DNA of 64,000 bases from assembly GCA_016906335.1 (NCBI GenBank), contig JADEYG010000002.1, positions 1,127,001-1,191,000 on the forward strand. The letters run 5' to 3'. The position numbers and the translations under genes are program-made. Below the pieces are notes generated by a model, which ran no database searches, had not been told where the DNA came from, and saw only the letters and a list, made by a program, of their open reading frames with translations. Origin of the DNA: Novakomyces olei. Its lineage: Eukaryota > Ascomycota > Novakomycetes > Novakomycetales > Novakomycetaceae. Below, one piece after another: positions 1 to 64,000 of this stretch. Position 1 is the first letter of the stretch, and each line of letters opens with the position of its first letter.

Positions 1-650
1 TGATTAGACACGTTATGCAGTTGTTTGAGCGAGCTGTTCAATCTGTTGCTATAACACAGCGAAAATCTTTATATGAAATATATGCAACAAAAGTCACCAA
101 AGCTTACGGAGTTCATGCTTCACAAGAAATATATGAGAAAGCAATCAACGTACTACCGGAGGATGACACGCGCGAGCTTTGTCTCACATTTGCTGGATTG
201 GAGACGCGTCTGAGAGAAATTGAAAGAGCCCGGGCCGTTTATGCCTTTGGAAGTCAGTTTGCGGATCCCAGAATTCATGCCCGGTACTGGGAGATTTGGC
301 ATGACTTTGAAGTCCGCCATGGTAATGAGGACATGTTTAAAGAAATGCTTCGGATACGGCGATCAGTGGAAGCCAAATACAGTACTGAAGCTGGCTATAT
401 TGCCTCACACTCAGTTAAAGGCTCTCAGCCGTCTTTATCAAACAACGAAGATGAATTGTTAGGCGAAGGTAATGCAATGGAGGCTATTGAACGTCAGGCT
501 AACAATGCGCCGCGAGGGTTTGTTGCAAGTTCCACCTCAATAGCCCAGGAGCAAAAACCCGGAGGACCACGGGACCAAAGCGAGGGGGAAGAAAATGGAG
601 AAACAGCGGCTCTAAACCCGGACGCTATTGATATAGAAGATGATATTTGA
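1..650 (+). CDS. SYF1: Pre-mRNA splicing factor Syf1 (XAB2), C-terminal part
   Basis: The reading frame is open from the first base of the window, so the gene begins outside it; the visible 3' part ends with TGA at 648-650. It consists of HAT-type helical repeats. The stretch around FEVRHGNEDMFKEMLRIRRS is characteristic of the C-terminal end of Syf1/XAB2, a scaffold of the NineTeen/Prp19 complex of the catalytic spliceosome in the nucleus. After the last HAT helix there is a polar, acidic tail ending IDIEDDI. The first in-frame ATG (15) is internal to the family alignment and is not the true start. The gene converges with the ArfGEF gene, with a 211-bp interval between their stops. Confidence 0.88.
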   Translation, partial: IRHVMQLFERAVQSVAITQRKSLYEIYATKVTKAYGVHASQEIYEKAINVLPEDDTRELCLTFAGLETRLREIERARAVYAFGSQFADPRIHARYWEIWHDFEVRHGNEDMFKEMLRIRRSVEAKYSTEAGYIASHSVKGSQPSLSNNEDELLGEGNAMEAIERQANNAPRGFVASSTSIAQEQKPGGPRDQSEGEENGETAALNPDAIDIEDDI

Positions 651-861
651 ACAATTGTTCACAACACAAATACCCATTCTCTGTACGTAGTATAATAATT
701 ATAAAATTGAAAATAATCAATTGTTGCAATATACTTTACTTTTTATCTCCAACTCTCAGTCTTAGAATATATACAGGTTTGCTTTGCACACAGTCCCCCG
801 TTGATGCTAAAACAGAGTCAGCAAAATCGCTCGTGATGAAAATTGACGCGTTATTCCGCAT

Positions 862-3800
862 TCATTGCCTGCCTGTAAACAGTTCTCGAAGTTCATTAGA
901 CACTTCTGGGAGATACTGCTCGAGTCGATGGATAGTATCCTCACTGAGTAGGTAGCCAGAGAGCGATTTGCGATGCTCTAATCTATCGTCATCCGCAACC
1001 GCATTATCTCGTTGTGACTCGTCAACCTGTGCCTTAGACTCGGCTTCCTGTTTCCTTTCAGGCTCGAAGTCAGACTTCTTTTCCGCAGAGGATTTCATCA
1101 CAAGTACAACATTTTTAATTGACTCTGTAGCTGCTTCCACAATCTGCGGCTTTCGATTCGTCGTAGCAAGCATTTCTATTACTTTATTTATCAGCTCGGA
1201 CCACACTGTCTCTGACGCAGCGATCGAGTTGGGGTATTCAAATGAATAATGCAAGAACACTTTGCACATAAGGCTAATCGTTTGAGCCTCTGCATCCAAA
1301 GCTCCTTTAGGGTCTACACGGAACAACTGGCTTTTGTTTATGGCGCCGGCAATAGGGAATAAGATTTGCTCAAAGACAAACGGTTCAGCTGCATGCTCTG
1401 GCGGATACTTGTAGATACCGGCAAGTAACCTTTGCAGGTACTGGAACGCGTTTTGGCGCACGACACGAGAATTACTGCAGCAATTCTCGGCCAAATTCCG
1501 TAAAACAGGCTCATAAAATTGGGACCATTCTGTAATTTTGTTAGCGTCTCACAATCATAGAAGGAGCCTTTACCAATTTTGCTGTCAGCTATATTAAAGT
1601 TTGTAATCGCTTCAGCAAGAAGAAACAGTTTCGCAAGCGCATCCGGTCCGAGGTAAACATATTCGTCCCTGATAAAGTTAGATTGGTAATTAGACTGCTA
1701 TTGACATACCGTAAAAGTGCTTTTCCCCGGTTCTTTCTTTCATAATTAAACCTGGAGGCTATATGTTTCGAGTCCTCTTTGGCAATTGCGGTGAACATAT
1801 TGGCCAAGGGCAAAAAGTTTTCTTTGGTCAAATGATTCTCCAATATTTTTGAAGCGATTTCTAGGACTTGCCGCTTTGACTTTGCGTTTCTGGACAGTTT
1901 TGAAAGAATAACGTACAAGGCATCATGATTCACAAAGATTTCTTCAACACCACCGCTGAGACACGTGGCGAGACCCTCGACAATGGAAAATGCCTGGCTC
2001 AAGAGTGCTTCATCAGAGAGACGATCGATTGCCAAAAGTACCTTTTTCTTGTCTACAATACCAGACAGACCAAAGTCCATTTCTCCGCGAACAATTCGCA
2101 GCAAATAAACACAGTTTCGACTGGCTTTTATTTCATCCGACGAGTTTGAGCTTGCGAGTATTAATGATCCGATGATAGGACCATTTGCTCTGAGAGATTT
2201 TTCGTCACGCAAAGACAGTGCAAGAGCGATTTCAGTTTTCCATAGGTTAATTGCCCGAAGAGACTCCTCACGGTAGTTTGGCTGCTTTCTCCTGCCACTG
2301 TGGCCTTCGGCATCTGCACCACCAGTCTCCGTACGATGACCCGTCTCGTGAACTGCTGTATTATTTTCCAGTACGGATGATGATGATGATGATGATGCCT
2401 TTAACGCTTTAACTTCGTCGCTGAGTAGGGCACCCAGCAAAACATCCGTATTCACCTGGTTCAGCTTTAGAACATTGGTAAAAAGATGTTCAATTTGACA
2501 CGAAGCAATGCAATCGATCGTGCACATTGTACTTTCAATCTCCTCGTCTGAAGGCATTTGTTGATCATCGTTGTAATTAGCTAAATAAGAAGAAAGGGCG
2601 GAAAGCAGTCCGCTATCAGACGCGGATGAGTCCATGTCCTTCTTTGTATAATGTCCGCTTGGGGGTAGTGGTAGAGGTTCCAGATCTATAAACTGATGAA
2701 GAGGTGATATCGTTGCTGGGAGCAGTCTATTCACCAGCAACATCTTCAAGATTCCTAAAATTTGGCGCCAGCCATGGCGAATTATGCCTTCATAGCCCTG
2801 TGATATACGGAAAAGTACGACGGCTGCGAGTTGAGATTTGAAACTGCGCCCAAATCTAACAGACAGAGAGCTGACCGTAAAGACTTGGCTTCCACTCTCG
2901 ACTGTAGTATTGGGCGCTGTATTCAAATACGTGTCGTTTGTTAAACTAGTCATCTTGGACAAACATAGAATAATATGGTCGACCACTTCGTGTAACCCAT
3001 AAGCCTTTGCGATCTCTGCACATTGATTAAACGCGTTTATCACTCTGGAAAACACAGCATCATCCGTGGCAGTCGAAAACACATAGGCGAATGTTGTGAT
3101 GACTGGCTTCCACGTTGCTTGAAACATCATCTCGTCGTACAAATTAGTATTGCAGACAATAAGGCCTGGTGAAGATGCAACTTTAAGCATTAGCTCCCTC
3201 CACGCCATATCAAAGCTCGCTTCAGTATCGTGTTCTTCCGCAATGATGATTTCTTCCCGTTTTATTGCCTCGAAAATTTCAAGTAAATATTCGGCAGAGA
3301 AATCTTTCTTATTATTCAAGCCACGAAGGTTGTTTTTGAACTGTTCAAAATTCATTCTTCTACGAACATTAGGACTGTGCAAATCAGTGTTGAGCATAAT
3401 CACCGCATAAGCGAGAACAAATACGCTGTCAGCGTTCGCAACGAAGTCGTTTTCGCCCTCGTCATAATGAGCAGCAAAGCACTCCATCACTCGCTCAATC
3501 TGCTGTGATTCACCAGGAAGACGGAATGATTGCATCAACTCGCGCAGCGCTTGATCAACACGCATCCCCGAGAAATCAAAAAGCTGAATGAATTCGTAGA
3601 GTAGAGCTTTGTTTGACGGCTTCGCTAAATATTCGCCGAGCAGCTTTTTATTAAATCGTGAAGTGCTTCGTATAAATTGAGCAAGAGAGCGAGGGCTGGC
3701 TTCGCTGTCAATCAATTTCACATCTTTCATATACTGCACAGCCTTTTCCGGACTCTCGTTGAAAAGTGATGTGGCTTTTATGACAATTTGCTTTTTCTTG

Positions 3801-5689
3801 ATCTGAGCCGTCAGCGTACTTGGGTCAGGGAACGATTTATTTTCGTATGTTTTTCCCACTCGAGCATGTATTGATTTGACGTAAGCCAGTAAAGCCTCGA
3901 GGCACAAAGGCGGGACGTTTGGAGTTGACCAAAGCGCAGCATCGACATATGCATTTCTCCCTAATATTCCAATGACGTCCTCACAAAGATTTTCCATGTT
4001 TGATTCACAATCGTAATTGACGAAAAGCTCAACCATAAACGAGGGGATCCTTATGAGTCCACTGATGCATTCAATCATAGACTCACGACTTTCCGGTGAT
4101 CGAAGCGATACAGAGCCCTCCAGTCCCATTCTTTGACGATCCTTCACGGGGACGGGAGTAGTATTTCCCCCGGTGAGCTCTTTTAGTTTAGGTTTTGTAG
4201 GAACACCCTCGTAATATAATGGATCAACATTCACATCCACGAATCCATCGGATTTTGGGTACAGGCAGGATGCAAGGTAGGAGAGGAACAGCTCCTGCTG
4301 AAACTTTAAAAATGGCCTCAAAGTATACAGCAGAGTCATTGTCGCCCGTAAAGAATTGCTCAGTATTGTCACATTGTCTGACCTGACTAATTGAAACAGA
4401 TATCTGCAAAGGTCATCGACAGCTAAGCCTCTGAGTACAGCATGATGGCCAATCTCTGTGCCGGCAACTTCGAACGCCACGTCAAGAATTTTCAAGGCCA
4501 TTATACGCATTGTATCCGTTTGTTGGATATTGTGAGTGTCAAGAAGGGATATTAAAACCCGCAAAAGCTCGCGAATCGAGCCTAGTCCGTAGGGCTCGAT
4601 CGCTTGTTCATCCGAATCAATGTTAGAAGGGGAAATCTGATCAGAGGACCCCTCCTCGTCTGGCTCTGCCCCATTGGTTGGAACTGCTTCCGCGGGTAAC
4701 GCTGTTTCCTCCGTCGTCGATTCGATGGTTTCCTCGGTAGTCGCTGGTCTGCTTTGAATTATACTTTCTTCCGTAACGTGAACATTAAGCGAGTTTGTAA
4801 TTTCCAATTGTTCATCGCGAACAACCTCAATCTCCTTGAGCCTTTCAAAGATTGTTTGAACCATCTTTACCATTGATATTTCTGCAGAGCGTCGAAGTAA
4901 CTCAGAAAGCCGTAGCTGGCAGCACATGGACAGGCCCGTTTCCATCATCTCACAAACAGACTCATCACTGAGCATTTTTCCTCCAACACCAGTGATCATT
5001 TCCTCCATTACTTTCAAGATCTTTAGCAATACAACTTCGTCCTGAGCTGAATCGGATGCCTCGAACCGGCAGTGGGTTATTGCAGAAGAAAGCAATTTCA
5101 TAGCAAGAGGAAGTCGTAGAGATCGCTCGTTGATAATTCCGTACGAGAAAAATTTGCTGATAGCATTGAGAGAAAGTGACGTGATTGACCCCGTCACAGA
5201 TGATGATTTTATCACCGACAAGAACGGATGTAGCAGTCTGTGCGTATCAAATGTGGCAATGTCTAAAGCTGAGTCAATAAAGACGAGCCAATTAATTAAT
5301 TTTGAAATAAATGATTACCTTCCACATCACTGATTTCAGCTCGCAGTTTTGTAAAGTCTGACATTAGAGGATTCTCCTATAAGGCAATTAGCATTCAGCA
5401 AAGAAACAAACCTTAGTGCAGTCGGGACAAAATGAACAGCATTAGAATAAGGAAAAAAAATTACCACTGATCGAGATGATGTTGACCGTAGACCCCATTT
5501 GCTGGCGAAATTTTCCTCTGCATCACCCGCTGCATCAGGAGCAGAAATGGCACCGCCGAGTATGGCGGCGACTCCGCTCGAAGCCCATCGTGAATGTTTG
5601 CGAAGTGACGCGATTATGATAATGATCTCGTTCACTACCAGCGACGTGGGCGCAATAGAACAAATTGGCTGACTTGTGCCATGTTCCAT
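862..5689 (-). CDS. GEA1: Sec7-domain ArfGEF, Gea1/Gea2/GBF1 type
   Basis: Guanine nucleotide exchange factor for Arf1 at the early Golgi; drives COPI coat recruitment. Proposed exons on the minus strand: 5689-5465, 5376-5319, 5262-1710, 1668-1574 and 1529-862 (1532 aa, frame closes). Introns are 88, 56, 41 and 44 nt; the last two have CTAAC boxes. The N-terminus (KHSRW, then HRLLHPFLSVI) and the pre-Sec7 DCB/HUS region follow GBF1. The Sec7 domain (about residues 575-775) contains the glutamic finger in RLPGE and the loop NADSVFVLAYAVIMLNTDLH. The downstream HDS helices end in a GBF1-like block (QNAFQYLQRLL). A run of eight serines lies near residue 1050. ORFs in other frames inside this span are shadows. 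Gea versus the late-Golgi Sec7/BIG type: the short N-terminus and RLPGE context favour Gea/GBF1. Confidence 0.92.
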
Positions 5690-6328
5690 TCCGTGAGTGG
5701 CGTCGTAAAGGTCTCGCTCGAATGCTCCGCTACGACCTATACATACGTCTACACGCGAACGTCTGGTGAATATAGCAATAATATGAAGAAAGTCGGTGTT
5801 GCACGTACACGTAAATTAGTATAATTGTGCTACGTATTATACGGCGCTCGAATAAAATATGGGTATAAAGGCTATGCTGCCCCGCTCTATAGTCTCAGAT
5901 AAGTAAAATAACCCTAACTAACCCTATTCCCCGCTCCGCTTGTCAGGTCTGCACGCTGGCGTCAATTTTTGTTTGCTATCTGATCAATGACGGCTAAATT
6001 TACACATTTACAGTGTGCAAAGGCTGTGTAAATTATTATAGGGCAGATTACGTCTACATACTCATCAGTTTTGTTTGTCACCATGTTTGGATCACTATTA
6101 GGAAATATGATCATACATTGTAAAACTTGTTTCATTTTGCTGAGGACTTCACCTTTCATAATACCGTTTAACTGCTTCTCTTGATACACCAACAATCATC
6201 TGTAAGCAAGGTAACGAATGGTGCTGAATATCAAAGTATTTAATCATGAATTGGTGCTCTGAAAAGTGTTGTACATGAATAATTACAACATGAAACCATA
6301 TCTATTTAGACTGTCTAATCTGTAAGCT
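5690..6328. other. Intergenic: ArfGEF promoter and nucleoside hydrolase 3' flank
   Basis: The interval holds two telomere-type CCCTAA units near 5909-5926, about 220 bp upstream of the ArfGEF start. A 77-codon minus ORF (5962-6195) has no ATG start, has an in-frame stop just upstream, and no recognisable homology, so I do not call it. Nothing else is seen. Confidence 0.5.
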
Positions 6329-7495
6329 CTAGTCGCGCCCTAAAGGGCTCTTCGATTCCACGTGAGTGAGCGCTCCAAGCATAATGTCCCAAAAAGCGTT
6401 TGCCTGTAGGTCAATATAGCTGCAACAACTTTTCGTGATTAATTGGAAAAAACAAACAAAAATAAATACATACATCGAGCTCTAGGGCTACATGAACATT
6501 AGGAGGCCGACCCGAGTTATGCAGAGTATCCACTGCTGTCCGCCCCACACAGGGACCATGAGTTGTGTCCACATCCACACGGCAAAATTCGCTCTTCAAG
6601 CAAAGCGAGGGTGTACAAGCCAAAGCAACTGCACATGGATCATGGACAGGCGGCCCCTCTTTCATATTAAATACAGTAGCGTAGGTATGAGCAAAGTAGG
6701 TCATTAGTTCGTATAACAGGCGGCGAAATCGACTCTTTTCCGGTTGAAGACGCTCAAGCACTGATGCATCGGCAACTGCTTGGTGAGTCAGTTCCAATGG
6801 CACCATCAGTAGCTTTCCTCTAAGCTCTGGACAGCCCAGAACGACAGCCGCAGCCTCGGGATCAACGAGTATGTTGAACTCGGCTTGTGAAGAATAGTTC
6901 CCCACTGTCAGTGCTCCTCCCATAAACACAATACCGCCGATTAAAGATGCCGCAAGGGGAAACGTGCGTAGTAGCAAGGCAATGTTTGTCAGTGGCCCAG
7001 TGGCAACAATTGTCATGCCCGGTTTGCGCTGTAGAGCCTCGTACAGAGCCGTTATTGCTGAGCCATCGTCGATCAGACCAGTGGAGGAAGGCAGCAAATC
7101 AGTCCCATCGAGTCCACTATCACCATGTATTTCTGGGGCAATGAGCGAGGGCCTCACCAGCGGGTCACAGCTGCCACGATATATTGGAAATATGTTGGAC
7201 TCGCCAATAGCAGCACGTACGCTAAGCGCGTTACGCGTAGTCGCGTTCAATGGCGCATTGCCATGAACAGTGCTAACACCTACGAGTGGACAGGCACGGT
7301 CCGTGGTAGCAAAGCCATAAGCAAGCACTATTGCCATGACATCATCGTGGCCTAGAGATTGTTAGTGCCGGGTCTGGCAGGGCCAATTGGCAGGGCCAGG
7401 CGGAAGTGTTTACCGGGATCGCAGTCCTGCAAAGTTAAACATTATTACCTTGGTAGTCTTACCAGCCATATGCTTTGTGCAGGACGCATGCCCAT
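6329..7495 (-). CDS. URH1: Inosine-uridine type nucleoside hydrolase
   Basis: Hydrolyses the N-glycosidic bond of ribonucleosides (purine/pyrimidine salvage), a cytosolic calcium-dependent enzyme. Proposed exons: 7495-7463, 7426-7414, 7351-6474 and 6403-6329 (332 aa). Joined, the N-terminus reads MGMRPAQSIWLDCDPGHDDV, giving the DxDxGxDD calcium/ribose signature. Exon 2 is only 13 nt and supplies the DCDP part of it. Family blocks follow: VSTVHGN, IVATGPLTNIALLLR, FMGGAL, and FNILVDPEAAAVVL. The catalytic-region HDPCAVALA is near the C-terminus. The last exon supplies the usual C-terminal helix (AFWDIMLGAL); without that splice the protein would end in an odd hydrophobic tail. Introns have GTAAG/GTAAA/GTATG donors. 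Divergent from SUR2. Exact substrate preference cannot be read from sequence. Confidence 0.9.
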
Positions 7496-8301
7496 GCTGG
7501 ACGAATTAGGGGACGACGACTTTGGGGATTATGACAGAGCGATAAACGGTAATTTCTCAAATTTATTGCCGGCTCTGCGGGCAACTACACATCAACATCT
7601 AACTGCCTACGAACCCCATTTTTAAGCTTAAGATTCGTTCTGGCGACGCTATAGCAACCATCCGTTGAATTAGACGGTGTTTAGCATTTGGTCGAGTTTA
7701 CACTGACTCCAAGCCCAGATGATATAATGGTGAAACATTTCACTATTTGCAGATTACAATGTAACTCGAAATATACTGCGAGCATTCAGCAAAGGCCACT
7801 GGCACGATGACCACTGCCGGCCAAATCTTGATCTTCAATTCGGTGACACAGCAGACCGATTCGGGAAGCAGGGTTTGTTACATTAGTGCTGCCATTATGC
7901 ATCGCGAACATTATCGCCCGCGCGCGATTAGGGTTAATTAAGGTTATTATTGGATTTAGGCAACCTAAACCATTCTTTGCCAATGATATTAGAAGATTTC
8001 TTGTGGATTATTAAAGTAAGCCGCCTTCGTACCTCGGTCCCGCTGTCTCGGGTTTCGCGATATGGTAACTTTTTCATATACAATAATGTAGGCGTCTCCC
8101 AAACGTACGATAAACTTTGCTGTCCGTGTACAGCTTGAATATGTAGTGTAACTGGAAGATTTGCGGTTTTTTGCTCGATAAAATAGGGATAAATAAATAA
8201 ATAAATAAACAATTAATTAATTATATGTATATATATAAATAATTAAATAAATAAATTAATAGGGTGGCAAGCTGATTAAATTCATTCAACACCCAAACAC
8301 T
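7496..8301. other. Divergent promoter interval, nucleoside hydrolase / SUR2
   Basis: It contains one TTAGGGTTAA motif (7928-7937) and an AT-rich stretch of TAAA/ATAT units at about 8186-8265, just upstream of SUR2. A short plus ORF (ATG at 7488, ends 7625; DDDFGDYD acidic patch) overlaps the first exon of the nucleoside hydrolase on the other strand. I see no support for its being translated. Confidence 0.5.
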
Positions 8302-9531
8302 ATGCCAGGAGCCTTTGTCACGTCATTAGCGGGTGTGCTGGCCTCACAGTTCACCCGCACTGATGTGGGTCACCCGCCTCCCGACCACGAACCACGTCTT
8401 GTGCCCTTTATGTCTGACCAGGTGTTGAGTATGATCGTGCCGATTGTCGCGTACTGGGTTTATTCAGTGTTCTACGCCTTTCTTGACATTTATCGCATAC
8501 CTTTGTTTGAACGGCACCGAATACATACGCCAGAGGAGCTTAAATCGCGGAACAAGGCCTCGTTTTGGCACGTTATAAGGGGCGTCATTCTTCAGCAAGT
8601 TATCCAGATTCTTTGCAGCTTGATTCTCTTTTATATCGACGAGCCTCCGCCCCCAGTCGATGCGGTCGCAGGGCTGACCTCATTGAAAAGGAGGATGGGC
8701 TATGTGCCTATTCACTATCGTGCCCGCTTGGCACAAGTACTGTACTATGGAGCAGTGCCGGCAATACAAATGGCAATAGCTATTTTCTTGCTTGACACTT
8801 GGCAATTCTTTTGGCACCGGTATATGCATCTAAATCGTACCCTGTACCGCCTTATTCACTCTCAGCATCACGAACTTTACGTGCCGTTCGCTTGTGGCGC
8901 ACTATACAATCATCCGCTGGAGGGGCTTTTGCTCGATACGATTGGCGCGGGCCTTGCTTTCAAGTTGTCTGGCATGTCGCTACGAATGGGAATCTTGTTT
9001 TTCGCTTTTAGCACATTCAAGACTGGTAAGTACTGCTTTTTTGCTCGATTTTGTTCTCGAGTTTTATCCTCGATTTTTATTCTCGATTTTTATTCTCGAT
9101 TTTTATTCTCGAGCACCATCTAATGAAATAGTTGATGACCATTGCGGTTACGTGTTTCCTTGGGATCCGTTTCAGTTCTTTTTCCACAACAACGCGCAAT
9201 ATCACGACATCCATCATCAGTCGTACGGCTTTACAAAGAACTTTTCGCAGCCGTTTTTCACATTTTGTAAGCAGCAAAATAAATACTTATTTGAAGCCTT
9301 TTCTAACTTCAAGGGGACGATATCTTGGGGACTAAAATGACGCTTGACCAAACACCGACGGCAAGAAGAAAAGCACGGGAACATTTACAGGCGTTGGAGA
9401 AGGAAGGAAAGGTCGATAAGGAACGGGTTGGTAATGTTGTAGAGGATGTTACTCTGGACTACAACACTATTCCCATTACGCCGGCACAAGGGGAAAAGAT
9501 ACGCCAACGGGTATATGGCGATAAGAATTGA
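8302..9531 (+). CDS. SUR2: Sphinganine C4-hydroxylase
   Basis: ER membrane di-iron enzyme that hydroxylates C4 of sphinganine to make phytosphingosine. Proposed exons: 8302-9025, 9132-9266 and 9314-9531 (358 aa). It has several hydrophobic segments and the fatty-acid-hydroxylase histidine boxes: HRYMH, HSQHHE and, in exon 2, HDIHHQ. The block KTVDDHCGYVFPWDPFQFF is diagnostic of Sur2. Exon 2 joins in frame at KT|VDDHCG and the last exon continues FFTFWDDILGTKM. The C-terminal tail is basic and hydrophilic, as in the family. Intron 1 (106 nt) contains a 14-nt tandem repeat; intron 2 (47 nt) has a CTAAC branch box ten bases before its acceptor. ORFs running through the introns in other frames are artefacts. 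Confidence 0.93.
9042..9113 (+). repeat. 14-nt minisatellite inside SUR2 intron 1
   Basis: About five degenerate copies of a unit close to CTCGATTTTTATT fill most of the intron. Purity rises toward the 3' end, suggesting local expansion. The splice sites lie outside the array. Confidence 0.8.
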
Positions 9532-10054
9532 ATTGAATGAGAAAAATGAATTGATTCATTCTCTTTGTGCCACCATTTAAGACCGATGAGCTATGTACAA
9601 ACAAATGTTTAATATTCGTCGCGCACACCAAAAGTTTTGCTCGGTTACAACTGCGAAATACAAAACGCATAATACTTCCTTTGCACTCGTTTGTTTTTGG
9701 ATCAGGGATACATATAATATGGTTGTTTTACAACAGTTTAATTTTTGATACCTAATATTGTATTTATACATTTTATCATCATTGTTCTCGGGACTTGCAA
9801 ACTCGTTTGCGTACCACACGCTGCCCGTCAAGCGTAGTAATTTCGTAGCAATGACGATAAAGGCTTAATTGATTATGATGACAGAGTTCAAAACACTCAT
9901 CTGGCCCGTAAAGTCGGTACACTGTCGTATGCAAAATTTAATGTACAAATGCGATGAAAATCGAGTCACGCTCGTCCTGTGCGCGTGTGCCATGTAAATT
10001 GTCCGTTTAAAATGTTTGAAAATTGTTCGTCTAAAATGTCCGAGAACCACCGGA
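9532..10054. other. Intergenic, SUR2 3' flank
   Basis: AT-rich and without a supported gene. A short hairpin (AATGAAT/ATTCATT) lies just after the SUR2 stop. The short ORFs here lack any family signature. Confidence 0.4.
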
Positions 10055-10315
10055 TCAATCCCGTACTATAACACGCTGTACGTCTGCTGTCCGTGCCGGC
10101 GCACTCTGATCTTGTTGTTGACCGTCTGTGCGAGAGTCCTTCCGCTGAGACATCCGCCCGTGTGCGTGGCTTACTAACCGTCCGTCACGATACGCCGGGC
10201 AGGGAATGAATGAAGGAAGAGCGACAACTACCACAGCGCCAGCAGCCGTAAGGTAGAATAGCGCTGATGTCAATCGGCCTTTTTGCCGTACCGTTAGACC
10301 CGGTGGGAACCGCAT
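10055..10315 (-). CDS. Possible small single-pass membrane protein (86 aa), unrecognised
   Basis: Single ATG-initiated frame of 86 codons. Residues 1-15 are basic (RFPPG...RQKGR), followed by one hydrophobic segment (about 16-40, ALFYLTAAGAVVVVALPSF), then IPCPAY and a basic, Gln-rich tail. The N-in, single-TM layout with a positively charged start resembles small inner-mitochondrial-membrane assembly factors, but I do not recognise the family. The tail after IPCPAYRDGR may be removed by an intron (GTTAGT/GTAAGC donors occur there), so the C-terminus is uncertain. It sits between the SUR2 3' end and the DSC3 3' end. Confidence 0.4.
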   Translation of the reverse strand: MRFPPGLTVRQKGRLTSALFYLTAAGAVVVVALPSFIPCPAYRDGRLVSHAHGRMSQRKDSRTDGQQQDQSAPARTADVQRVIVRD

Positions 10316-11001
10316 TATGCTTCCTCCTCGAGCTGTGTTTGTACCAATACAATCGATCGAAACAGATTGCCTTTGCCTTCCTTTGCTGATTGCAAAAGCA
10401 ATACTCGACCCTTCAGACTCGACTTTTTAGGTTAGGCTGCGTAAATTTGACTGTAGCACTTTCCGCCTATCCTCTGGTCATATAAGAATATTTACCACAA
10501 GTAAGAGTCTATTCAAAGTGACAAATAAACAGTGCAAAGGGTCACGGCCCCCGTGATTATATCAGGATGAAGAGTATAAGTAATGTAAAGAGCTTGATAA
10601 TTTAATTGGGTTTATAGAGTTTTGCAGTTTTCATTTATTATCCTCTTGCAAATTATAAGCGCAAAAAGTTTAGTAAACTCTCGACGAGTTTCGTACCGCA
10701 GAGGCCGTGACGATGGTTATCTTTGATTTTAAGGAATCGAGGCGTCTTTTGCCCCTTCTTTTATTTAGGCTATAATACAAAAAAGCGTACGTTTTAACTA
10801 AAAGATCAGGGAGAGTGTCGCCTGGCGTTTAATTGATTATTCTAGACAGTAGTTGCCTTGGAAACTATTCAATATCCAAGCGAGCTATACACCTCCTTAA
10901 ACTGAGGCATTCTACTGATTGCTCAAGACTTGAACAAGAAACCTCTTTCTATCCTCTGCTCCTCTGCTTCTATTATATACTATACAATGTTCCGGAAATT
11001 C
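10316..11001. other. Intergenic, upstream of the 86-aa ORF and downstream of DSC3
   Basis: I looked for tRNA, snRNA and C/D-box patterns and found none convincing; no ORF with family features. The interval is AT-rich and probably contains the promoter of the small ORF and the DSC3 3' UTR. Confidence 0.4.
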
Positions 11002-12049
11002 TCAAGATAATTGCTGTCGTCGTTTAGTCGCCAAAGTTTTAAGAAATACAGCCAAAAAAGACAAAAGAGCACATACCAAAATTAGACCATACGCCAGGTT
11101 ACAGACCAGCCCTGCTGCTACAAAGAGCCGATGGCGTTTGGCATACACCGACTCGGGTGAGAATATGAGCGCCAGTGGTCCCACAAAGAACCCCATCAGT
11201 ACAGCCAGTAAAATTTCGTAATAATTTTCGCGTTCCGCTAGTGAATGTAAGCATGAAAAGCATCCACAAAAAATTCAATTAATATTGAAAAACGAATATC
11301 CTACCATCAGAGTCAGCTGCATTTGCTCCAGTGTCAATCCAAGCCTCTTCAGCGGCTCGGTCAGCTGCATCGCTGGCTCCCAGCACTGTTTGTGTGCCAG
11401 TCGTCTCCTCATCCGCTCCATCACCGTTCCAACTATCACCCCCACGCATCATGCGAAATTGTGCTCGAAGGCCAGCGATATCCTGATCGGAAAATCCGCT
11501 CTCCCGCAACCGATCGAATCCACGTAAAGACGAATTAGGCTGTCTGCGTACATCTTCTGCCGTGGACGCACTGTCGCTAGTTGAGCTTGCTCCGTCAGGT
11601 TTTTCTGATATTGTGCAGTGCAGGTACACAGTGTGCCCTGCCATTGTATGCAACCGTGGTATTTGCTCGCTAAGCATAGTGTCGTCCACGAGCAGTTTCC
11701 CATTGTATATAAGCCGTAGCTGCTTATTTGCCAGTTCTGCAAGACTACTCGGTCGGCCAGACTGGCCGCACTCGTCTTGCAAAACCTGCACGATTTCCCG
11801 TTTCAATTGTGCTACTGTTCGCAGCGCCGGTACCTGCATCGGCAGGTCCTTGAACGTCTGGAACCGAACAATCAAAGAGATTGTGCGTACTTGGGGGCGC
11901 TTTGCCACTCCTCCATTTTCTGCCGCTCCACCATTTTCTGCCACTCCTCGACCTTCTACCGCTTTGCCTTTACCTTGTGAGCTTTGGCGAGAAGTAGCGC
12001 TCCTACTGTCTCCGCCACGGGAGCGATCGTTTACGCCTTGGTCCTCCAT
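11002..12049 (-). CDS. DSC3: DSC E3 ubiquitin ligase complex subunit 3
   Basis: Subunit of the Golgi/endosomal Dsc (Tul1) membrane E3 ligase, which marks membrane proteins for degradation and, in fission yeast and Aspergillus, is needed for SREBP cleavage. Proposed exons: 12049-11305 and 11237-11002 (326 aa; 67-nt intron). Residues about 55-155 form a ubiquitin-like domain (ISLIVRFQTFKDLPM ... LRLIYNGKLLVDDT ... VYLHCTI). Then comes the DUF2407 C-terminal block, GFDRLRESGFSDQDIAGLR and EEAWIDTGA. After the splice, ENYYEILLAVLMGFFVGPLA and a second hydrophobic stretch make two membrane segments, as expected for Dsc3. The N-terminus has short Glu-Asn-Gly-Gly-rich repeats. Head-to-head with the SDR-like gene, 182 bp apart. 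Confidence 0.92.
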
Positions 12050-12140
12050 GGCAAACGATACATTGCCCGTACTTGGCCGTTATTTTATCCAGTATTTTAA
12101 TCGTAGGGCTCTAGTCATACATTATACTGCATGGCAGAGG

Positions 12141-12190
12141 CAACTAACCCTAACCCTAATTTTATATTTATATTTTTGACTAACCCTAAC
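12141..12190. promoter_or_regulatory. Telobox cluster in the DSC3 / SDR divergent promoter
   Basis: Four units of TAACCC(TAA) lie in the 182 bp between the two start codons: two adjacent (12145-12158), then one followed by a degenerate copy (12179-12190). Such motifs are bound by Tbf1/Teb1-type Myb factors in yeasts. Function here is inferred from position only. Confidence 0.55.
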
Positions 12191-12231
12191 ACTAACAAAC
12201 GGCACATGTGGCAGGCAGGCAGTGTGGGGTA

Positions 12232-13119
12232 ATGGCGCACCCACGCGCGCCATCTGACTGGAGAAATCAGGTGGCAGTAGTCACCTCGTGTACTGCTGAT
12301 GGAAGCGTGGCAAATGAGACGGCTTTGCTTTTGTGTCGCTGCCAGGTGCATGCAGTAGTAGTGGCCGATAGTAATAGGACAGGCCTTGCCGCCTTGACGG
12401 ATCGGTGCCAGGCTGCTAGCAAAGGCAGCACACACGTGTTGCCCGTCGTATGCGATGCATCCTCAGAGAGACAAGTGCTACAATTGCTTTCGTATGTGTT
12501 TCCTCGTGGATAAAGCTCACATTAAGACAGGTTCTGGTCAGGTTTGGACGGTTAGACGTGTACATTACAGGTTATTCCAATATGACGCCCGCTGGTTACG
12601 CTGCAAGCATCGATGCGTATGTTGCACTTGTTCGCTTTGTTTTGTTTTGTTTTTCATTATTTATTTTTTGGTTTTTGTTTTCAATTTTGAACTTTTATAT
12701 CTTTTTATTTTTTTTAATTTTTTTAATTTTTATTGATTAACCTCTCTAACTATGCTAGCGCGCTGGCTGCCATTAAACACGCCAGTGCGGCTATGCGTGC
12801 GAGCAAGACACTTCCCACCGGCTGCATTATCTTTACTAGTCCCAGTTTAAACGCTGAGTCTATGCCCTGTTTAAGTGCCCGTACTGCTATTCTGTCTATA
12901 CTGAACGTTTCTGCCTTACGATTGGCCGCTGAGAATATAAGGGTCAACGCTGTGTCATGTGAACCAGCTTCCATGGCCGCGGGAGTACGGCCACTTGAAA
13001 TGGCGGCGCGTGATGCAGCGAGACGGATTCTGGCAGTAATCAACTCAAAAATTAATGGCAAGCTGTTTGCTGTTCCTTGTTCTCAGAATAATGCCGCATG
13101 GATTAATTCGCGGATTTGA
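12232..13119 (+). CDS. SDR-fold protein lacking catalytic residues
   Basis: Proposed exons: 12232-12491, 12527-12616 and 12759-13119 (236 aa). The fold is that of a short-chain dehydrogenase: VAVVTS at the first strand, RFGRLDVYIT at strand 4, CIIFTSPS at strand 5, and RLAAENIRVNAVSCEP near the C-terminus. Key motifs are lost. The Rossmann TGxxxGxG reads TSCTADGS, NNAG is replaced by TGYS, and the YxxxK pair is replaced by LSART. All other reading frames are interrupted, while this one is open across two introns with good branch points (CTCTCTAACTATGCTAG at the second). It is therefore probably an expressed non-catalytic SDR or one with a new role, though a young pseudogene is not excluded. 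Start chosen at the first ATG in frame. Confidence 0.72.
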
Positions 13120-13363
13120 TTTATGTCTAAATTTGATATTGCCAATCGGCATTATGAATGATTGCTGTCGGTCGTACCTCTTGAATAATTTTAGCGCTCT
13201 ATCAAAGTTGTATTCCTTTTGGATTAGAACGATAAGCGGACTCGAATTCGGTTTAACATTTATAGATTAACAGCCCTATGTTGAGATTTCGTTTTAATTG
13301 TTTTCTTTAACGCACGGAGAAAGGAAAGCGAGACTAAAAAAATCTTTAAATTTAGACTTGAAG

Positions 13364-14959
13364 TCAAAGAGGTTTGGAAATTGGGCAGTCTTTAATGGAC
13401 CTTGGCGAAACTTTCCCCTGCTTTGGAGAAACGTCAAAATCGAAAATCTATTGGTCGTTAGTGATGGGATTTGTTCGATACTTACGTCAATAGGCATCCC
13501 AAGCGTAGTTGCAGCATTTGGAATGTCCACTACGCCCGCAACATGTCCCTCAACGGGGGCAGCGCTCAACAAAAGATACAGCTGATACCCCGAGTAACCA
13601 AAACGTTTAAAGTACTCAATACAATTAAGGCACGATTGGCGGTAAGCAACTGTTGCATCGAGAAAATGCTGTTTCCCGTGTTCGTCGACAGAAATTCCCT
13701 CAAACGTAAGATAGCGGGACGGAGAAAACTGAGGCTGAACGGGACCCGGGAAGAAAAAGGGGTTTCGCACAGCCATATCAGAAACGCCGTTCTTGATCAC
13801 ATCAAACTTGATTGTAATTACACCGGCCATCTCAATGGCTCCGCAAAAGCTGATCTCTCCATCGCCTATATAGTGTGTTTAGTTTGAGCAAGGTAACACA
13901 AAAATCATGTATGAGTACCTTGAGAAAAATGCAAATCGCCAATAGAAAATTTTGCACCCTCTACATAAACTGGAAGGTAAGATTTACTTCCACGGCCGAC
14001 GTTTTTGCAGTCAACATTGCCACCATGTTCGCGGGGCGGGATCGTGCGAGCTCCCTCACGATGAATCTTTGCCGCCAAGTCCTTATCGGAGAAATTGAGT
14101 GACCCAGCATGTGCGCCTGTGCTCAGTGGAAGCTGGGCTACAGTTTTCCCCACACTCTGTTCCTTTTCTTCGACCAAGCTGGTTTCGCGATCTGTCCATG
14201 TTTTAAGCAATTCTTTGGACGGCGCACAGCCCCTAAGGCATTAGCAACGACAAGATTATTCTGTCAATCGTGATTTTGTAGCAGGTTCGTGTATGACACA
14301 GGTCGTCAGATACGAAACGATACCAATAAACAATGATTAAACGAGATAAAGCGTACAAGCAATCAAAGTGCAGACTTACATCAAACCTGGATGAATCATT
14401 CCGGCAAAACGCACGCCTGGAACATGTCGGGAGGACGCGTACACACCTGCCCCATTAGTATAGATGCCGCAATAACAATCGTACCCTCAAAGTCCCAGAT
14501 CGCCTTTGCTGCTTGAGGATAGTGATCATCGAGGAACCCTCCTCCATTTTTCTTGTCAAATATTCCTGTAAACCCCCATGGCTGTTCAGGCAGAGGCTGG
14601 ATTTCAACAATCTCTACGACAAGCACATCGCCAGGCTCACAATTAGCCACGTGAATTGGCCCAGAAAGATAATGAATCCGCGTCAAATCAACGTCACGGA
14701 GATCGTCGGCCGAGTCGTTATCACCGATCTGTCCGCCCGTCCAATCAACACATTCAATATTGACTACTTCGCCGGGTTCGACGTGTGCAGCTGCTTCGAC
14801 TGCCCAATGTCAGCGCCACACGCACTACCGTCTTACCATCAGGGTGCCTATATCATCAGTCACATGACCAACACAATAATCTTACCATCGATTATGAAAG
14901 CATTTCTGCTCATACGCCTCTTTGGACAAATCAGCCTTGATCGCTGTTCTAATGGCCAT
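13364..14959 (-). CDS. Formamidase (FmdA/AmdA family)
   Basis: Hydrolyses formamide to formate and ammonia; cytosolic nitrogen-scavenging enzyme. Proposed exons: 14959-14886, 14847-14837 (11 nt), 14799-14485, 14446-14380, 14232-13919, 13865-13486 and 13447-13364, giving 414 aa, near the usual length of about 410. Joined, residues 20-60 read NRW-HPD-VEAAAHVEPGEVVNIE, matching the fungal family. Then come VDWTGGQI, HYLSGPIHV, WGFTGIF, WDFEGVYASSRHVPGVRFAG, EGARTIPPREHGGN, HFSQGDGEISFCGAIE and APVEGHVAGVVDIPNA. The last exon gives IFDFDV. All six introns are 35-150 nt with clear branch boxes. Three GATA boxes lie upstream, consistent with the nitrogen (AreA/Gat1) control known for formamidase in Aspergillus; that control is inferred here. 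Confidence 0.94.
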
Positions 14960-15046
14960 CTCGGACGGATACAATGCGCGAGTGGGACCATTAACGCTCC
15001 CCACACTAATATATACTCGTGTTAATTTGCGCTCCTTGACATTTTC

Positions 15047-15233
15047 CTTATCGGGCAGTCAGTTGCGTCTGATAAGAAAAGTCTCCAATCTTTTGGCGCT
15101 ACCCCAACTGCCGATACTGCTTTTGACAAGCAGTGTTATGTGCCGCCGTCAGCCTATTATATTCTATAAAACAATTAAATAATAATCTCGCCTATTAATC
15201 TCGAATACTATCTAATAATAATTGTGACTTATC
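15047..15233 (-). promoter_or_regulatory. Three GATA boxes upstream of formamidase
   Basis: GATAAG is present at 15052-15047 (minus), 15071-15076 (plus) and 15233-15228 (minus), that is 90-275 bp before the formamidase ATG. Clustered HGATAR sites are the binding sites of nitrogen-regulatory GATA factors. Confidence 0.5.
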
Positions 15234-15641
15234 GTACAACGTCCATTTCTGCCAGTGAGGAGAATGGGCACGGAGAGTTCAAGGCCACAACTAGTCTTTA
15301 TGTCTCCTACTACCCGTTTGACGGTTTGGTAGACCTTTTGAGAATACCGTTCTCTTACGCTAACATCCTGCTGTAAAGAGCACCCCGGAATTTTTACGAC
15401 TATACTGAGCTACAGGGGGGCTAAAGACAGCCGAGCAAGGGTGCAGGATTATTCGCCTGAAAATAAATAGTTTTGTTATTTATAGTAAATGTATACAATG
15501 ATATCAACTCGTACCCATTAGGAATATCAGTGCCCGCCTTTTGCACTGTTTCCCATCAAACCAAGAACAGTTTTCCTACACCTTTCTACTGGCCATAGAT
15601 GCAAAATCGGAGGGCATCAGTAGGAGTAAAGGTATGCAAAT

Positions 15642-15645
<4 letters not shown>

Positions 15646-15683
<38 letters not shown>
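15646..15683 (+). repeat. Poly(A) tract, 38 nt
   Basis: Uninterrupted A run in an intergenic region. No target-site duplication or 5' gene remnant was seen, so it is treated as a mononucleotide microsatellite and not as a retroposed tail. Confidence 0.85.
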
Positions 15684-15685
<2 letters not shown>

Positions 15686-15725
15686 AAAACCTGTTGCCAA
15701 AATCAAATCGCCCCACTCATGGACG

Positions 15726-18080
15726 CTACTTCTTCGGCAAGAGAGAAGAGTTGCTGTCCTCCCGCATCATCTCTGGGACCTGAGGGATGGCCAAATCTTC
15801 CACAAACTTTGAGCTCCTTCGGTGGTCAGGCTGTGGTTCGTCAAAGACAGTATCAAAGGGATTGACATTTTCTTGCCCGTGATGCTCAGTGTCCTTGTAC
15901 GCTTCAACGTCCGTTTCGGAGATAAATGAGGAATCGTCTCGAGCTACAACGACGTTTTTGACGTCTTTGGTTGAAGCAATTGTGTATCCATCAAAATTAG
16001 ACTGGCCTTTACTTTTTCCATCATAGCACTGGGCCTCTAGGCTTGCACTGTCATCGCTTTTACTGCTCTCAATGTCAGCCATTGTGATTCCACGTTCACT
16101 AGCGCCATCTGATAATTGTCCATCAGGGGTTATCTTTCCCAAAACACTCCGCCTTCTACGGCGAGCTAATTGCAAAACCATGCTTGTTATCATAAGAACA
16201 ACGAGCAAAACTGTGAGTATGCATTGCAAGACTACGAGCGCAATGCCCAAAACAGATTTGGCAGTGGCAGAGACTCCAATTGCTTCGATGAAAACAAGCA
16301 TGCAAACTGCCATGATGATGCGCACAATGCTGATCAATATATTTACGACATTGAGGCTCCTGGACTCAAATGGAAACATGATAAACAGCATAGAGATCAT
16401 GAAAAGCTCTAAAGCAATATTGCAGCCAACTTGCGCTTTCCCGTGTCCATCTCCCAGTGCAATGATGCATCCCTTGCTGAACGCATACAAAATGACTGGG
16501 AAAAAGAACCACCAGCTTTGCAAGCGGTAAGAATCATAAAACACGCCGTATTGCTTTCGAAACTGTTTGTTCACGTAAAGCACTTGTCTCGCATTGTTAC
16601 GCTGCAGTCTTCGCTGTCTCAAATAAAACATTACAATACGCACAGAATATGCAATCAAAAGAAGGGAGAAGGCGGCCAGCGTAGAGGCAGCCAGAACGCT
16701 AGCTAACCATGAATCCCCATTGCGAAACTGAAATAGGCACACGATTGTCCATGCGCAAAAAAGCAGCAGTATCGTGCGCACCACGAGCCCCGTCATTACG
16801 TTCCAGTAATTTAAACGAAACTTGTTTAACCATTTAGGAAACCTTTTATTCCTCGCCATTGTGGCGGCTGCCAGTTCTAGTATCAGCTTGAGCAACAGGC
16901 ACGCTGCAATTATTGACGCAATAATGATCAGGTACAACAGAAACGCGGTCATAAACGTGTTTTCTGTCGGCACACGGATCCGCTCAACGAATATCCTGAA
17001 CCCCTGCTCAGTGTTTTTTATTAGCCCAGACGCGTCTGTCACAGCCCGTTTGTGCAAATGTCTGACTTGTATACTATTGCCACTGTCCGGCTGCTGATTG
17101 GCCGAATGGCCGTACCTCAATTCTCGATGGCTTGTAGTAGTCCAGTTACTGGTCGCAGTATGGCCTCCAGTCAAGTACCGCATATGATCAATCGATCTTT
17201 GCATTGGCCCCCACCCCACAATCAGTGAGGACCATGCAAAGTTTGATGCAAACTCCCTGTAAATCTCGGGATAGTCGAGCGACATGGCGGATGAGAAGGT
17301 TATGGCTTGAAACCAGCCAAGAGCATCCACAAACCCAACGGCTGCGCCTGGGCTCATGAGCGGGTACCCCATTAAAGAGCTGCCAGCAGAAACTGCAAGC
17401 GTCCCTACAGCAAACCCAAACGAAGCATAAGCCACACTATGGCGCCGGACGGATTTACCATTCGTCACCGCAACGTCAAGGCACAAGACAGTGCCGTTAG
17501 ACTGTGCATCAACGAATTCAACACGTGCCGTGCAGTCCAAGTTGGGGACAGTGAAGGCGGTGGAGGGGATCTGGTCCATTTCCTCCTGTGTTAGTGTAAG
17601 CGTGCTTGTAACATTGAGCGCCTGCTGCGGAACAGGACACAGTGCCGGAATCGTATTAGGCTCGGCACAGGGATCGATGCGCGTACTGTACACCTGTCTG
17701 CCGTAAGCATCGACGCGAATAAAGGCTGCAAGCAAGTTAGTTAAAGCCCACAACAAACATGAATCTCCAAAAAACATGAATCTCCAACAAACATGAATCT
17801 CCAACAAACATGAATCTCATAAATTCTTATAGAGGTCCGTCTTACCAGATACGTGCTGCTCTCGATTCGATGATCCGTCTACGTGGAAGGTTAAACGCCG
17901 AGAATTGCGGTCGAGGTAAAGTGACGCGCCCTCAACGACTACATCGTTATTGCTGCTGCTACTGCAGCGCGTGACACGCGACGTTGCCAGGTAGTCGGAG
18001 GCACTCGCCGGCCGAGAGCATAAAGCTCCAACGAGGGAAAGCCAAGCGAGAAGCGAGTACACAAAGCGAGACATTGGCAT
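15726..18080 (-). CDS. TRP-like ion channel / FLC family membrane protein
   Basis: Fungal TRP-like (Pkd2/Flc/YOR365C) family: secretory-pathway or plasma-membrane calcium-linked protein. Proposed exons: 18080-17846 and 17725-15726 (744 aa). Exon 1 starts with a signal peptide (residues 1-27, VYSLLAWLSLVGALC) and the beginning of an ML-like lumenal domain. Exon 2 continues AFIRVDAYGRQVYSTRIDPC, with LCPVP and cysteines typical of the domain. About nine hydrophobic segments follow (e.g. AFLLYLIIIASIIAACLLLKL). The tail of about 140 residues is acidic and cytosolic, rich in Ser/Asp. The 120-nt intron holds four copies of a 17-nt repeat, with the branch box CTAAC after it. The ORF running from exon 2 up into those repeats is an artefact. 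Assignment to FLC rather than Pkd2 subfamily is unsure. Confidence 0.85.
17752..17819 (-). repeat. 17-nt minisatellite in the channel-gene intron
   Basis: Four near-perfect copies of ACAAACATGAATCTCCA (plus-strand reading), one with a single change. It fills the middle of the 120-nt intron without touching the splice signals. Confidence 0.9.
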
Positions 18081-18742
18081 TTGTTTACTACTGCCTTGGC
18101 CAAGTCGTGTGCTTTGACGATCAGTCCTGGCTCATATTCTTCCAGGCCAAGCCACTATGATGGAAAATGTGGCTATACGTATACATACATAGTTTGTATA
18201 TGTATATACATACGTATATAGATATACTATAATTATATACATATACTATAATCATATACATATATACGTACAATAATTATATACATACACGTACACATGC
18301 AAGGGAGGTACGCGTGTCACGTGAATATAGTCACGAGCCAGAATAGGAAACCATGAAACTGGAACACTATATAATAATACCACTATACCTGTGCGCCGGC
18401 TCCTGCATAATATGTATATTGGAACGCGCATAGTGCCGTTCACATTGATGCATCGCGTATATAAATAGAACATTATGAATTTTGACAAGAATCATTGAGC
18501 AAGTAATCATGAACGCATGGCTAGTGTTTACATAGTCGCCAAACTCGTTACTGTTCGAGCTGTATTTGCCACTGTCTATTGGCTGTGTAGTGGAATAGCT
18601 AAAGAGGGGAATAGCTAAAGAGCCAGCGACGATTTGGATCGTCACTTGATACACGCCTGACTGCGCACAACTCGATATGGTAGAAAGGTTCATTAATTAT
18701 CGTCATCTCGAATTATAGTGCTATGGAAGCAGTGCAGGCAGC
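18081..18742. other. Intergenic with TA-rich low complexity
   Basis: About 18175-18300 is a run of TATACATA/ATATAT units upstream of the channel gene. TCACGTGA occurs near 18316. Short ORFs on the minus strand lack features of real proteins. Confidence 0.5.
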
Positions 18743-19530
18743 CTAATTACTGCCCTCAGGCTTGCTTGGGCTGATTTTAAGGCTGCGTAATGTGGCCGTG
18801 AAGGGCGCTTGTGAATAATTGGTTTCACCACCGGCCCACTCGATAGTGCCCTGACCGTTGCTGGGATCGCCACCGGCCCATAGGCCGACTTTTACCTGCA
18901 TTGGCGTGTTGATATCGCCAGGCCACACAGAACGGTTTGCGCTTCGCACTATTCTATCGTCAACGAGCCATTCAATCGCCTTGGGACTCCATTGGACCGT
19001 GTAGTCGTGGAATTCGCTTTGTGTTTGCTGTATTTTGGCTGAGCCGGCACTGCCATAATTTTGGCCTGTGCCCACTATCCCTTTGGAGTAGAAATTAGAT
19101 TGAACCTCGTCAGGGTAGCCCCCCAACCATTCCCAATCGATTTCGTCCTTTACCGGTGACATTAAAAGCGCGGTCGTCACTATGCCTTGGCCTTTTATTT
19201 AGCACGCACACAGGGCCAATGAGACGTACCTTTTGCAGTTTTGAGCGATAGCTGTAAAGAGCCGTATGTGAAATTGGATCGTGATACGAGAGTAGGATAA
19301 TCACCCTGTTTTTCAAGGCTTATCTCGAGGCCGTCGTCCGTTGGCCGTAATGAACCGCCACCTATAACTGACCAATCATGTGCAGAAACATTCTTGCTGT
19401 TTGTAAAGTTAAATACCTGGTCCGGATTCGTCACACTCGCTCGACTTGTTCCAGTCGCAGCTCCTGTTCCAGGAGCCGGTGCAGCGTATGCGCAAGCAAG
19501 GACACTAACAAATGCTATACCTGCCCTCAT
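18743..19530 (-). CDS. Secreted GH16 glycosidase/transglycosylase, CRH-like
   Basis: Cell-wall enzyme of glycoside hydrolase family 16; fungal Crh proteins link chitin to beta-glucan. Proposed exons: 19530-19230 and 19191-18743 (249 aa; 38-nt intron with GTGCTAAAT before the acceptor). Signal peptide at residues 1-17 (RAGIAFVSVLACAYA). Catalytic motif DEIDWEWLGG with nucleophile and acid/base glutamates at about 117-121, preceded by GIVTTALLMS formed across the splice. Further GH16 blocks: FHDYTVQWSPKAIEWLVDD and MQVKVGLWAGGD. The protein ends soon after the catalytic domain, without the Ser/Thr-rich region and GPI signal usual in Crh1/Utr2, so it is predicted to be released into the medium or wall. 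TATAAA lies about 45 bp upstream. Confidence 0.88.
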
Positions 19531-19916
19531 CGTTCTAGCAGACTTTGGATACAGATGCTTGGCGCATCCTTTTTATATTGATTTTCGTTTCTATTATTAT
19601 GCTCCTACGGTAATGCTGCTATTCCGAGACCACTGTTTCCCCTGAATATCATAAATACCGATAACCGGGGATTTTCGCCCTATTCGGATGTGTCAGTTGG
19701 CAAAGCCTAATTTCTGCAACAGCGAGTCGGGCAGACTAGCTAAACGATTCAAGCATTATTCTCCACGCTGATCGACTGTGCGGAGGCCACAAGACTGTCA
19801 AAGACCAGAATCTAATACTCTTGGAATATTTCATTTTTCCAATTTTATTGTATCTCTTGACACTGCATTTTTGTCGCTATGGCGACCAACGGTTGCCCCG
19901 CAACTTCATTAAACCT
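19531..19916. other. Intergenic, GH16 promoter
   Basis: Contains a TATAAAAAGG box on the minus strand near 19575. No gene seen. Confidence 0.4.
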
Positions 19917-20102
19917 TCATTTCCCTTCTAGGAGTATGATCAACAAGTAAACAGCGATAGAGCTGAATATACTCATAGAGACGATTGTGCGCCAACGTAG
20001 ACAATTCTCTTGTTGTGGCGGCGGCAGATGCTCGTCCGCTTTGGAGGTATCCTCGCAGTCATAGTCAGGGCATACGATAAGCGCTTCGGGGTTCGCGTTC
20101 AT
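19917..20102 (-). CDS. Possible tail-anchored small protein (61 aa)
   Basis: ATG-initiated 61-codon frame: acidic, proline-containing cytosolic N-terminus with four cysteines, then one C-terminal hydrophobic helix (about residues 40-57, TIVSMSIFSSIAVYLLIIL) and EGK. The layout is that of a tail-anchored protein. A TATATAA box lies about 30 bp before the start, and the gene would be divergent from UBR1. I do not recognise a family. Moderate support only. Confidence 0.42.
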   Translation of the reverse strand: MNANPEALIVCPDYDCEDTSKADEHLPPPQQENCLRWRTIVSMSIFSSIAVYLLIILLEGK

Positions 20103-20705
20103 GGTTAGCGTGCGTTAGTCTCTGGTCTGCTTATATAATCTCTCTCGTATTTTACGTCATGTGGATTTTATAATATTATTATAGCTCATACATAATGACT
20201 GGTACAATAGTCGCTACGGCTGAGGCACGATAGAGCTGCAAATGGCATAGTATCCCATACGCCACATCAATACGATATGTCAAGAGTAGTGTGGCGTACA
20301 CAGTAAATCCACGATCATTTCAATCATCGACTTTCCATCTTTGTTCTACTGTCAACCCGCAAAAGGAACCCGTGTGACAGATCAATTAATTATACTTGAA
20401 ACGACCGTTGCAACGGTAACGCGCTTAATTTGCTTTAAAAGTTTATGACATGACACATGGCAAGTAACGTTGCCTCCACGTGAATCACAGTGTGAATCAC
20501 TCTTAACTGTATGAAAAGCACGATAGGCAGCAAAGTATGACACGCGTCAGCTACGTATGGCAAACAAGTAACCTTTACGCCAGACTATTACGGTACTAAA
20601 TGTCTAAAACACAATTTAGAATTTTTGTGTAGATTTATGTAGATTTAACAACCGTTTAATTAAATTGTTTGCTAATACTGTCGAGATCTATGCAGCAAAA
20701 GCAGT
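20103..20705. other. Divergent interval upstream of UBR1
   Basis: AT-rich promoter region; includes TATATAA near 20131 (for the minus-strand small ORF). No other gene seen. Confidence 0.4.
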
Positions 20706-23700
20706 ATGGCCGACAGCAGCGCGGGCAGTGATCTGCCCGTAAACGAGATAAAAGCTCAAGTCTGGCATCTCCTGTTTGACCTCTGTTACCAGTTTCGATA
20801 CAAGTTTACAGATTCGACGCTTGAGCAGGTAATACCGCAGCTGCTTGGGTTGATCCTGACAGAGGATCGTCGTGGCAGCTGGCTCGGCCCTGATATACAG
20901 AGCCAGTACCCTGTAGCGCACTATGGACTGGCCGACTCTTTAAGTGATCTGCTCTGTAAACGGAGTCAAACAGCCCCAGAGTATTTGCCGAGCGCACGTG
21001 GCCGTCCGTGTGGACACATTTTCCGGCCAGGAGAGCCAGTTTACCACTGCAAGTAAGAAAATACAAACTGTAAATTGACAGAGAAGCAGATTGCTCACTA
21101 TTTCTATAGGCAGTGCAGTAACGACGAAACTTGCGTTCTCTGTATGCAATGCTTTAGAGCAACGGACCACGAGGGGCACGAAACGACAATGAGTATCACG
21201 TCTGGTGATAGCAGCTGCTGTGACTGTGGTGATGAGGAGTACGAGACATATAATTATACCAAAATTTCTGACTAGTGTAGGGCGTGGAAAGTACCTCTTA
21301 AATGCCGTATCCATTCTTCAGAATGGCAAGGGGCAGAGACTGCTGAGGAACAGTCTAACACTACCGCTCTGCCAGGCGGTGCACTGACTGAGGCAGAACG
21401 AACACGGGCCAGGGCAGCTATTGAAGCGATGCTCGAGTTTGTGTCTGTTACATTAGAAAACACGCCAGACAACAAAGAGTTTGTGACGGTTGGACACTGC
21501 CTTGATGACGAGGCAAAGTCACGGTTGACGTCTCCCTACAGTATTGACGGCGAACCACCACTTAAAGATGCGATATGCCAGCATTGGTGTGTCGTTCTTT
21601 GGAACGACGAAAAGCATACTTTTGCAGAAGTGATAGAGCGAGTGCGCCGGGCGACTAATCGCACACACGATTTTGGGAAAATGATTGCCATGAACGTGGA
21701 CAAACGGGGACGTGAAACTGTGCTCATGTCCACTTCATTAATGCCCCTCATCCAAGCCGCTGAGCTGATCGGAAGTTCAGGTCTTAGTGTAAATGTGAGG
21801 AGCGCGCGTGACTGTTTTCGCGAAGAGCTTAGCTCGGCTATTCTGCTCCTTTTGAATGACCTCTCGCAATGCCCATTCCCAGCGGATCCGACATTTTTCA
21901 AAGATGTGTTGTGCGATTTGCTCATGATGGCTATCCAGGGCGATACAGACCGGAAATTTAAGATACCTATATACGTGGAACAGGAGTCCGATAGCGAGGA
22001 TGATAACTCTGATGCTTATGATCTAATTACAGAGGCGATGAACGCTGCTGTCGATGTCGATTTTAATGGAGATGGCGACATTGAATTAGCGATGGAGGAT
22101 ATACAAGATGAAGTACAGAACCAAGAGCCAGTTCTACTAAATCATGCTAGGAGGCAAAGCGTATCAACAACGCGCCCAAATCATGTCCCACCAGTCAATA
22201 CTCCGCAGAGCATGACAGATATTTCTGCCACTGTGCTTCGGCGAATGAGTTTTCAAGACGGCTTTGATACGAGCCCCGATCCTTGGTTCGTCAAGCCTTG
22301 GCTTGCCAAGACGGGCGGTGAACCGGTTGTTTACAGTGAAACACTGAAAGCGTTGGAGCGTGGCAATTCGAATAACGTAGATTTTCGGTTCCCTGATAAT
22401 CAGTTGGGTACGTGGAAGCTACGTGTAGATCAAAACCCTCTCAAAGTTGGACCATGTGACAATGTACAGTCTCTTCGGCCTTTGCTTTTAATCGACTATT
22501 TAATTGTTAGTGAACTGAAGCTGCCAAAGTCTGTACGCATTGGTCTGCGAAACCTGTATACCCGGTTAATTGTTCAGAATTTTGATTTTCGACGGACTCT
22601 TGCCTTTAGATTTGCGCTTTTATACACGCATCTTGCAAAAATGTATTTCTACCATGACCGTGAGCCAGATCATTCTATTATGAACCTCTCTGTTCAGCTA
22701 TTCACCGTGCCTTCGATTTCTGCAGATTTGATAGGCCGGCTGGATATCCTGACAACTTTAAACAGGATACTGTTCAGTTTTTATACACAACGGCACGAGC
22801 TGGGCCAGGTACCAGAGGACCCACTCGATAGTCCTGTCGAATTTGAATCGCCTAGGATAAAGCTGAAAAGGCTCTTTGTTGTACTGCAAGATATACAGCA
22901 TATTGTTCAGTTTCCAACCGCATGTAAATTAGTGACGGAAGACAATAGATACATTGTGCAGTTCCTTGAACTTCTTACCCTTTTTCAAGGAATGCACCCC
23001 GTTGAAAGAGAGAGGCATGATCATGTTGAGTACGAATCGGATTCGTGGGTGACTGCTTTCGGGATCAGCCTTCCCACAGCACGCATGATCGATCAAGCTG
23101 GACGCAATTACGAAGAGGCCTCTTTATCATCACGAATTACTGCCGCAAAAAGCTGCGTACGAGCACTTTTGGTGTGGCTGAGTGGGCAATTGAAGTGGAA
23201 TCAGCCGGAGAATGGATTCGCTTTGGTTCTCGAGCGCGATTACTTGAATGATTTCAGAATGGTTCCTTTTCATGCTGTATTTGAGCCCATAAGCTTTCAT
23301 CATCCTCTGCATTGGATGCTGGGCGGTGTTCTTGCTCATTTTGACTTTACTGATAGGTCGTTGGCGGAATCGCTGTTTAGATGCGAACCCACTGAGACCT
23401 ACAATAAATATGGGCTTCCCTCTGTCCTATTGGCTATCGTCGATCATCCATTGAGAGTAGCTGCCTGGATAGCTCAAATTGAGGCCAAGCTTTGGGTTCG
23501 TAATGGTGCAGTTCTCTTGCTTCAAGTACATTATTACAAAGAAGAAAAGCATCGAGAATTTTTCCATCTAAAAGACCTCCATTTGATCTCCAAGATGGCG
23601 ACTATAATTTCTCCTGATGATTTTGTGTATGCGCTCATAAGCCGATTCGATCTGATGAATATTGTTTTGGGTAGGTACGATGTGCCCTGTGAAGATTACA

Positions 23701-26700
23701 CAATCAAACACCAGACGATTATTTTGGAATCAATGCTGCGGCTCTTGCTTTATATCTTAACCGAAAGGAGTGCGTTCAAAGAAACTATGAATTTTGATCA
23801 AGTAATGAATGAGCTTGCTCATGTTCTTTGTTTAGGTCCATTGGCGCATTCTGAAGTCGTCCAGCATTGCACGAACAATATTGTTTCTTCAAAGTATTTC
23901 GATCAAGCACTCATGGAAATTTCTAATTTCCGTGAGCCTGTAGGGCTCTATGAAAGTGGCACATACGAACTGAAACCCAATGCATTAGAAAGGGTGAATA
24001 TCTATTCTCTTCGGTTTAACCGCAATGGTCGAGACGATGTGGAGTCGGTTTTACGGAGAAGGGTTTCGCAGGACAAAGGTATTGAAGAGGAAAAGGTAGT
24101 CTTGATGCCTCCTGCAAAGTTTCTACCGGAAAAGACTTCTCAAAAGGACATATTTCATCCTTTATATACATCACTTGGATTTATTCGTCTTGTTTATCAC
24201 GCGGTTGATTACTGCATTTTGCACATACAAACCAGCGGAAAGTTTGGCACGACCGATATTGACGATAGCCCACGACCTGACACAGTATTGGATTTATCCT
24301 TAACTTTGATACTGCTGGCTTTGAGGCTGGATAGAGAAAGTGGAAAGCAATCATCCCAAGGCCCAGATTTTGGAATAAAAGTCAAACTTGATTCAAATCT
24401 GAAAATACTTTTCGAATGCCTTGAATTAGTGGAGTTTCGATCCGCTTGGCCAAAAGTTACTGCCATACTTGAAGAGTATGCCGCCATTTCAAATCGTAGC
24501 GTTACAGAGCTAGCAGGCTCGCTTGGCATCAAAGCAGAAGACGGCGATTTAAAGGGACACTTGGCCGAATCATCTGCCAATTCTTCGCAACAGGTTCAGG
24601 AGCAAAAAAGAAAGCAAGCTAGTGATCGCCAAAAGCGCATACTAGAAGAATTTAAGCGGCAGCAAAGTACATTTATAAATAACTTTGATGTGGAGTTTTC
24701 TGATAGCGAAGGCGAGGAAAACGAAGATAGCCAATCTCGAAATGATCAGGCTACCTCTGACGATTCAGATGACGAGCAGCTAAACAGTGTGGATTTTCCA
24801 GCGGGGAATTGTATAATATGTCAAGAGCAATGTGACGATCGCCGCATTTATGGTGCTCTAGCACACATTCAACTTTCAAATTTCCTTCAGGGTCCACCAG
24901 ACAGCGATTGTTTCGATGCTGTTTTGAAGGACGTAATTTCGTTTGACCAAAACCTCAATCAAGACGAGAAAGAGTTGGAAGATCTTTGCAGCACAGCACA
25001 GATGATAGAGCCACCCCCAATCAAAAGGATGAAACGCGATGTTCGTCCTTCCCTAAGAGGCTGTGGGCATATTATGCATCTCGCATGTTATGAGCAACTT
25101 AAAACTAGCACTTTTGACAGGGTCAGACTTCAGCCTTACAGAAACAATCCAGAAAACCGAGAGCTGCAAGAGCTTCTATGTCCTCTCTGTAAAGGTCTTT
25201 GCAACTGTTTGCTGCCAATCATGTGGCGACCTTTGCGGAGAAGAAAAGTGTACGACGCGCGGGATTATGCGGCGATAATTCACAGACTTTTGTTTGAAGC
25301 CTACCGACAGGATGCAAACTCCAGCTTCATAAAACCGCTAAACACAACAGATTCTATCTTTAGTGGTGCTTTTACCGAGAGCTTTCATTCTTCTGGAGCC
25401 CGAAAAGACAGGAATGGGAAAGCCAAGTCATTTGCCGGCTCACTTCTTGAAAGGGCTGCAAGTATTGCGCGTTTTGGCGAATCTTCCAATACTAATGTCG
25501 CAAACCAGGCCTTTAAGCGACTCGAACAGGCCGCTGAAGTCCACATAAAACGTCTCAAGCCTCGATCAGGCAGTATTAGCCCTATAATGTCTGAATCATC
25601 CATGCCTGAAAAACTCATTCTTATAACGACAATGCTTGAATCCTTTGCAAACTCGATCAAAACAATCGAGTCATCAAGTCGTAAGCGATTTTCAAGCGAC
25701 ATTTGGTGCAATAGCATTCCAACACACCAGCTAACAGTGCTGAGAATTGCCATGAATTCGATTATTGGGCTGGTCGTGAATGAATGCTTGCACGATTTGT
25801 CCAAAGTGCGAAGTCTGGAGACTCTGTACCGGGATTGTTATTGGAAAATGCATCCATACAGCTCACATTATTCCTCTTTCCAAGGTGGTGAGCTAAGGCC
25901 CGGTCCGCCTTTTACCCTAGTGGACTGCGATCGATTCACCGTGTTTCTAGTGATGACCATTTTTGGTCCGGACATTCAGGGGTCGGAAAAGCATTATGCT
26001 GAATACACGTATTGTGCAGAGCTAGTTGCGGCAGTCATTCATTTTTTCATCAGCTGCTCACACTTGGATACGCTTGTTGAAGACAAGGAAATTAATACCA
26101 CCGTGATTAATCGACTCGGGGACCAAGCTGGACACGCAAATATCCATAAATTTAAGCAGTTTGCCTATAAGGTCTTGACGGCTTTCCTGTCCAGTGGGCT
26201 CAATGGTGACGAGCAGAGTTTGCGGGTCTTGGACAACGACAACTATTTGATGCTTATGCTGTACTGGGTGCAACTATGTGGGGATTGCTATTTAAGAAAG
26301 TTGGCCCTCTTCTTTACCATCACAAACACCGACCTTGTGCATGATTCCAAATACACGTTTGAGGGCGATATTCTTGCTTCTGCTCTAAAACTGCCCATCT
26401 TGTCACAAATTTTGATGACAGACTACGTCTTCGAATACCCCAGTCTTTCCGAGGCCATTGTCGTTTGGTCTAAATCGTTTAATCCTTCAGCGACATCGAG
26501 CGCGTTTGGCAGTGGCAACTCTGTGGCTGGAATAAGCATGGATTACCCCGGCTTGTATAAGCTTTGCCGTCTGCCAAAGCAAATGGACTCACTTTTGAGC
26601 TCAGTGTTGGATATGGTCTGTCCAAAGTGCAATACAGCACCAGAGCAACCGGCAATATGCCTTATTTGCGGGAGACTGGTCTGCTTTCAAGTCTATTGCT

Positions 26701-27011
26701 GCCTGTCAAATGGTGTGGGCGAATGCTCTTCTCACGCAGCCGAATGTTCTAATGGCGAGGGCATTTTCTTGATTGTACGGAAATCTGCTATACTATTGCT
26801 GAATGGCGGTAAAGGCCATTTCCTGCCAACACCATACCTGGACGTTCATGGCGAAACGGACATGGAAATGAGACGGTTTCGGCCTCAATTCCTGAACGCC
26901 CGGCGGTACAATGTGTTTATCCAGCAGTTATGGCAAGACAGAACGATTGGCGATTTTATTGCTCGCAAGCTTGATGGGCGAATAGACCGTGGTGGATGGC
27001 TTGCAATGTAA
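20706..27011 (+). CDS. UBR1: E3 ubiquitin ligase Ubr1 (N-recognin)
   Basis: Recognises destabilising N-terminal residues and internal degrons and, with Rad6-type E2, directs proteasomal degradation; cytosol and nucleus. Proposed exons: 20706-21052, 21110-21238 and 21281-27011 (2068 aa). The UBR-box zinc domain spans both introns (about residues 97-173): CGHIFRPGEPVYHC, CVLCMQCFRATDHEGHE, CCDCGDEEAW, CRIH. The ClpS-like type-2 pocket is at about 255-310 (CVVLWNDEKHTFAEVIE). A charged linker precedes a RING-H2 at about 1335-1465 (CIICQEQC ... GCGHIMHLACYEQ ... LCPLCKGLCN). The C-terminal UAIN domain has CPKCNTAPEQPAICLICGRLVC and ends RIDRGGWLAM. Length fits Ubr1 orthologues (about 1950-2100 aa). 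Confidence 0.96.
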
Positions 27012-27091
27012 ATATTAAATATACATTCATACTAATATAGTATCTTGGTCGCATGCAACGACAATATACCCTTATCCTTTCTATTCTTCAG

Positions 27092-27772
27092 TTATATCGT
27101 AGCGACAGGACTCTTCCAAGTGATGCCAGATGCCTCGGAGACCATGATTGCCAGTTTCCGGGCGCATCGCACTTCTGTACGTGTCACACCAAAATTCAAA
27201 GCCGCGTGTAAATGACCCTTGAGTTGAGGGTTAACGTCCTGCGGGACTAGAGCGGCAATAATAACAAGGCTCGACTCCTTGCTATCGAGCACCTTGTCAA
27301 ACGCCAGCACGGCTCCGTAAATGTGCTGAATAATTATATGCTCCAAGTCCGGGTAAGAGTGGCGTAACGACGACCGTACTTTGCCAGTGACTTTGCCATA
27401 AGTTTCGGCAAATTGTGCCTCTCCTCGTGCTTGTAAGGCAGCCAAACTCACATCGCGTTCATTTGCCCTGGAAAACTCGAGTGATCGTGCCTCAGAGGGC
27501 AAAGATTCCTTGAGCCGCTTTAAAGAATTGATTGCTTTGGGGGCACCAGTGAGAGGCAATGACTTTAAAAGCGCCTCGCGTGCTTTTAGAATGTGGTTAT
27601 CCCGCTGAGCCGCAGTTTGGCAGCAATGGTCCAACGAGTAATTGATGACTGCTGTGCTCAACTCTGGCTGATTACAAGCCGAAGCGGCCACTGCGCTAAT
27701 GAGGTACCACGGATCCGAGGCAAACGACGGGAAATGGCTCGCTGCCCGTAAACGCTCCAATAGACCATTCAT
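27092..27772 (-). CDS. Carboxymuconolactone decarboxylase (CMD)-domain protein
   Basis: Single-exon gene, 226 aa. The CMD/AhpD-like fold is recognised from HIYGAVLAFDKVLDSKESSLVIIAALVPQDVNPQLKGHLHAALNFGVTRTEV (quoted here in parts: SSLVIIAALVPQDVNPQLKG and HLHAALNFGVTRTEV), the pattern of fungal YurZ/Pxp2-like proteins. The CxxC pair used by AhpD peroxidases is absent, so a peroxidase role is unlikely; biochemical activity is unknown. The N-terminal 100 residues are helical. No PTS1: it ends PVATI. Three CCCTAA-type motifs lie 60-85 bp upstream. Divergent from CYR1. Confidence 0.78.
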   Translation of the reverse strand: MNGLLERLRAASHFPSFASDPWYLISAVAASACNQPELSTAVINYSLDHCCQTAAQRDNHILKAREALLKSLPLTGAPKAINSLKRLKESLPSEARSLEFSRANERDVSLAALQARGEAQFAETYGKVTGKVRSSLRHSYPDLEHIIIQHIYGAVLAFDKVLDSKESSLVIIAALVPQDVNPQLKGHLHAALNFGVTRTEVRCARKLAIMVSEASGITWKSPVATI

Positions 27773-27832
27773 TTAAACATTTTGCAGTGGACCACGGCAG
27801 TGGCTCTGTTCATATTATATGAGCATCTGTAC

Positions 27833-27855
27833 ATAACCCTAAATAACCCTAACCC
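27833..27855. promoter_or_regulatory. Telobox group upstream of the CMD gene
   Basis: Three AACCCT units (ATAACCCTAAATAACCCTAA, then CCCTT) sit 60-85 bp before the CMD-gene ATG. Confidence 0.5.
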
Positions 27856-28138
27856 TTCTCCCAAAAATACTGTTAATGATAATAATATATATACATAATT
27901 TATTTACTTTATATTTATATATATTACGTGTGTAATGGATTGGCACTTGTGGATCCAGCCTCTTTAAATAGTTAAAACAAATCGCAGTCGTCCATTGTGG
28001 CATCGGGGAGTATACATGTTCTCTTTTGCGAGTCGTGTTGCATTCACTCTGCTGCAGAGACGATTTGAAAGAGACGGCAAGACTCGTATATACGCAATCC
28101 CGTACAGCAGTTGAAGGCATTATTTACCAGCTGTTGTA

Positions 28139-28312
28139 TATTCATCGCTATATTCCCCATATTATTTACCATTCACTAAATTATTCACTATAATATTCAA
28201 TATATTCGCTATATTCACTATATTCACTATTCACCATATTCACTATATTATTCACTTTAATATTCACCAAATTCACCATATTCACTATACTCACTATAAT
28301 ATTCACCACTTG
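28139..28312 (+). repeat. ATTCACTAT/ATTCACCAT degenerate satellite
   Basis: Roughly 15 irregular copies of an 8-11 nt unit built from ATTCACTAT, ATTCACCAT and TATT, some 220 bp upstream of the CYR1 start. Confidence 0.75.
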
Positions 28313-28532
28313 TTATCATGGCAAGTAAGCCAAATCACCGTACGAGACCTGTGCGTTCGAAACCACATGAATTCATGGACGGCAAAAGGCGGCGAATTGT
28401 ACATATAGTGCGGCACAACAAATGTAGTATCTGTATCATTGGGCATGTGGCTATCTTTACAAACGCGTAAACCTGTCTTTTGCGGCACTGCCTGCTTTAA
28501 TTGCGAACTGCAGTGAGTAGTCGCTGGCAAAA

Positions 28533-31500
28533 ATGTCGAAATCGTCGAGCGGCAGTGCGAGCAGCGGTGACGGGGACAAGCTTCAATGGAAGGCTCGCGC
28601 TAATAAGCGGCTGCAGGCAATAGCGTCTATTACGGGAGAACTTACTCGCACTAAAAGTCAGCCTCAATTCGAGGACGGGTCGGGTGCAGAGCCCGACCAG
28701 CAGAATTTCAATAATTGGGCTTTCCCCAAAGACGACTTGGCCGTCCCCGCCGAGGCAAGTCGGACCGTTTTGCCACACGTGCCCCTGAGCAGTGCAAGGG
28801 CACCCGCAAAGACTAATAGAGGCACAGCAAAGACCCCAGAAAATTCAAGAGCAAACCACAATCGCAACTCCTCCAGCCAACCTGCCTCGGCCTCGCCGAC
28901 CAGCAGTGCCAAGCCGAAATCGGCCAAAGGCGATTTCGGTGACGTCTATGACAGAAGCGGGTCGTCGTCTCCGGCAGCTGGTCTGTCGGCCTCGTTGCAT
29001 TCTCCCAGCGCAAGCAATGTGCCGTCAACGGCAGGGTCGGATACACTGCCGTCACAGCGGAAGCCTAGATCTTCACAGCTCTTTAAAAAGTTTAGACGGA
29101 CGTATGGCAAGCTGCGGGAGGAATCAAAGCATTACAATGGCGGTAGTCATAACAGCAACAACAATAATAATAATAATAACAACAATAACAATAACAATAA
29201 TAACAATATTAGCACTTCGTCATCGGGAGGATTCTTTCACGATTATTCGTTTTATCCCAACCGGGTTTTCAGTGCTGGCTCAAAGTTTGAAACGTTGTCG
29301 CCGCTCGCCAGTTCGGCGTCTAATGACCAGCGCTATATGCTCGGCTACGGGTGGGATGGAGCAACTGCTTCTTCAGAAGATGCGTCTGATATGGGCGCGG
29401 GCGTACCCTGGGCCGACACTTCACAGAGCACTCCAAGGCCGCCCGCTGAGGCAGAGCACGAGCCGGCCGATTGGTACCAGCTGCCTGCTCCATCTAATGC
29501 ACACGATCGTGATTCTGCCAGTGTACAGCTCCCAGAATCAGCAAACTCATCCATAAGTCACATGAAGATTACGGCTTTTGCTAAAAGTTCAGACAAAGCA
29601 TCAGAAAAGGCAGAGAGTGCACCGGATCAGCGTCGGCCATCCGCAGTGAACCATTGTATCCGCATACTACGCCAAGACGGAACGTTTGCTACTGTGCTGG
29701 CCCGGCTGGATATAACTACGGACGGCCTTATCCAGATTCTTTGCCGAAAATTCTTCATTTCCAATCATACAGATCAGACAATTGTGCTATTTAAAAACGG
29801 GTTATCTAGAGAACTGGCGCCTCATGAAAGGCCGCTCGTAATACAAAACGATCTATTAAAGCAGGCTGGCCACACTGAAGACGACAGGCTTGAAGTATTG
29901 GGACGGGAAGATAATTCGATCCTGTGCAGGTTTGTCCTCGTTTCAAAGGCGTTTTACGAGTCGTCGATGGAAAACATATCTGTGCCGGAGGATACAGATT
30001 GCGTAGACTTGCTGGGCCGCAATTTAAAGCATATACCTATTGCAGTGTTGAAGCAAGCGGGCACGCTCAAGGCACTGGATGTCTCGCGCAACCTTTCCAT
30101 TGATATACCCGTGGATTTCCTGCAATCGTGTTCCCAGTTGGAGGTGATTAAGCTCCAAGCGTGCGAGATTAACGGAATCAACTCAAATTTTAACGAGGTC
30201 GTCAGCCTTAAATGCTTTGATTTGTCTGAAAACTTCATTGCCGACCTGCAAGGGTCACATTTGGACCGAAACCTAAGGCTGCGTGATCTCGAGTTGAGGG
30301 GCAATCTGTTAACGACAGTGCCCTCGTGGTTTGAGCATTTCGCGAGTTTGCAGACACTTAATCTCTCCTTCAACAGCCTGCAAGAGATCCCAGAGGCTAT
30401 CGCGTCTATAGGCACACTGACGCACCTGAACGTGTCCTTCAACATGCTATCGCGGGTGCCTGCGTCGATTGTAACAATGCCGAATTTGCAAGAGCTTTTG
30501 TGTAACAATAACAAACTCGATGAGCTTCATTGCTCCTTTAGCGAATCGCGTATAACCGAGCTGAACCTGCAGCACAACCGGCTAACAGATATCGACACGC
30601 TGATGGAGATGGTGTATTTGAAGAAAGCCGAGTGCGATTATAATGCTATTTCAAACGTACGGTTCAGTGGTCCCCGGCTGCAGCATCTATCACTGGCTCA
30701 CAATCCCCTGACCTCCTTTGAGGTCGTAGCGGCTGCCGAGTACAGTACAACGCTGCTCGACCTGAGCTTTGGTAAGCTCAGCAGCCTCGATCCCAATGTG
30801 TTTACGTACTTGAGCAACCTGAGGTCGCTGCGACTGGACCACAATCAGCTAACCTCCCTGCCCGCTGAAATTGGTGCTCTAACAAGCCTTAAAGACTTGA
30901 GCGCTTCGCAAAACAATCTGGCCAGTATTCCAGCAGAGATTGGAAACTGCTCGCAGCTGTCAAAAATCAATCTGTACTCGAACAATCTCAAGAGCATCCC
31001 TCCGCAGATATGGGACCTGGCAGAGCTGAGTTTTTTGAATGTTAGCTCAAACCTGTTGACCGCGTTTCCCGTCCCGGCTCCAAGCGCAGACGCAAGAGAT
31101 GGAAAAGGAAGAGATGGAAGAGGAAGAGATGGAAAAGGAAGAGATGGAAGAGAAGGAGAAGGAAATGAAAATGACGGAAAAGAAAATGACGGAAAAGAAA
31201 ATGACGAAAATAACGAAAAAGAAGAAAACCAGCCAGTGGGTGAGCCAGTGGGTGAGCCAGCAGACCGTGAGCGGCAGTCGTCTGCTACGTCATTGTCGCG
31301 AGCAGACCGGGCGGCGGTACGGAGTCTGATGTTTCTGAACCTTGGAGACAACCAGTTGACGGACGACTGCTTTGAGTCTATCTGTCTGTTTGACAATCTG
31401 TGTGTACTGAACCTGTCGTACAACGAGATATTCGAGATCCCCCAAGGAGCCTTTGCACGTATGGGCAAGTTGCGAGAGCTGTACATCTCTGGCAACGAGC

Positions 31501-34500
31501 TGACAGCTCTGCCGGCGGACGAGTTTGACCATCTGCGGCTGCTAAACGTCCTCTTTGTCAACGGCAACAAGCTGCAAACCATCCCGGCAGAGCTGGCGAG
31601 GGTGCGTCATTTAGGAGCGCTTGATGTGAGTGGCAATGCGCTCAAGTACAATGTAACAAACTGGCCGTACGACTGGAACTGGAACTACAACCCAGAGCTG
31701 TTTTACCTCAACCTGTCTGGCAATAGGCGGCTGGAAATAAACCATGGGACAACGAATAGGGAGCGGTCACTCACCGCCTTTGAGCGGCTGACAAAGCTGC
31801 GGATGCTGGGGCTAATGGACGTGACGCTCACGATCCCGACTGTCCCCGAGGAGTACGAGGACAGACGGGTGCGGACAATCGGCACTGACCTGAACAACGT
31901 AAGGTGGGGGGTCGCTGATTTTACGGGTCCACAGCACCATATCCGGGCCACTGATCTGGCCATTTCACAGTTCCGGGGCAACGACAAGGAGTGGGTCTTT
32001 GCCGTCTTTGACGGGATTGGAGTGGCAGACGGGCCCAACAAGGTGGCCATGTACCTGCGCCATACGTTTGCCAGCAAATTTGCCCACGAGCTGGCCAAAT
32101 TAGCGAGTGGAGAGGCTGCCGGAAATGCCTTGCGCCGCTCCTTTTTAGCGCTCAGTAAAGACTTGGGTCTCGTAATGCCTCCAGCTGGACGTGACGAGAA
32201 GCTGTACAGTCTGCTCAATGTACCACTCAGTTCGAGCCGTGACACTCGGCCAGAATTTGCCTCTAATTTCAGTGTGGCAGACAGAAGCACTGGAGCTTGT
32301 AGTATCGTGGCCCACGTCTGTGGCCGGCGAATCCACCTCGCCGGCCTCGGCACTTGCCTTGCCGTAATGGCCAAGACGGACGGCGATGCCGTTTGCCTTA
32401 CACAACAACATTCTGTCCGGAACGAGGCGGAAGTGAGACGTGTAAAGGCAGCGGGCGGCTTTATAGACAGCAAAGGCCGTCTGAACCGTCGGTTCAGAGC
32501 CTTTAGGGCTATCGGCTGTGCCAGCGATGCGCCTATAGTCCAACCAGCGCCCTCTCTCACGACCATTGACGTCACCGAGTCTGACGATCTTTTAATATTG
32601 GCCAATGACGGACTGTGGGACTATATAACGTTTCAGACAGCGGCCGATGTAGCCCGAACCCACCGTACTGACCCGCTGGCGGCCAGTTTAAAGCTGCGAG
32701 ATTTCGCTCTTGCCTATGGCGCCAGCAAGACGGTTATCGTAATGGTCATTGCCGTCCACGATATATTTGCTGGACGGCTAACAAGGCCGCCTCATGTGGC
32801 AGTCGGCAGCAGCCTGCATAGGCCCAATATGGGCCTTTTGCTGGCAGAGGAGGACTACCTCCTCAACTACCGCTCTAAACTGCGCCGCAGCGGCCGCTCA
32901 AGTGGACCAGAGGACTCTACACTGGCCAGACTGAGCCGGGAAGTGGCCCCTCCAACTGGGATGGTAGCGCTCGTGTTTACAGACATCAAAAACTCGACAC
33001 TCCTGTGGGAGACAGAGCCGGAGGCTATGCGCTCTGCTATGCGGCTGCACAACTCTATCATCCGCCGTCAGCTGCGTACGATTGGCGGGTACGAAGTGAA
33101 GAACGAGGGCGATGCCTTTATGGTCTGCTTTCCCACTGTCACGTCTGCCCTGCTGTGGTGCTTCACCGTCCAGACTCAGCTGCTTAACGCCGACTGGCCC
33201 GCCGGCGTTAAGCACGGAGGTAACGTTAGAGTGCCGGGGGGGGAGTATACGCAGCTGTACAACGGCCTCTCTGTCCGTATGGGGATCAACTGGGGGGCTC
33301 CGGTTTGTGAAGTTGATCCTATCACGAAGCGCATGGATTACTTTGGGACTGTTGTCAATCGAGCTGCTCGGATAAGCGCCGAGGCTGACGGTGGAGAGAT
33401 TACCGTCAGCTCTGATTTTTGCAAGATGCTGAACCGGTTGCAATCTTTGTCGGCTCTATCGGCTCTGTCGAAGACAGAGAAGGCAGAGTCGACTCTGTCA
33501 AAGACAGAGGAGACTCTGTCAGAGACAGACAGGACTCTGTCAAAGACAGAGACAGAGTCGACTCTGTCAAAGACAGAGACAGAGAGGGCTCTTTCAAATA
33601 CAGAGAAGACTCTTTCAAATACAGAGCTGTCAAATACAGATAAGGCTCTGACAAAGACAGAGAGGGCTCTTTCAAAGACAGAGAAGACTCTTTCAAATAC
33701 AGAGGAGACTCTTTCAAATACAGAGACAGATAAGGCTCTTTCAAAGACAGAGCTGTCAAAGGCACAGACAGATAAGATTCTGTCAAAGACAGATAAGACT
33801 CTGTCAAATACAGAGAAGGCTCTGTCAAATACAGAGAAGACTCTTTCAAATACAGAGCTGTCAAAGACAGATAAGGCTCTTTCAAAGACAGAGCTGTCAA
33901 ATACAGACGAGACTCTTTCAAAGACAGAGACAGATAAGGCTCTGTCAAAGACGGAAACAGATAAGGCTCTTTCAAAGACAGAGACGGCTCTGCCATCTCT
34001 GTCTCTGGCAGAGCCAACTGACCTGGAGCTGGCGGACCTCGGGATGGACAGTGTCACACTTCAAACAGTGACGCGCGACTTTGGCGCTCTGCACAGGATC
34101 GGGTACGAGATCCACGACCTCGGCGAGCGCAAGCTTAAAGGCCTCGAGTCGCTCGAGTGGATAGCGCTCGTGTTCCCTTCCAATCTTGCCGGACGGTACT
34201 ATTACACTCGGCACCGACTGGACTCTAACGCTGCCTCTCCTCGGACACAGAGTGCCGATGCTTCGGGTCTTTTACCCGCCGCTGCTGAAGCCGCTGCTGA
34301 AGAGCTGGCGGCTGCAGATGCTGCGGCAGAAGCGTCACGGATACTGAGGCCAGAGGCACTGGAAGTGCTGCCTCTGCTGCACCGCCTTGTCGCCCGATTC
34401 TGGAGGATTCTTGTACGGCTCGAGAGGTGCAACGACAGCACTTTTGGCAGCAATCTGCGCAGGCCGAGCGATCTGCTCATCAACTTTCAGGAAACTATTC

Positions 34501-34664
34501 TCGATAACCTTCCGGAAGACGAGGCCGACGAAATCTACCTCGGGTTCATCGTCGACTTTCTGCGCCGTCTGGAAAGCGCTATTCTCTCTATCGCCCTCTG
34601 GAAACACGGGATCAGCCACGACGAGATGCTCTCACAGGTCTTGAAGATGAAGCCAGAAAGGTGA
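28533..34664 (+). CDS. CYR1: Adenylate cyclase Cyr1
   Basis: Membrane-associated Ras-regulated adenylate cyclase making cAMP for PKA. A single 2043-codon frame. Order: Ser/Pro-rich N-terminus with a poly-Asn run (about 210-228); Ras-associating domain (about 370-480, NHCIRILRQDGTFATVLARL); leucine-rich repeats (about 490-1110) interrupted by a charged Gly/Lys/Glu/Asn-rich insert (about 855-915); PP2C-like domain (about 1115-1420, WVFAVFDGIGVADGP, ILANDGLWDYI); class III catalytic domain from about 1473 (MVALVFTDIKNSTLLWE, DYFGTVVNRAARISAEADGG). A repeat array of about 180 residues (about 1645-1821) interrupts the catalytic fold before its last strands (GYEIHDLGERKLKGLESLEW, about 1855-1875). 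The C-terminal 100 residues match the region that binds cyclase-associated protein in yeast. Metal-binding Asp in TDIKNST and the second Asp in NEGDAFMV are present. Confidence 0.95.
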   Translation: MSKSSSGSASSGDGDKLQWKARANKRLQAIASITGELTRTKSQPQFEDGSGAEPDQQNFNNWAFPKDDLAVPAEASRTVLPHVPLSSARAPAKTNRGTAKTPENSRANHNRNSSSQPASASPTSSAKPKSAKGDFGDVYDRSGSSSPAAGLSASLHSPSASNVPSTAGSDTLPSQRKPRSSQLFKKFRRTYGKLREESKHYNGGSHNSNNNNNNNNNNNNNNNNNISTSSSGGFFHDYSFYPNRVFSAGSKFETLSPLASSASNDQRYMLGYGWDGATASSEDASDMGAGVPWADTSQSTPRPPAEAEHEPADWYQLPAPSNAHDRDSASVQLPESANSSISHMKITAFAKSSDKASEKAESAPDQRRPSAVNHCIRILRQDGTFATVLARLDITTDGLIQILCRKFFISNHTDQTIVLFKNGLSRELAPHERPLVIQNDLLKQAGHTEDDRLEVLGREDNSILCRFVLVSKAFYESSMENISVPEDTDCVDLLGRNLKHIPIAVLKQAGTLKALDVSRNLSIDIPVDFLQSCSQLEVIKLQACEINGINSNFNEVVSLKCFDLSENFIADLQGSHLDRNLRLRDLELRGNLLTTVPSWFEHFASLQTLNLSFNSLQEIPEAIASIGTLTHLNVSFNMLSRVPASIVTMPNLQELLCNNNKLDELHCSFSESRITELNLQHNRLTDIDTLMEMVYLKKAECDYNAISNVRFSGPRLQHLSLAHNPLTSFEVVAAAEYSTTLLDLSFGKLSSLDPNVFTYLSNLRSLRLDHNQLTSLPAEIGALTSLKDLSASQNNLASIPAEIGNCSQLSKINLYSNNLKSIPPQIWDLAELSFLNVSSNLLTAFPVPAPSADARDGKGRDGRGRDGKGRDGREGEGNENDGKENDGKENDENNEKEENQPVGEPVGEPADRERQSSATSLSRADRAAVRSLMFLNLGDNQLTDDCFESICLFDNLCVLNLSYNEIFEIPQGAFARMGKLRELYISGNELTALPADEFDHLRLLNVLFVNGNKLQTIPAELARVRHLGALDVSGNALKYNVTNWPYDWNWNYNPELFYLNLSGNRRLEINHGTTNRERSLTAFERLTKLRMLGLMDVTLTIPTVPEEYEDRRVRTIGTDLNNVRWGVADFTGPQHHIRATDLAISQFRGNDKEWVFAVFDGIGVADGPNKVAMYLRHTFASKFAHELAKLASGEAAGNALRRSFLALSKDLGLVMPPAGRDEKLYSLLNVPLSSSRDTRPEFASNFSVADRSTGACSIVAHVCGRRIHLAGLGTCLAVMAKTDGDAVCLTQQHSVRNEAEVRRVKAAGGFIDSKGRLNRRFRAFRAIGCASDAPIVQPAPSLTTIDVTESDDLLILANDGLWDYITFQTAADVARTHRTDPLAASLKLRDFALAYGASKTVIVMVIAVHDIFAGRLTRPPHVAVGSSLHRPNMGLLLAEEDYLLNYRSKLRRSGRSSGPEDSTLARLSREVAPPTGMVALVFTDIKNSTLLWETEPEAMRSAMRLHNSIIRRQLRTIGGYEVKNEGDAFMVCFPTVTSALLWCFTVQTQLLNADWPAGVKHGGNVRVPGGEYTQLYNGLSVRMGINWGAPVCEVDPITKRMDYFGTVVNRAARISAEADGGEITVSSDFCKMLNRLQSLSALSALSKTEKAESTLSKTEETLSETDRTLSKTETESTLSKTETERALSNTEKTLSNTELSNTDKALTKTERALSKTEKTLSNTEETLSNTETDKALSKTELSKAQTDKILSKTDKTLSNTEKALSNTEKTLSNTELSKTDKALSKTELSNTDETLSKTETDKALSKTETDKALSKTETALPSLSLAEPTDLELADLGMDSVTLQTVTRDFGALHRIGYEIHDLGERKLKGLESLEWIALVFPSNLAGRYYYTRHRLDSNAASPRTQSADASGLLPAAAEAAAEELAAADAAAEASRILRPEALEVLPLLHRLVARFWRILVRLERCNDSTFGSNLRRPSDLLINFQETILDNLPEDEADEIYLGFIVDFLRRLESAILSIALWKHGISHDEMLSQVLKMKPER
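33465..33995 (+). repeat. 21-nt (7-aa) coding tandem array inside CYR1
   Basis: About 25 units of a 21-nt repeat encoding variants of (A/T)LS(K/N)TE(K/T), with shortened units (ELSNTDK, ETDK). The array stays in frame. Its antisense frames are also open, producing long shadow ORFs. Units differ mainly at two codons (AAG/AAT), typical of unequal exchange. Confidence 0.92.
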
Positions 34665-35264
34665 GGACTGGTCGATAAACAACTCGTCCACGAGGTACAG
34701 TCCTGCTGCTACTCACCGGGTTCTGGTCGGACGTACTTTTTTATAGAGCTTTGCATTGCGGGTTGCGTATAATGAATCGCTGGTGTTTAGTTCTTTGTTG
34801 TTTTAGCGTTATTTAGTATCGACGTTTAGTACAGTATTATGTTTATAGTATTGACATTGTCAGTGTTGAGAATAGCTTATTCAGAGTTTGCTGCCATTTC
34901 CAGGGCTCTAGCTTAGGATCTGCCATCAACTAGGCTCTAGTTTAGTCTTGCACGAGTATTAGTGTACGAGTCAGTGTACGAGTAGTGTACGAGTCAGTGT
35001 ACGAGTCAGTGTACGAGTCAGTGTACGTCTAAAAGTAGCTATATTGAATGTACTCTATTGAATGTACTCATTGAATGTACTCATTGAATGTACTCATTGA
35101 ATGTACTCTATTGAATAGACCAAATCTGCAACAATGGATCATTGTCTATCAATCTCTTAAATACCACGTTAGATCTGTCAACGATTTAGCAATAGAAACT
35201 CTTTTCTTTGCATTACTCTTCTTCAAAGATGAATCTTCAAAGATGTATTCTCAAAGATGTATCT
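34665..35264. other. Convergent interval CYR1 / CSC1-type gene with minisatellites
   Basis: Three neighbouring short arrays: GTGTACGAGTCA units at 34961-35028, ATTGAATGTACTC units at 35042-35117, and TCAAAGATG units at 35222-35272, the last running up to the stop of the channel gene. No gene. Confidence 0.7.
34961..35117 (+). repeat. Two adjacent minisatellites (12-nt and 13-nt units)
   Basis: First array: five to six copies of GTGTACGAGTCA. Second: five copies of ATTGAATGTACTC, some with an extra T. Both lie in the 3' intergenic region of CYR1. Confidence 0.85.
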
Positions 35265-38137
35265 TTAAAGATCCAGCTTGTAGGAAAGACGGTCATGGTA
35301 ATCAGGCGGCATGCCAGTGATAGTTATGGCCCCGCCATCATCCATTTCACATTCGGCACAGGACATTGTTACGTTTTGCTCGGCAGCATAGGCTATTTCC
35401 TTGTCACAGAGCCGTAAAGGATCACGCGGGATCCAGACTACAGGCGGCTGTTTCCTTGAGGCAGGATCGTGGTACGCGTCCTTTTGCATGTCAGCTCGCT
35501 GGCTTTGTGTGAGCAGAACGTCCGCGTCCGGGACGATGTACCTGTAGTTTTTCTCCTTGATTTCGTATTTGAGTATGCTCTTTACAAATTCGACGGCCTC
35601 CACCATTTTTGACTTTAAGAATCCAGTCTCGTTTCCTTTACCACTCTGATCAAGAGCTGCTGCCGGCTCTGCCGGCTCGCCATCACTTGTCCACTGGTTT
35701 CGATAGAGCAGTTCAACCGGCAGAGTCTGCAGCAGCGGGTTAACTTGCCGGCGAAGGTAGACCGTGAAAACGACACTGAAAACCAGGAGCAGAATCATCA
35801 AGACGCCCTGTACACGAGCCGCTGGCTGTATCAAAAACAAGACAGAGAGCCCCACCTGAGCGACAAAGACACCAGTTAAGGATTGGTAAAGCGCCTGCGG
35901 GTACGAGTACCCGACCATGTCCACCGTGTACCTAAAGACATACAGAAACTTGTACTTGTAAATGAGGTAGAAAGTGGAGAGAACGAGGAGGATAAACACC
36001 GACATTAAAGGGGCAATTATGAAATACGTAAGGCCAACAACGCAAAAGGTTACAAACTTGGGGAAAATAAAGCACCAGTTCATTTCTTCCAAGAACTTTG
36101 CCGACCGCCAGCGTTGCCGGGGCGTTCTGTCCCACAGAGGATCGAGGATTGCATACTTGGCAAGTCCAACTACACAAAGCAACTCCATACCGGCCAGGCC
36201 AAAGCCGCGGAGGAGCAAGTACTGGAAAAAAAAATTGGCGGCTTTGGGAAGGACGCGTGAGAGCTCCTGCACGTATTCAGGCTTGAACTTGGAGACCAGG
36301 TCGGAGAAGATTGCGGCAAAAGTGCTCCCGCTGATGCTGATGCCGACGACGACCTGGACAAAGAGAAAGACGAAGTGCAGAAGCAGCGAGTCTGCACAGA
36401 CCTCAGAGTAGGTAGTGACTCCCATTTGCAATACTGCAAACTGAATGCCAAAGGGCACAAGGGTTAGAAGGATTTCGAGAATGATTGCCGGCAGTAGCGA
36501 CGTGCAAAGGCCTCTTACAAACTTTGGGTAGCGTTCAAGACCGGCCAGCCAGGCCCATTTGCCCGTGTACGATTTGACCTGGTTCAGAGCAGAGGCAAAG
36601 GAGGCCGGGACAGTGAAGAGTAAAGTGAGCAAGACAATAATCAGCATCATTGTCGTAGTACGCAGAATCCGCTGCCACCAAAGAAGACCGAGGTTTGCCC
36701 AGACTACGTCTTCCGGAGACGCATTGATCACTCGGGTCGCCATGAAATTTGGCGATTTATGCGCAATACTCTGAACGGCCAAATGCGCAGCCAATTGGGT
36801 CTTGAATTTGATGAAAACTGCACTACATACACTGAACTGGTCTGTGCTTTGCTGCAGTAAACGAATATCTATACTCAACTGTGCAATTTTGTCCACCAAG
36901 TCTTGAATCACGTCAACGCTTGGGCCCAATCGAGGGATTCGAAGCGGACCAAAGGCAAGTGTGCTTCGACGCAGCGGCCTGGCGCTTTTAAAAAGCGGAG
37001 TAAACGACTCGATATCGGCCAACAGAGAGTCCGAGTTGTCTGTTACTCTCAAAGCCTCTTTGCCAGTGTCATTGGCTCGAGTCTGACACTTGTCTATAGA
37101 ATCCTCGCCACCGGCTTGCTCAGCCTTTTTCGCCAACTGACGATGCATCTTGATTGCCCTACGCATATACACAATCTCCTGCAGCTCCAATTCGTGGACG
37201 AGCTGTTTCCGCTGACGGATAAGCCTTGTGAGCGGATTCAAATCACGGTTCAGCCAAATGCGTTCTACTCCGCCGGGGTAAACGGAAAACAGGTCGGATA
37301 AAGCCTCGACAGATAATTGGTGGTGTGGGACAGCCATCACCATTATCGTCGTTGCCCTCACACGGCGGGTAAAGACGGGACTGCTTACATAGTCCTGGTA
37401 GATGGCAATGTAGTCGAAAAACTCTCTGCGTATAACGAGTAGCACAATCGGGTAAAACACGTAGCTGAGGACACAGTGCGCCCAGTACCGGCGCGATTGT
37501 GTTTTGGGAACTCCGCTAAAGGAAAAAATGTCGAGGCCTTGTGTTTCTGGATCGTGTGCAATTGAGTTTAGTGGCAGTAAAATGGGCATACAGAGGCACG
37601 CTCCGAAAAAGAAGACACCCAGAAAGAGTTTCAGGTAGCGCAGGAAAAAGAAGGCGTCAAGTCCGCATTTTGTCACGATTTCTTCTGGACGTGTACGCGC
37701 AATGTCAAACAGGAAATGCAAAGGCGATATTGGTGTAGGCTTGCATCGCCTTTGATCGGGTATTGATTCGATAACGCCCTGTAACAAATGTCAGCAATCA
37801 AGAAGAAAGTATAGGAAAAAAAAAATATAAAAAATAAACATAAAAAATAAATATAAAAAATAAATATAAAAGAAAAAGAAAAAAAAAATAAATATAAAAA
37901 ACAATTTGCAGAAAAGGGATATATTACAGCTTTGGGCTCGTACACCCGTGGTAAGAGTTTGCGGATCAGTAGAAACGCAACCAAACAGCTGGCAAAAGAT
38001 ATAAAAGTCGCACTGACACCACTGAGAAAATTCTGTAGGGAGACGTCCTGCAGAATAGGCTCTGCTTCAGGCATAGTGCGAGCGAACCCCTTTAGCAAGC
38101 CACAAATATTTATCAAAGCCTCCCATTTTGCAATCAT
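35265..38137 (-). CDS. CSC1/OSCA-family osmosensitive cation channel (DUF221)
   Basis: Calcium-permeable mechanosensitive/osmosensitive channel family; plasma membrane or vacuole. Proposed exons: 38137-37928 and 37778-35265 (907 aa; 149-nt intron rich in AAATAT/AAAAAAT). Exon 1 gives the N-terminal membrane helix and RVYEPKA. Exon 2 continues GVIESIPDQRRCKPTP and CGLDAFFFLRYLKLFL, typical of the RSN1/TMEM63 N-terminal block. A cytosolic RRM-like loop follows (MAVPHHQLSVEALSDLF), then about nine more membrane helices (DUF221 core) and a hydrophilic C-tail with the block KYEIKEKNYRYIVPDAD. The second in-frame Met (38074) may be the true start. Downstream of ATG14 on the same strand, with 53 bp between its stop and this ATG. 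Confidence 0.92.
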
Positions 38138-38166
38138 GAGTAAGGATCAAATGATCTTCTCATACA

Positions 38167-38176
38167 GTCACGTGAC
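38167..38176. promoter_or_regulatory. GTCACGTGAC palindrome before the CSC1-type gene
   Basis: Perfect 10-bp palindrome with an E-box core, 30 bp upstream of the first channel ATG and 15 bp after the ATG14 stop. This is the binding form of bHLH factors of the Cbf1/Pho4/TFEB class; function not shown. Confidence 0.4.
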
Positions 38177-38190
38177 CGGGACCTGATCTA

Positions 38191-39293
38191 TTAAAGGTTT
38201 AATTTTGTCCATACATCAGCGGCATTAACGTTATTGTGCTGCTCACGTGACGCTACTTTTTGCTTCACCTTTTCCACTATAAGGGAATGCAGCATTTGCA
38301 TATCAAATGCGTCTGCCTTGGCCTCGAAGTAGAGGTCATGGTCCAGGTAAAGAGGGTACGACAGGGCCGCTTGCTCGGAGGCGGCACCAACACTGCCGGA
38401 ACCATTGCCCATTAGCGCAGTCAGTGTCGGTCCGAGCGCAATATCGTCGGACAGAGGAGAGATAGGAATGCCCTGTGTTGACGCAAGCCATAGAGCATCA
38501 AAGGCCAGCAAGGATGCACCCTTTAAAAACGAATCCAAGTTATCTTCCGCAACAAACAAGGGCTGCTCTGATCCATCAGTGTCACGCACAAAAGCATGGG
38601 GCCTCTGTCGCCGCGGCAGTACAATCGTGTTTGGCAGCTTTACCCCCAAGTAATGAGCAGTGATTAGCAAAAAGTAGCTTAGCAGTGCCATCGCCGTGTT
38701 TGTGCGAGCGGTACTCGTTTGACTGAGCATTTCCGTCAAAGGCGGAAACTTTACTTGGCCGAGCGTAAAAGTATCGCCGGCTTCGAATCCGTAGATATCG
38801 CAGAGTTCATGTAGTAATGCACGACGAGTAGCGGCAATTTCTTTGGCAACAAGACGAGCTTTAGCACGGCCCGTGCTGGTTGCACGTTCAGCCTCTTGGC
38901 CTCGGCCGCTGAAAAATGTACCAGCCGCGTCTCTGCTCTGATCGGCGTCCTGAGCCACACGCTCGAGCCTCCGTTTCTGCTCCTCTACGGCATTTTGTAC
39001 TGGTAGAGTTAGTTAATCGAGTCAATCCTCCACTTACCCGTTGCAAGACGGTACTGTTCCGCTTCAGTCTCCGTCTTTGCCTTCTCCAAACGGAAGAGCA
39101 GGTACCGCTGAGTCAGCACTGCCTCTAAGTGTTTGCCGCTGGCAGAGCCGCACTCGTGCTCGGCAGCCTCACACGCTTCTTCTCGCTCAAACCAGGCAGA
39201 CAGCAGTGACTGGCGCGCTGCCAGTAATGACGCCCGCACACAGCTGCTGCATACTACTGTCGCCGAAAGCGCATTGCACGCAGGACACTCCAT
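38191..39293 (-). CDS. ATG14: Atg14/UVRAG-family subunit of the Vps34 PI3-kinase complex
   Basis: Targets the class III PI3-kinase complex to autophagosome formation sites. Proposed exons: 39293-39038 and 38999-38191 (354 aa; 38-nt intron with TTAACTAAC). The N-terminus has two CxxC pairs (CPACNA, CSSCV), the Atg14/Barkor cysteine repeats. A long charged coiled-coil follows (about residues 25-165). The C-terminal domain contains TAMALLSYFLLITAHYLGVK and LPNTIVLP, the block shared by Atg14 and Vps38/UVRAG. The N-terminal cysteines favour Atg14 over Vps38. Divergent from MET3 with a tRNA between. Confidence 0.8.
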
Positions 39294-39450
39294 CAGTCAC
39301 TCCCATTGCATTTACGCGCTCGCACGGATCATAGCCTTGACGCGTCAGACTGCCGGCACACGTCAGGTATGGCGTACTCGAGGCTTATTTAATAATTCCG
39401 TATTTAATTAATTCCATATCCTCGATACTGTGGAGAATGAATAACTATAC

Positions 39451-39559
39451 AAATATAAAATATAAAATATAAAATATGAAATATAAAATATAAAATATAA
39501 AATATAAAATATAAAATATAAAATATAAAATATAAAATATAAAATATAAAATATAAATA
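39451..39559 (+). repeat. (AAAATAT)n satellite
   Basis: About 15 copies of a 7-nt unit AAAATAT with one substituted copy, followed by irregular AT-rich sequence. Confidence 0.9.
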
Positions 39560-39671
39560 TAGATAATAGATAATAAATAATAAATTATAAATTACAAATT
39601 ATAAATTATATACAGTACTGTGAAGGGGTATATGATAACGACACTTTATAAATAATAAAAAGTGAAAAAAG

Positions 39672-39742
39672 TGCGATAACCGAGAATCGAACTCGGGTTA
39701 CAAGTTTGGGGAACTTGAGTGCTACCTCTACACCATTACCGC
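39672..39742 (-). tRNA. tRNA-Gly (anticodon CCC)
   Basis: 71-nt cloverleaf, intronless. Acceptor GCGGTAA pairs with TTATCGC (one G-U), discriminator A. D-arm stem GTGT/GCAC with loop AGAGGTA. Anticodon stem CAAGT/ACTTG with seven-base loop TCCCCAA; variable TAAC; T-arm stem CCGAG/CTCGG with TTCGATT. Internal A and B boxes are canonical. A T6 run (39670-39665) follows at once as pol III terminator. In the strict cloverleaf position 33 is C instead of the near-universal U. Confidence 0.92.
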
Positions 39743-40108
39743 GCAATCCTAACTGACTATTACTTGAGAGAATTTTCTTAGGCGAAAAGTTTATATTTAT
39801 AAATGCTTTAAGCTTGCAATATGCGATTATGTAAGGCTAGCACGTAATTTTTAATTTCCTTTTCTGGACAACAATCGTTTTTTTTTTTTGCCCAGTCTTG
39901 CTTCGCCGAGATTAATAGAATTGCAAATCGTGATTTCAGTCAATTGGTCCAACCAGAAGAGCTTATAGACTAAAAGCATCAACAAGGCTTAGTTCATTGC
40001 CGGTAATATATTGCACAAGTTAAACCGTTGGTGAATTCGGCTGGTCAGTTGCACAATTCACAAACTTGGTTCTCGAGGCGATCTTTAATAATATCTGTGG
40101 GTTTTTGA

Positions 40109-41839
<1,731 letters not shown>

Positions 41840-42467
41840 AATGAAATAGAGAGCTTGTGGCGCTAGACTAGGATTGTTGTCCCGGGCTAAATGAGTGTTT
41901 TGATGGGGATTTATGGATATAATGTCATAGTAAAAGAGGCAATCAATGTCTGAAAAGTTGTTTATTGAGATTTAGGTTGAAGTTTGTTTAAAAGATGTCG
42001 ACTTGTATTACTGTGATATAAATATAAATATAAATATAAATATAAATATAAATATAAATATAAATATAAATATAAATATAAATATAAATATAAATATAAA
42101 TATAAATATAATATAAATATAAATATAAATATAAATATAATATAAATATAAATATAAATATAAATATAAATATAAATATAAATATAAATATAAATATAAA
42201 TATAAATATAAATATAAATATAAATATAAATATAAATATAAATATAAATATAAATATAAATATAAATATAAATATAAATATAAATATAAATATAAATATA
42301 AATATAAATATAAATATAAATATAAATATAAATATAAATATAAATATAAATATAAATATAAATATAAATATAAATATAAATATAAATATAAATATAAATA
42401 TAAATATAAATATAAAATAAATATAAATAAATAAATTACTATACAACTGCTACGCAGCACTTTATCA
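41840..42467. other. Interval MET3 / RBD2
   Basis: Mostly occupied by the (AAATAT)n satellite. The long minus ORFs made of FIFIFI or LYLYLY are translations of that repeat. Confidence 0.8.
42016..42434 (+). repeat. (AAATAT)n hexanucleotide satellite, about 420 bp
   Basis: About 70 tandem copies of the hexamer with only a handful of interruptions (shortened ATAT copies near 42108 and 42138, AAAT units at the end). It stops about 34 bp before the RBD2 start codon. Confidence 0.97.
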
Positions 42468-43318
42468 ATGGACAAACCTTCCGCTGCTGGAGTCCTCTTG
42501 ACAGCAGCAACGGCCACGACTGCTGTCACTCTTTACGTTTCCTCACTCGCATTTCCAAATTTGACACAATACCTAACTCTATCCACCGAGGCCGTTTCGC
42601 GATTGCAATTATGGCGTATTGTAACGTATTCCTTGATGCACCTGTCTTTACTGCATATCGTTTTTAATATGGTCGCGTTTGTTCCCTTGGGTGCTCAGTT
42701 TGAGAGGCGTGTCGGCACGTTTACCGCTACTGTTGGGGGATTGTTAGCTTTCGTCATTGCTCCGGCAGTAGTGTATCTAGGCGCTCAATTTCTGCTGGGC
42801 GACACGGGCGCTATTGGTGGGATCAGTGGCGTTGTTTTTGCCTTGATTGCTGAACAAGCAATGAACTTGTATCGGCAGAGTGATGAGTCTAGTCATATCG
42901 TTATTGCCGGGGTTACTGTGCCGACTCTGTCTTACCCTTTCATAATGCTTGGGCTTACCTGGCTGCTTTTGCCAAGCTCGAGTTTGCTCGGGCATTTATT
43001 AGGAATCCTTCTGGGGTTTGCTTGTAAGCTATTCAACATTTTATTTTATTTTTATTTTTATTTTTTTATATTTTTTTTGTTTAGTCTAAAATTGTGCTAA
43101 TTGAAGATGGTTACGGTCTCTTTGACGTAATTTTACCCGGACAAGAGACTATTGATGCTTGGGATGCACGATTAGAACCCATTTTTGGCGCTGTTTATGC
43201 GAAACGTTCGGGCGAAGCGTCGGTGCACCTTTCCGCAAGTGTAGAGCAGAACAAGAATACGGATCATCCGCATGGGCCCGGACATCGTCTTGGAGGGGAT
43301 CCGGAAGACGTGGTCTAG
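42468..43318 (+). CDS. RBD2: Rhomboid intramembrane serine protease Rbd2
   Basis: Golgi rhomboid protease; in fission yeast and Aspergillus it is needed for SREBP cleavage. Proposed exons: 42468-43023 and 43107-43318 (255 aa; 83-nt intron with GTGCTAAT before the acceptor). Six hydrophobic segments. The rhomboid HxxxN-type block is HIVFNMVAFVPLGAQFERRV; the catalytic serine lies in GGISGVVFAL and the catalytic histidine in LLGHLLGILLGF. After the splice, AYGYGLFDVILPG and a hydrophilic cytosolic tail ending EDVV. Both catalytic residues are present, so an active protease is expected. Confidence 0.9.
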
Positions 43319-43779
43319 CATCTTTCTTGATCCGTGTTGAAATATAGGCTGGATGCTGTGTTGGTGCGAGTAAATGTCCGTTATATTAGATATCTGCTTG
43401 GATATACCTGTTTGCCTGCACGCCCATTCATGAATTTTAGACTGTTTGAACTCGATTGGAAAACGCCAGTTCAAAAACAGATTATGCAAGCTTTCTATGA
43501 CTTTGGTTCAGAATTTTTTATTGGCGCTATTGGTGCAGCTATTGAATTACTTTGGATCGGCTCAATCAACTCAATATATTCGTATAAACTAGACAAGCAG
43601 GCTTGACGAAACTCGCGTGATTTATCTGGACAGCCATCCATAGCTAAGCATACTTGCTTTCGCGTGCTTTTGGTGGCTATAATGTGGCAATTGACGTGAG
43701 TCGATCAAGATGATCGTGTACCTGCTGCTGCAATCACGAAATGGACACCTTTTAATTAGCTTCAAGTATACGCCGTCAA
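43319..43779. other. Convergent interval RBD2 / 2-hydroxyacid dehydrogenase
   Basis: A 58-codon ATG frame (43430-43606) with a central hydrophobic segment (EFFIGAIGAAIELLWIG) is open here, but it has no recognised family and no splice-linked partner. I do not call it a gene; probability of being real about 0.2. Confidence 0.4.
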
Positions 43780-44922
43780 TCATACCTCGTTCAAAAGCGG
43801 TCGCTTTTGCACAATACGCTCCAAGTTTTCGCTCAGTATATCACCCACACGCTCCATATACTGCTCTGTAAGGCCGCTCATATGCGGTGTCACTATACAA
43901 TTCTCCAGCTCTAGCAAAGGATGCTTGTCCGGCAAAGGCTCTGGTGTAGCCACGTCCAGCAGGGCAGCAGCAATTTTATGGCTGCGTAAGGCTCTGAGTC
44001 AATTAGCAGCTAAAAAATCAATTGATAGCAAAACTTTATAAAAAAGAAAAAGGCCATACGCTACAAGTGCGTCCTGGTCGACAATAGGGCCACGGGCGAT
44101 ATTAATCAGAACGGCATCATTTCGCATTGCTTCAAGCTCCGGAGTGCTTATGAGCCCACGAGTTGATGCATTGAGAGGCAAAGCCAATACTACCGCGTCG
44201 GCACGAGAAAGAAAGTCATGAAAGCTCTTCTTGTCCGCAGTACTGTACCATCCCTGCGGCAATTCCGCTTCCGCGTCCCCCGTGTGGGGCAGGTAATAAT
44301 GGCTCTTGTGGGTAAAACGAGCGGCCGGTACTCCGCTCGCTGTTGCGGCAATTACGTCCATTCCGTACCCCTTAACGGCTAAACGTGCAATTTCTCTGCC
44401 AATTGCTCCGTACCCGATAACGCCGAGAGTCCGAGACCGGAGTTCACGGACAAAGAACCGGCTTTTAACGGGGTCACGTGAGCGATCGTAATCAGGTCCA
44501 GCGCCTCTGTCCTCAGGCCAATGCTGACGTGCACGCGTAGCATCCAAGGCAAAAGGCAGACGATGCTGCCAAGCTGTAAGCAGCAGGATTACGTGCTCGG
44601 CGATCGGAGTAGAATGTACTCCAGACGCGGTACTAAGACGCACCGATTCTCCGCGCCGGCGAACGTCCGCTATAAAATCAGAGTCCGCGACTACGTCATA
44701 CCCGGCAGAAGCCAATTGGATCCAGCGCAGACGTGGGGCTGCAGATCGCGATGGCGGAAGTCCACGTACGGTTAAGAGCAGAGTCGTTTGCGGCCAGTAC
44801 TCGGCAGCCTTGTCGGGGTCGGGAGTGTGGACATTTACGATTTTTCTCAGGTCGCTCAGCTGCGATTCCGGGATACCGGGGATCAGGATTAAGAGGTGCT
44901 CGTCTGGGAACGTAATTGTCAT
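43780..44922 (-). CDS. D-isomer specific 2-hydroxyacid dehydrogenase
   Basis: NAD(P)-dependent reduction of 2-keto acids; exact substrate unknown. Proposed exons: 44922-44060 and 43993-43780 (358 aa; 66-nt intron with GCTAATTGACTCAG at its end). NAD-binding LGVIGYGAIGREIARLA; catalytic arginine in NIARGPIVDQDALV, glutamate in DVATPEPLP and histidine in VTPHMSG. The last two lie in exon 2, so the splice is required for an active enzyme. It has the family-typical insertion in fungi before the second dinucleotide-domain half. The upstream open frame (to 45138) starts without ATG and runs through a 17-nt repeat, so the ATG at 44922 is chosen. Confidence 0.9.
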
Positions 44923-45962
44923 TTGCGTAGACTGGTCGTTAGAAATGTGGGGGTTGTAAGAACGTGGGGATTGTAAGAACGTGGGGATTGTAAGAAATGT
45001 AGAAAAATTGACAAGGAAACGAGATACAAGCAATTGTTCTGTGCCGATAGCATACGAGTCTGACCCATCCTGTTGGGCCAAACGAGTTTGCAGCACAGCT
45101 GTTCCCACGAAACTTACAGATTGTTCCGCCAAAGTCAAGACGGCTTTTTGCTTGCGAGATTGATTATTAGGAAAAGTTTGTACTTTACCTGCTGTGCCGC
45201 TTCAATCGGTAGAAAACAGGCCTGAAATTAATGCGGAAATTAAACGGTAGATATCGCGCTGTGCCAATTTAATCCGCTGTCGGCAATCACACTGATTCTT
45301 TTTGCGTGCACGTTGATCTCCGTCTTTTTATCGGGATTCTATCAGCCCACGTTACGCCCACGTTTTGTGTCGTACCCTATTAATAATACTATAGTACAGC
45401 GCTGCACGGTATGTTACTTGACTGTTTTATCTTTATAATGGAGGCTGGATGGACGACTTTGTAGCACGCTGTTACTTGTAGCCTGTGGTAAGTATAGATT
45501 TACATACAGAACGCCCAATTATTCGAGTTTTTGCCACTACGCTGTCTAATATTATTAATCAAATAAATTACAAAATTTACAAAATTACAAAATTACAAAA
45601 TTACAAAATTACAAAATTACAAAATTACAAAATTACAAAATTACAAAATTACAAAATTACAAAATTACAAAATTACAAAATTACAAAATTACAAAATTAC
45701 AAAATTACAAAATTACAAAATTTATTTCTTAGTACAAACAGCAATTCGTGTACGAGCAATTGTTTATACAATCAACAACTGCCTGTAAACAAACTGTCAA
45801 GTACTGACAAGCCAATCAATGGGACGCGTTGCTTACTAGTAAACATGCACAATATACTACTGCAACAAGTGGAAAAAAATAAATTAAACGTATGCTCGGT
45901 AATCCATTACTGCCTTTGAAAAGACTGTCATTCCTAAACCAAAGTAACAAGCGTTTGGGCGC
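44923..45962. other. Interval dehydrogenase / aconitase
   Basis: Contains three GTGGGGATTGTAAGAA(C) units at about 44948-44999 and the octamer satellite at 45566-45722. The 144-aa plus ORF here is mostly the satellite read as YKITKLQN and is rejected. Confidence 0.6.
45566..45722 (+). repeat. (AAAATTAC)n octamer satellite
   Basis: About 19 nearly perfect copies of the 8-nt unit, between the dehydrogenase promoter and the aconitase 3' end. Confidence 0.95.
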
Positions 45963-48389
45963 CTATTGGTTGTGCAAGTGGCGCATGCGATTGAGCGCAG
46001 AACCAGCCTTGAACCATTCAATTTGCTCAGCGTTGTAAGTGTGGTTAAGTTTCACGTCAAAGGACTCGCCGTCCTTGGGGTGCACACGCAGAGTAACCTG
46101 GCTACCGGGGGCAAGCTCTTTTACGCCAATAAGGTCGACCTTGGCCTCCTTGGCGGGGACACGGTCATAGTCGGCTGGGTCGGCAAAAGTGAGCGGGAGT
46201 AAGCCCTGCTTCTTCAAGTTGGTTTCGTGAATACGGGCAAAAGAGCGCACAATGATGGCATAGCCGCCCAAGTAACGTGGCTCCAAGGCAGCGTGCTCAC
46301 GAGACGAGCCCTCACCGAAATTGCTGTCGCCAATTACGACCCACCGGTGGCCAGAGTCACGTAGAGCGCCTGCAACTTTGGGAACAGCCTCGTACTTGCC
46401 ATCAAGCGGGTTGTACAGATCATTAGCTTTGCCATTGTCGTCGTTGATTGCACCAATCATGTAGTTTTGTGAAATGTTTTGCAAATGGCCACGGTACTTG
46501 AGCCATGGTCCAGCAGCGGAAACGTGGTCAGTGGTACACTTGCCGCGTGCCTTGATCAGCACAGGCAGATCAACTGGGTCCTTGCCATCCCAAGCATCAA
46601 AGGGCTTGAGCCTTTGCAGACGATCAGAGTCTGGGCGAACAATTACCTCAACCGCAGACCGGTCCTCTGGCGGGCGCTGGTAAGTGTCCATGCCTGGATC
46701 GTAGCCCTTGGGTGGCAGGCCGATACCGTGAGGAGGCTCGAATCGGAACTCTTCGCCATCCGCACCGACCAAAGTATCCTTCATCGGGTTGAAGCCGAGG
46801 GACCCGCCAAAGACCATAGCGGTTACAACATCGGGAGACGTAACAAACGAGTGAGTAGCCGGATTAGCGTCGTTGCGTCCAGTAAAGTTACGGTTGTACG
46901 AGGTAACGATAGAGTTGGCCTCTCCCTTTTTTACGTCCTTTCGGTTCCACTGGCCAATGCACGGGCCGCAGGCGTTGGCGAGTACGATTCCACCGGCATC
47001 GCGCAGAGTCTTCAAGTAGCCATCGCGCTCAATGGTGGCACGTACCTGCTCGGAGCCAGGGGTGATGGTGAACTGAGATTTAACCTTGAGGCCGTGCTTC
47101 AATGCCTGCTCTACAAGGGAAGCACAGCGGGAGATGTCTTCATAGGAAGAGTTGGTGCAAGAGCCAATCAGACCGACCTTGAGCTCCTGAGGCCAGCCAC
47201 GCTCCTTTGAGACCTCTGCAAACTTGGAGAGAGGAGTAGCCAAATCTGGGGTAAAAGGACCGTTGATATGGGGCTCCAGAGTGTTGAGGTCAATCTCAAT
47301 GACCTGGTCATACTGGCAGCCTTCATCGGCAGCAATTACAGGGGCCAGAGCACGCGAAGCCTTGGCGATATGCTCACGGCGAGTAGCCACTAGGTAATCG
47401 TCCATGCGGGAATTGTAAGGGAAAATAGACGTAGTGGCACCAATTTCTGCACCCATGTTGCAGATTGTGCCCATACCAGTAGACGACAGGGACTCTACGC
47501 CGGGGCCAAAGTATTCCACAATAGCACCAGTACCACCCTTTACGGTCAGGATACCAGCAACTGTGCAGATAATGTCCTTGGGAGCAGTCCAGCCAGACAT
47601 CTTGCCAGTCAGTTTAACACCGATAACCTTGGGGGCCTTGATCTCCCAGGGGAGACCTGCCATAACGTCCACGGCATCGGCTCCACCGACGCCGATGGCA
47701 ATCATGCCCAGTCCACCGGCATTGGGAGTGTGAGAGTCGGTTCCGATCATGAGACCGCCGGGGAAAGCATAGTTCTCGAGCACAATCTGATGAATGATAC
47801 CAGAGCCAGGGCGCCAAAAGCCAATGTTGTATTTGGCACAAGCAGTAGCCAAAAAGTCATACACTTCCTTGTTTATCTCACGAGCGTGAGCCAGATCCTT
47901 GACGCCGCCAACTTCAGCCTCGATCAAATGGTCACAGTGGACGGTGGTGGGCACCGCAACCTGAGGGATGTTGGCCGACATGAATTGCATAATGGCCATC
48001 TGGGCAGTCGCGTCCTGGCAGGCTACACGATCGGGACGGACTTTGAGGTAAGACACGCCTCGCTCGATTTCCTGCTCGTGCGGATTGTCAAGATGTCCAT
48101 ACATCAGCTTTTCCGAGTACGTGAGCGGCCGGTTCAGTCGCTTTTTCACAATGTCGATATTGCGCACAAGGCGCTCATAGTTGATATAGCGGCCGGGCTC
48201 CCAGTTAGAGATCTGTACTGGTTTGCTCAGGTCTTCATTCACCGTGGCAAATCCACGGTGTGCAACGCGTACTTGCCGAGCCTGCAATGTTAGCAAAGAA
48301 AGGATAATTGTACAAAGGCATTTATTGTACGACTCTCAAAGGTCACTTACCAGAGGCAAGGCAGCACGCTGCATGCGGAGGACCGACAT
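45963..48389 (-). CDS. ACO1: Mitochondrial aconitase
   Basis: Interconverts citrate and isocitrate in the TCA cycle. Proposed exons: 48389-48351 (13 codons) and 48281-45963 (785 aa; 69-nt intron with TTTGCTAACATTGCAG). The joined N-terminus, [20 protein letters not shown] then HRGFATVNE, is a typical mitochondrial targeting sequence. The [4Fe-4S] cysteines are visible in [11 protein letters not shown] and [11 protein letters not shown]. Substrate-binding blocks include [29 protein letters not shown] and the swivelling-domain [19 protein letters not shown]. Length and architecture are normal. Confidence 0.97.
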
Positions 48390-50123
48390 GGTGCCGGAGA
48401 GTCAATCGGATTTCAGGTCAAAGTGCGATAACTACAACGTGGCCACTCGATTATGACCCGTCGACGAAGGCACTATGGACAAGGCTACCGAGCAGTTTTG
48501 TTTAGGAGCGGATTTGGGAGGGGAGGACCCGTCTTTTATATTTATATGTAGACATTTTTATTTTTCCTATTTTTTACCATTCGCATATACAGTATGCCGC
48601 CGGCCAATAACTGTCCTTTTTTTAAATTTACTTTGGAAATAGGATTACTCGAACCTGTACAGTAGTGAGATTAGCTTACAGCATAAAAACACAACAAATA
48701 TTATTGGCGGATTTTGCCACTGAACCTTTAATCGGCCACAGAAAAAAACCGGCTTTTCGCGATAGATAATCATTTAGACTGTGCTCTGTACAGGCACATG
48801 CATCGACTGCCGCTTCGTGTTTAGTCGCTTGCTCTTCGGCGTGTAGTGTGCCGTCGACACCGGCACACATACAGCCGGTCGCTCTGGCCAATAACGGTAG
48901 GCGTATTTGCCTCGCCCGCCGGGCCGTTATGTGCCGGCAGGGTTTTCTAGCCCTAGGGTTAGCACCGGGGTAAGGGTGCGGAGAAAAATACTGTCGAAAA
49001 GGGCAATGCAAAGTATTCAAATCCTATAATTTTTTTCTGTGGATTAGACGTATACTGTTACTTGGACACTGCTCTCCTCTTGTATACATGTCGCTGATAT
49101 ATTAGAGTCGTACACTAGTCAGTACCATTCATTTATTGTAGCGCCAATATAGAATTCATTCTAGTATTAATTCCCAAGGTCAATCAGTATTTTGGCTATT
49201 GATGGATTTTGCTAATCCTTGATTTAAAGGCATACAATTCGCTGTTTGTAAATTTGCAGTGTACAATTTCGCAGGGGACTCGTAGATCAGACCGATTTTC
49301 TTACATCTGTATGCGACGCCTTTTATTATCGCCTTTGATAGATTTCAACTAGTTTCATGTCAAAATATAAAAATAATAATTAGCAGTTGTGGTCGGTTCT
49401 AGCATTTTTGTTTGGTGCTATTTTACGATTCAATGATTCAAACCCGCTCATTTTTAAAACACGCGTTTCGGATATATTACGTAAATCTTTGTCAAATACA
49501 ATGAACCTGTAATTGTGAGCTCTTCAAATGTATGGGGGTGGACTATGCATTGCCATATCTCTTATATCAGCAATACACATGTACTGTTCTAAAGCCATTT
49601 GTCAAGCTACTCATTTGTATTGAACTATAAAATATTAAATTAAATTAAAAACCAAATTAAAAGTCTAATCGCGATTCTAAACAGGATTCAAATGTGGGGA
49701 ATGTTTAATGTATTATTTTGCAAATTGCATATTCGGTGGTCACAGGTGGCCTACCAACCAACACTCGGCTGCACAGGCTGTTTTAAATTTAGATTGACCA
49801 AGTTCCACGTACGTTTCGCCGTTTGCAAAGCTCCACAGAATGAAGAAAGCTCAGTTACCTGCAATCCTACGCACGTCTTGTCCTACATCAACCACCCGGT
49901 TAAAACTATAAAAAGCTCCTCTAAAAAATCTACCAGAAAAAGCCATTTACCAACACGTTCAATTATCAACAGCGTGCTATTCTCAAATCACAAATTTTTT
50001 CAAACCCCCAAACGGGATAAAAACTTTTCTTGCTGTAAACAAACAGTTTATTCGCGGGATCATGATTGGCAAAATACAAGTGTACAAAGGTTTTGCATAA
50101 AGAGTACATAGACAAAACAATAC
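48390..50123. other. 1.7-kb gene-poor interval
   Basis: No supported protein gene. A 139-aa ATG frame (49692-50111) has random composition and is not called. CCCTAGGGTTAG at 48951-48962 is a telobox-like palindrome about 560 bp upstream of ACO1. A weak U5-snRNA-like segment at 49281-49425 is discussed under findings. The rest is AT-rich and unexplained. Confidence 0.4.
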
Positions 50124-51712
50124 CTACTCATAATCAGCTAGGAGCTTATTGTGCCCTTGCACAAGTCTGTCCTCGAAATCGGTACCGCCCGCGAGGAAAG
50201 TTGTGCGGAAACCATGCCGACCAAAGGGCATAGTTCCAAACCCGGACGCTGGAACTACACAAATACCAGTGCGTTCCAGTAACTGCAGGCTGTAAAACTC
50301 ATCGACTTCCATGTTTCGAGCAAAAGCTGCTTCTTCCATTCCTTTAGGTACGCGGATACGGGGAAAAAGGTACATTGCACCCTTTGGAGCATTGCACGTG
50401 ACTCCATCCATACGCTGAAAAGCCTTGTGTAGTCTATGCGCTCTTGATTCCATGGTACTCTGTATTTTTTCCACTTCATCATTGTAAGTCTTGTAGCTCG
50501 CATCGCCCGGCCGAGGTGGATTCGACATTATTTCCACTACAATTTGCCCCGAAACAGGTGGGCAAAGATCAATGCTAGCCAGCTTATAATACTGCTCCCG
50601 GGCATAGTCACTGAAATTAAGCAGCTCCACATACCCCCCACGCCGACCACATTCTCCGTACTGGCCTTTACTGATAGTTTGTAAACTGGCCAGCTCCAAA
50701 GCATCCCAACCTTCTTGGGGTTCCTGTTGCTGTAGCGTGAGCAAGACTTTACGGAAACTGTGCCACTCTACTCCGGCAAACACATTAGTCTGGTAGACTT
50801 CGTCAGCGATCAAGAGCAGATTTTCTTGCTTGCAAAACAGTAGTAACGACTCCATGCTTTCTCGTGTCAATACACTTCCTGTCGGATTTCCTGGGTTAAT
50901 AACCACAAGGGCTCGTACTCTCACGCCCCTTTTACGTGCCTCGTGGATGCTACGGTGGAGCTCGCTCATATCGATGTTCCAATCGGCATTTTCATCGAGG
51001 TAGTACGAGACCATTTGGCCTCCGTGAGTGGCCAGGGCTGCCGAATATAGTGGGTATTGCGGGACTGGCACCATAATACCATCGTGTGAGCCCGTAATCA
51101 GCAATTCACACAGAGTATGCACTCCAGCTGAAGCACCAGCAAGCAAAAAAACGTCGTCTGGATTAGCGGGCCCAGTTTTGGGCCCGTCTCTACTTTCAAT
51201 CGCCTTGGCAACGGCACGCCTGGCAAATGGGATCCCCTGTGAGGCCGAATAGGCACCCGTGCTGCCAATTTGCGCAAGTAGAGTTCGAGCACGCTCTATT
51301 GCATCGGGCGCAAAAAGCTGACGCGTCAATTGCTCGTTTTCCGGTCTCAGCAGTGGCGGGTACTCTGTCAGTGCGACAACCTGCCGTACAAAGGTGAGCG
51401 GCTGCTGATCCAGCTGCTGAGGATTGCCAATATTGACGTTTACAACATCCTTAAAAGGCAGATCCGCGTCTTTCGACATCAGCTGTTCCCTTAATTGCTC
51501 CGATCGGACCGCGATCGGCCCGCGTACTGCGTACTGCGCATTAACCACGTGCGGGTTGACAGTGCCCTTGTCGAGAACGTGGCGCCGGGAAGAGTAGGTA
51601 CGAGCTGTGAGGTCAGTTTTGCAAAAGCACCGCTACTTTTATTGGCCTTACAATGCCTCGCCATTGCGATACAGGAACGTAGGACCGGGCGGCTCCAACT
51701 CTGGGTTGCCAT
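50124..51712 (-). CDS. ALT1: Alanine aminotransferase, mitochondrial
   Basis: PLP enzyme converting alanine and 2-oxoglutarate to pyruvate and glutamate. Proposed exons: 51712-51652 and 51604-50124 (513 aa; 47-nt intron, branch CTGAC). Joined N-terminus MATQSWSRPVLRSCIAMARH then SRTYSSRRHVLDKGTVNPHV: Arg-rich, no acids, with an RTY|S processing-type site, hence a mitochondrial presequence. Family blocks: NAQYAVRGPIAVRSEQL, NVNIGNPQQLDQQPLTF, GAYSASQGI, NPGNPTGSVL, ADEVYQTNVF and the PLP-lysine region TISKGQYGECGRRGGYVEL. A second in-frame ATG (51664) would give a form with a much shorter presequence. Divergent from the MED9-like gene. Confidence 0.93.
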
Positions 51713-52210
51713 TACCCAGCAATTCTCCAGACTCGCAAGTAAGATTGGCGTGCAGCGAGTAAGGCGGTGCAAGTCTGATTTTGAGGCAGACGGGCAGACA
51801 GACAGACAGAGATGGAGACAGACGGAATTGCCGTGCTACGAGTCAGAGATTGGAACGACCGGCTCAATACAGCAAATACCGCGCTTAAAGTATGCCTAAT
51901 CAAAAGCTCGGCTTAAACATTATTTTATCCAACATCGCCGCCCGCCATGTAACGAATTAACGTGCGACTCGCGTATTTGTCTCATATTAACTATTGTTCT
52001 TTATACACTGTGTTTATTTCATATATCAGATACTTTGACTTTGGTTTGCTTTTATGTATTATCAGTTAATTTGGAGATTAATAGTACTCGAGTTTATAGT
52101 AATTATATTTATTATATAAATATAAATAAATAAAAAGATAAATAAATATAAATATAAATAAATATATCGCGTCTGACAGGTTGTTGCAAAGCCGAATTGT
52201 CGAGTTCCCA
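51713..52210. other. Divergent interval ALT1 / MED9-like gene
   Basis: Contains short GACAGACA units (about 51787-51822) and AAATATA/TAAATA low-complexity sequence (52105-52165). No gene. Confidence 0.5.
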
Positions 52211-52584
52211 ATGGAATCAAAAGACAATGTGTCTCTGCTGCTACGGCTGCGCAGCGTGCTCGACCTATTTCCGCCTGTAGTTGACGCTGCCGGCGGAAAT
52301 TCCGGCTCTGATATGGACGCGGATGCGTTTCGACGTGCCAGTACGCAACAGCGAGCTCACATACGCAGTCTGCGGTCGCAATTGGAGCAGCGCCAGAGAG
52401 CTATAGACGGTGCGAATGAAGACGCTGCAGTAAGCCGAAACCTCGACGTACCCGACCAGCTTCTTTTGATTGCTGATTTGGAAGCTCGCGTTGCTTACCA
52501 AAAGTGAGAAATACATAATCTACCTTTGCTAACTTGAAAAGAGCACAAATTTCGACGCTAAAAGAGGCATTGGGGCCTGAATGA
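52211..52584 (+). CDS. Small coiled-coil protein, possible Mediator subunit 9
   Basis: Proposed exons: 52211-52503 and 52542-52584 (111 aa; 38-nt intron GTGAGA...TTGCTAACTTGAAAAG). The splice is well formed and gives a natural end (AQISTLKEALGPE). The N-terminal helix (VSLLLRLRSVLDLFPPVV) is followed by a heptad-rich region (about 45-80, STQQRAHIRSLRSQLEQRQR) and a last helix (LLLIADLEARVAYQKAQIS). Arrangement and size resemble Mediator Med9/Cse2, but the match is by pattern only; other small coiled-coil complex subunits fit as well. The gene model is better supported than the name. Confidence 0.6.
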
Positions 52585-52937
52585 AGCCTGTCTACACTTT
52601 TGCGTTGCCATTTTATGATATAATGATACCCGGCTGGTTTGGTAAAGCATAAACACATTGTCTACAAGCACACAGGACATGTCCATGGTGGGGATACCGC
52701 GTAGAAGCATTGCCGAGAGCACTGTCTGACTGGTGTGAGTATACGGTGTGGACGAGCTCTTGAATGAATACTACTTATTGCAATTGCACAGACGGCAAAG
52801 CCCAATCCAATAGACTTTGTGAGACAAAAGCACGTTCGCAACTATAACTATTAAATAAATTATTTTCCAGTAGATTTACAGCCCTAGCAGGCTCTCAGGC
52901 ACTTGCTACTAAACACTATGATAAAGCAAAGCCTTTT
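52585..52937. other. Convergent interval MED9-like gene / glutaredoxin
   Basis: No ORF, RNA gene or repeat recognised. Confidence 0.4.
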
Positions 52938-53308
52938 CTAGGGGGAGGCAAGCAGCTTGTCCAGCTTGCCACTCTGTGCGAGCGACTGTAGATCAGAGTT
53001 TCCACCAATATGCTTATGGTCAATAAAGATATTGGGGACAGAGCGCTGGCCCGTCTTTTCTTCGAGATAGTCCTGGATCGCAGAGCCGTCGCTGATTTGG
53101 TCGAGCTCGAGTACAAAGGGATGTTGCCCTTTGTTGGCCAATGTATTCTTTGTCATGCGGCAGTAAGGGCTAGCGTGGTTAATACAATAAACAATACAGG
53201 GCAATTGAGTCTACAGGGCGCTTGAGTCACTTACCAGTAGCTCTTGGAGAACACCGCGATCGCATTTTCAGCGATATACTTGTCGACTTTAGACGCAATA
53301 GCAGACAT
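52938..53308 (-). CDS. GRX1: Dithiol glutaredoxin
   Basis: GSH-dependent thiol-disulfide oxidoreductase. Proposed exons: 53308-53235 and 53169-52938 (101 aa; 65-nt intron). The intron falls within the first catalytic cysteine codon (TG|C). Joined it gives VFSKSYCPYCRMTK, with the CPYC active site. TVP-type GSH-binding loop RSVPNIFIDHKHIGGNSDLQ is present. No targeting sequence precedes the domain (MSAIASKVDKYIAENAIAVF), so a cytosolic Grx1/Grx2-type enzyme is likely. The open frame upstream of CPYC in exon 2 belongs to the intron. Divergent from RNA14. Confidence 0.93.
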
Positions 53309-53669
53309 ATTTGATCTCGTCCGTACAGTGAGTGGTTTGCCTAATGATCCCGTATATTGCGTAATCCCCGAATTTCTCGAGTATTATGGAAATGTAGCGC
53401 GTTTTGACAGTATCAGGCATAGTATTGTGCCTGCGCTGCGTCATGCATCATTCTGTATAATTTGGATTTTTAAGTATAATTAAAGAAAAAATAATACTAG
53501 AAAATAATACTAGAAAATAACACAAAAAAAAAGAACAAAAGAAACAAAAGAAAAACATAAACATAAAGAAAACAAAAAATAAACGACCCATACTGAACAA
53601 AGAAATGGGTATATAAGAAAAAATAAACTGACTCGCTAGCAATTTCCTCCTACTAAACAAACGGCTGGC
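53309..53669. other. Divergent interval glutaredoxin / RNA14
   Basis: A-rich sequence at 53476-53585 (TAGAAAATAATAC units and long A runs) directly upstream of RNA14. No gene. Confidence 0.4.
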
Positions 53670-56616
53670 ATGGAAACCGAGCCACATGTGGCTTTGGCGG
53701 CTGGCGAGGAAGCAGATGCGTCTAAAGATGTAACGATCTCTCGAGACCAGTCTGCTGCAGAGGCCATAGCAACAGAATCAGATACCCGGCTTGAACAGCC
53801 ATCCCCTGTCGCTAATACTAAGATCCATGATGAAGATGCTCAACCTTCTTTCCCCTCCTCCTCTTCCCTTCCTTCTTCTCACGCTAGCAATCCCATTGCG
53901 GCACCTGATAAGGCTGCAAATGAGCCCCTAACGGAAGCTGGAGCCGCTGGTCATCCTGACGCTTCCGCGAATGGCACAAACAATGACGGAAGCCACAATA
54001 CAGGTAATAATGCAGATGACCCCATTCCCAGGAATACTGCTTCTTCCACTGCGCTTCCTTCCATCCCGCGCTCACCTGACGTGGGAGAGAATCCTTCACG
54101 GCCATCGTCTACTGTGGCGGCAACATCGGCAGAGGGCCCAGCGGCGTCTGAAGGCAAAACTAATTTGCTAAAACGAAAAAGGCTACCGCAAGATACTGTC
54201 GGCCGACTGGAAGATAGTATTGAGCTAGATCCTTACAACGAAAAAAACTATTACGCTCTAATCCAAGAATACAAGGCTAAAGATAAATTCGACAGTTGTC
54301 GCAACGTGTACGAGCAGCTGCTCAAAATATTTGCTACCAGCGTATCGCCCCTCCTCTCTTTATTTACTTTGGTTTTGTTTTGATACATTTTATTTTAATC
54401 TGGCTTTATTCGCTTTTGATTAGGATGGGCTTTGATTATCTATTCTCACGGCGTTGTCTCTTGCCAACGCCAACTTTGCATGATCGAATACGACTAGATT
54501 ATTTAAATCTGATTGTTGTCGTTTGCTGCAGGGGTTCTTTCTCCTTCTTGATATATTATACAATTCCCACTATCCAAGTTTATTATTCGCACCAAAACCT
54601 TTTACAAACATTTAAGCTAAACCTGTTTTAACATTTGGTGTATAGTCACGAATCTGGATTGAGTATGTCAATTTCGAATTGAACAATGGCGAGTTCCAGC
54701 GCGCTGCCACACTTTTCTCCCGCTCCCTCCGTTCTGTTATATCTTTAGATTTGTGGAAGTGCTACTTGGACTTTGTAAGACGACGGCAGAACTTGGCTAC
54801 TGGTGGTGCTCAGGCAGCACAGGTCGTAGTCCAAGCGTTTGAATTTGTTTTGGCACACGTCGGTCTTGATCGAGAATCCACGATAGTCTGGCGCGAATAT
54901 ATCGACTTTCTCAAGTCGAACTCTTCTTCCTCAAACTGGGAAGAACAGCAGAAAAATGATCAACTACGGCGTACTTACCAGCGCGCTGTTGTATTACCCA
55001 TAATCGATGTTGAATCGCTTTGGCGTGATTATGACACGTTTGAGAATAGTGTGAACAGGTCCACGGCACGCAAAAATTTGTCCTCTAAATCACCAGCGTA
55101 CATGACGGCGAGGGCAACATTAAAAGAGCTGCTGTTTCTTACTGAAGATTTACATGTGAAAGCATTGCCTACAAGGCCAGTATGGGATGCACAGCAATTG
55201 GCGCTATTCCAACGGTGGAGGCGGTGGATTGACTGGGAAAAAAGCGACCCTCTTCAGCTAGAAGACGAGCAAGCTCTAACAGCGCGCGTCAAGTATGCTT
55301 ACCGTCAAGCTCTTATTACTCTGCGATTCTATCCGGAAATATGGTTTGATGCTTACACATACTGGACACAGCACGAAAAGCCTGGCGGCAACGAGGCTAT
55401 AGACATTCTACGACAAGGTGTGGCAGCCAATCCGACCAGTCTGCTTTTGAATGCCCGTCTTGCAGAAGCAGAAGAAGCGGTGCATCGGACACAAGAAGTA
55501 CGATCTATATTTGAAAAGCTGGTGAACAATTTTGTGAAGGAAGGCACTCGTAGAATAACACAGTATGAAATGGAAAAGGCACACGCCCTTGCGCCCAATG
55601 GGGCTGATGCAGATTCAACGGTATCTGCTGACGGAGGAGGTGGCAGTGCTGAAGATATCCGTCGGAGAGCAGCGGCAGCACAGTCCATTGATGCTCAGAG
55701 GGAAGCTTTTGAGACTGAATGGAGCCGTAAGAGCTCAATGGCCTGGTCAATGTACGTGAATGCAGTACGGAGAATGGAAGGAGTATCCGCAGCGAGACAG
55801 ATTTTCCGGACTGCCAGGTCATGCAAATTTCAATCATATTTGATCTATATCACGTCTGCTCTGATGGAGTACCACTGCAGCAAAGATCAAAACATTGCTG
55901 TGCGAATATTTGAGCTTGGGATGCGGCAGTACGGGTCGAGCGGACCGTACGTACTCGCCTACCTCGATTTTTACATTCGAATCAATGACGAAACAAGTAA
56001 GGCTGCTTAAAAAATGCGCTGTTTCAAAGCGGTTTAAATGTTTCTTAATTACTAACGATAAGACGCTAGGGCTCTGTATGAAAAGTCGCTTGCTAAATTG
56101 TCGGAGCAGGACGCCATGCCTGTCCACGAACTCTGGCTCTCCTATCAATCGTGGTTTGGCGATACTGTTGGAGTAATGAGAGAACTCGATCGTATGTCGT
56201 CAACTTATCCACAGCGATCCCGACTCGAAATTTTCCGTTCCCGTTTCGAAGTTTTACCGGGGTCGGATTCGACGTTTACGGGCGAAGTCTGTCCAAAAGA
56301 ACCGTTGATTGATCGTACTGCTGTGACGGTGGCGACTAGTGCACTTGAAAACGATGATCCTTATCACTTGGACGACGAGCCAGAGTATGTACCGGCAAGC
56401 AACGGCACCGAGGAGCCTGAGGACACGGTAAGCCGTGAACCTCCTCCACTGCCAGAGGCCCTTGTACAATTATTAGAAAAATTACCCCCGGCGGCAACTT
56501 TTACAGGTGCAACCTTTCAAGTCCCGAAGCTCATCGAGCTTGTTCGATATGCGCATGTGCCCATGCCGGCATGGTACGAGGAGGCTCAAGCAAACAAACG
56601 AACTCGCATCTCTTAA
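53670..56616 (+). CDS. RNA14: Cleavage/polyadenylation factor Rna14 (CstF-77)
   Basis: Scaffold of CF IA in mRNA 3'-end processing; nuclear. Proposed exons: 53670-54341, 54646-55996 and 56063-56616 (858 aa). A Ser/Pro/Ala-rich N-terminus (1-165) precedes the HAT-repeat (Suf) domain beginning DSIELDPYNEKNYYALIQEY. The first splice joins LLKIFATS to SRIWIEYVNFELNNGEFQRA, the second DET to NARALYEKSL; both continue the HAT helices. The C-terminal block (VQLLEKLPPAATFTGATFQV, then PKLIELVRYAHVP) is the monkeytail-type region that binds Rna15. The first intron (304 nt) is the longest in the window; the second (66 nt) has TTACTAACG. Confidence 0.93.
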
Positions 56617-56983
56617 AGGAACCACTATTTAGCATGATATTATGACTACGCGGCTTTGCAATGTTGAAGGATCCATCAAGCTTGATACTATCGTATCATT
56701 TTTTCTTGCCTGTAATAGATCAAATTCAAGTCATCATGTTGCCTCATTAAATTACTGTCCATAAAGTATTATTAATATCAAATTCATGGGCTCCGTTTAC
56801 AGCTTCAAACTGACCTTGAAGACCCATCTGTAAATTTGCTTTCCTATCCCAATGCTATCCACACTGAATTATCAACCGTTTGAAATAAAAATAACACCCC
56901 AATAACAACCTGACCAGTCACTAAAGACTCTGGCATACTCGACGAAATCAAGTCGTGCAGAAATATAAAGTACATAAATATGT
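56617..56983. other. Convergent interval RNA14 / BUD20
   Basis: AT-rich 3' flanks of two convergent genes; nothing else recognised. Confidence 0.4.
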
Positions 56984-57492
56984 TTATATTGTCAAGTCTT
57001 CCGTAGCCATTTCATCTGCATTAGCAGGTCTGTTTTGCCCTGGGTCTGAAGGCGGCGGCGTCGGCGGTTCTTTTGTAAAATCAGGAAGCTTCACCAGCAT
57101 ACCAGCCGCAGCGTCCGCCTCCTCTTGTGTATAAGGAACTTCCTGTAAAACTTTTAGTCTGGTAGTTAGCAATTGCACCTTTTGAAAAAAGTAGATTGAA
57201 AATTCGATTGCTGCTAGTTTAAGCAAATTTACCTTTTCTTATGAGGTTTTGACCGGCAATGTTTCTGCAGAGCGTCTGCGCTTTCACAGTGCCGGGCGCA
57301 TTCAACACAATAATGCTGTCCCAGTCCAGGCAGGTCGAGATCAAGTGCCTGCTCGTGTTTCAACCGCCGAACATTAGCACGCGTGGCCAAGTCATTATGC
57401 ACTTGGTCCAGGTCACGGACATATCGTCTTGTGCGAAATTGAGCGTGATTGCCGTTGTGATGAGGCTTTCGTTTTCGCGCCTGCCGAGTCAT
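56984..57492 (-). CDS. BUD20: Pre-60S export zinc-finger protein Bud20 (ZNF593)
   Basis: Shuttling factor that joins pre-60S particles in the nucleus and helps export. Proposed exons: 57492-57233 and 57158-56984 (144 aa; 74-nt intron with GCTAACTACCAG). The N-terminus is basic (RFRTRRYVRDLDQVHNDL pattern). A single C2H2 finger follows (CVEC, twelve residues, then HCRSKPH) after DLDLPGLGQHY. After the splice, RLKVLQEVPYTQEEADAAAG is the conserved Bud20 tail, here extended by about 35 residues rich in Pro and acidic residues. Divergent from prefoldin subunit 6. Confidence 0.95.
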
Positions 57493-57726
57493 CGAATTTT
57501 TGTATTTGCGATTAAATTTTTTCTAATAAAATCAATAGAATTTGCGCTCTATTTGATGTATTCTGTAAATAATAAAATAAATGGGATAAAAATTAAAAAA
57601 TTAAAACACTAAACATAAATAAATTATTAATAACAAAAAAACAATGCTTATCTTGGATACTAAAGTGTACTACAAAAAAAAAGTGACTAAATTGCGTCAA
57701 ACAGTGTCGTCTGTTTTACTTCAATC

Positions 57727-58224
57727 ATGTCGCAAGATCGACTGGAAAGCCTAACGAAAGCGTTTCAAAAGGCACAAACAGGTAACTTTTAATCTCAATC
57801 TCCTCAGTGTTTGCTAATTCTATAAAGAATTATCTTCCTCCGTAGAAGCTCGGCAAAAGTTGGAATCTCAATTACAGGAAAACCAGCAAGTGCTCGCCGA
57901 GTTTGGTCGCCTGGCCCCCGATGCCGGCGTATTCAAAAAGATTGGCCCAACTCTAGTGCGTCAAGAACGAGCTGGGGCACTGCAGCATGTAGAGAAACGA
58001 ATTGAATTTATCACAAAAGAAGTGTAAGTCTCTATTTGTATACGATTGTGGACTAAATTGGCAGTGAACGCGTAGAAGCGCTTATAAAAACCCACGGAGC
58101 AGCTGTGGAAAAGACACGTACAGAGGTAAAGTGGCAATCAAAAGCTGCAAGTATTGATCTAAAGGCTATACAAATCCAAGCGCAATTGCAGGCGGCAGGA
58201 CAATCTCCTGCTGCCGCGTCGTGA
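57727..58224 (+). CDS. YKE2: Prefoldin subunit 6
   Basis: Beta-type subunit of the prefoldin hexamer that hands actin and tubulin to CCT; cytosol. Proposed exons: 57727-57781, 57846-58023 and 58065-58224 (130 aa; introns 64 and 41 nt). Coiled-coil helices flank the prefoldin beta-hairpin: SQDRLESLTKAFQKAQT, then QLQENQQVLAEFGRLAPDA, VFKKIGPTLVRQE and EKRIEFITKEVERVEALIK. The length matches Yke2 orthologues plus a short Ala-rich end. Confidence 0.93.
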
Positions 58225-58617
58225 TCGGAGGACGTGGCAAACAGACCACGGCTGTTCTCGCACTTTACTTGGCTTGATGTATGATTTATAAAGTAGGTTT
58301 GCTTCAATATCGTGATGCAGTGCTGGCACACAGTAATGGTTTATGATGCATGTTCATATTATTACTCTACTACCCCTAAATCCAGTGCTTTTGCCCGTTT
58401 GGCCGTGCGCCATACGAGAATACTATGAGCATCATGCTTCTTTTCTGCTTGCCCCAAAAATAGTCAATATCCCGCTATTATACATTTCGATATTCTTCTG
58501 CCCAATATCGGCTCCGTATGTTTGTATCTTTAAATGGCAATACATCTTTCCGAGTACGGAGATGCCAAGTATCATCAATCTCAATGGCGCACGTGTTCAT
58601 CACATTGTTTAACCGCA
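58225..58617. other. Convergent interval YKE2 / RPA34
   Basis: An 89-codon ATG frame on the plus strand (58343-58612) is open but unlike any family I know and is hydrophobic by AT bias; not called. Confidence 0.4.
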
Positions 58618-59333
58618 TTACAGCCCATTGGTTTTACCGTCAACAGACGTGTCGCCCTTAGACTTTTTCTTTGATTTGCTGCGCTTTTCGCTCGACCTGC
58701 GCTTCTCACCTTTTGGTGATGAATCACCATCATCGCCACCAGGATCTAGAGTGCCAGCGTCACCTTCACCAAACCCAATCGGCTTATAGCGCATATACAA
58801 ACCTTCTGGTTGAGGCATCCGTGGATGAACATATTTCCGTGGAGGCAGGCGTCTAATATCGAATTCCTGAACCAATGAAAACGAACGCGGTAACGAATTG
58901 GCCTCTGTTTAGATTAGCAACACTGATATATACCCTTTAGCCTAGGAATATCTTTAAAAAAATATCATTAAAAAAATATCATTAAAAAAATATCATTGGA
59001 AAAAAAGTCATTTCCCAAAGTTAATGTAGCGTTTTTCCTACCTGCTTGTTGGTAAGCTCCGTCCTGTTTAACAATAGCTCGTAACTCTGACAGCTGTTCC
59101 TGTCTGACAGGCAAGAGTCGCAGCTTATGCCCCTTTCTGTCAAATGCGGCACCAGCCTCCACGTCAAGGCGTGATAGACTTGACAGTTTTATTTCACGAG
59201 GAATTTTTATAATTATTGGCGAAGGGCTCTTGCCAGGCAAGCCAACGCCAAAAGTATTAGGATCCACTGTGCTCGAGCCCTCTACTGACTTGAAATCAGG
59301 AGGAACTCGCCAGCGAACACTGCTGTCGTCCAT
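58618..59333 (-). CDS. RPA34: RNA polymerase I subunit RPA34 (A34.5)
   Basis: Forms the TFIIF-like RPA49/RPA34 dimer on RNA polymerase I; nucleolus. Proposed exons: 59333-59042 and 58904-58618 (192 aa; 137-nt intron ending GCTAATCTAAACAG and containing ATATCATT repeats). The dimerisation part has VPPDFKSVEG, then IIIKIPREIKLSSLSRL and GHKLRLLPV. After the splice come SFSLVQEFDI and the anchor segment RMPQPEGLYMRYKPIGFGEG. The end is a Lys/Ser-rich nucleolar-type tail (SKSKKKSKGD). The family is poorly conserved, and the call rests on the order of these blocks. Confidence 0.75.
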
Positions 59334-59415
59334 TGTAGACTGTTAAAGTGAAATATTGGTCATTTAGTATCGGCCAGCCCTACCTGGCGCGGTTAATTAA
59401 TTAATTAATTAATTA

Positions 59416-59453
<38 letters not shown>

Positions 59454-59616
59454 TTTCTTTTTTTTTTTTCAAACTAATAAAAAATAATTAATATGTATCC
59501 TGCAGCTCGGAGCACGATTTGTTTATATAGAAGGATATAATGAATGAATGCATTAACGCGCGCTGCCTACTAGAGACAAGTCGCGTAATCGACAGTGTAT
59601 TGCAAATTTGCCTCAG
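59334..59616. promoter_or_regulatory. Divergent promoter RPA34 / GRC3 with AT microsatellites
   Basis: ATTA units (about 59395-59417), a TA run (59419-59444) and a T run to 59470 occupy the centre of the 283-bp interval. Poly-T/TA tracts are common nucleosome-depleted promoter elements in yeasts. Confidence 0.5.
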
Positions 59617-62600
59617 ATGGCGCAGCAAGTCGCGCGACGTCGAATCGCGTCTCGGCGCAGGTCGTCTTTACAAAATGACTCGAAATCTGATCGTGCGCGG
59701 CGCGTGACAAGGCGACACAGTTCAACCGCCCAAGATACTTTTCAACGAGAAAGCAGCCGACTGCCACGGGCTCGGCGACAGCGATTGTCGGTCGATGTTT
59801 CTGGACTGCGTGGATCAGTTGACAAGGCGGATGAATTATCACAGAGGTCTGAGGAATCGCCGACTAAACGTGTAAAGCTGGGGACGCGATCGGCATCGAG
59901 CGATGATACGTATACTGATACAATTGAGGCTCAAGAAAAGACGCCTCCTGACTCTGACGATTCAGGTTTTACTAGAGTGAAAATTGCTCACAATGTTCAA
60001 GTCGTGATTGACGCGGACGATGTGGAAAACGCAAAGTCTTTTATCAACCATGAGCCTAGTGAGTATGACGGTGATAGCTCTTCCCTTGACTACAGGACTG
60101 CGAGTGAAGCAAGTTCGGGCGATGCGGCTGAGAGATCCGAGGAAAATGCTGATTTAGACGACAGCAACGTTCCTGTTCATATTGAGCAGATTGAGGTTGA
60201 TATCGACAATGACGAAGCAGATGCAGATGCAGATGCACAAGATAAAAGCAGTACGAGCTCTGCGAGTGCTCAGACATTTGAGAGCCGCAGTAATTTAGAC
60301 GAGTCTGAGAAAGATGAAGAATCGTCTTCTTTGGCAGACGAACCCCATCGTGCGCAAACTGTGAAGCCGGCAAGTAAGAAAGCAGCTTCGTTTGAGATCC
60401 AATTGCTCCGCCAAAAGGAAATGCCCCTTATTGAACCTGCGCTAGGGCAGCCCTTTTGTCCACGAGCAGAATATTTTTCCGAGGACATTGGCGATGAGGG
60501 AGACCCTGGTCTGGTAATAGCATTAAAGCCAGAGCAGGTCATTCCAGTACGGGGTCTTTGTGAGATCCAAGTGCTCCGTGGCAAATTGGCGGTTGCAGGC
60601 CGTGTCCTTACTGCTCCATCCCCCTCTTTTCCCATTTTCGCCCCCGAGTGCAGAGCTCATCCAGTCCTCGTAGCCTTACCGTCAAGTGCAGAACAGGAGC
60701 TGGAGTCCAGTATTAAACTAGCAGTATCAGCAAAACTTGAGGCAGTGTTACAAAGACCTGCACTGGCGGACAAAATAGTGTTTACAGTGCGTAATTACAA
60801 CACATCTCTTTTGCAAATGGCAAACATTGCTCCTAAAGCTGGATCGCTTTGGAAGTACTACAGTCCTACACTAACATTTGCCATTGAGCCTGCTGCCAGC
60901 ACACAGGCACCGCCTTCGTCCTGGTCGAGCGTTGCCATCACTATTGCTCAACAGGCAGTGCTGCCTCAACATACAGGGCAAAGGCTAGTTGTTGCAGGGG
61001 CCAAACATACGGGCAAATCAACATTTTGCCGGTTCCTGGCCAACAGTCTGATTACACAAGGCATTACTCCTTACTTTTTGGATATAGATCCAGGCCAGCC
61101 TGTATTTGCTCCGCCAGGAAGACTGGCCTTGAACCGTTTGTCCCCTGAGCAAATATACGTTTCACCTTTCCAGGCTCCGGAGCAGGAGATTGCAGCCTTT
61201 TACTTTGGCGAGGTAACTCCGGCTGTAAACATGTCGCTGTACAAGCAATACGTTTGCGCCCTGTACGCAGCTTACGAAGTATCGTGCAAGGACGAGTTCG
61301 GTAGCCATGTGCTGATTGTCAATGGCACCGGGTGGATCAAAGGCTTTGGCAGGGAGTTGTTACTTGAAATGCTTGATTATGGGCATACAGACACCCTACT
61401 CTATGTGGGGGCCCGGGATCATGACCACAGCGGACTGCTTCAGCTGCCTGCGGCAATAAACGCCGAGTACTTTGACGGTCTCTTGCCGCTGGATACGAGT
61501 GTGAATGCCGCACAGTACCGTGAACTCGTTCTCAGCTTTTATCTTCACTCAAATGCAGAGCAGTGGGATGCTCGTCCTTTATCGCAGCACAATGTTCTCG
61601 TCGCAAGTTATGGAGAGAGAAGAGTTGATAAACAAATTGCCCAAGGCATGAAAAACATTGATGAAGAAAAGTCCGGGACACAAGAAATGGTACAGGAAAA
61701 GGCACAGGAAAGTGTTCAGGAAAATGTCCAGGAAAATGTGCAGGAAAATGTGCAGGAAAATGTGCAGGAAAATGTCCAGGAAAATGTCCAGGAAAATGTC
61801 CAGGAAAAGGCTCAGAAAAATGTTCAGGAAAAGGACGCCATTGAGGAGAATGATGCGAAAAAGAATGAGCACTCTGATGATACTGAACACATTAATGAAA
61901 ACAATAGTATCGAGAACAAAGATAATGTCGGTATTGCTGAGGCGGAAAATGAACCCGAAGATGGGACCAAACCTGTTGCAGGCAGTAATACTGGCAAAGC
62001 AAACGATAATCTTCACGATCGTGAGGATATCGAAAATGGCAATTCTGGTGACGATGAAAAAGAGACTGAACCGAGCAGTGAGAACATGGAAACAGTCGAA
62101 AACGGAAAAGACAGCAATATCCAAATTGACGTAAATAAAAACGGCGACATTGACAATATTGACGATAAAGTTTTTGACAATGAGAATAAAAATGAAAGTA
62201 ATAAGGACAATATAACTGTGACTAGAGACATTGATGCTGTCATCCTTCCACGCTCAGACATGCTAATTGATGACGCCATAAAGGCTCTGCCTGGTACAGT
62301 GGTAGGAGTGGTAACTTGTGACGCAGCCCACGCACAAAAAATACAGGATCAAATTGAGCACACACCGGAATTGCTGCCGATTATCACAATGAGCAGGCCT
62401 CAACTGCTTCCAAATTGGCTGACTGGGACACGGTGCTTGGGCCTTGCAGTGGTTCGGAACATTGATACTTCTTCTCAACGAATACTGCTTACTGGGCCAA
62501 TTGCACAGAAACAATTGCTGGATGCAAAATCAAGTGGCCAAAGGGTGTTTCTTATTCGTGGAAGCGGTTTGAATTTGCCGGCGTGGGAATTACATTGCAG

Positions 62601-62712
62601 TCCATATGATTACACTGCACCCGCTCCGTATGTATCTTTTACACCTATCATCGGAATCGGCAGAAGCTCGTGGCGTGTCCGGCATAATCTTGTGCGTGGA
62701 GCTGCCTCTTAA
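59617..62712 (+). CDS. GRC3: Polynucleotide 5'-hydroxyl kinase Grc3 with long acidic insertion
   Basis: Nucleolar RNA 5'-kinase (Clp1/NOL9 family) acting with Las1 in ITS2 processing and in Pol I termination. Intronless, 1031 aa from the first ATG. A basic N-terminus and acidic low-complexity region fill 1-260. A beta-rich N-domain is at about 270-440. The kinase P-loop VVAGAKHTGKSTFCRFL is at about 458-474, and the Walker-B-like YFLDIDPGQPVFAPPG at about 488-503. The C-terminal domain resumes at about 870 (DAVILPRSDMLIDDAIKALPG) and ends near SPYDYTAPAPYVSF. Between about 665 and 868 lies an insertion starting with VQEN repeats, then Asn/Asp/Glu-rich. S. cerevisiae Grc3 is only 632 aa. Divergent from RPA34. 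Confidence 0.9.
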   Translation: MAQQVARRRIASRRRSSLQNDSKSDRARRVTRRHSSTAQDTFQRESSRLPRARRQRLSVDVSGLRGSVDKADELSQRSEESPTKRVKLGTRSASSDDTYTDTIEAQEKTPPDSDDSGFTRVKIAHNVQVVIDADDVENAKSFINHEPSEYDGDSSSLDYRTASEASSGDAAERSEENADLDDSNVPVHIEQIEVDIDNDEADADADAQDKSSTSSASAQTFESRSNLDESEKDEESSSLADEPHRAQTVKPASKKAASFEIQLLRQKEMPLIEPALGQPFCPRAEYFSEDIGDEGDPGLVIALKPEQVIPVRGLCEIQVLRGKLAVAGRVLTAPSPSFPIFAPECRAHPVLVALPSSAEQELESSIKLAVSAKLEAVLQRPALADKIVFTVRNYNTSLLQMANIAPKAGSLWKYYSPTLTFAIEPAASTQAPPSSWSSVAITIAQQAVLPQHTGQRLVVAGAKHTGKSTFCRFLANSLITQGITPYFLDIDPGQPVFAPPGRLALNRLSPEQIYVSPFQAPEQEIAAFYFGEVTPAVNMSLYKQYVCALYAAYEVSCKDEFGSHVLIVNGTGWIKGFGRELLLEMLDYGHTDTLLYVGARDHDHSGLLQLPAAINAEYFDGLLPLDTSVNAAQYRELVLSFYLHSNAEQWDARPLSQHNVLVASYGERRVDKQIAQGMKNIDEEKSGTQEMVQEKAQESVQENVQENVQENVQENVQENVQENVQENVQEKAQKNVQEKDAIEENDAKKNEHSDDTEHINENNSIENKDNVGIAEAENEPEDGTKPVAGSNTGKANDNLHDREDIENGNSGDDEKETEPSSENMETVENGKDSNIQIDVNKNGDIDNIDDKVFDNENKNESNKDNITVTRDIDAVILPRSDMLIDDAIKALPGTVVGVVTCDAAHAQKIQDQIEHTPELLPIITMSRPQLLPNWLTGTRCLGLAVVRNIDTSSQRILLTGPIAQKQLLDAKSSGQRVFLIRGSGLNLPAWELHCSPYDYTAPAPYVSFTPIIGIGRSSWRVRHNLVRGAAS
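61687..61836 (+). repeat. 12-nt coding repeat (VQEN) in GRC3
   Basis: About 12 copies of a 12-nt unit CAGGAAAATGT(C/G), encoding VQEN/VQEK/AQEK, at the start of the GRC3 insertion. Confidence 0.9.
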
Positions 62713-63301
62713 AGCATGGTTCTATTCAGGTCTATTTTAGGGCTATTAAAGGCACAATTTCCGACATGTACCTGAGCCTGTACGAGACGAGTAGTGTATA
62801 GACATTATAATGTATCGAAAGGTTTCTACTCTCTGTTACTTCTACTCACTGTGTTGGTTTTAGCTTTTTATCATCGATTGTCTATTGTCTCTATCATGTA
62901 TTATTTCTCATTTATCAATTTGTAAGTATATATTTATATGATGATACTTTAATGTCTAATACTCTATCGTCAATATTTGATATTCGTTTTTTCAAGCATC
63001 ATTCTGTCGATTAACGTGTTACTGTGCACGTGTGTCCATATAAAATCAATTGTGTACATACGTCATCTTCGTATACGTAACGTTGGTATCATTATTGCTA
63101 TCATTGTACACGCTCACGGCGATTCAGTTGTAATTGCAATCTCTATTCCTTTAGTACTGATGAAATAAACCAGAAATTTTTACTGCATTATTATTGCATC
63201 ATTGGTATTGTGCACCTTCTTTCTCCACTAATCTTTGATATGTCAACATGTCATGGCGATAAGGCTTCCGTTTGGCCATCCCTACTCTGGCATTGCCAAA
63301 A
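62713..63301. other. Convergent interval GRC3 / DNA glycosylase
   Basis: AT-rich, without ORFs of interest. Likely 3' flanks. Confidence 0.4.
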
Positions 63302-64000
63302 TCATACAGTAGTATCTTCCCGTTTAACAGCAGCCTCCTCAATCTTGACTGCACCTTCAACGCCTTCGGGATACGCTCCATGCACAACGAGTTGATCAAC
63401 ATCGTTTGTTTCATATTTCAATGGTTTGCTCTCCACTTTCTCCTCGCCTTCCACCTTGCCATGCAGCAAATGAGGAGCCGCATTGGCTTTTGCCAGAAAA
63501 GGCCGTAACGGACACGTGCTGGCGTCAGACAGAGCGTGACGCGTAGAAGCTGCACAGCGCTGGCACGACTTTGCGTGCCGAATAAGCAGTATGTGCAAAG
63601 CGTATTTTACATCGTTCGGCACTCGCACATCTAAATGGTGATGAGCTTGGTCACGTGAAGCTCGAGCAGGCACCCAGCCAAGAGCACGTGTTAACCGGTA
63701 AACATGAGTATCAACGGCAAAAGAATCGCGTGCCAGACAAAACAGTAAAACGCAAGAAGCCGTTTTGGGTCCAATACCGTCAAAAGCAATGAGCTCCTCC
63801 ATAGCTTGCCTGTCCGAAAAAGTGGGCGAGTGCATATGATCCAGCGAGTATACTCCATAGCGAGAATAAACGGCCTTTAAGATTTCCTGGATACGACGGG
63901 CTTTGATGTTTGCCAGGCCGCCGCTTGCAATTGACTCTGCTACTTTTCCCACAGGAGCATTAGCAATTGCTTCCCAATTATGCCGTCCAAAGGCAGAGTC
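63302..64000 (-). CDS. HhH-GPD DNA glycosylase (endonuclease III-like), 5' part missing
   Basis: Base-excision-repair glycosylase. The frame is open to the window edge (AFGRHNWEAIANAPVGKVAE), so the N-terminus lies beyond. The helix-hairpin-helix GIGPKTASCVLLFCL carries the lysine position, and the catalytic aspartate is in FAVDTHVYRLTRALGWVP. DVRVPNDVKYALHILLIRHA is typical of a fungal subfamily of HhH-GPD proteins. The iron-sulfur cysteine pattern of bacterial endonuclease III is incomplete here (CQRC and one later Cys). The C-terminal 50 residues are acidic and variable. Damage specificity unknown. Confidence 0.85.
   Translation of the reverse strand, partial: DSAFGRHNWEAIANAPVGKVAESIASGGLANIKARRIQEILKAVYSRYGVYSLDHMHSPTFSDRQAMEELIAFDGIGPKTASCVLLFCLARDSFAVDTHVYRLTRALGWVPARASRDQAHHHLDVRVPNDVKYALHILLIRHAKSCQRCAASTRHALSDASTCPLRPFLAKANAAPHLLHGKVEGEEKVESKPLKYETNDVDQLVVHGAYPEGVEGAVKIEEAAVKREDTTV

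Follow-up and report, generated by a model that had tools for sequence, protein, structure and literature searches.

The window analyzed here, a stretch of 64,000 nucleotides on contig C2 of a 14.34-Mb, 15-contig assembly of Novakomyces olei, contains on its forward strand a single open frame (positions 28533–34664) for a CYR1-type adenylate cyclase of 2043 residues (P0001). Pfam places RA_3 at residues 376–468, leucine-rich repeats, PP2C at 1237–1400, and Guanylate_cyc at 1473–1637, all above the Pfam cut-offs, and the order RA, LRR, PP2C, class III cyclase is that of fungal Cyr1; on this architecture, the predicted product is fungal Cyr1. Pfam reports no G-alpha-binding domain (PF08509) in P0001 at E ≤ 0.001, nor in many of the homologues. 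In the protein tree, P0001 lies at the ascomycete base, with Saitoella nearest by path, and outside the 31 rows holding Pezizomycotina and Saccharomycotina, although this quick-tree placement is unsure because the branch is very long (1.53).

The cyclase domain is encoded in two parts. The first (about residues 1473–1644, positions 32949–33464 of the forward strand) is recognized by Pfam, by a sequence match to 1fx4 in the PDB, and by strands and helices of the structure model; the second (residues 1840–1882, positions 34050–34178, same strand) comprises a helix and the final two strands and is supported by alignment, the model, and PDB superpositions. Seven residues, D1484 and D1527, which we take to bind metal, K1523 and D1602, presumed to bind adenine, N1609 and R1613, assumed to stabilize the transition state, and K1869, presumably the phosphate-binding lysine, are identical in all 24 aligned rows. 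K1869 is located 3′ of the repeat array that separates the two parts, so the array must be either translated or excised without a change of frame.

The array occupies positions 33465–33989 of the forward strand (residues 1645–1819) and consists of 24 units that combine an LS(K/N)TE-type motif with a spacer, as determined by unit listing, TRF, and repeat search. The first-pass annotation had described about 25 copies of a 7-residue unit encoded by 21 nt at this place. The location is as claimed, the first LSKTE leucine codon starting at 33465 and the final unit at 33969, and the count is close. The unit length needs revision: TRF does report a 21-nt unit (21.5 copies at 33480–33930, 72% matches, 14% indels), but only 12 of the 23 start-to-start intervals are of 7 residues, the others being of 9 (six), 5 (four), and 10 residues (one), so the 7-residue description suits roughly half of the array, and there is no continuous heptad register. 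In DNA, the spacing is 15, 21, 27, or 30 nt, every length being a multiple of three. Allowing up to 3 mismatches, the 17-mer of the unit core, CTCTGTCAAAGACAGAG, has 26 matches in the window (21 on the forward and 5 on the reverse strand), all of them inside 33463–34013, against an expectation of 0.24 and a maximum of 2 in shuffled sequences. Neighboring units are no more alike than in shuffled order (13.17 versus 13.07 of 15 positions, p = 0.30); thus, a simple history of unit-by-unit slippage is not visible, whereas multi-unit periods are, with TRF reporting 27, 36, 57, 90, and 153 nt.

The cyclase frame is open across the array and continues downstream of it, while the two other forward frames contain 1 and 7 stops. 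Departures from the 15-nt core consensus number 31, of which 27 fall in third, 4 in first, and none in second codon positions. The encoded residue is kept in 13 cases and altered in 18, compared with 12 silent changes, 29 replacements, and 4 stops if all single changes are taken. This bias favors selection on the protein frame, with the reservations that the third-position excess is inflated because the units descend from one another and that more of the departures replace a residue than are silent. No intron donor of the form GTRNGY occurs within 33380–34120, where a non-canonical site may still exist. On this DNA-level evidence, together with the open frame, splicing out of the array was judged improbable, and we infer that the array is translated. 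Two of the three reverse frames are also stop-free over 33465–33995, as is expected of a near-palindromic unit, and for this reason a gene on the reverse strand (ORF 33406–33996, 196 residues) was likewise judged improbable and set aside. A reading of CTG as serine was rejected as well: the CTG-coded residues 23, 46, 72, and 82 of the cyclase piece are leucine in 51, 49, 43, and 52 of 52 homologues, respectively, and comparison with these sequences indicates that CTG is decoded as leucine.

Each unit is built around the near-palindrome CTCTGTC-AAA-GACAGAG, in which all seven possible pairs are formed in units 1, 2, 4, and 5 and three to six in the remaining units. The left end of the array (33461–33509) is an inverted copy of its right end (33967–34015) over 49 nt with 80% complementarity, as found by repeat search, and a long stem joins these ends in the predicted RNA fold of 33450–34020. 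This fold is stronger than in dinucleotide shuffles (z = −10.2), synonymous recodings (z = −6.9), and permutations of the array's own codons (z = −4.3), and it exceeds what the encoded protein by itself would require. Such figures could point to a foldback (MITE-like) or RNA-level element that was inserted here and is removed from the mRNA or acts in it. Yet every unit is itself near-palindromic, and long stems are therefore expected; the frame is open, with no GTRNGY donor in the interval given above; a DNA search of the genome at E ≤ 0.001 matched the array locus alone, by a tool that skips simple repeats; and of the 28 genome matches to CTCTGTCAAAGACAGAG with up to 2 mismatches, 21 are in the array (20 on the forward strand and one on the reverse), the other 7 being single sites. 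We therefore give the inserted element very little credence and read the strong RNA fold as a trace of palindromic origin, while the predicted structure may act in the mRNA.

The structure model, a monomer built from an alignment that includes the whole C-terminus of the homologues, forms one cyclase fold across the array. Downstream of the array, it contains a helix (model residues 372–388) and strands 390–399 and 406–414, with block pLDDT of 90–97 over 371–420; the C-terminus, the region in which fungal Cyr1 has a tail binding cyclase-associated protein, is also modeled as helical. Alignment, model, and PDB superpositions all span the array and thus support its place inside the cyclase fold, as the first-pass annotation had proposed, and not 3′ of the fold.

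Within the array, the model draws helices at 159–205, 215–260, and 270–307 with block pLDDT from 40 to 96, reaching 85–96 across most of the first helix, while 308–361 has no structure (block pLDDT 29–35 over 311–350). These helices, and several short stretches (three or four units) that keep a local register, would suit a structured coiled coil or long helix adding a surface for dimerization or partner binding. Against it, the leucine stripe at 3.5 residues per turn over the array has R = 0.16, compared with a random mean of 0.15 (p = 0.42) and 1.00 for a perfect heptad; with the mixed unit spacing and the low pLDDT of 311–350, we found no continuous hydrophobic heptad register in the array. 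The coiled coil suggested by the first-pass annotation is thus not supported over the whole array, even though short runs stay in register and the model gives helix, at low to moderate confidence, for much of the array, and a structured dimerization helix appears very improbable. A flexible, partly helical spacer fits the model best.

The loop ahead of the GERKLKG strands comprises 251 residues here and 60–100 residues in 205 homologues, an excess of about 180 residues, close to the gap of about 200 residues given by the first-pass annotation. The homologues were taken from the best 120 of 1989 matches and the best 120 of 2356 matches; among them are unnamed metagenome proteins and a few that are nearly identical, and 12 proteins with PF00211 alone, the reverse-strand ORF (P0002), and P0220 were left out. 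None of the 205 homologues measured has a comparable insertion, which agrees with the earlier statement that none is known in fungal Cyr1; since only these best-listed matches were covered, longer insertions may exist among other homologues. A search with the array alone gave a single match at E = 4.1, which we count as nothing, and literature searched by titles and abstract openings gave no report of a repeat array within a fungal cyclase domain. Several fungal LRR-PP2C-cyclase proteins carry the label "cysteinyl-tRNA synthetase" in a public source, seemingly a naming error; among the best-listed matches these are P0022, P0032, P0036, P0054, P0084, P0100, P0116, P0163, P0190, P0216, and P0219.

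The array contains 29 S/T-x-x-D/E sites compared with 12.5 in shuffled sequences, and its phosphorylation is possible. One could accordingly imagine that the insert was selected for regulation, as a loop phosphorylated at many CK2-like S-x-x-E sites whose charge would alter cyclase dimerization or activity and whose copy number would tune cAMP output; the invariance of the second codon positions of the core across all 24 units and the position of the array between the two segments of the catalytic domain are in line with this. However, a single repeated motif accounts for every one of these sites, and their count is therefore not an independent argument, and such a loop is absent from the 205 homologues. 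We consider the selected regulatory insert unlikely.

TRF repeats make up 4.7% of the window. Their share of the 11 Pfam-supported genes is 947 of 29505 bases, and 731 of these 947 are in CYR1. A second coding tandem-repeat stretch found by TRF (31094–31260, forward strand), reading GKGRDGRGRDG..., NDGKENDGKEN..., and VGEPVGEP, lies in a linker between leucine-rich repeats that has no consensus in the homologues, and a poly-Asn run is encoded at 29163–29208. Taken with the array and the share of TRF bases, these stretches make repeat growth at variable linkers of CYR1 a pattern.

Repeats of other kinds were also noted. A 12-nt coding repeat at 61693–61832 (11.7 copies) encodes VQEN repeats in an ORF (59617–62712) with a CLP1/NOL9-type P-loop; a 6-nt ATATAA repeat (69.5 copies, 98% matches) lies at 42016–42429, outside the Pfam-supported genes; a repeat of AAATTACA is present in 19.6 copies at 45565–45722; and two noncoding minisatellites, of 12 nt (AGTGTACGAGTC) and 13 nt (ATTGAATGTACTC), lie at 34960–35116, shortly 3′ of the cyclase stop codon. 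The only Rfam match of the window at gathering score is a tRNA-Gly (CCC) on the reverse strand at 39671–39742.

Overall, the array has the properties of a coding minisatellite, namely, tandem units above chance, in frame, with lengths that are multiples of three, and we think it quite likely that it is one, grown in a length-tolerant loop of the Cyr1 cyclase, adding about 180 flexible, partly helical residues and leaving the cyclase domain intact. According to this model, a short near-palindromic block (CTCTGTC-AAA-GACAGAG, with GACAGA-type steps of 6 nt) would have been duplicated repeatedly in frame, presumably by slippage or unequal exchange, at a surface loop that tolerates changes in length, bounded by the helix following SSDF on one side and the helix preceding the GERKLKG strands on the other. 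Translation would then yield about 180 extra residues, charged, Ser/Thr-rich, probably flexible, and partly helical, and the chain would leave and re-enter an intact class III cyclase domain, with an effect that may be near-neutral or mildly regulatory. Any role other than that of a tolerated spacer is hypothetical. Copy number may differ between strains, one assembly having been examined here. A bolder proposal, to which we attach only a slight chance, is a tunable catalytic-domain loop, in which the number of units and their phosphorylation would govern how freely the strands bearing the phosphate-binding lysine can move, so that the cAMP output of this lineage could evolve by repeat length, and palindromic mRNA hairpins would add translational control.

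The insertion is real and unusual; it is ordinary in kind, and its position inside a catalytic domain is the unusual part. It indicates a loop of the fungal cyclase domain that is able to accept some 180 additional residues. Such a site is useful for inserting tags or switches and for asking whether repeat length within a catalytic domain can tune a central signaling enzyme. Given that the array is of the coding-minisatellite kind, the view of the enzyme would change only if strains were shown to differ in the array with consequences for cAMP.

Compared with fungal Cyr1/Cdc35 (RA-LRR-PP2C-class III cyclase), P0001 has the same domain order and catalytic residues and differs by the extra residues before the GERKLKG strands. 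K1876 of S. cerevisiae Cyr1 may lie near these strands. A K1876M variant of that protein is described in PMC3364882. The closest solved cyclase domains by sequence and fold are those of Trypanosoma brucei GRESAG 4.3/4.1 (1fx4, 1fx2) and mycobacterial Ma1120 (4wpa); 204 of the 231 residues of 1fx4 align to model residues spanning 1–425, and thus the array has no counterpart in 1fx4. Length variation between strains is a usual mark of coding minisatellites. According to PMC3899988, such minisatellites are widespread and prevalent in cell-surface genes. The P0001 array shares in-frame tandem units with lengths in multiples of three with the coding minisatellites of yeasts and other eukaryotes, and differs from them in sitting in a catalytic-domain loop of a signaling enzyme.
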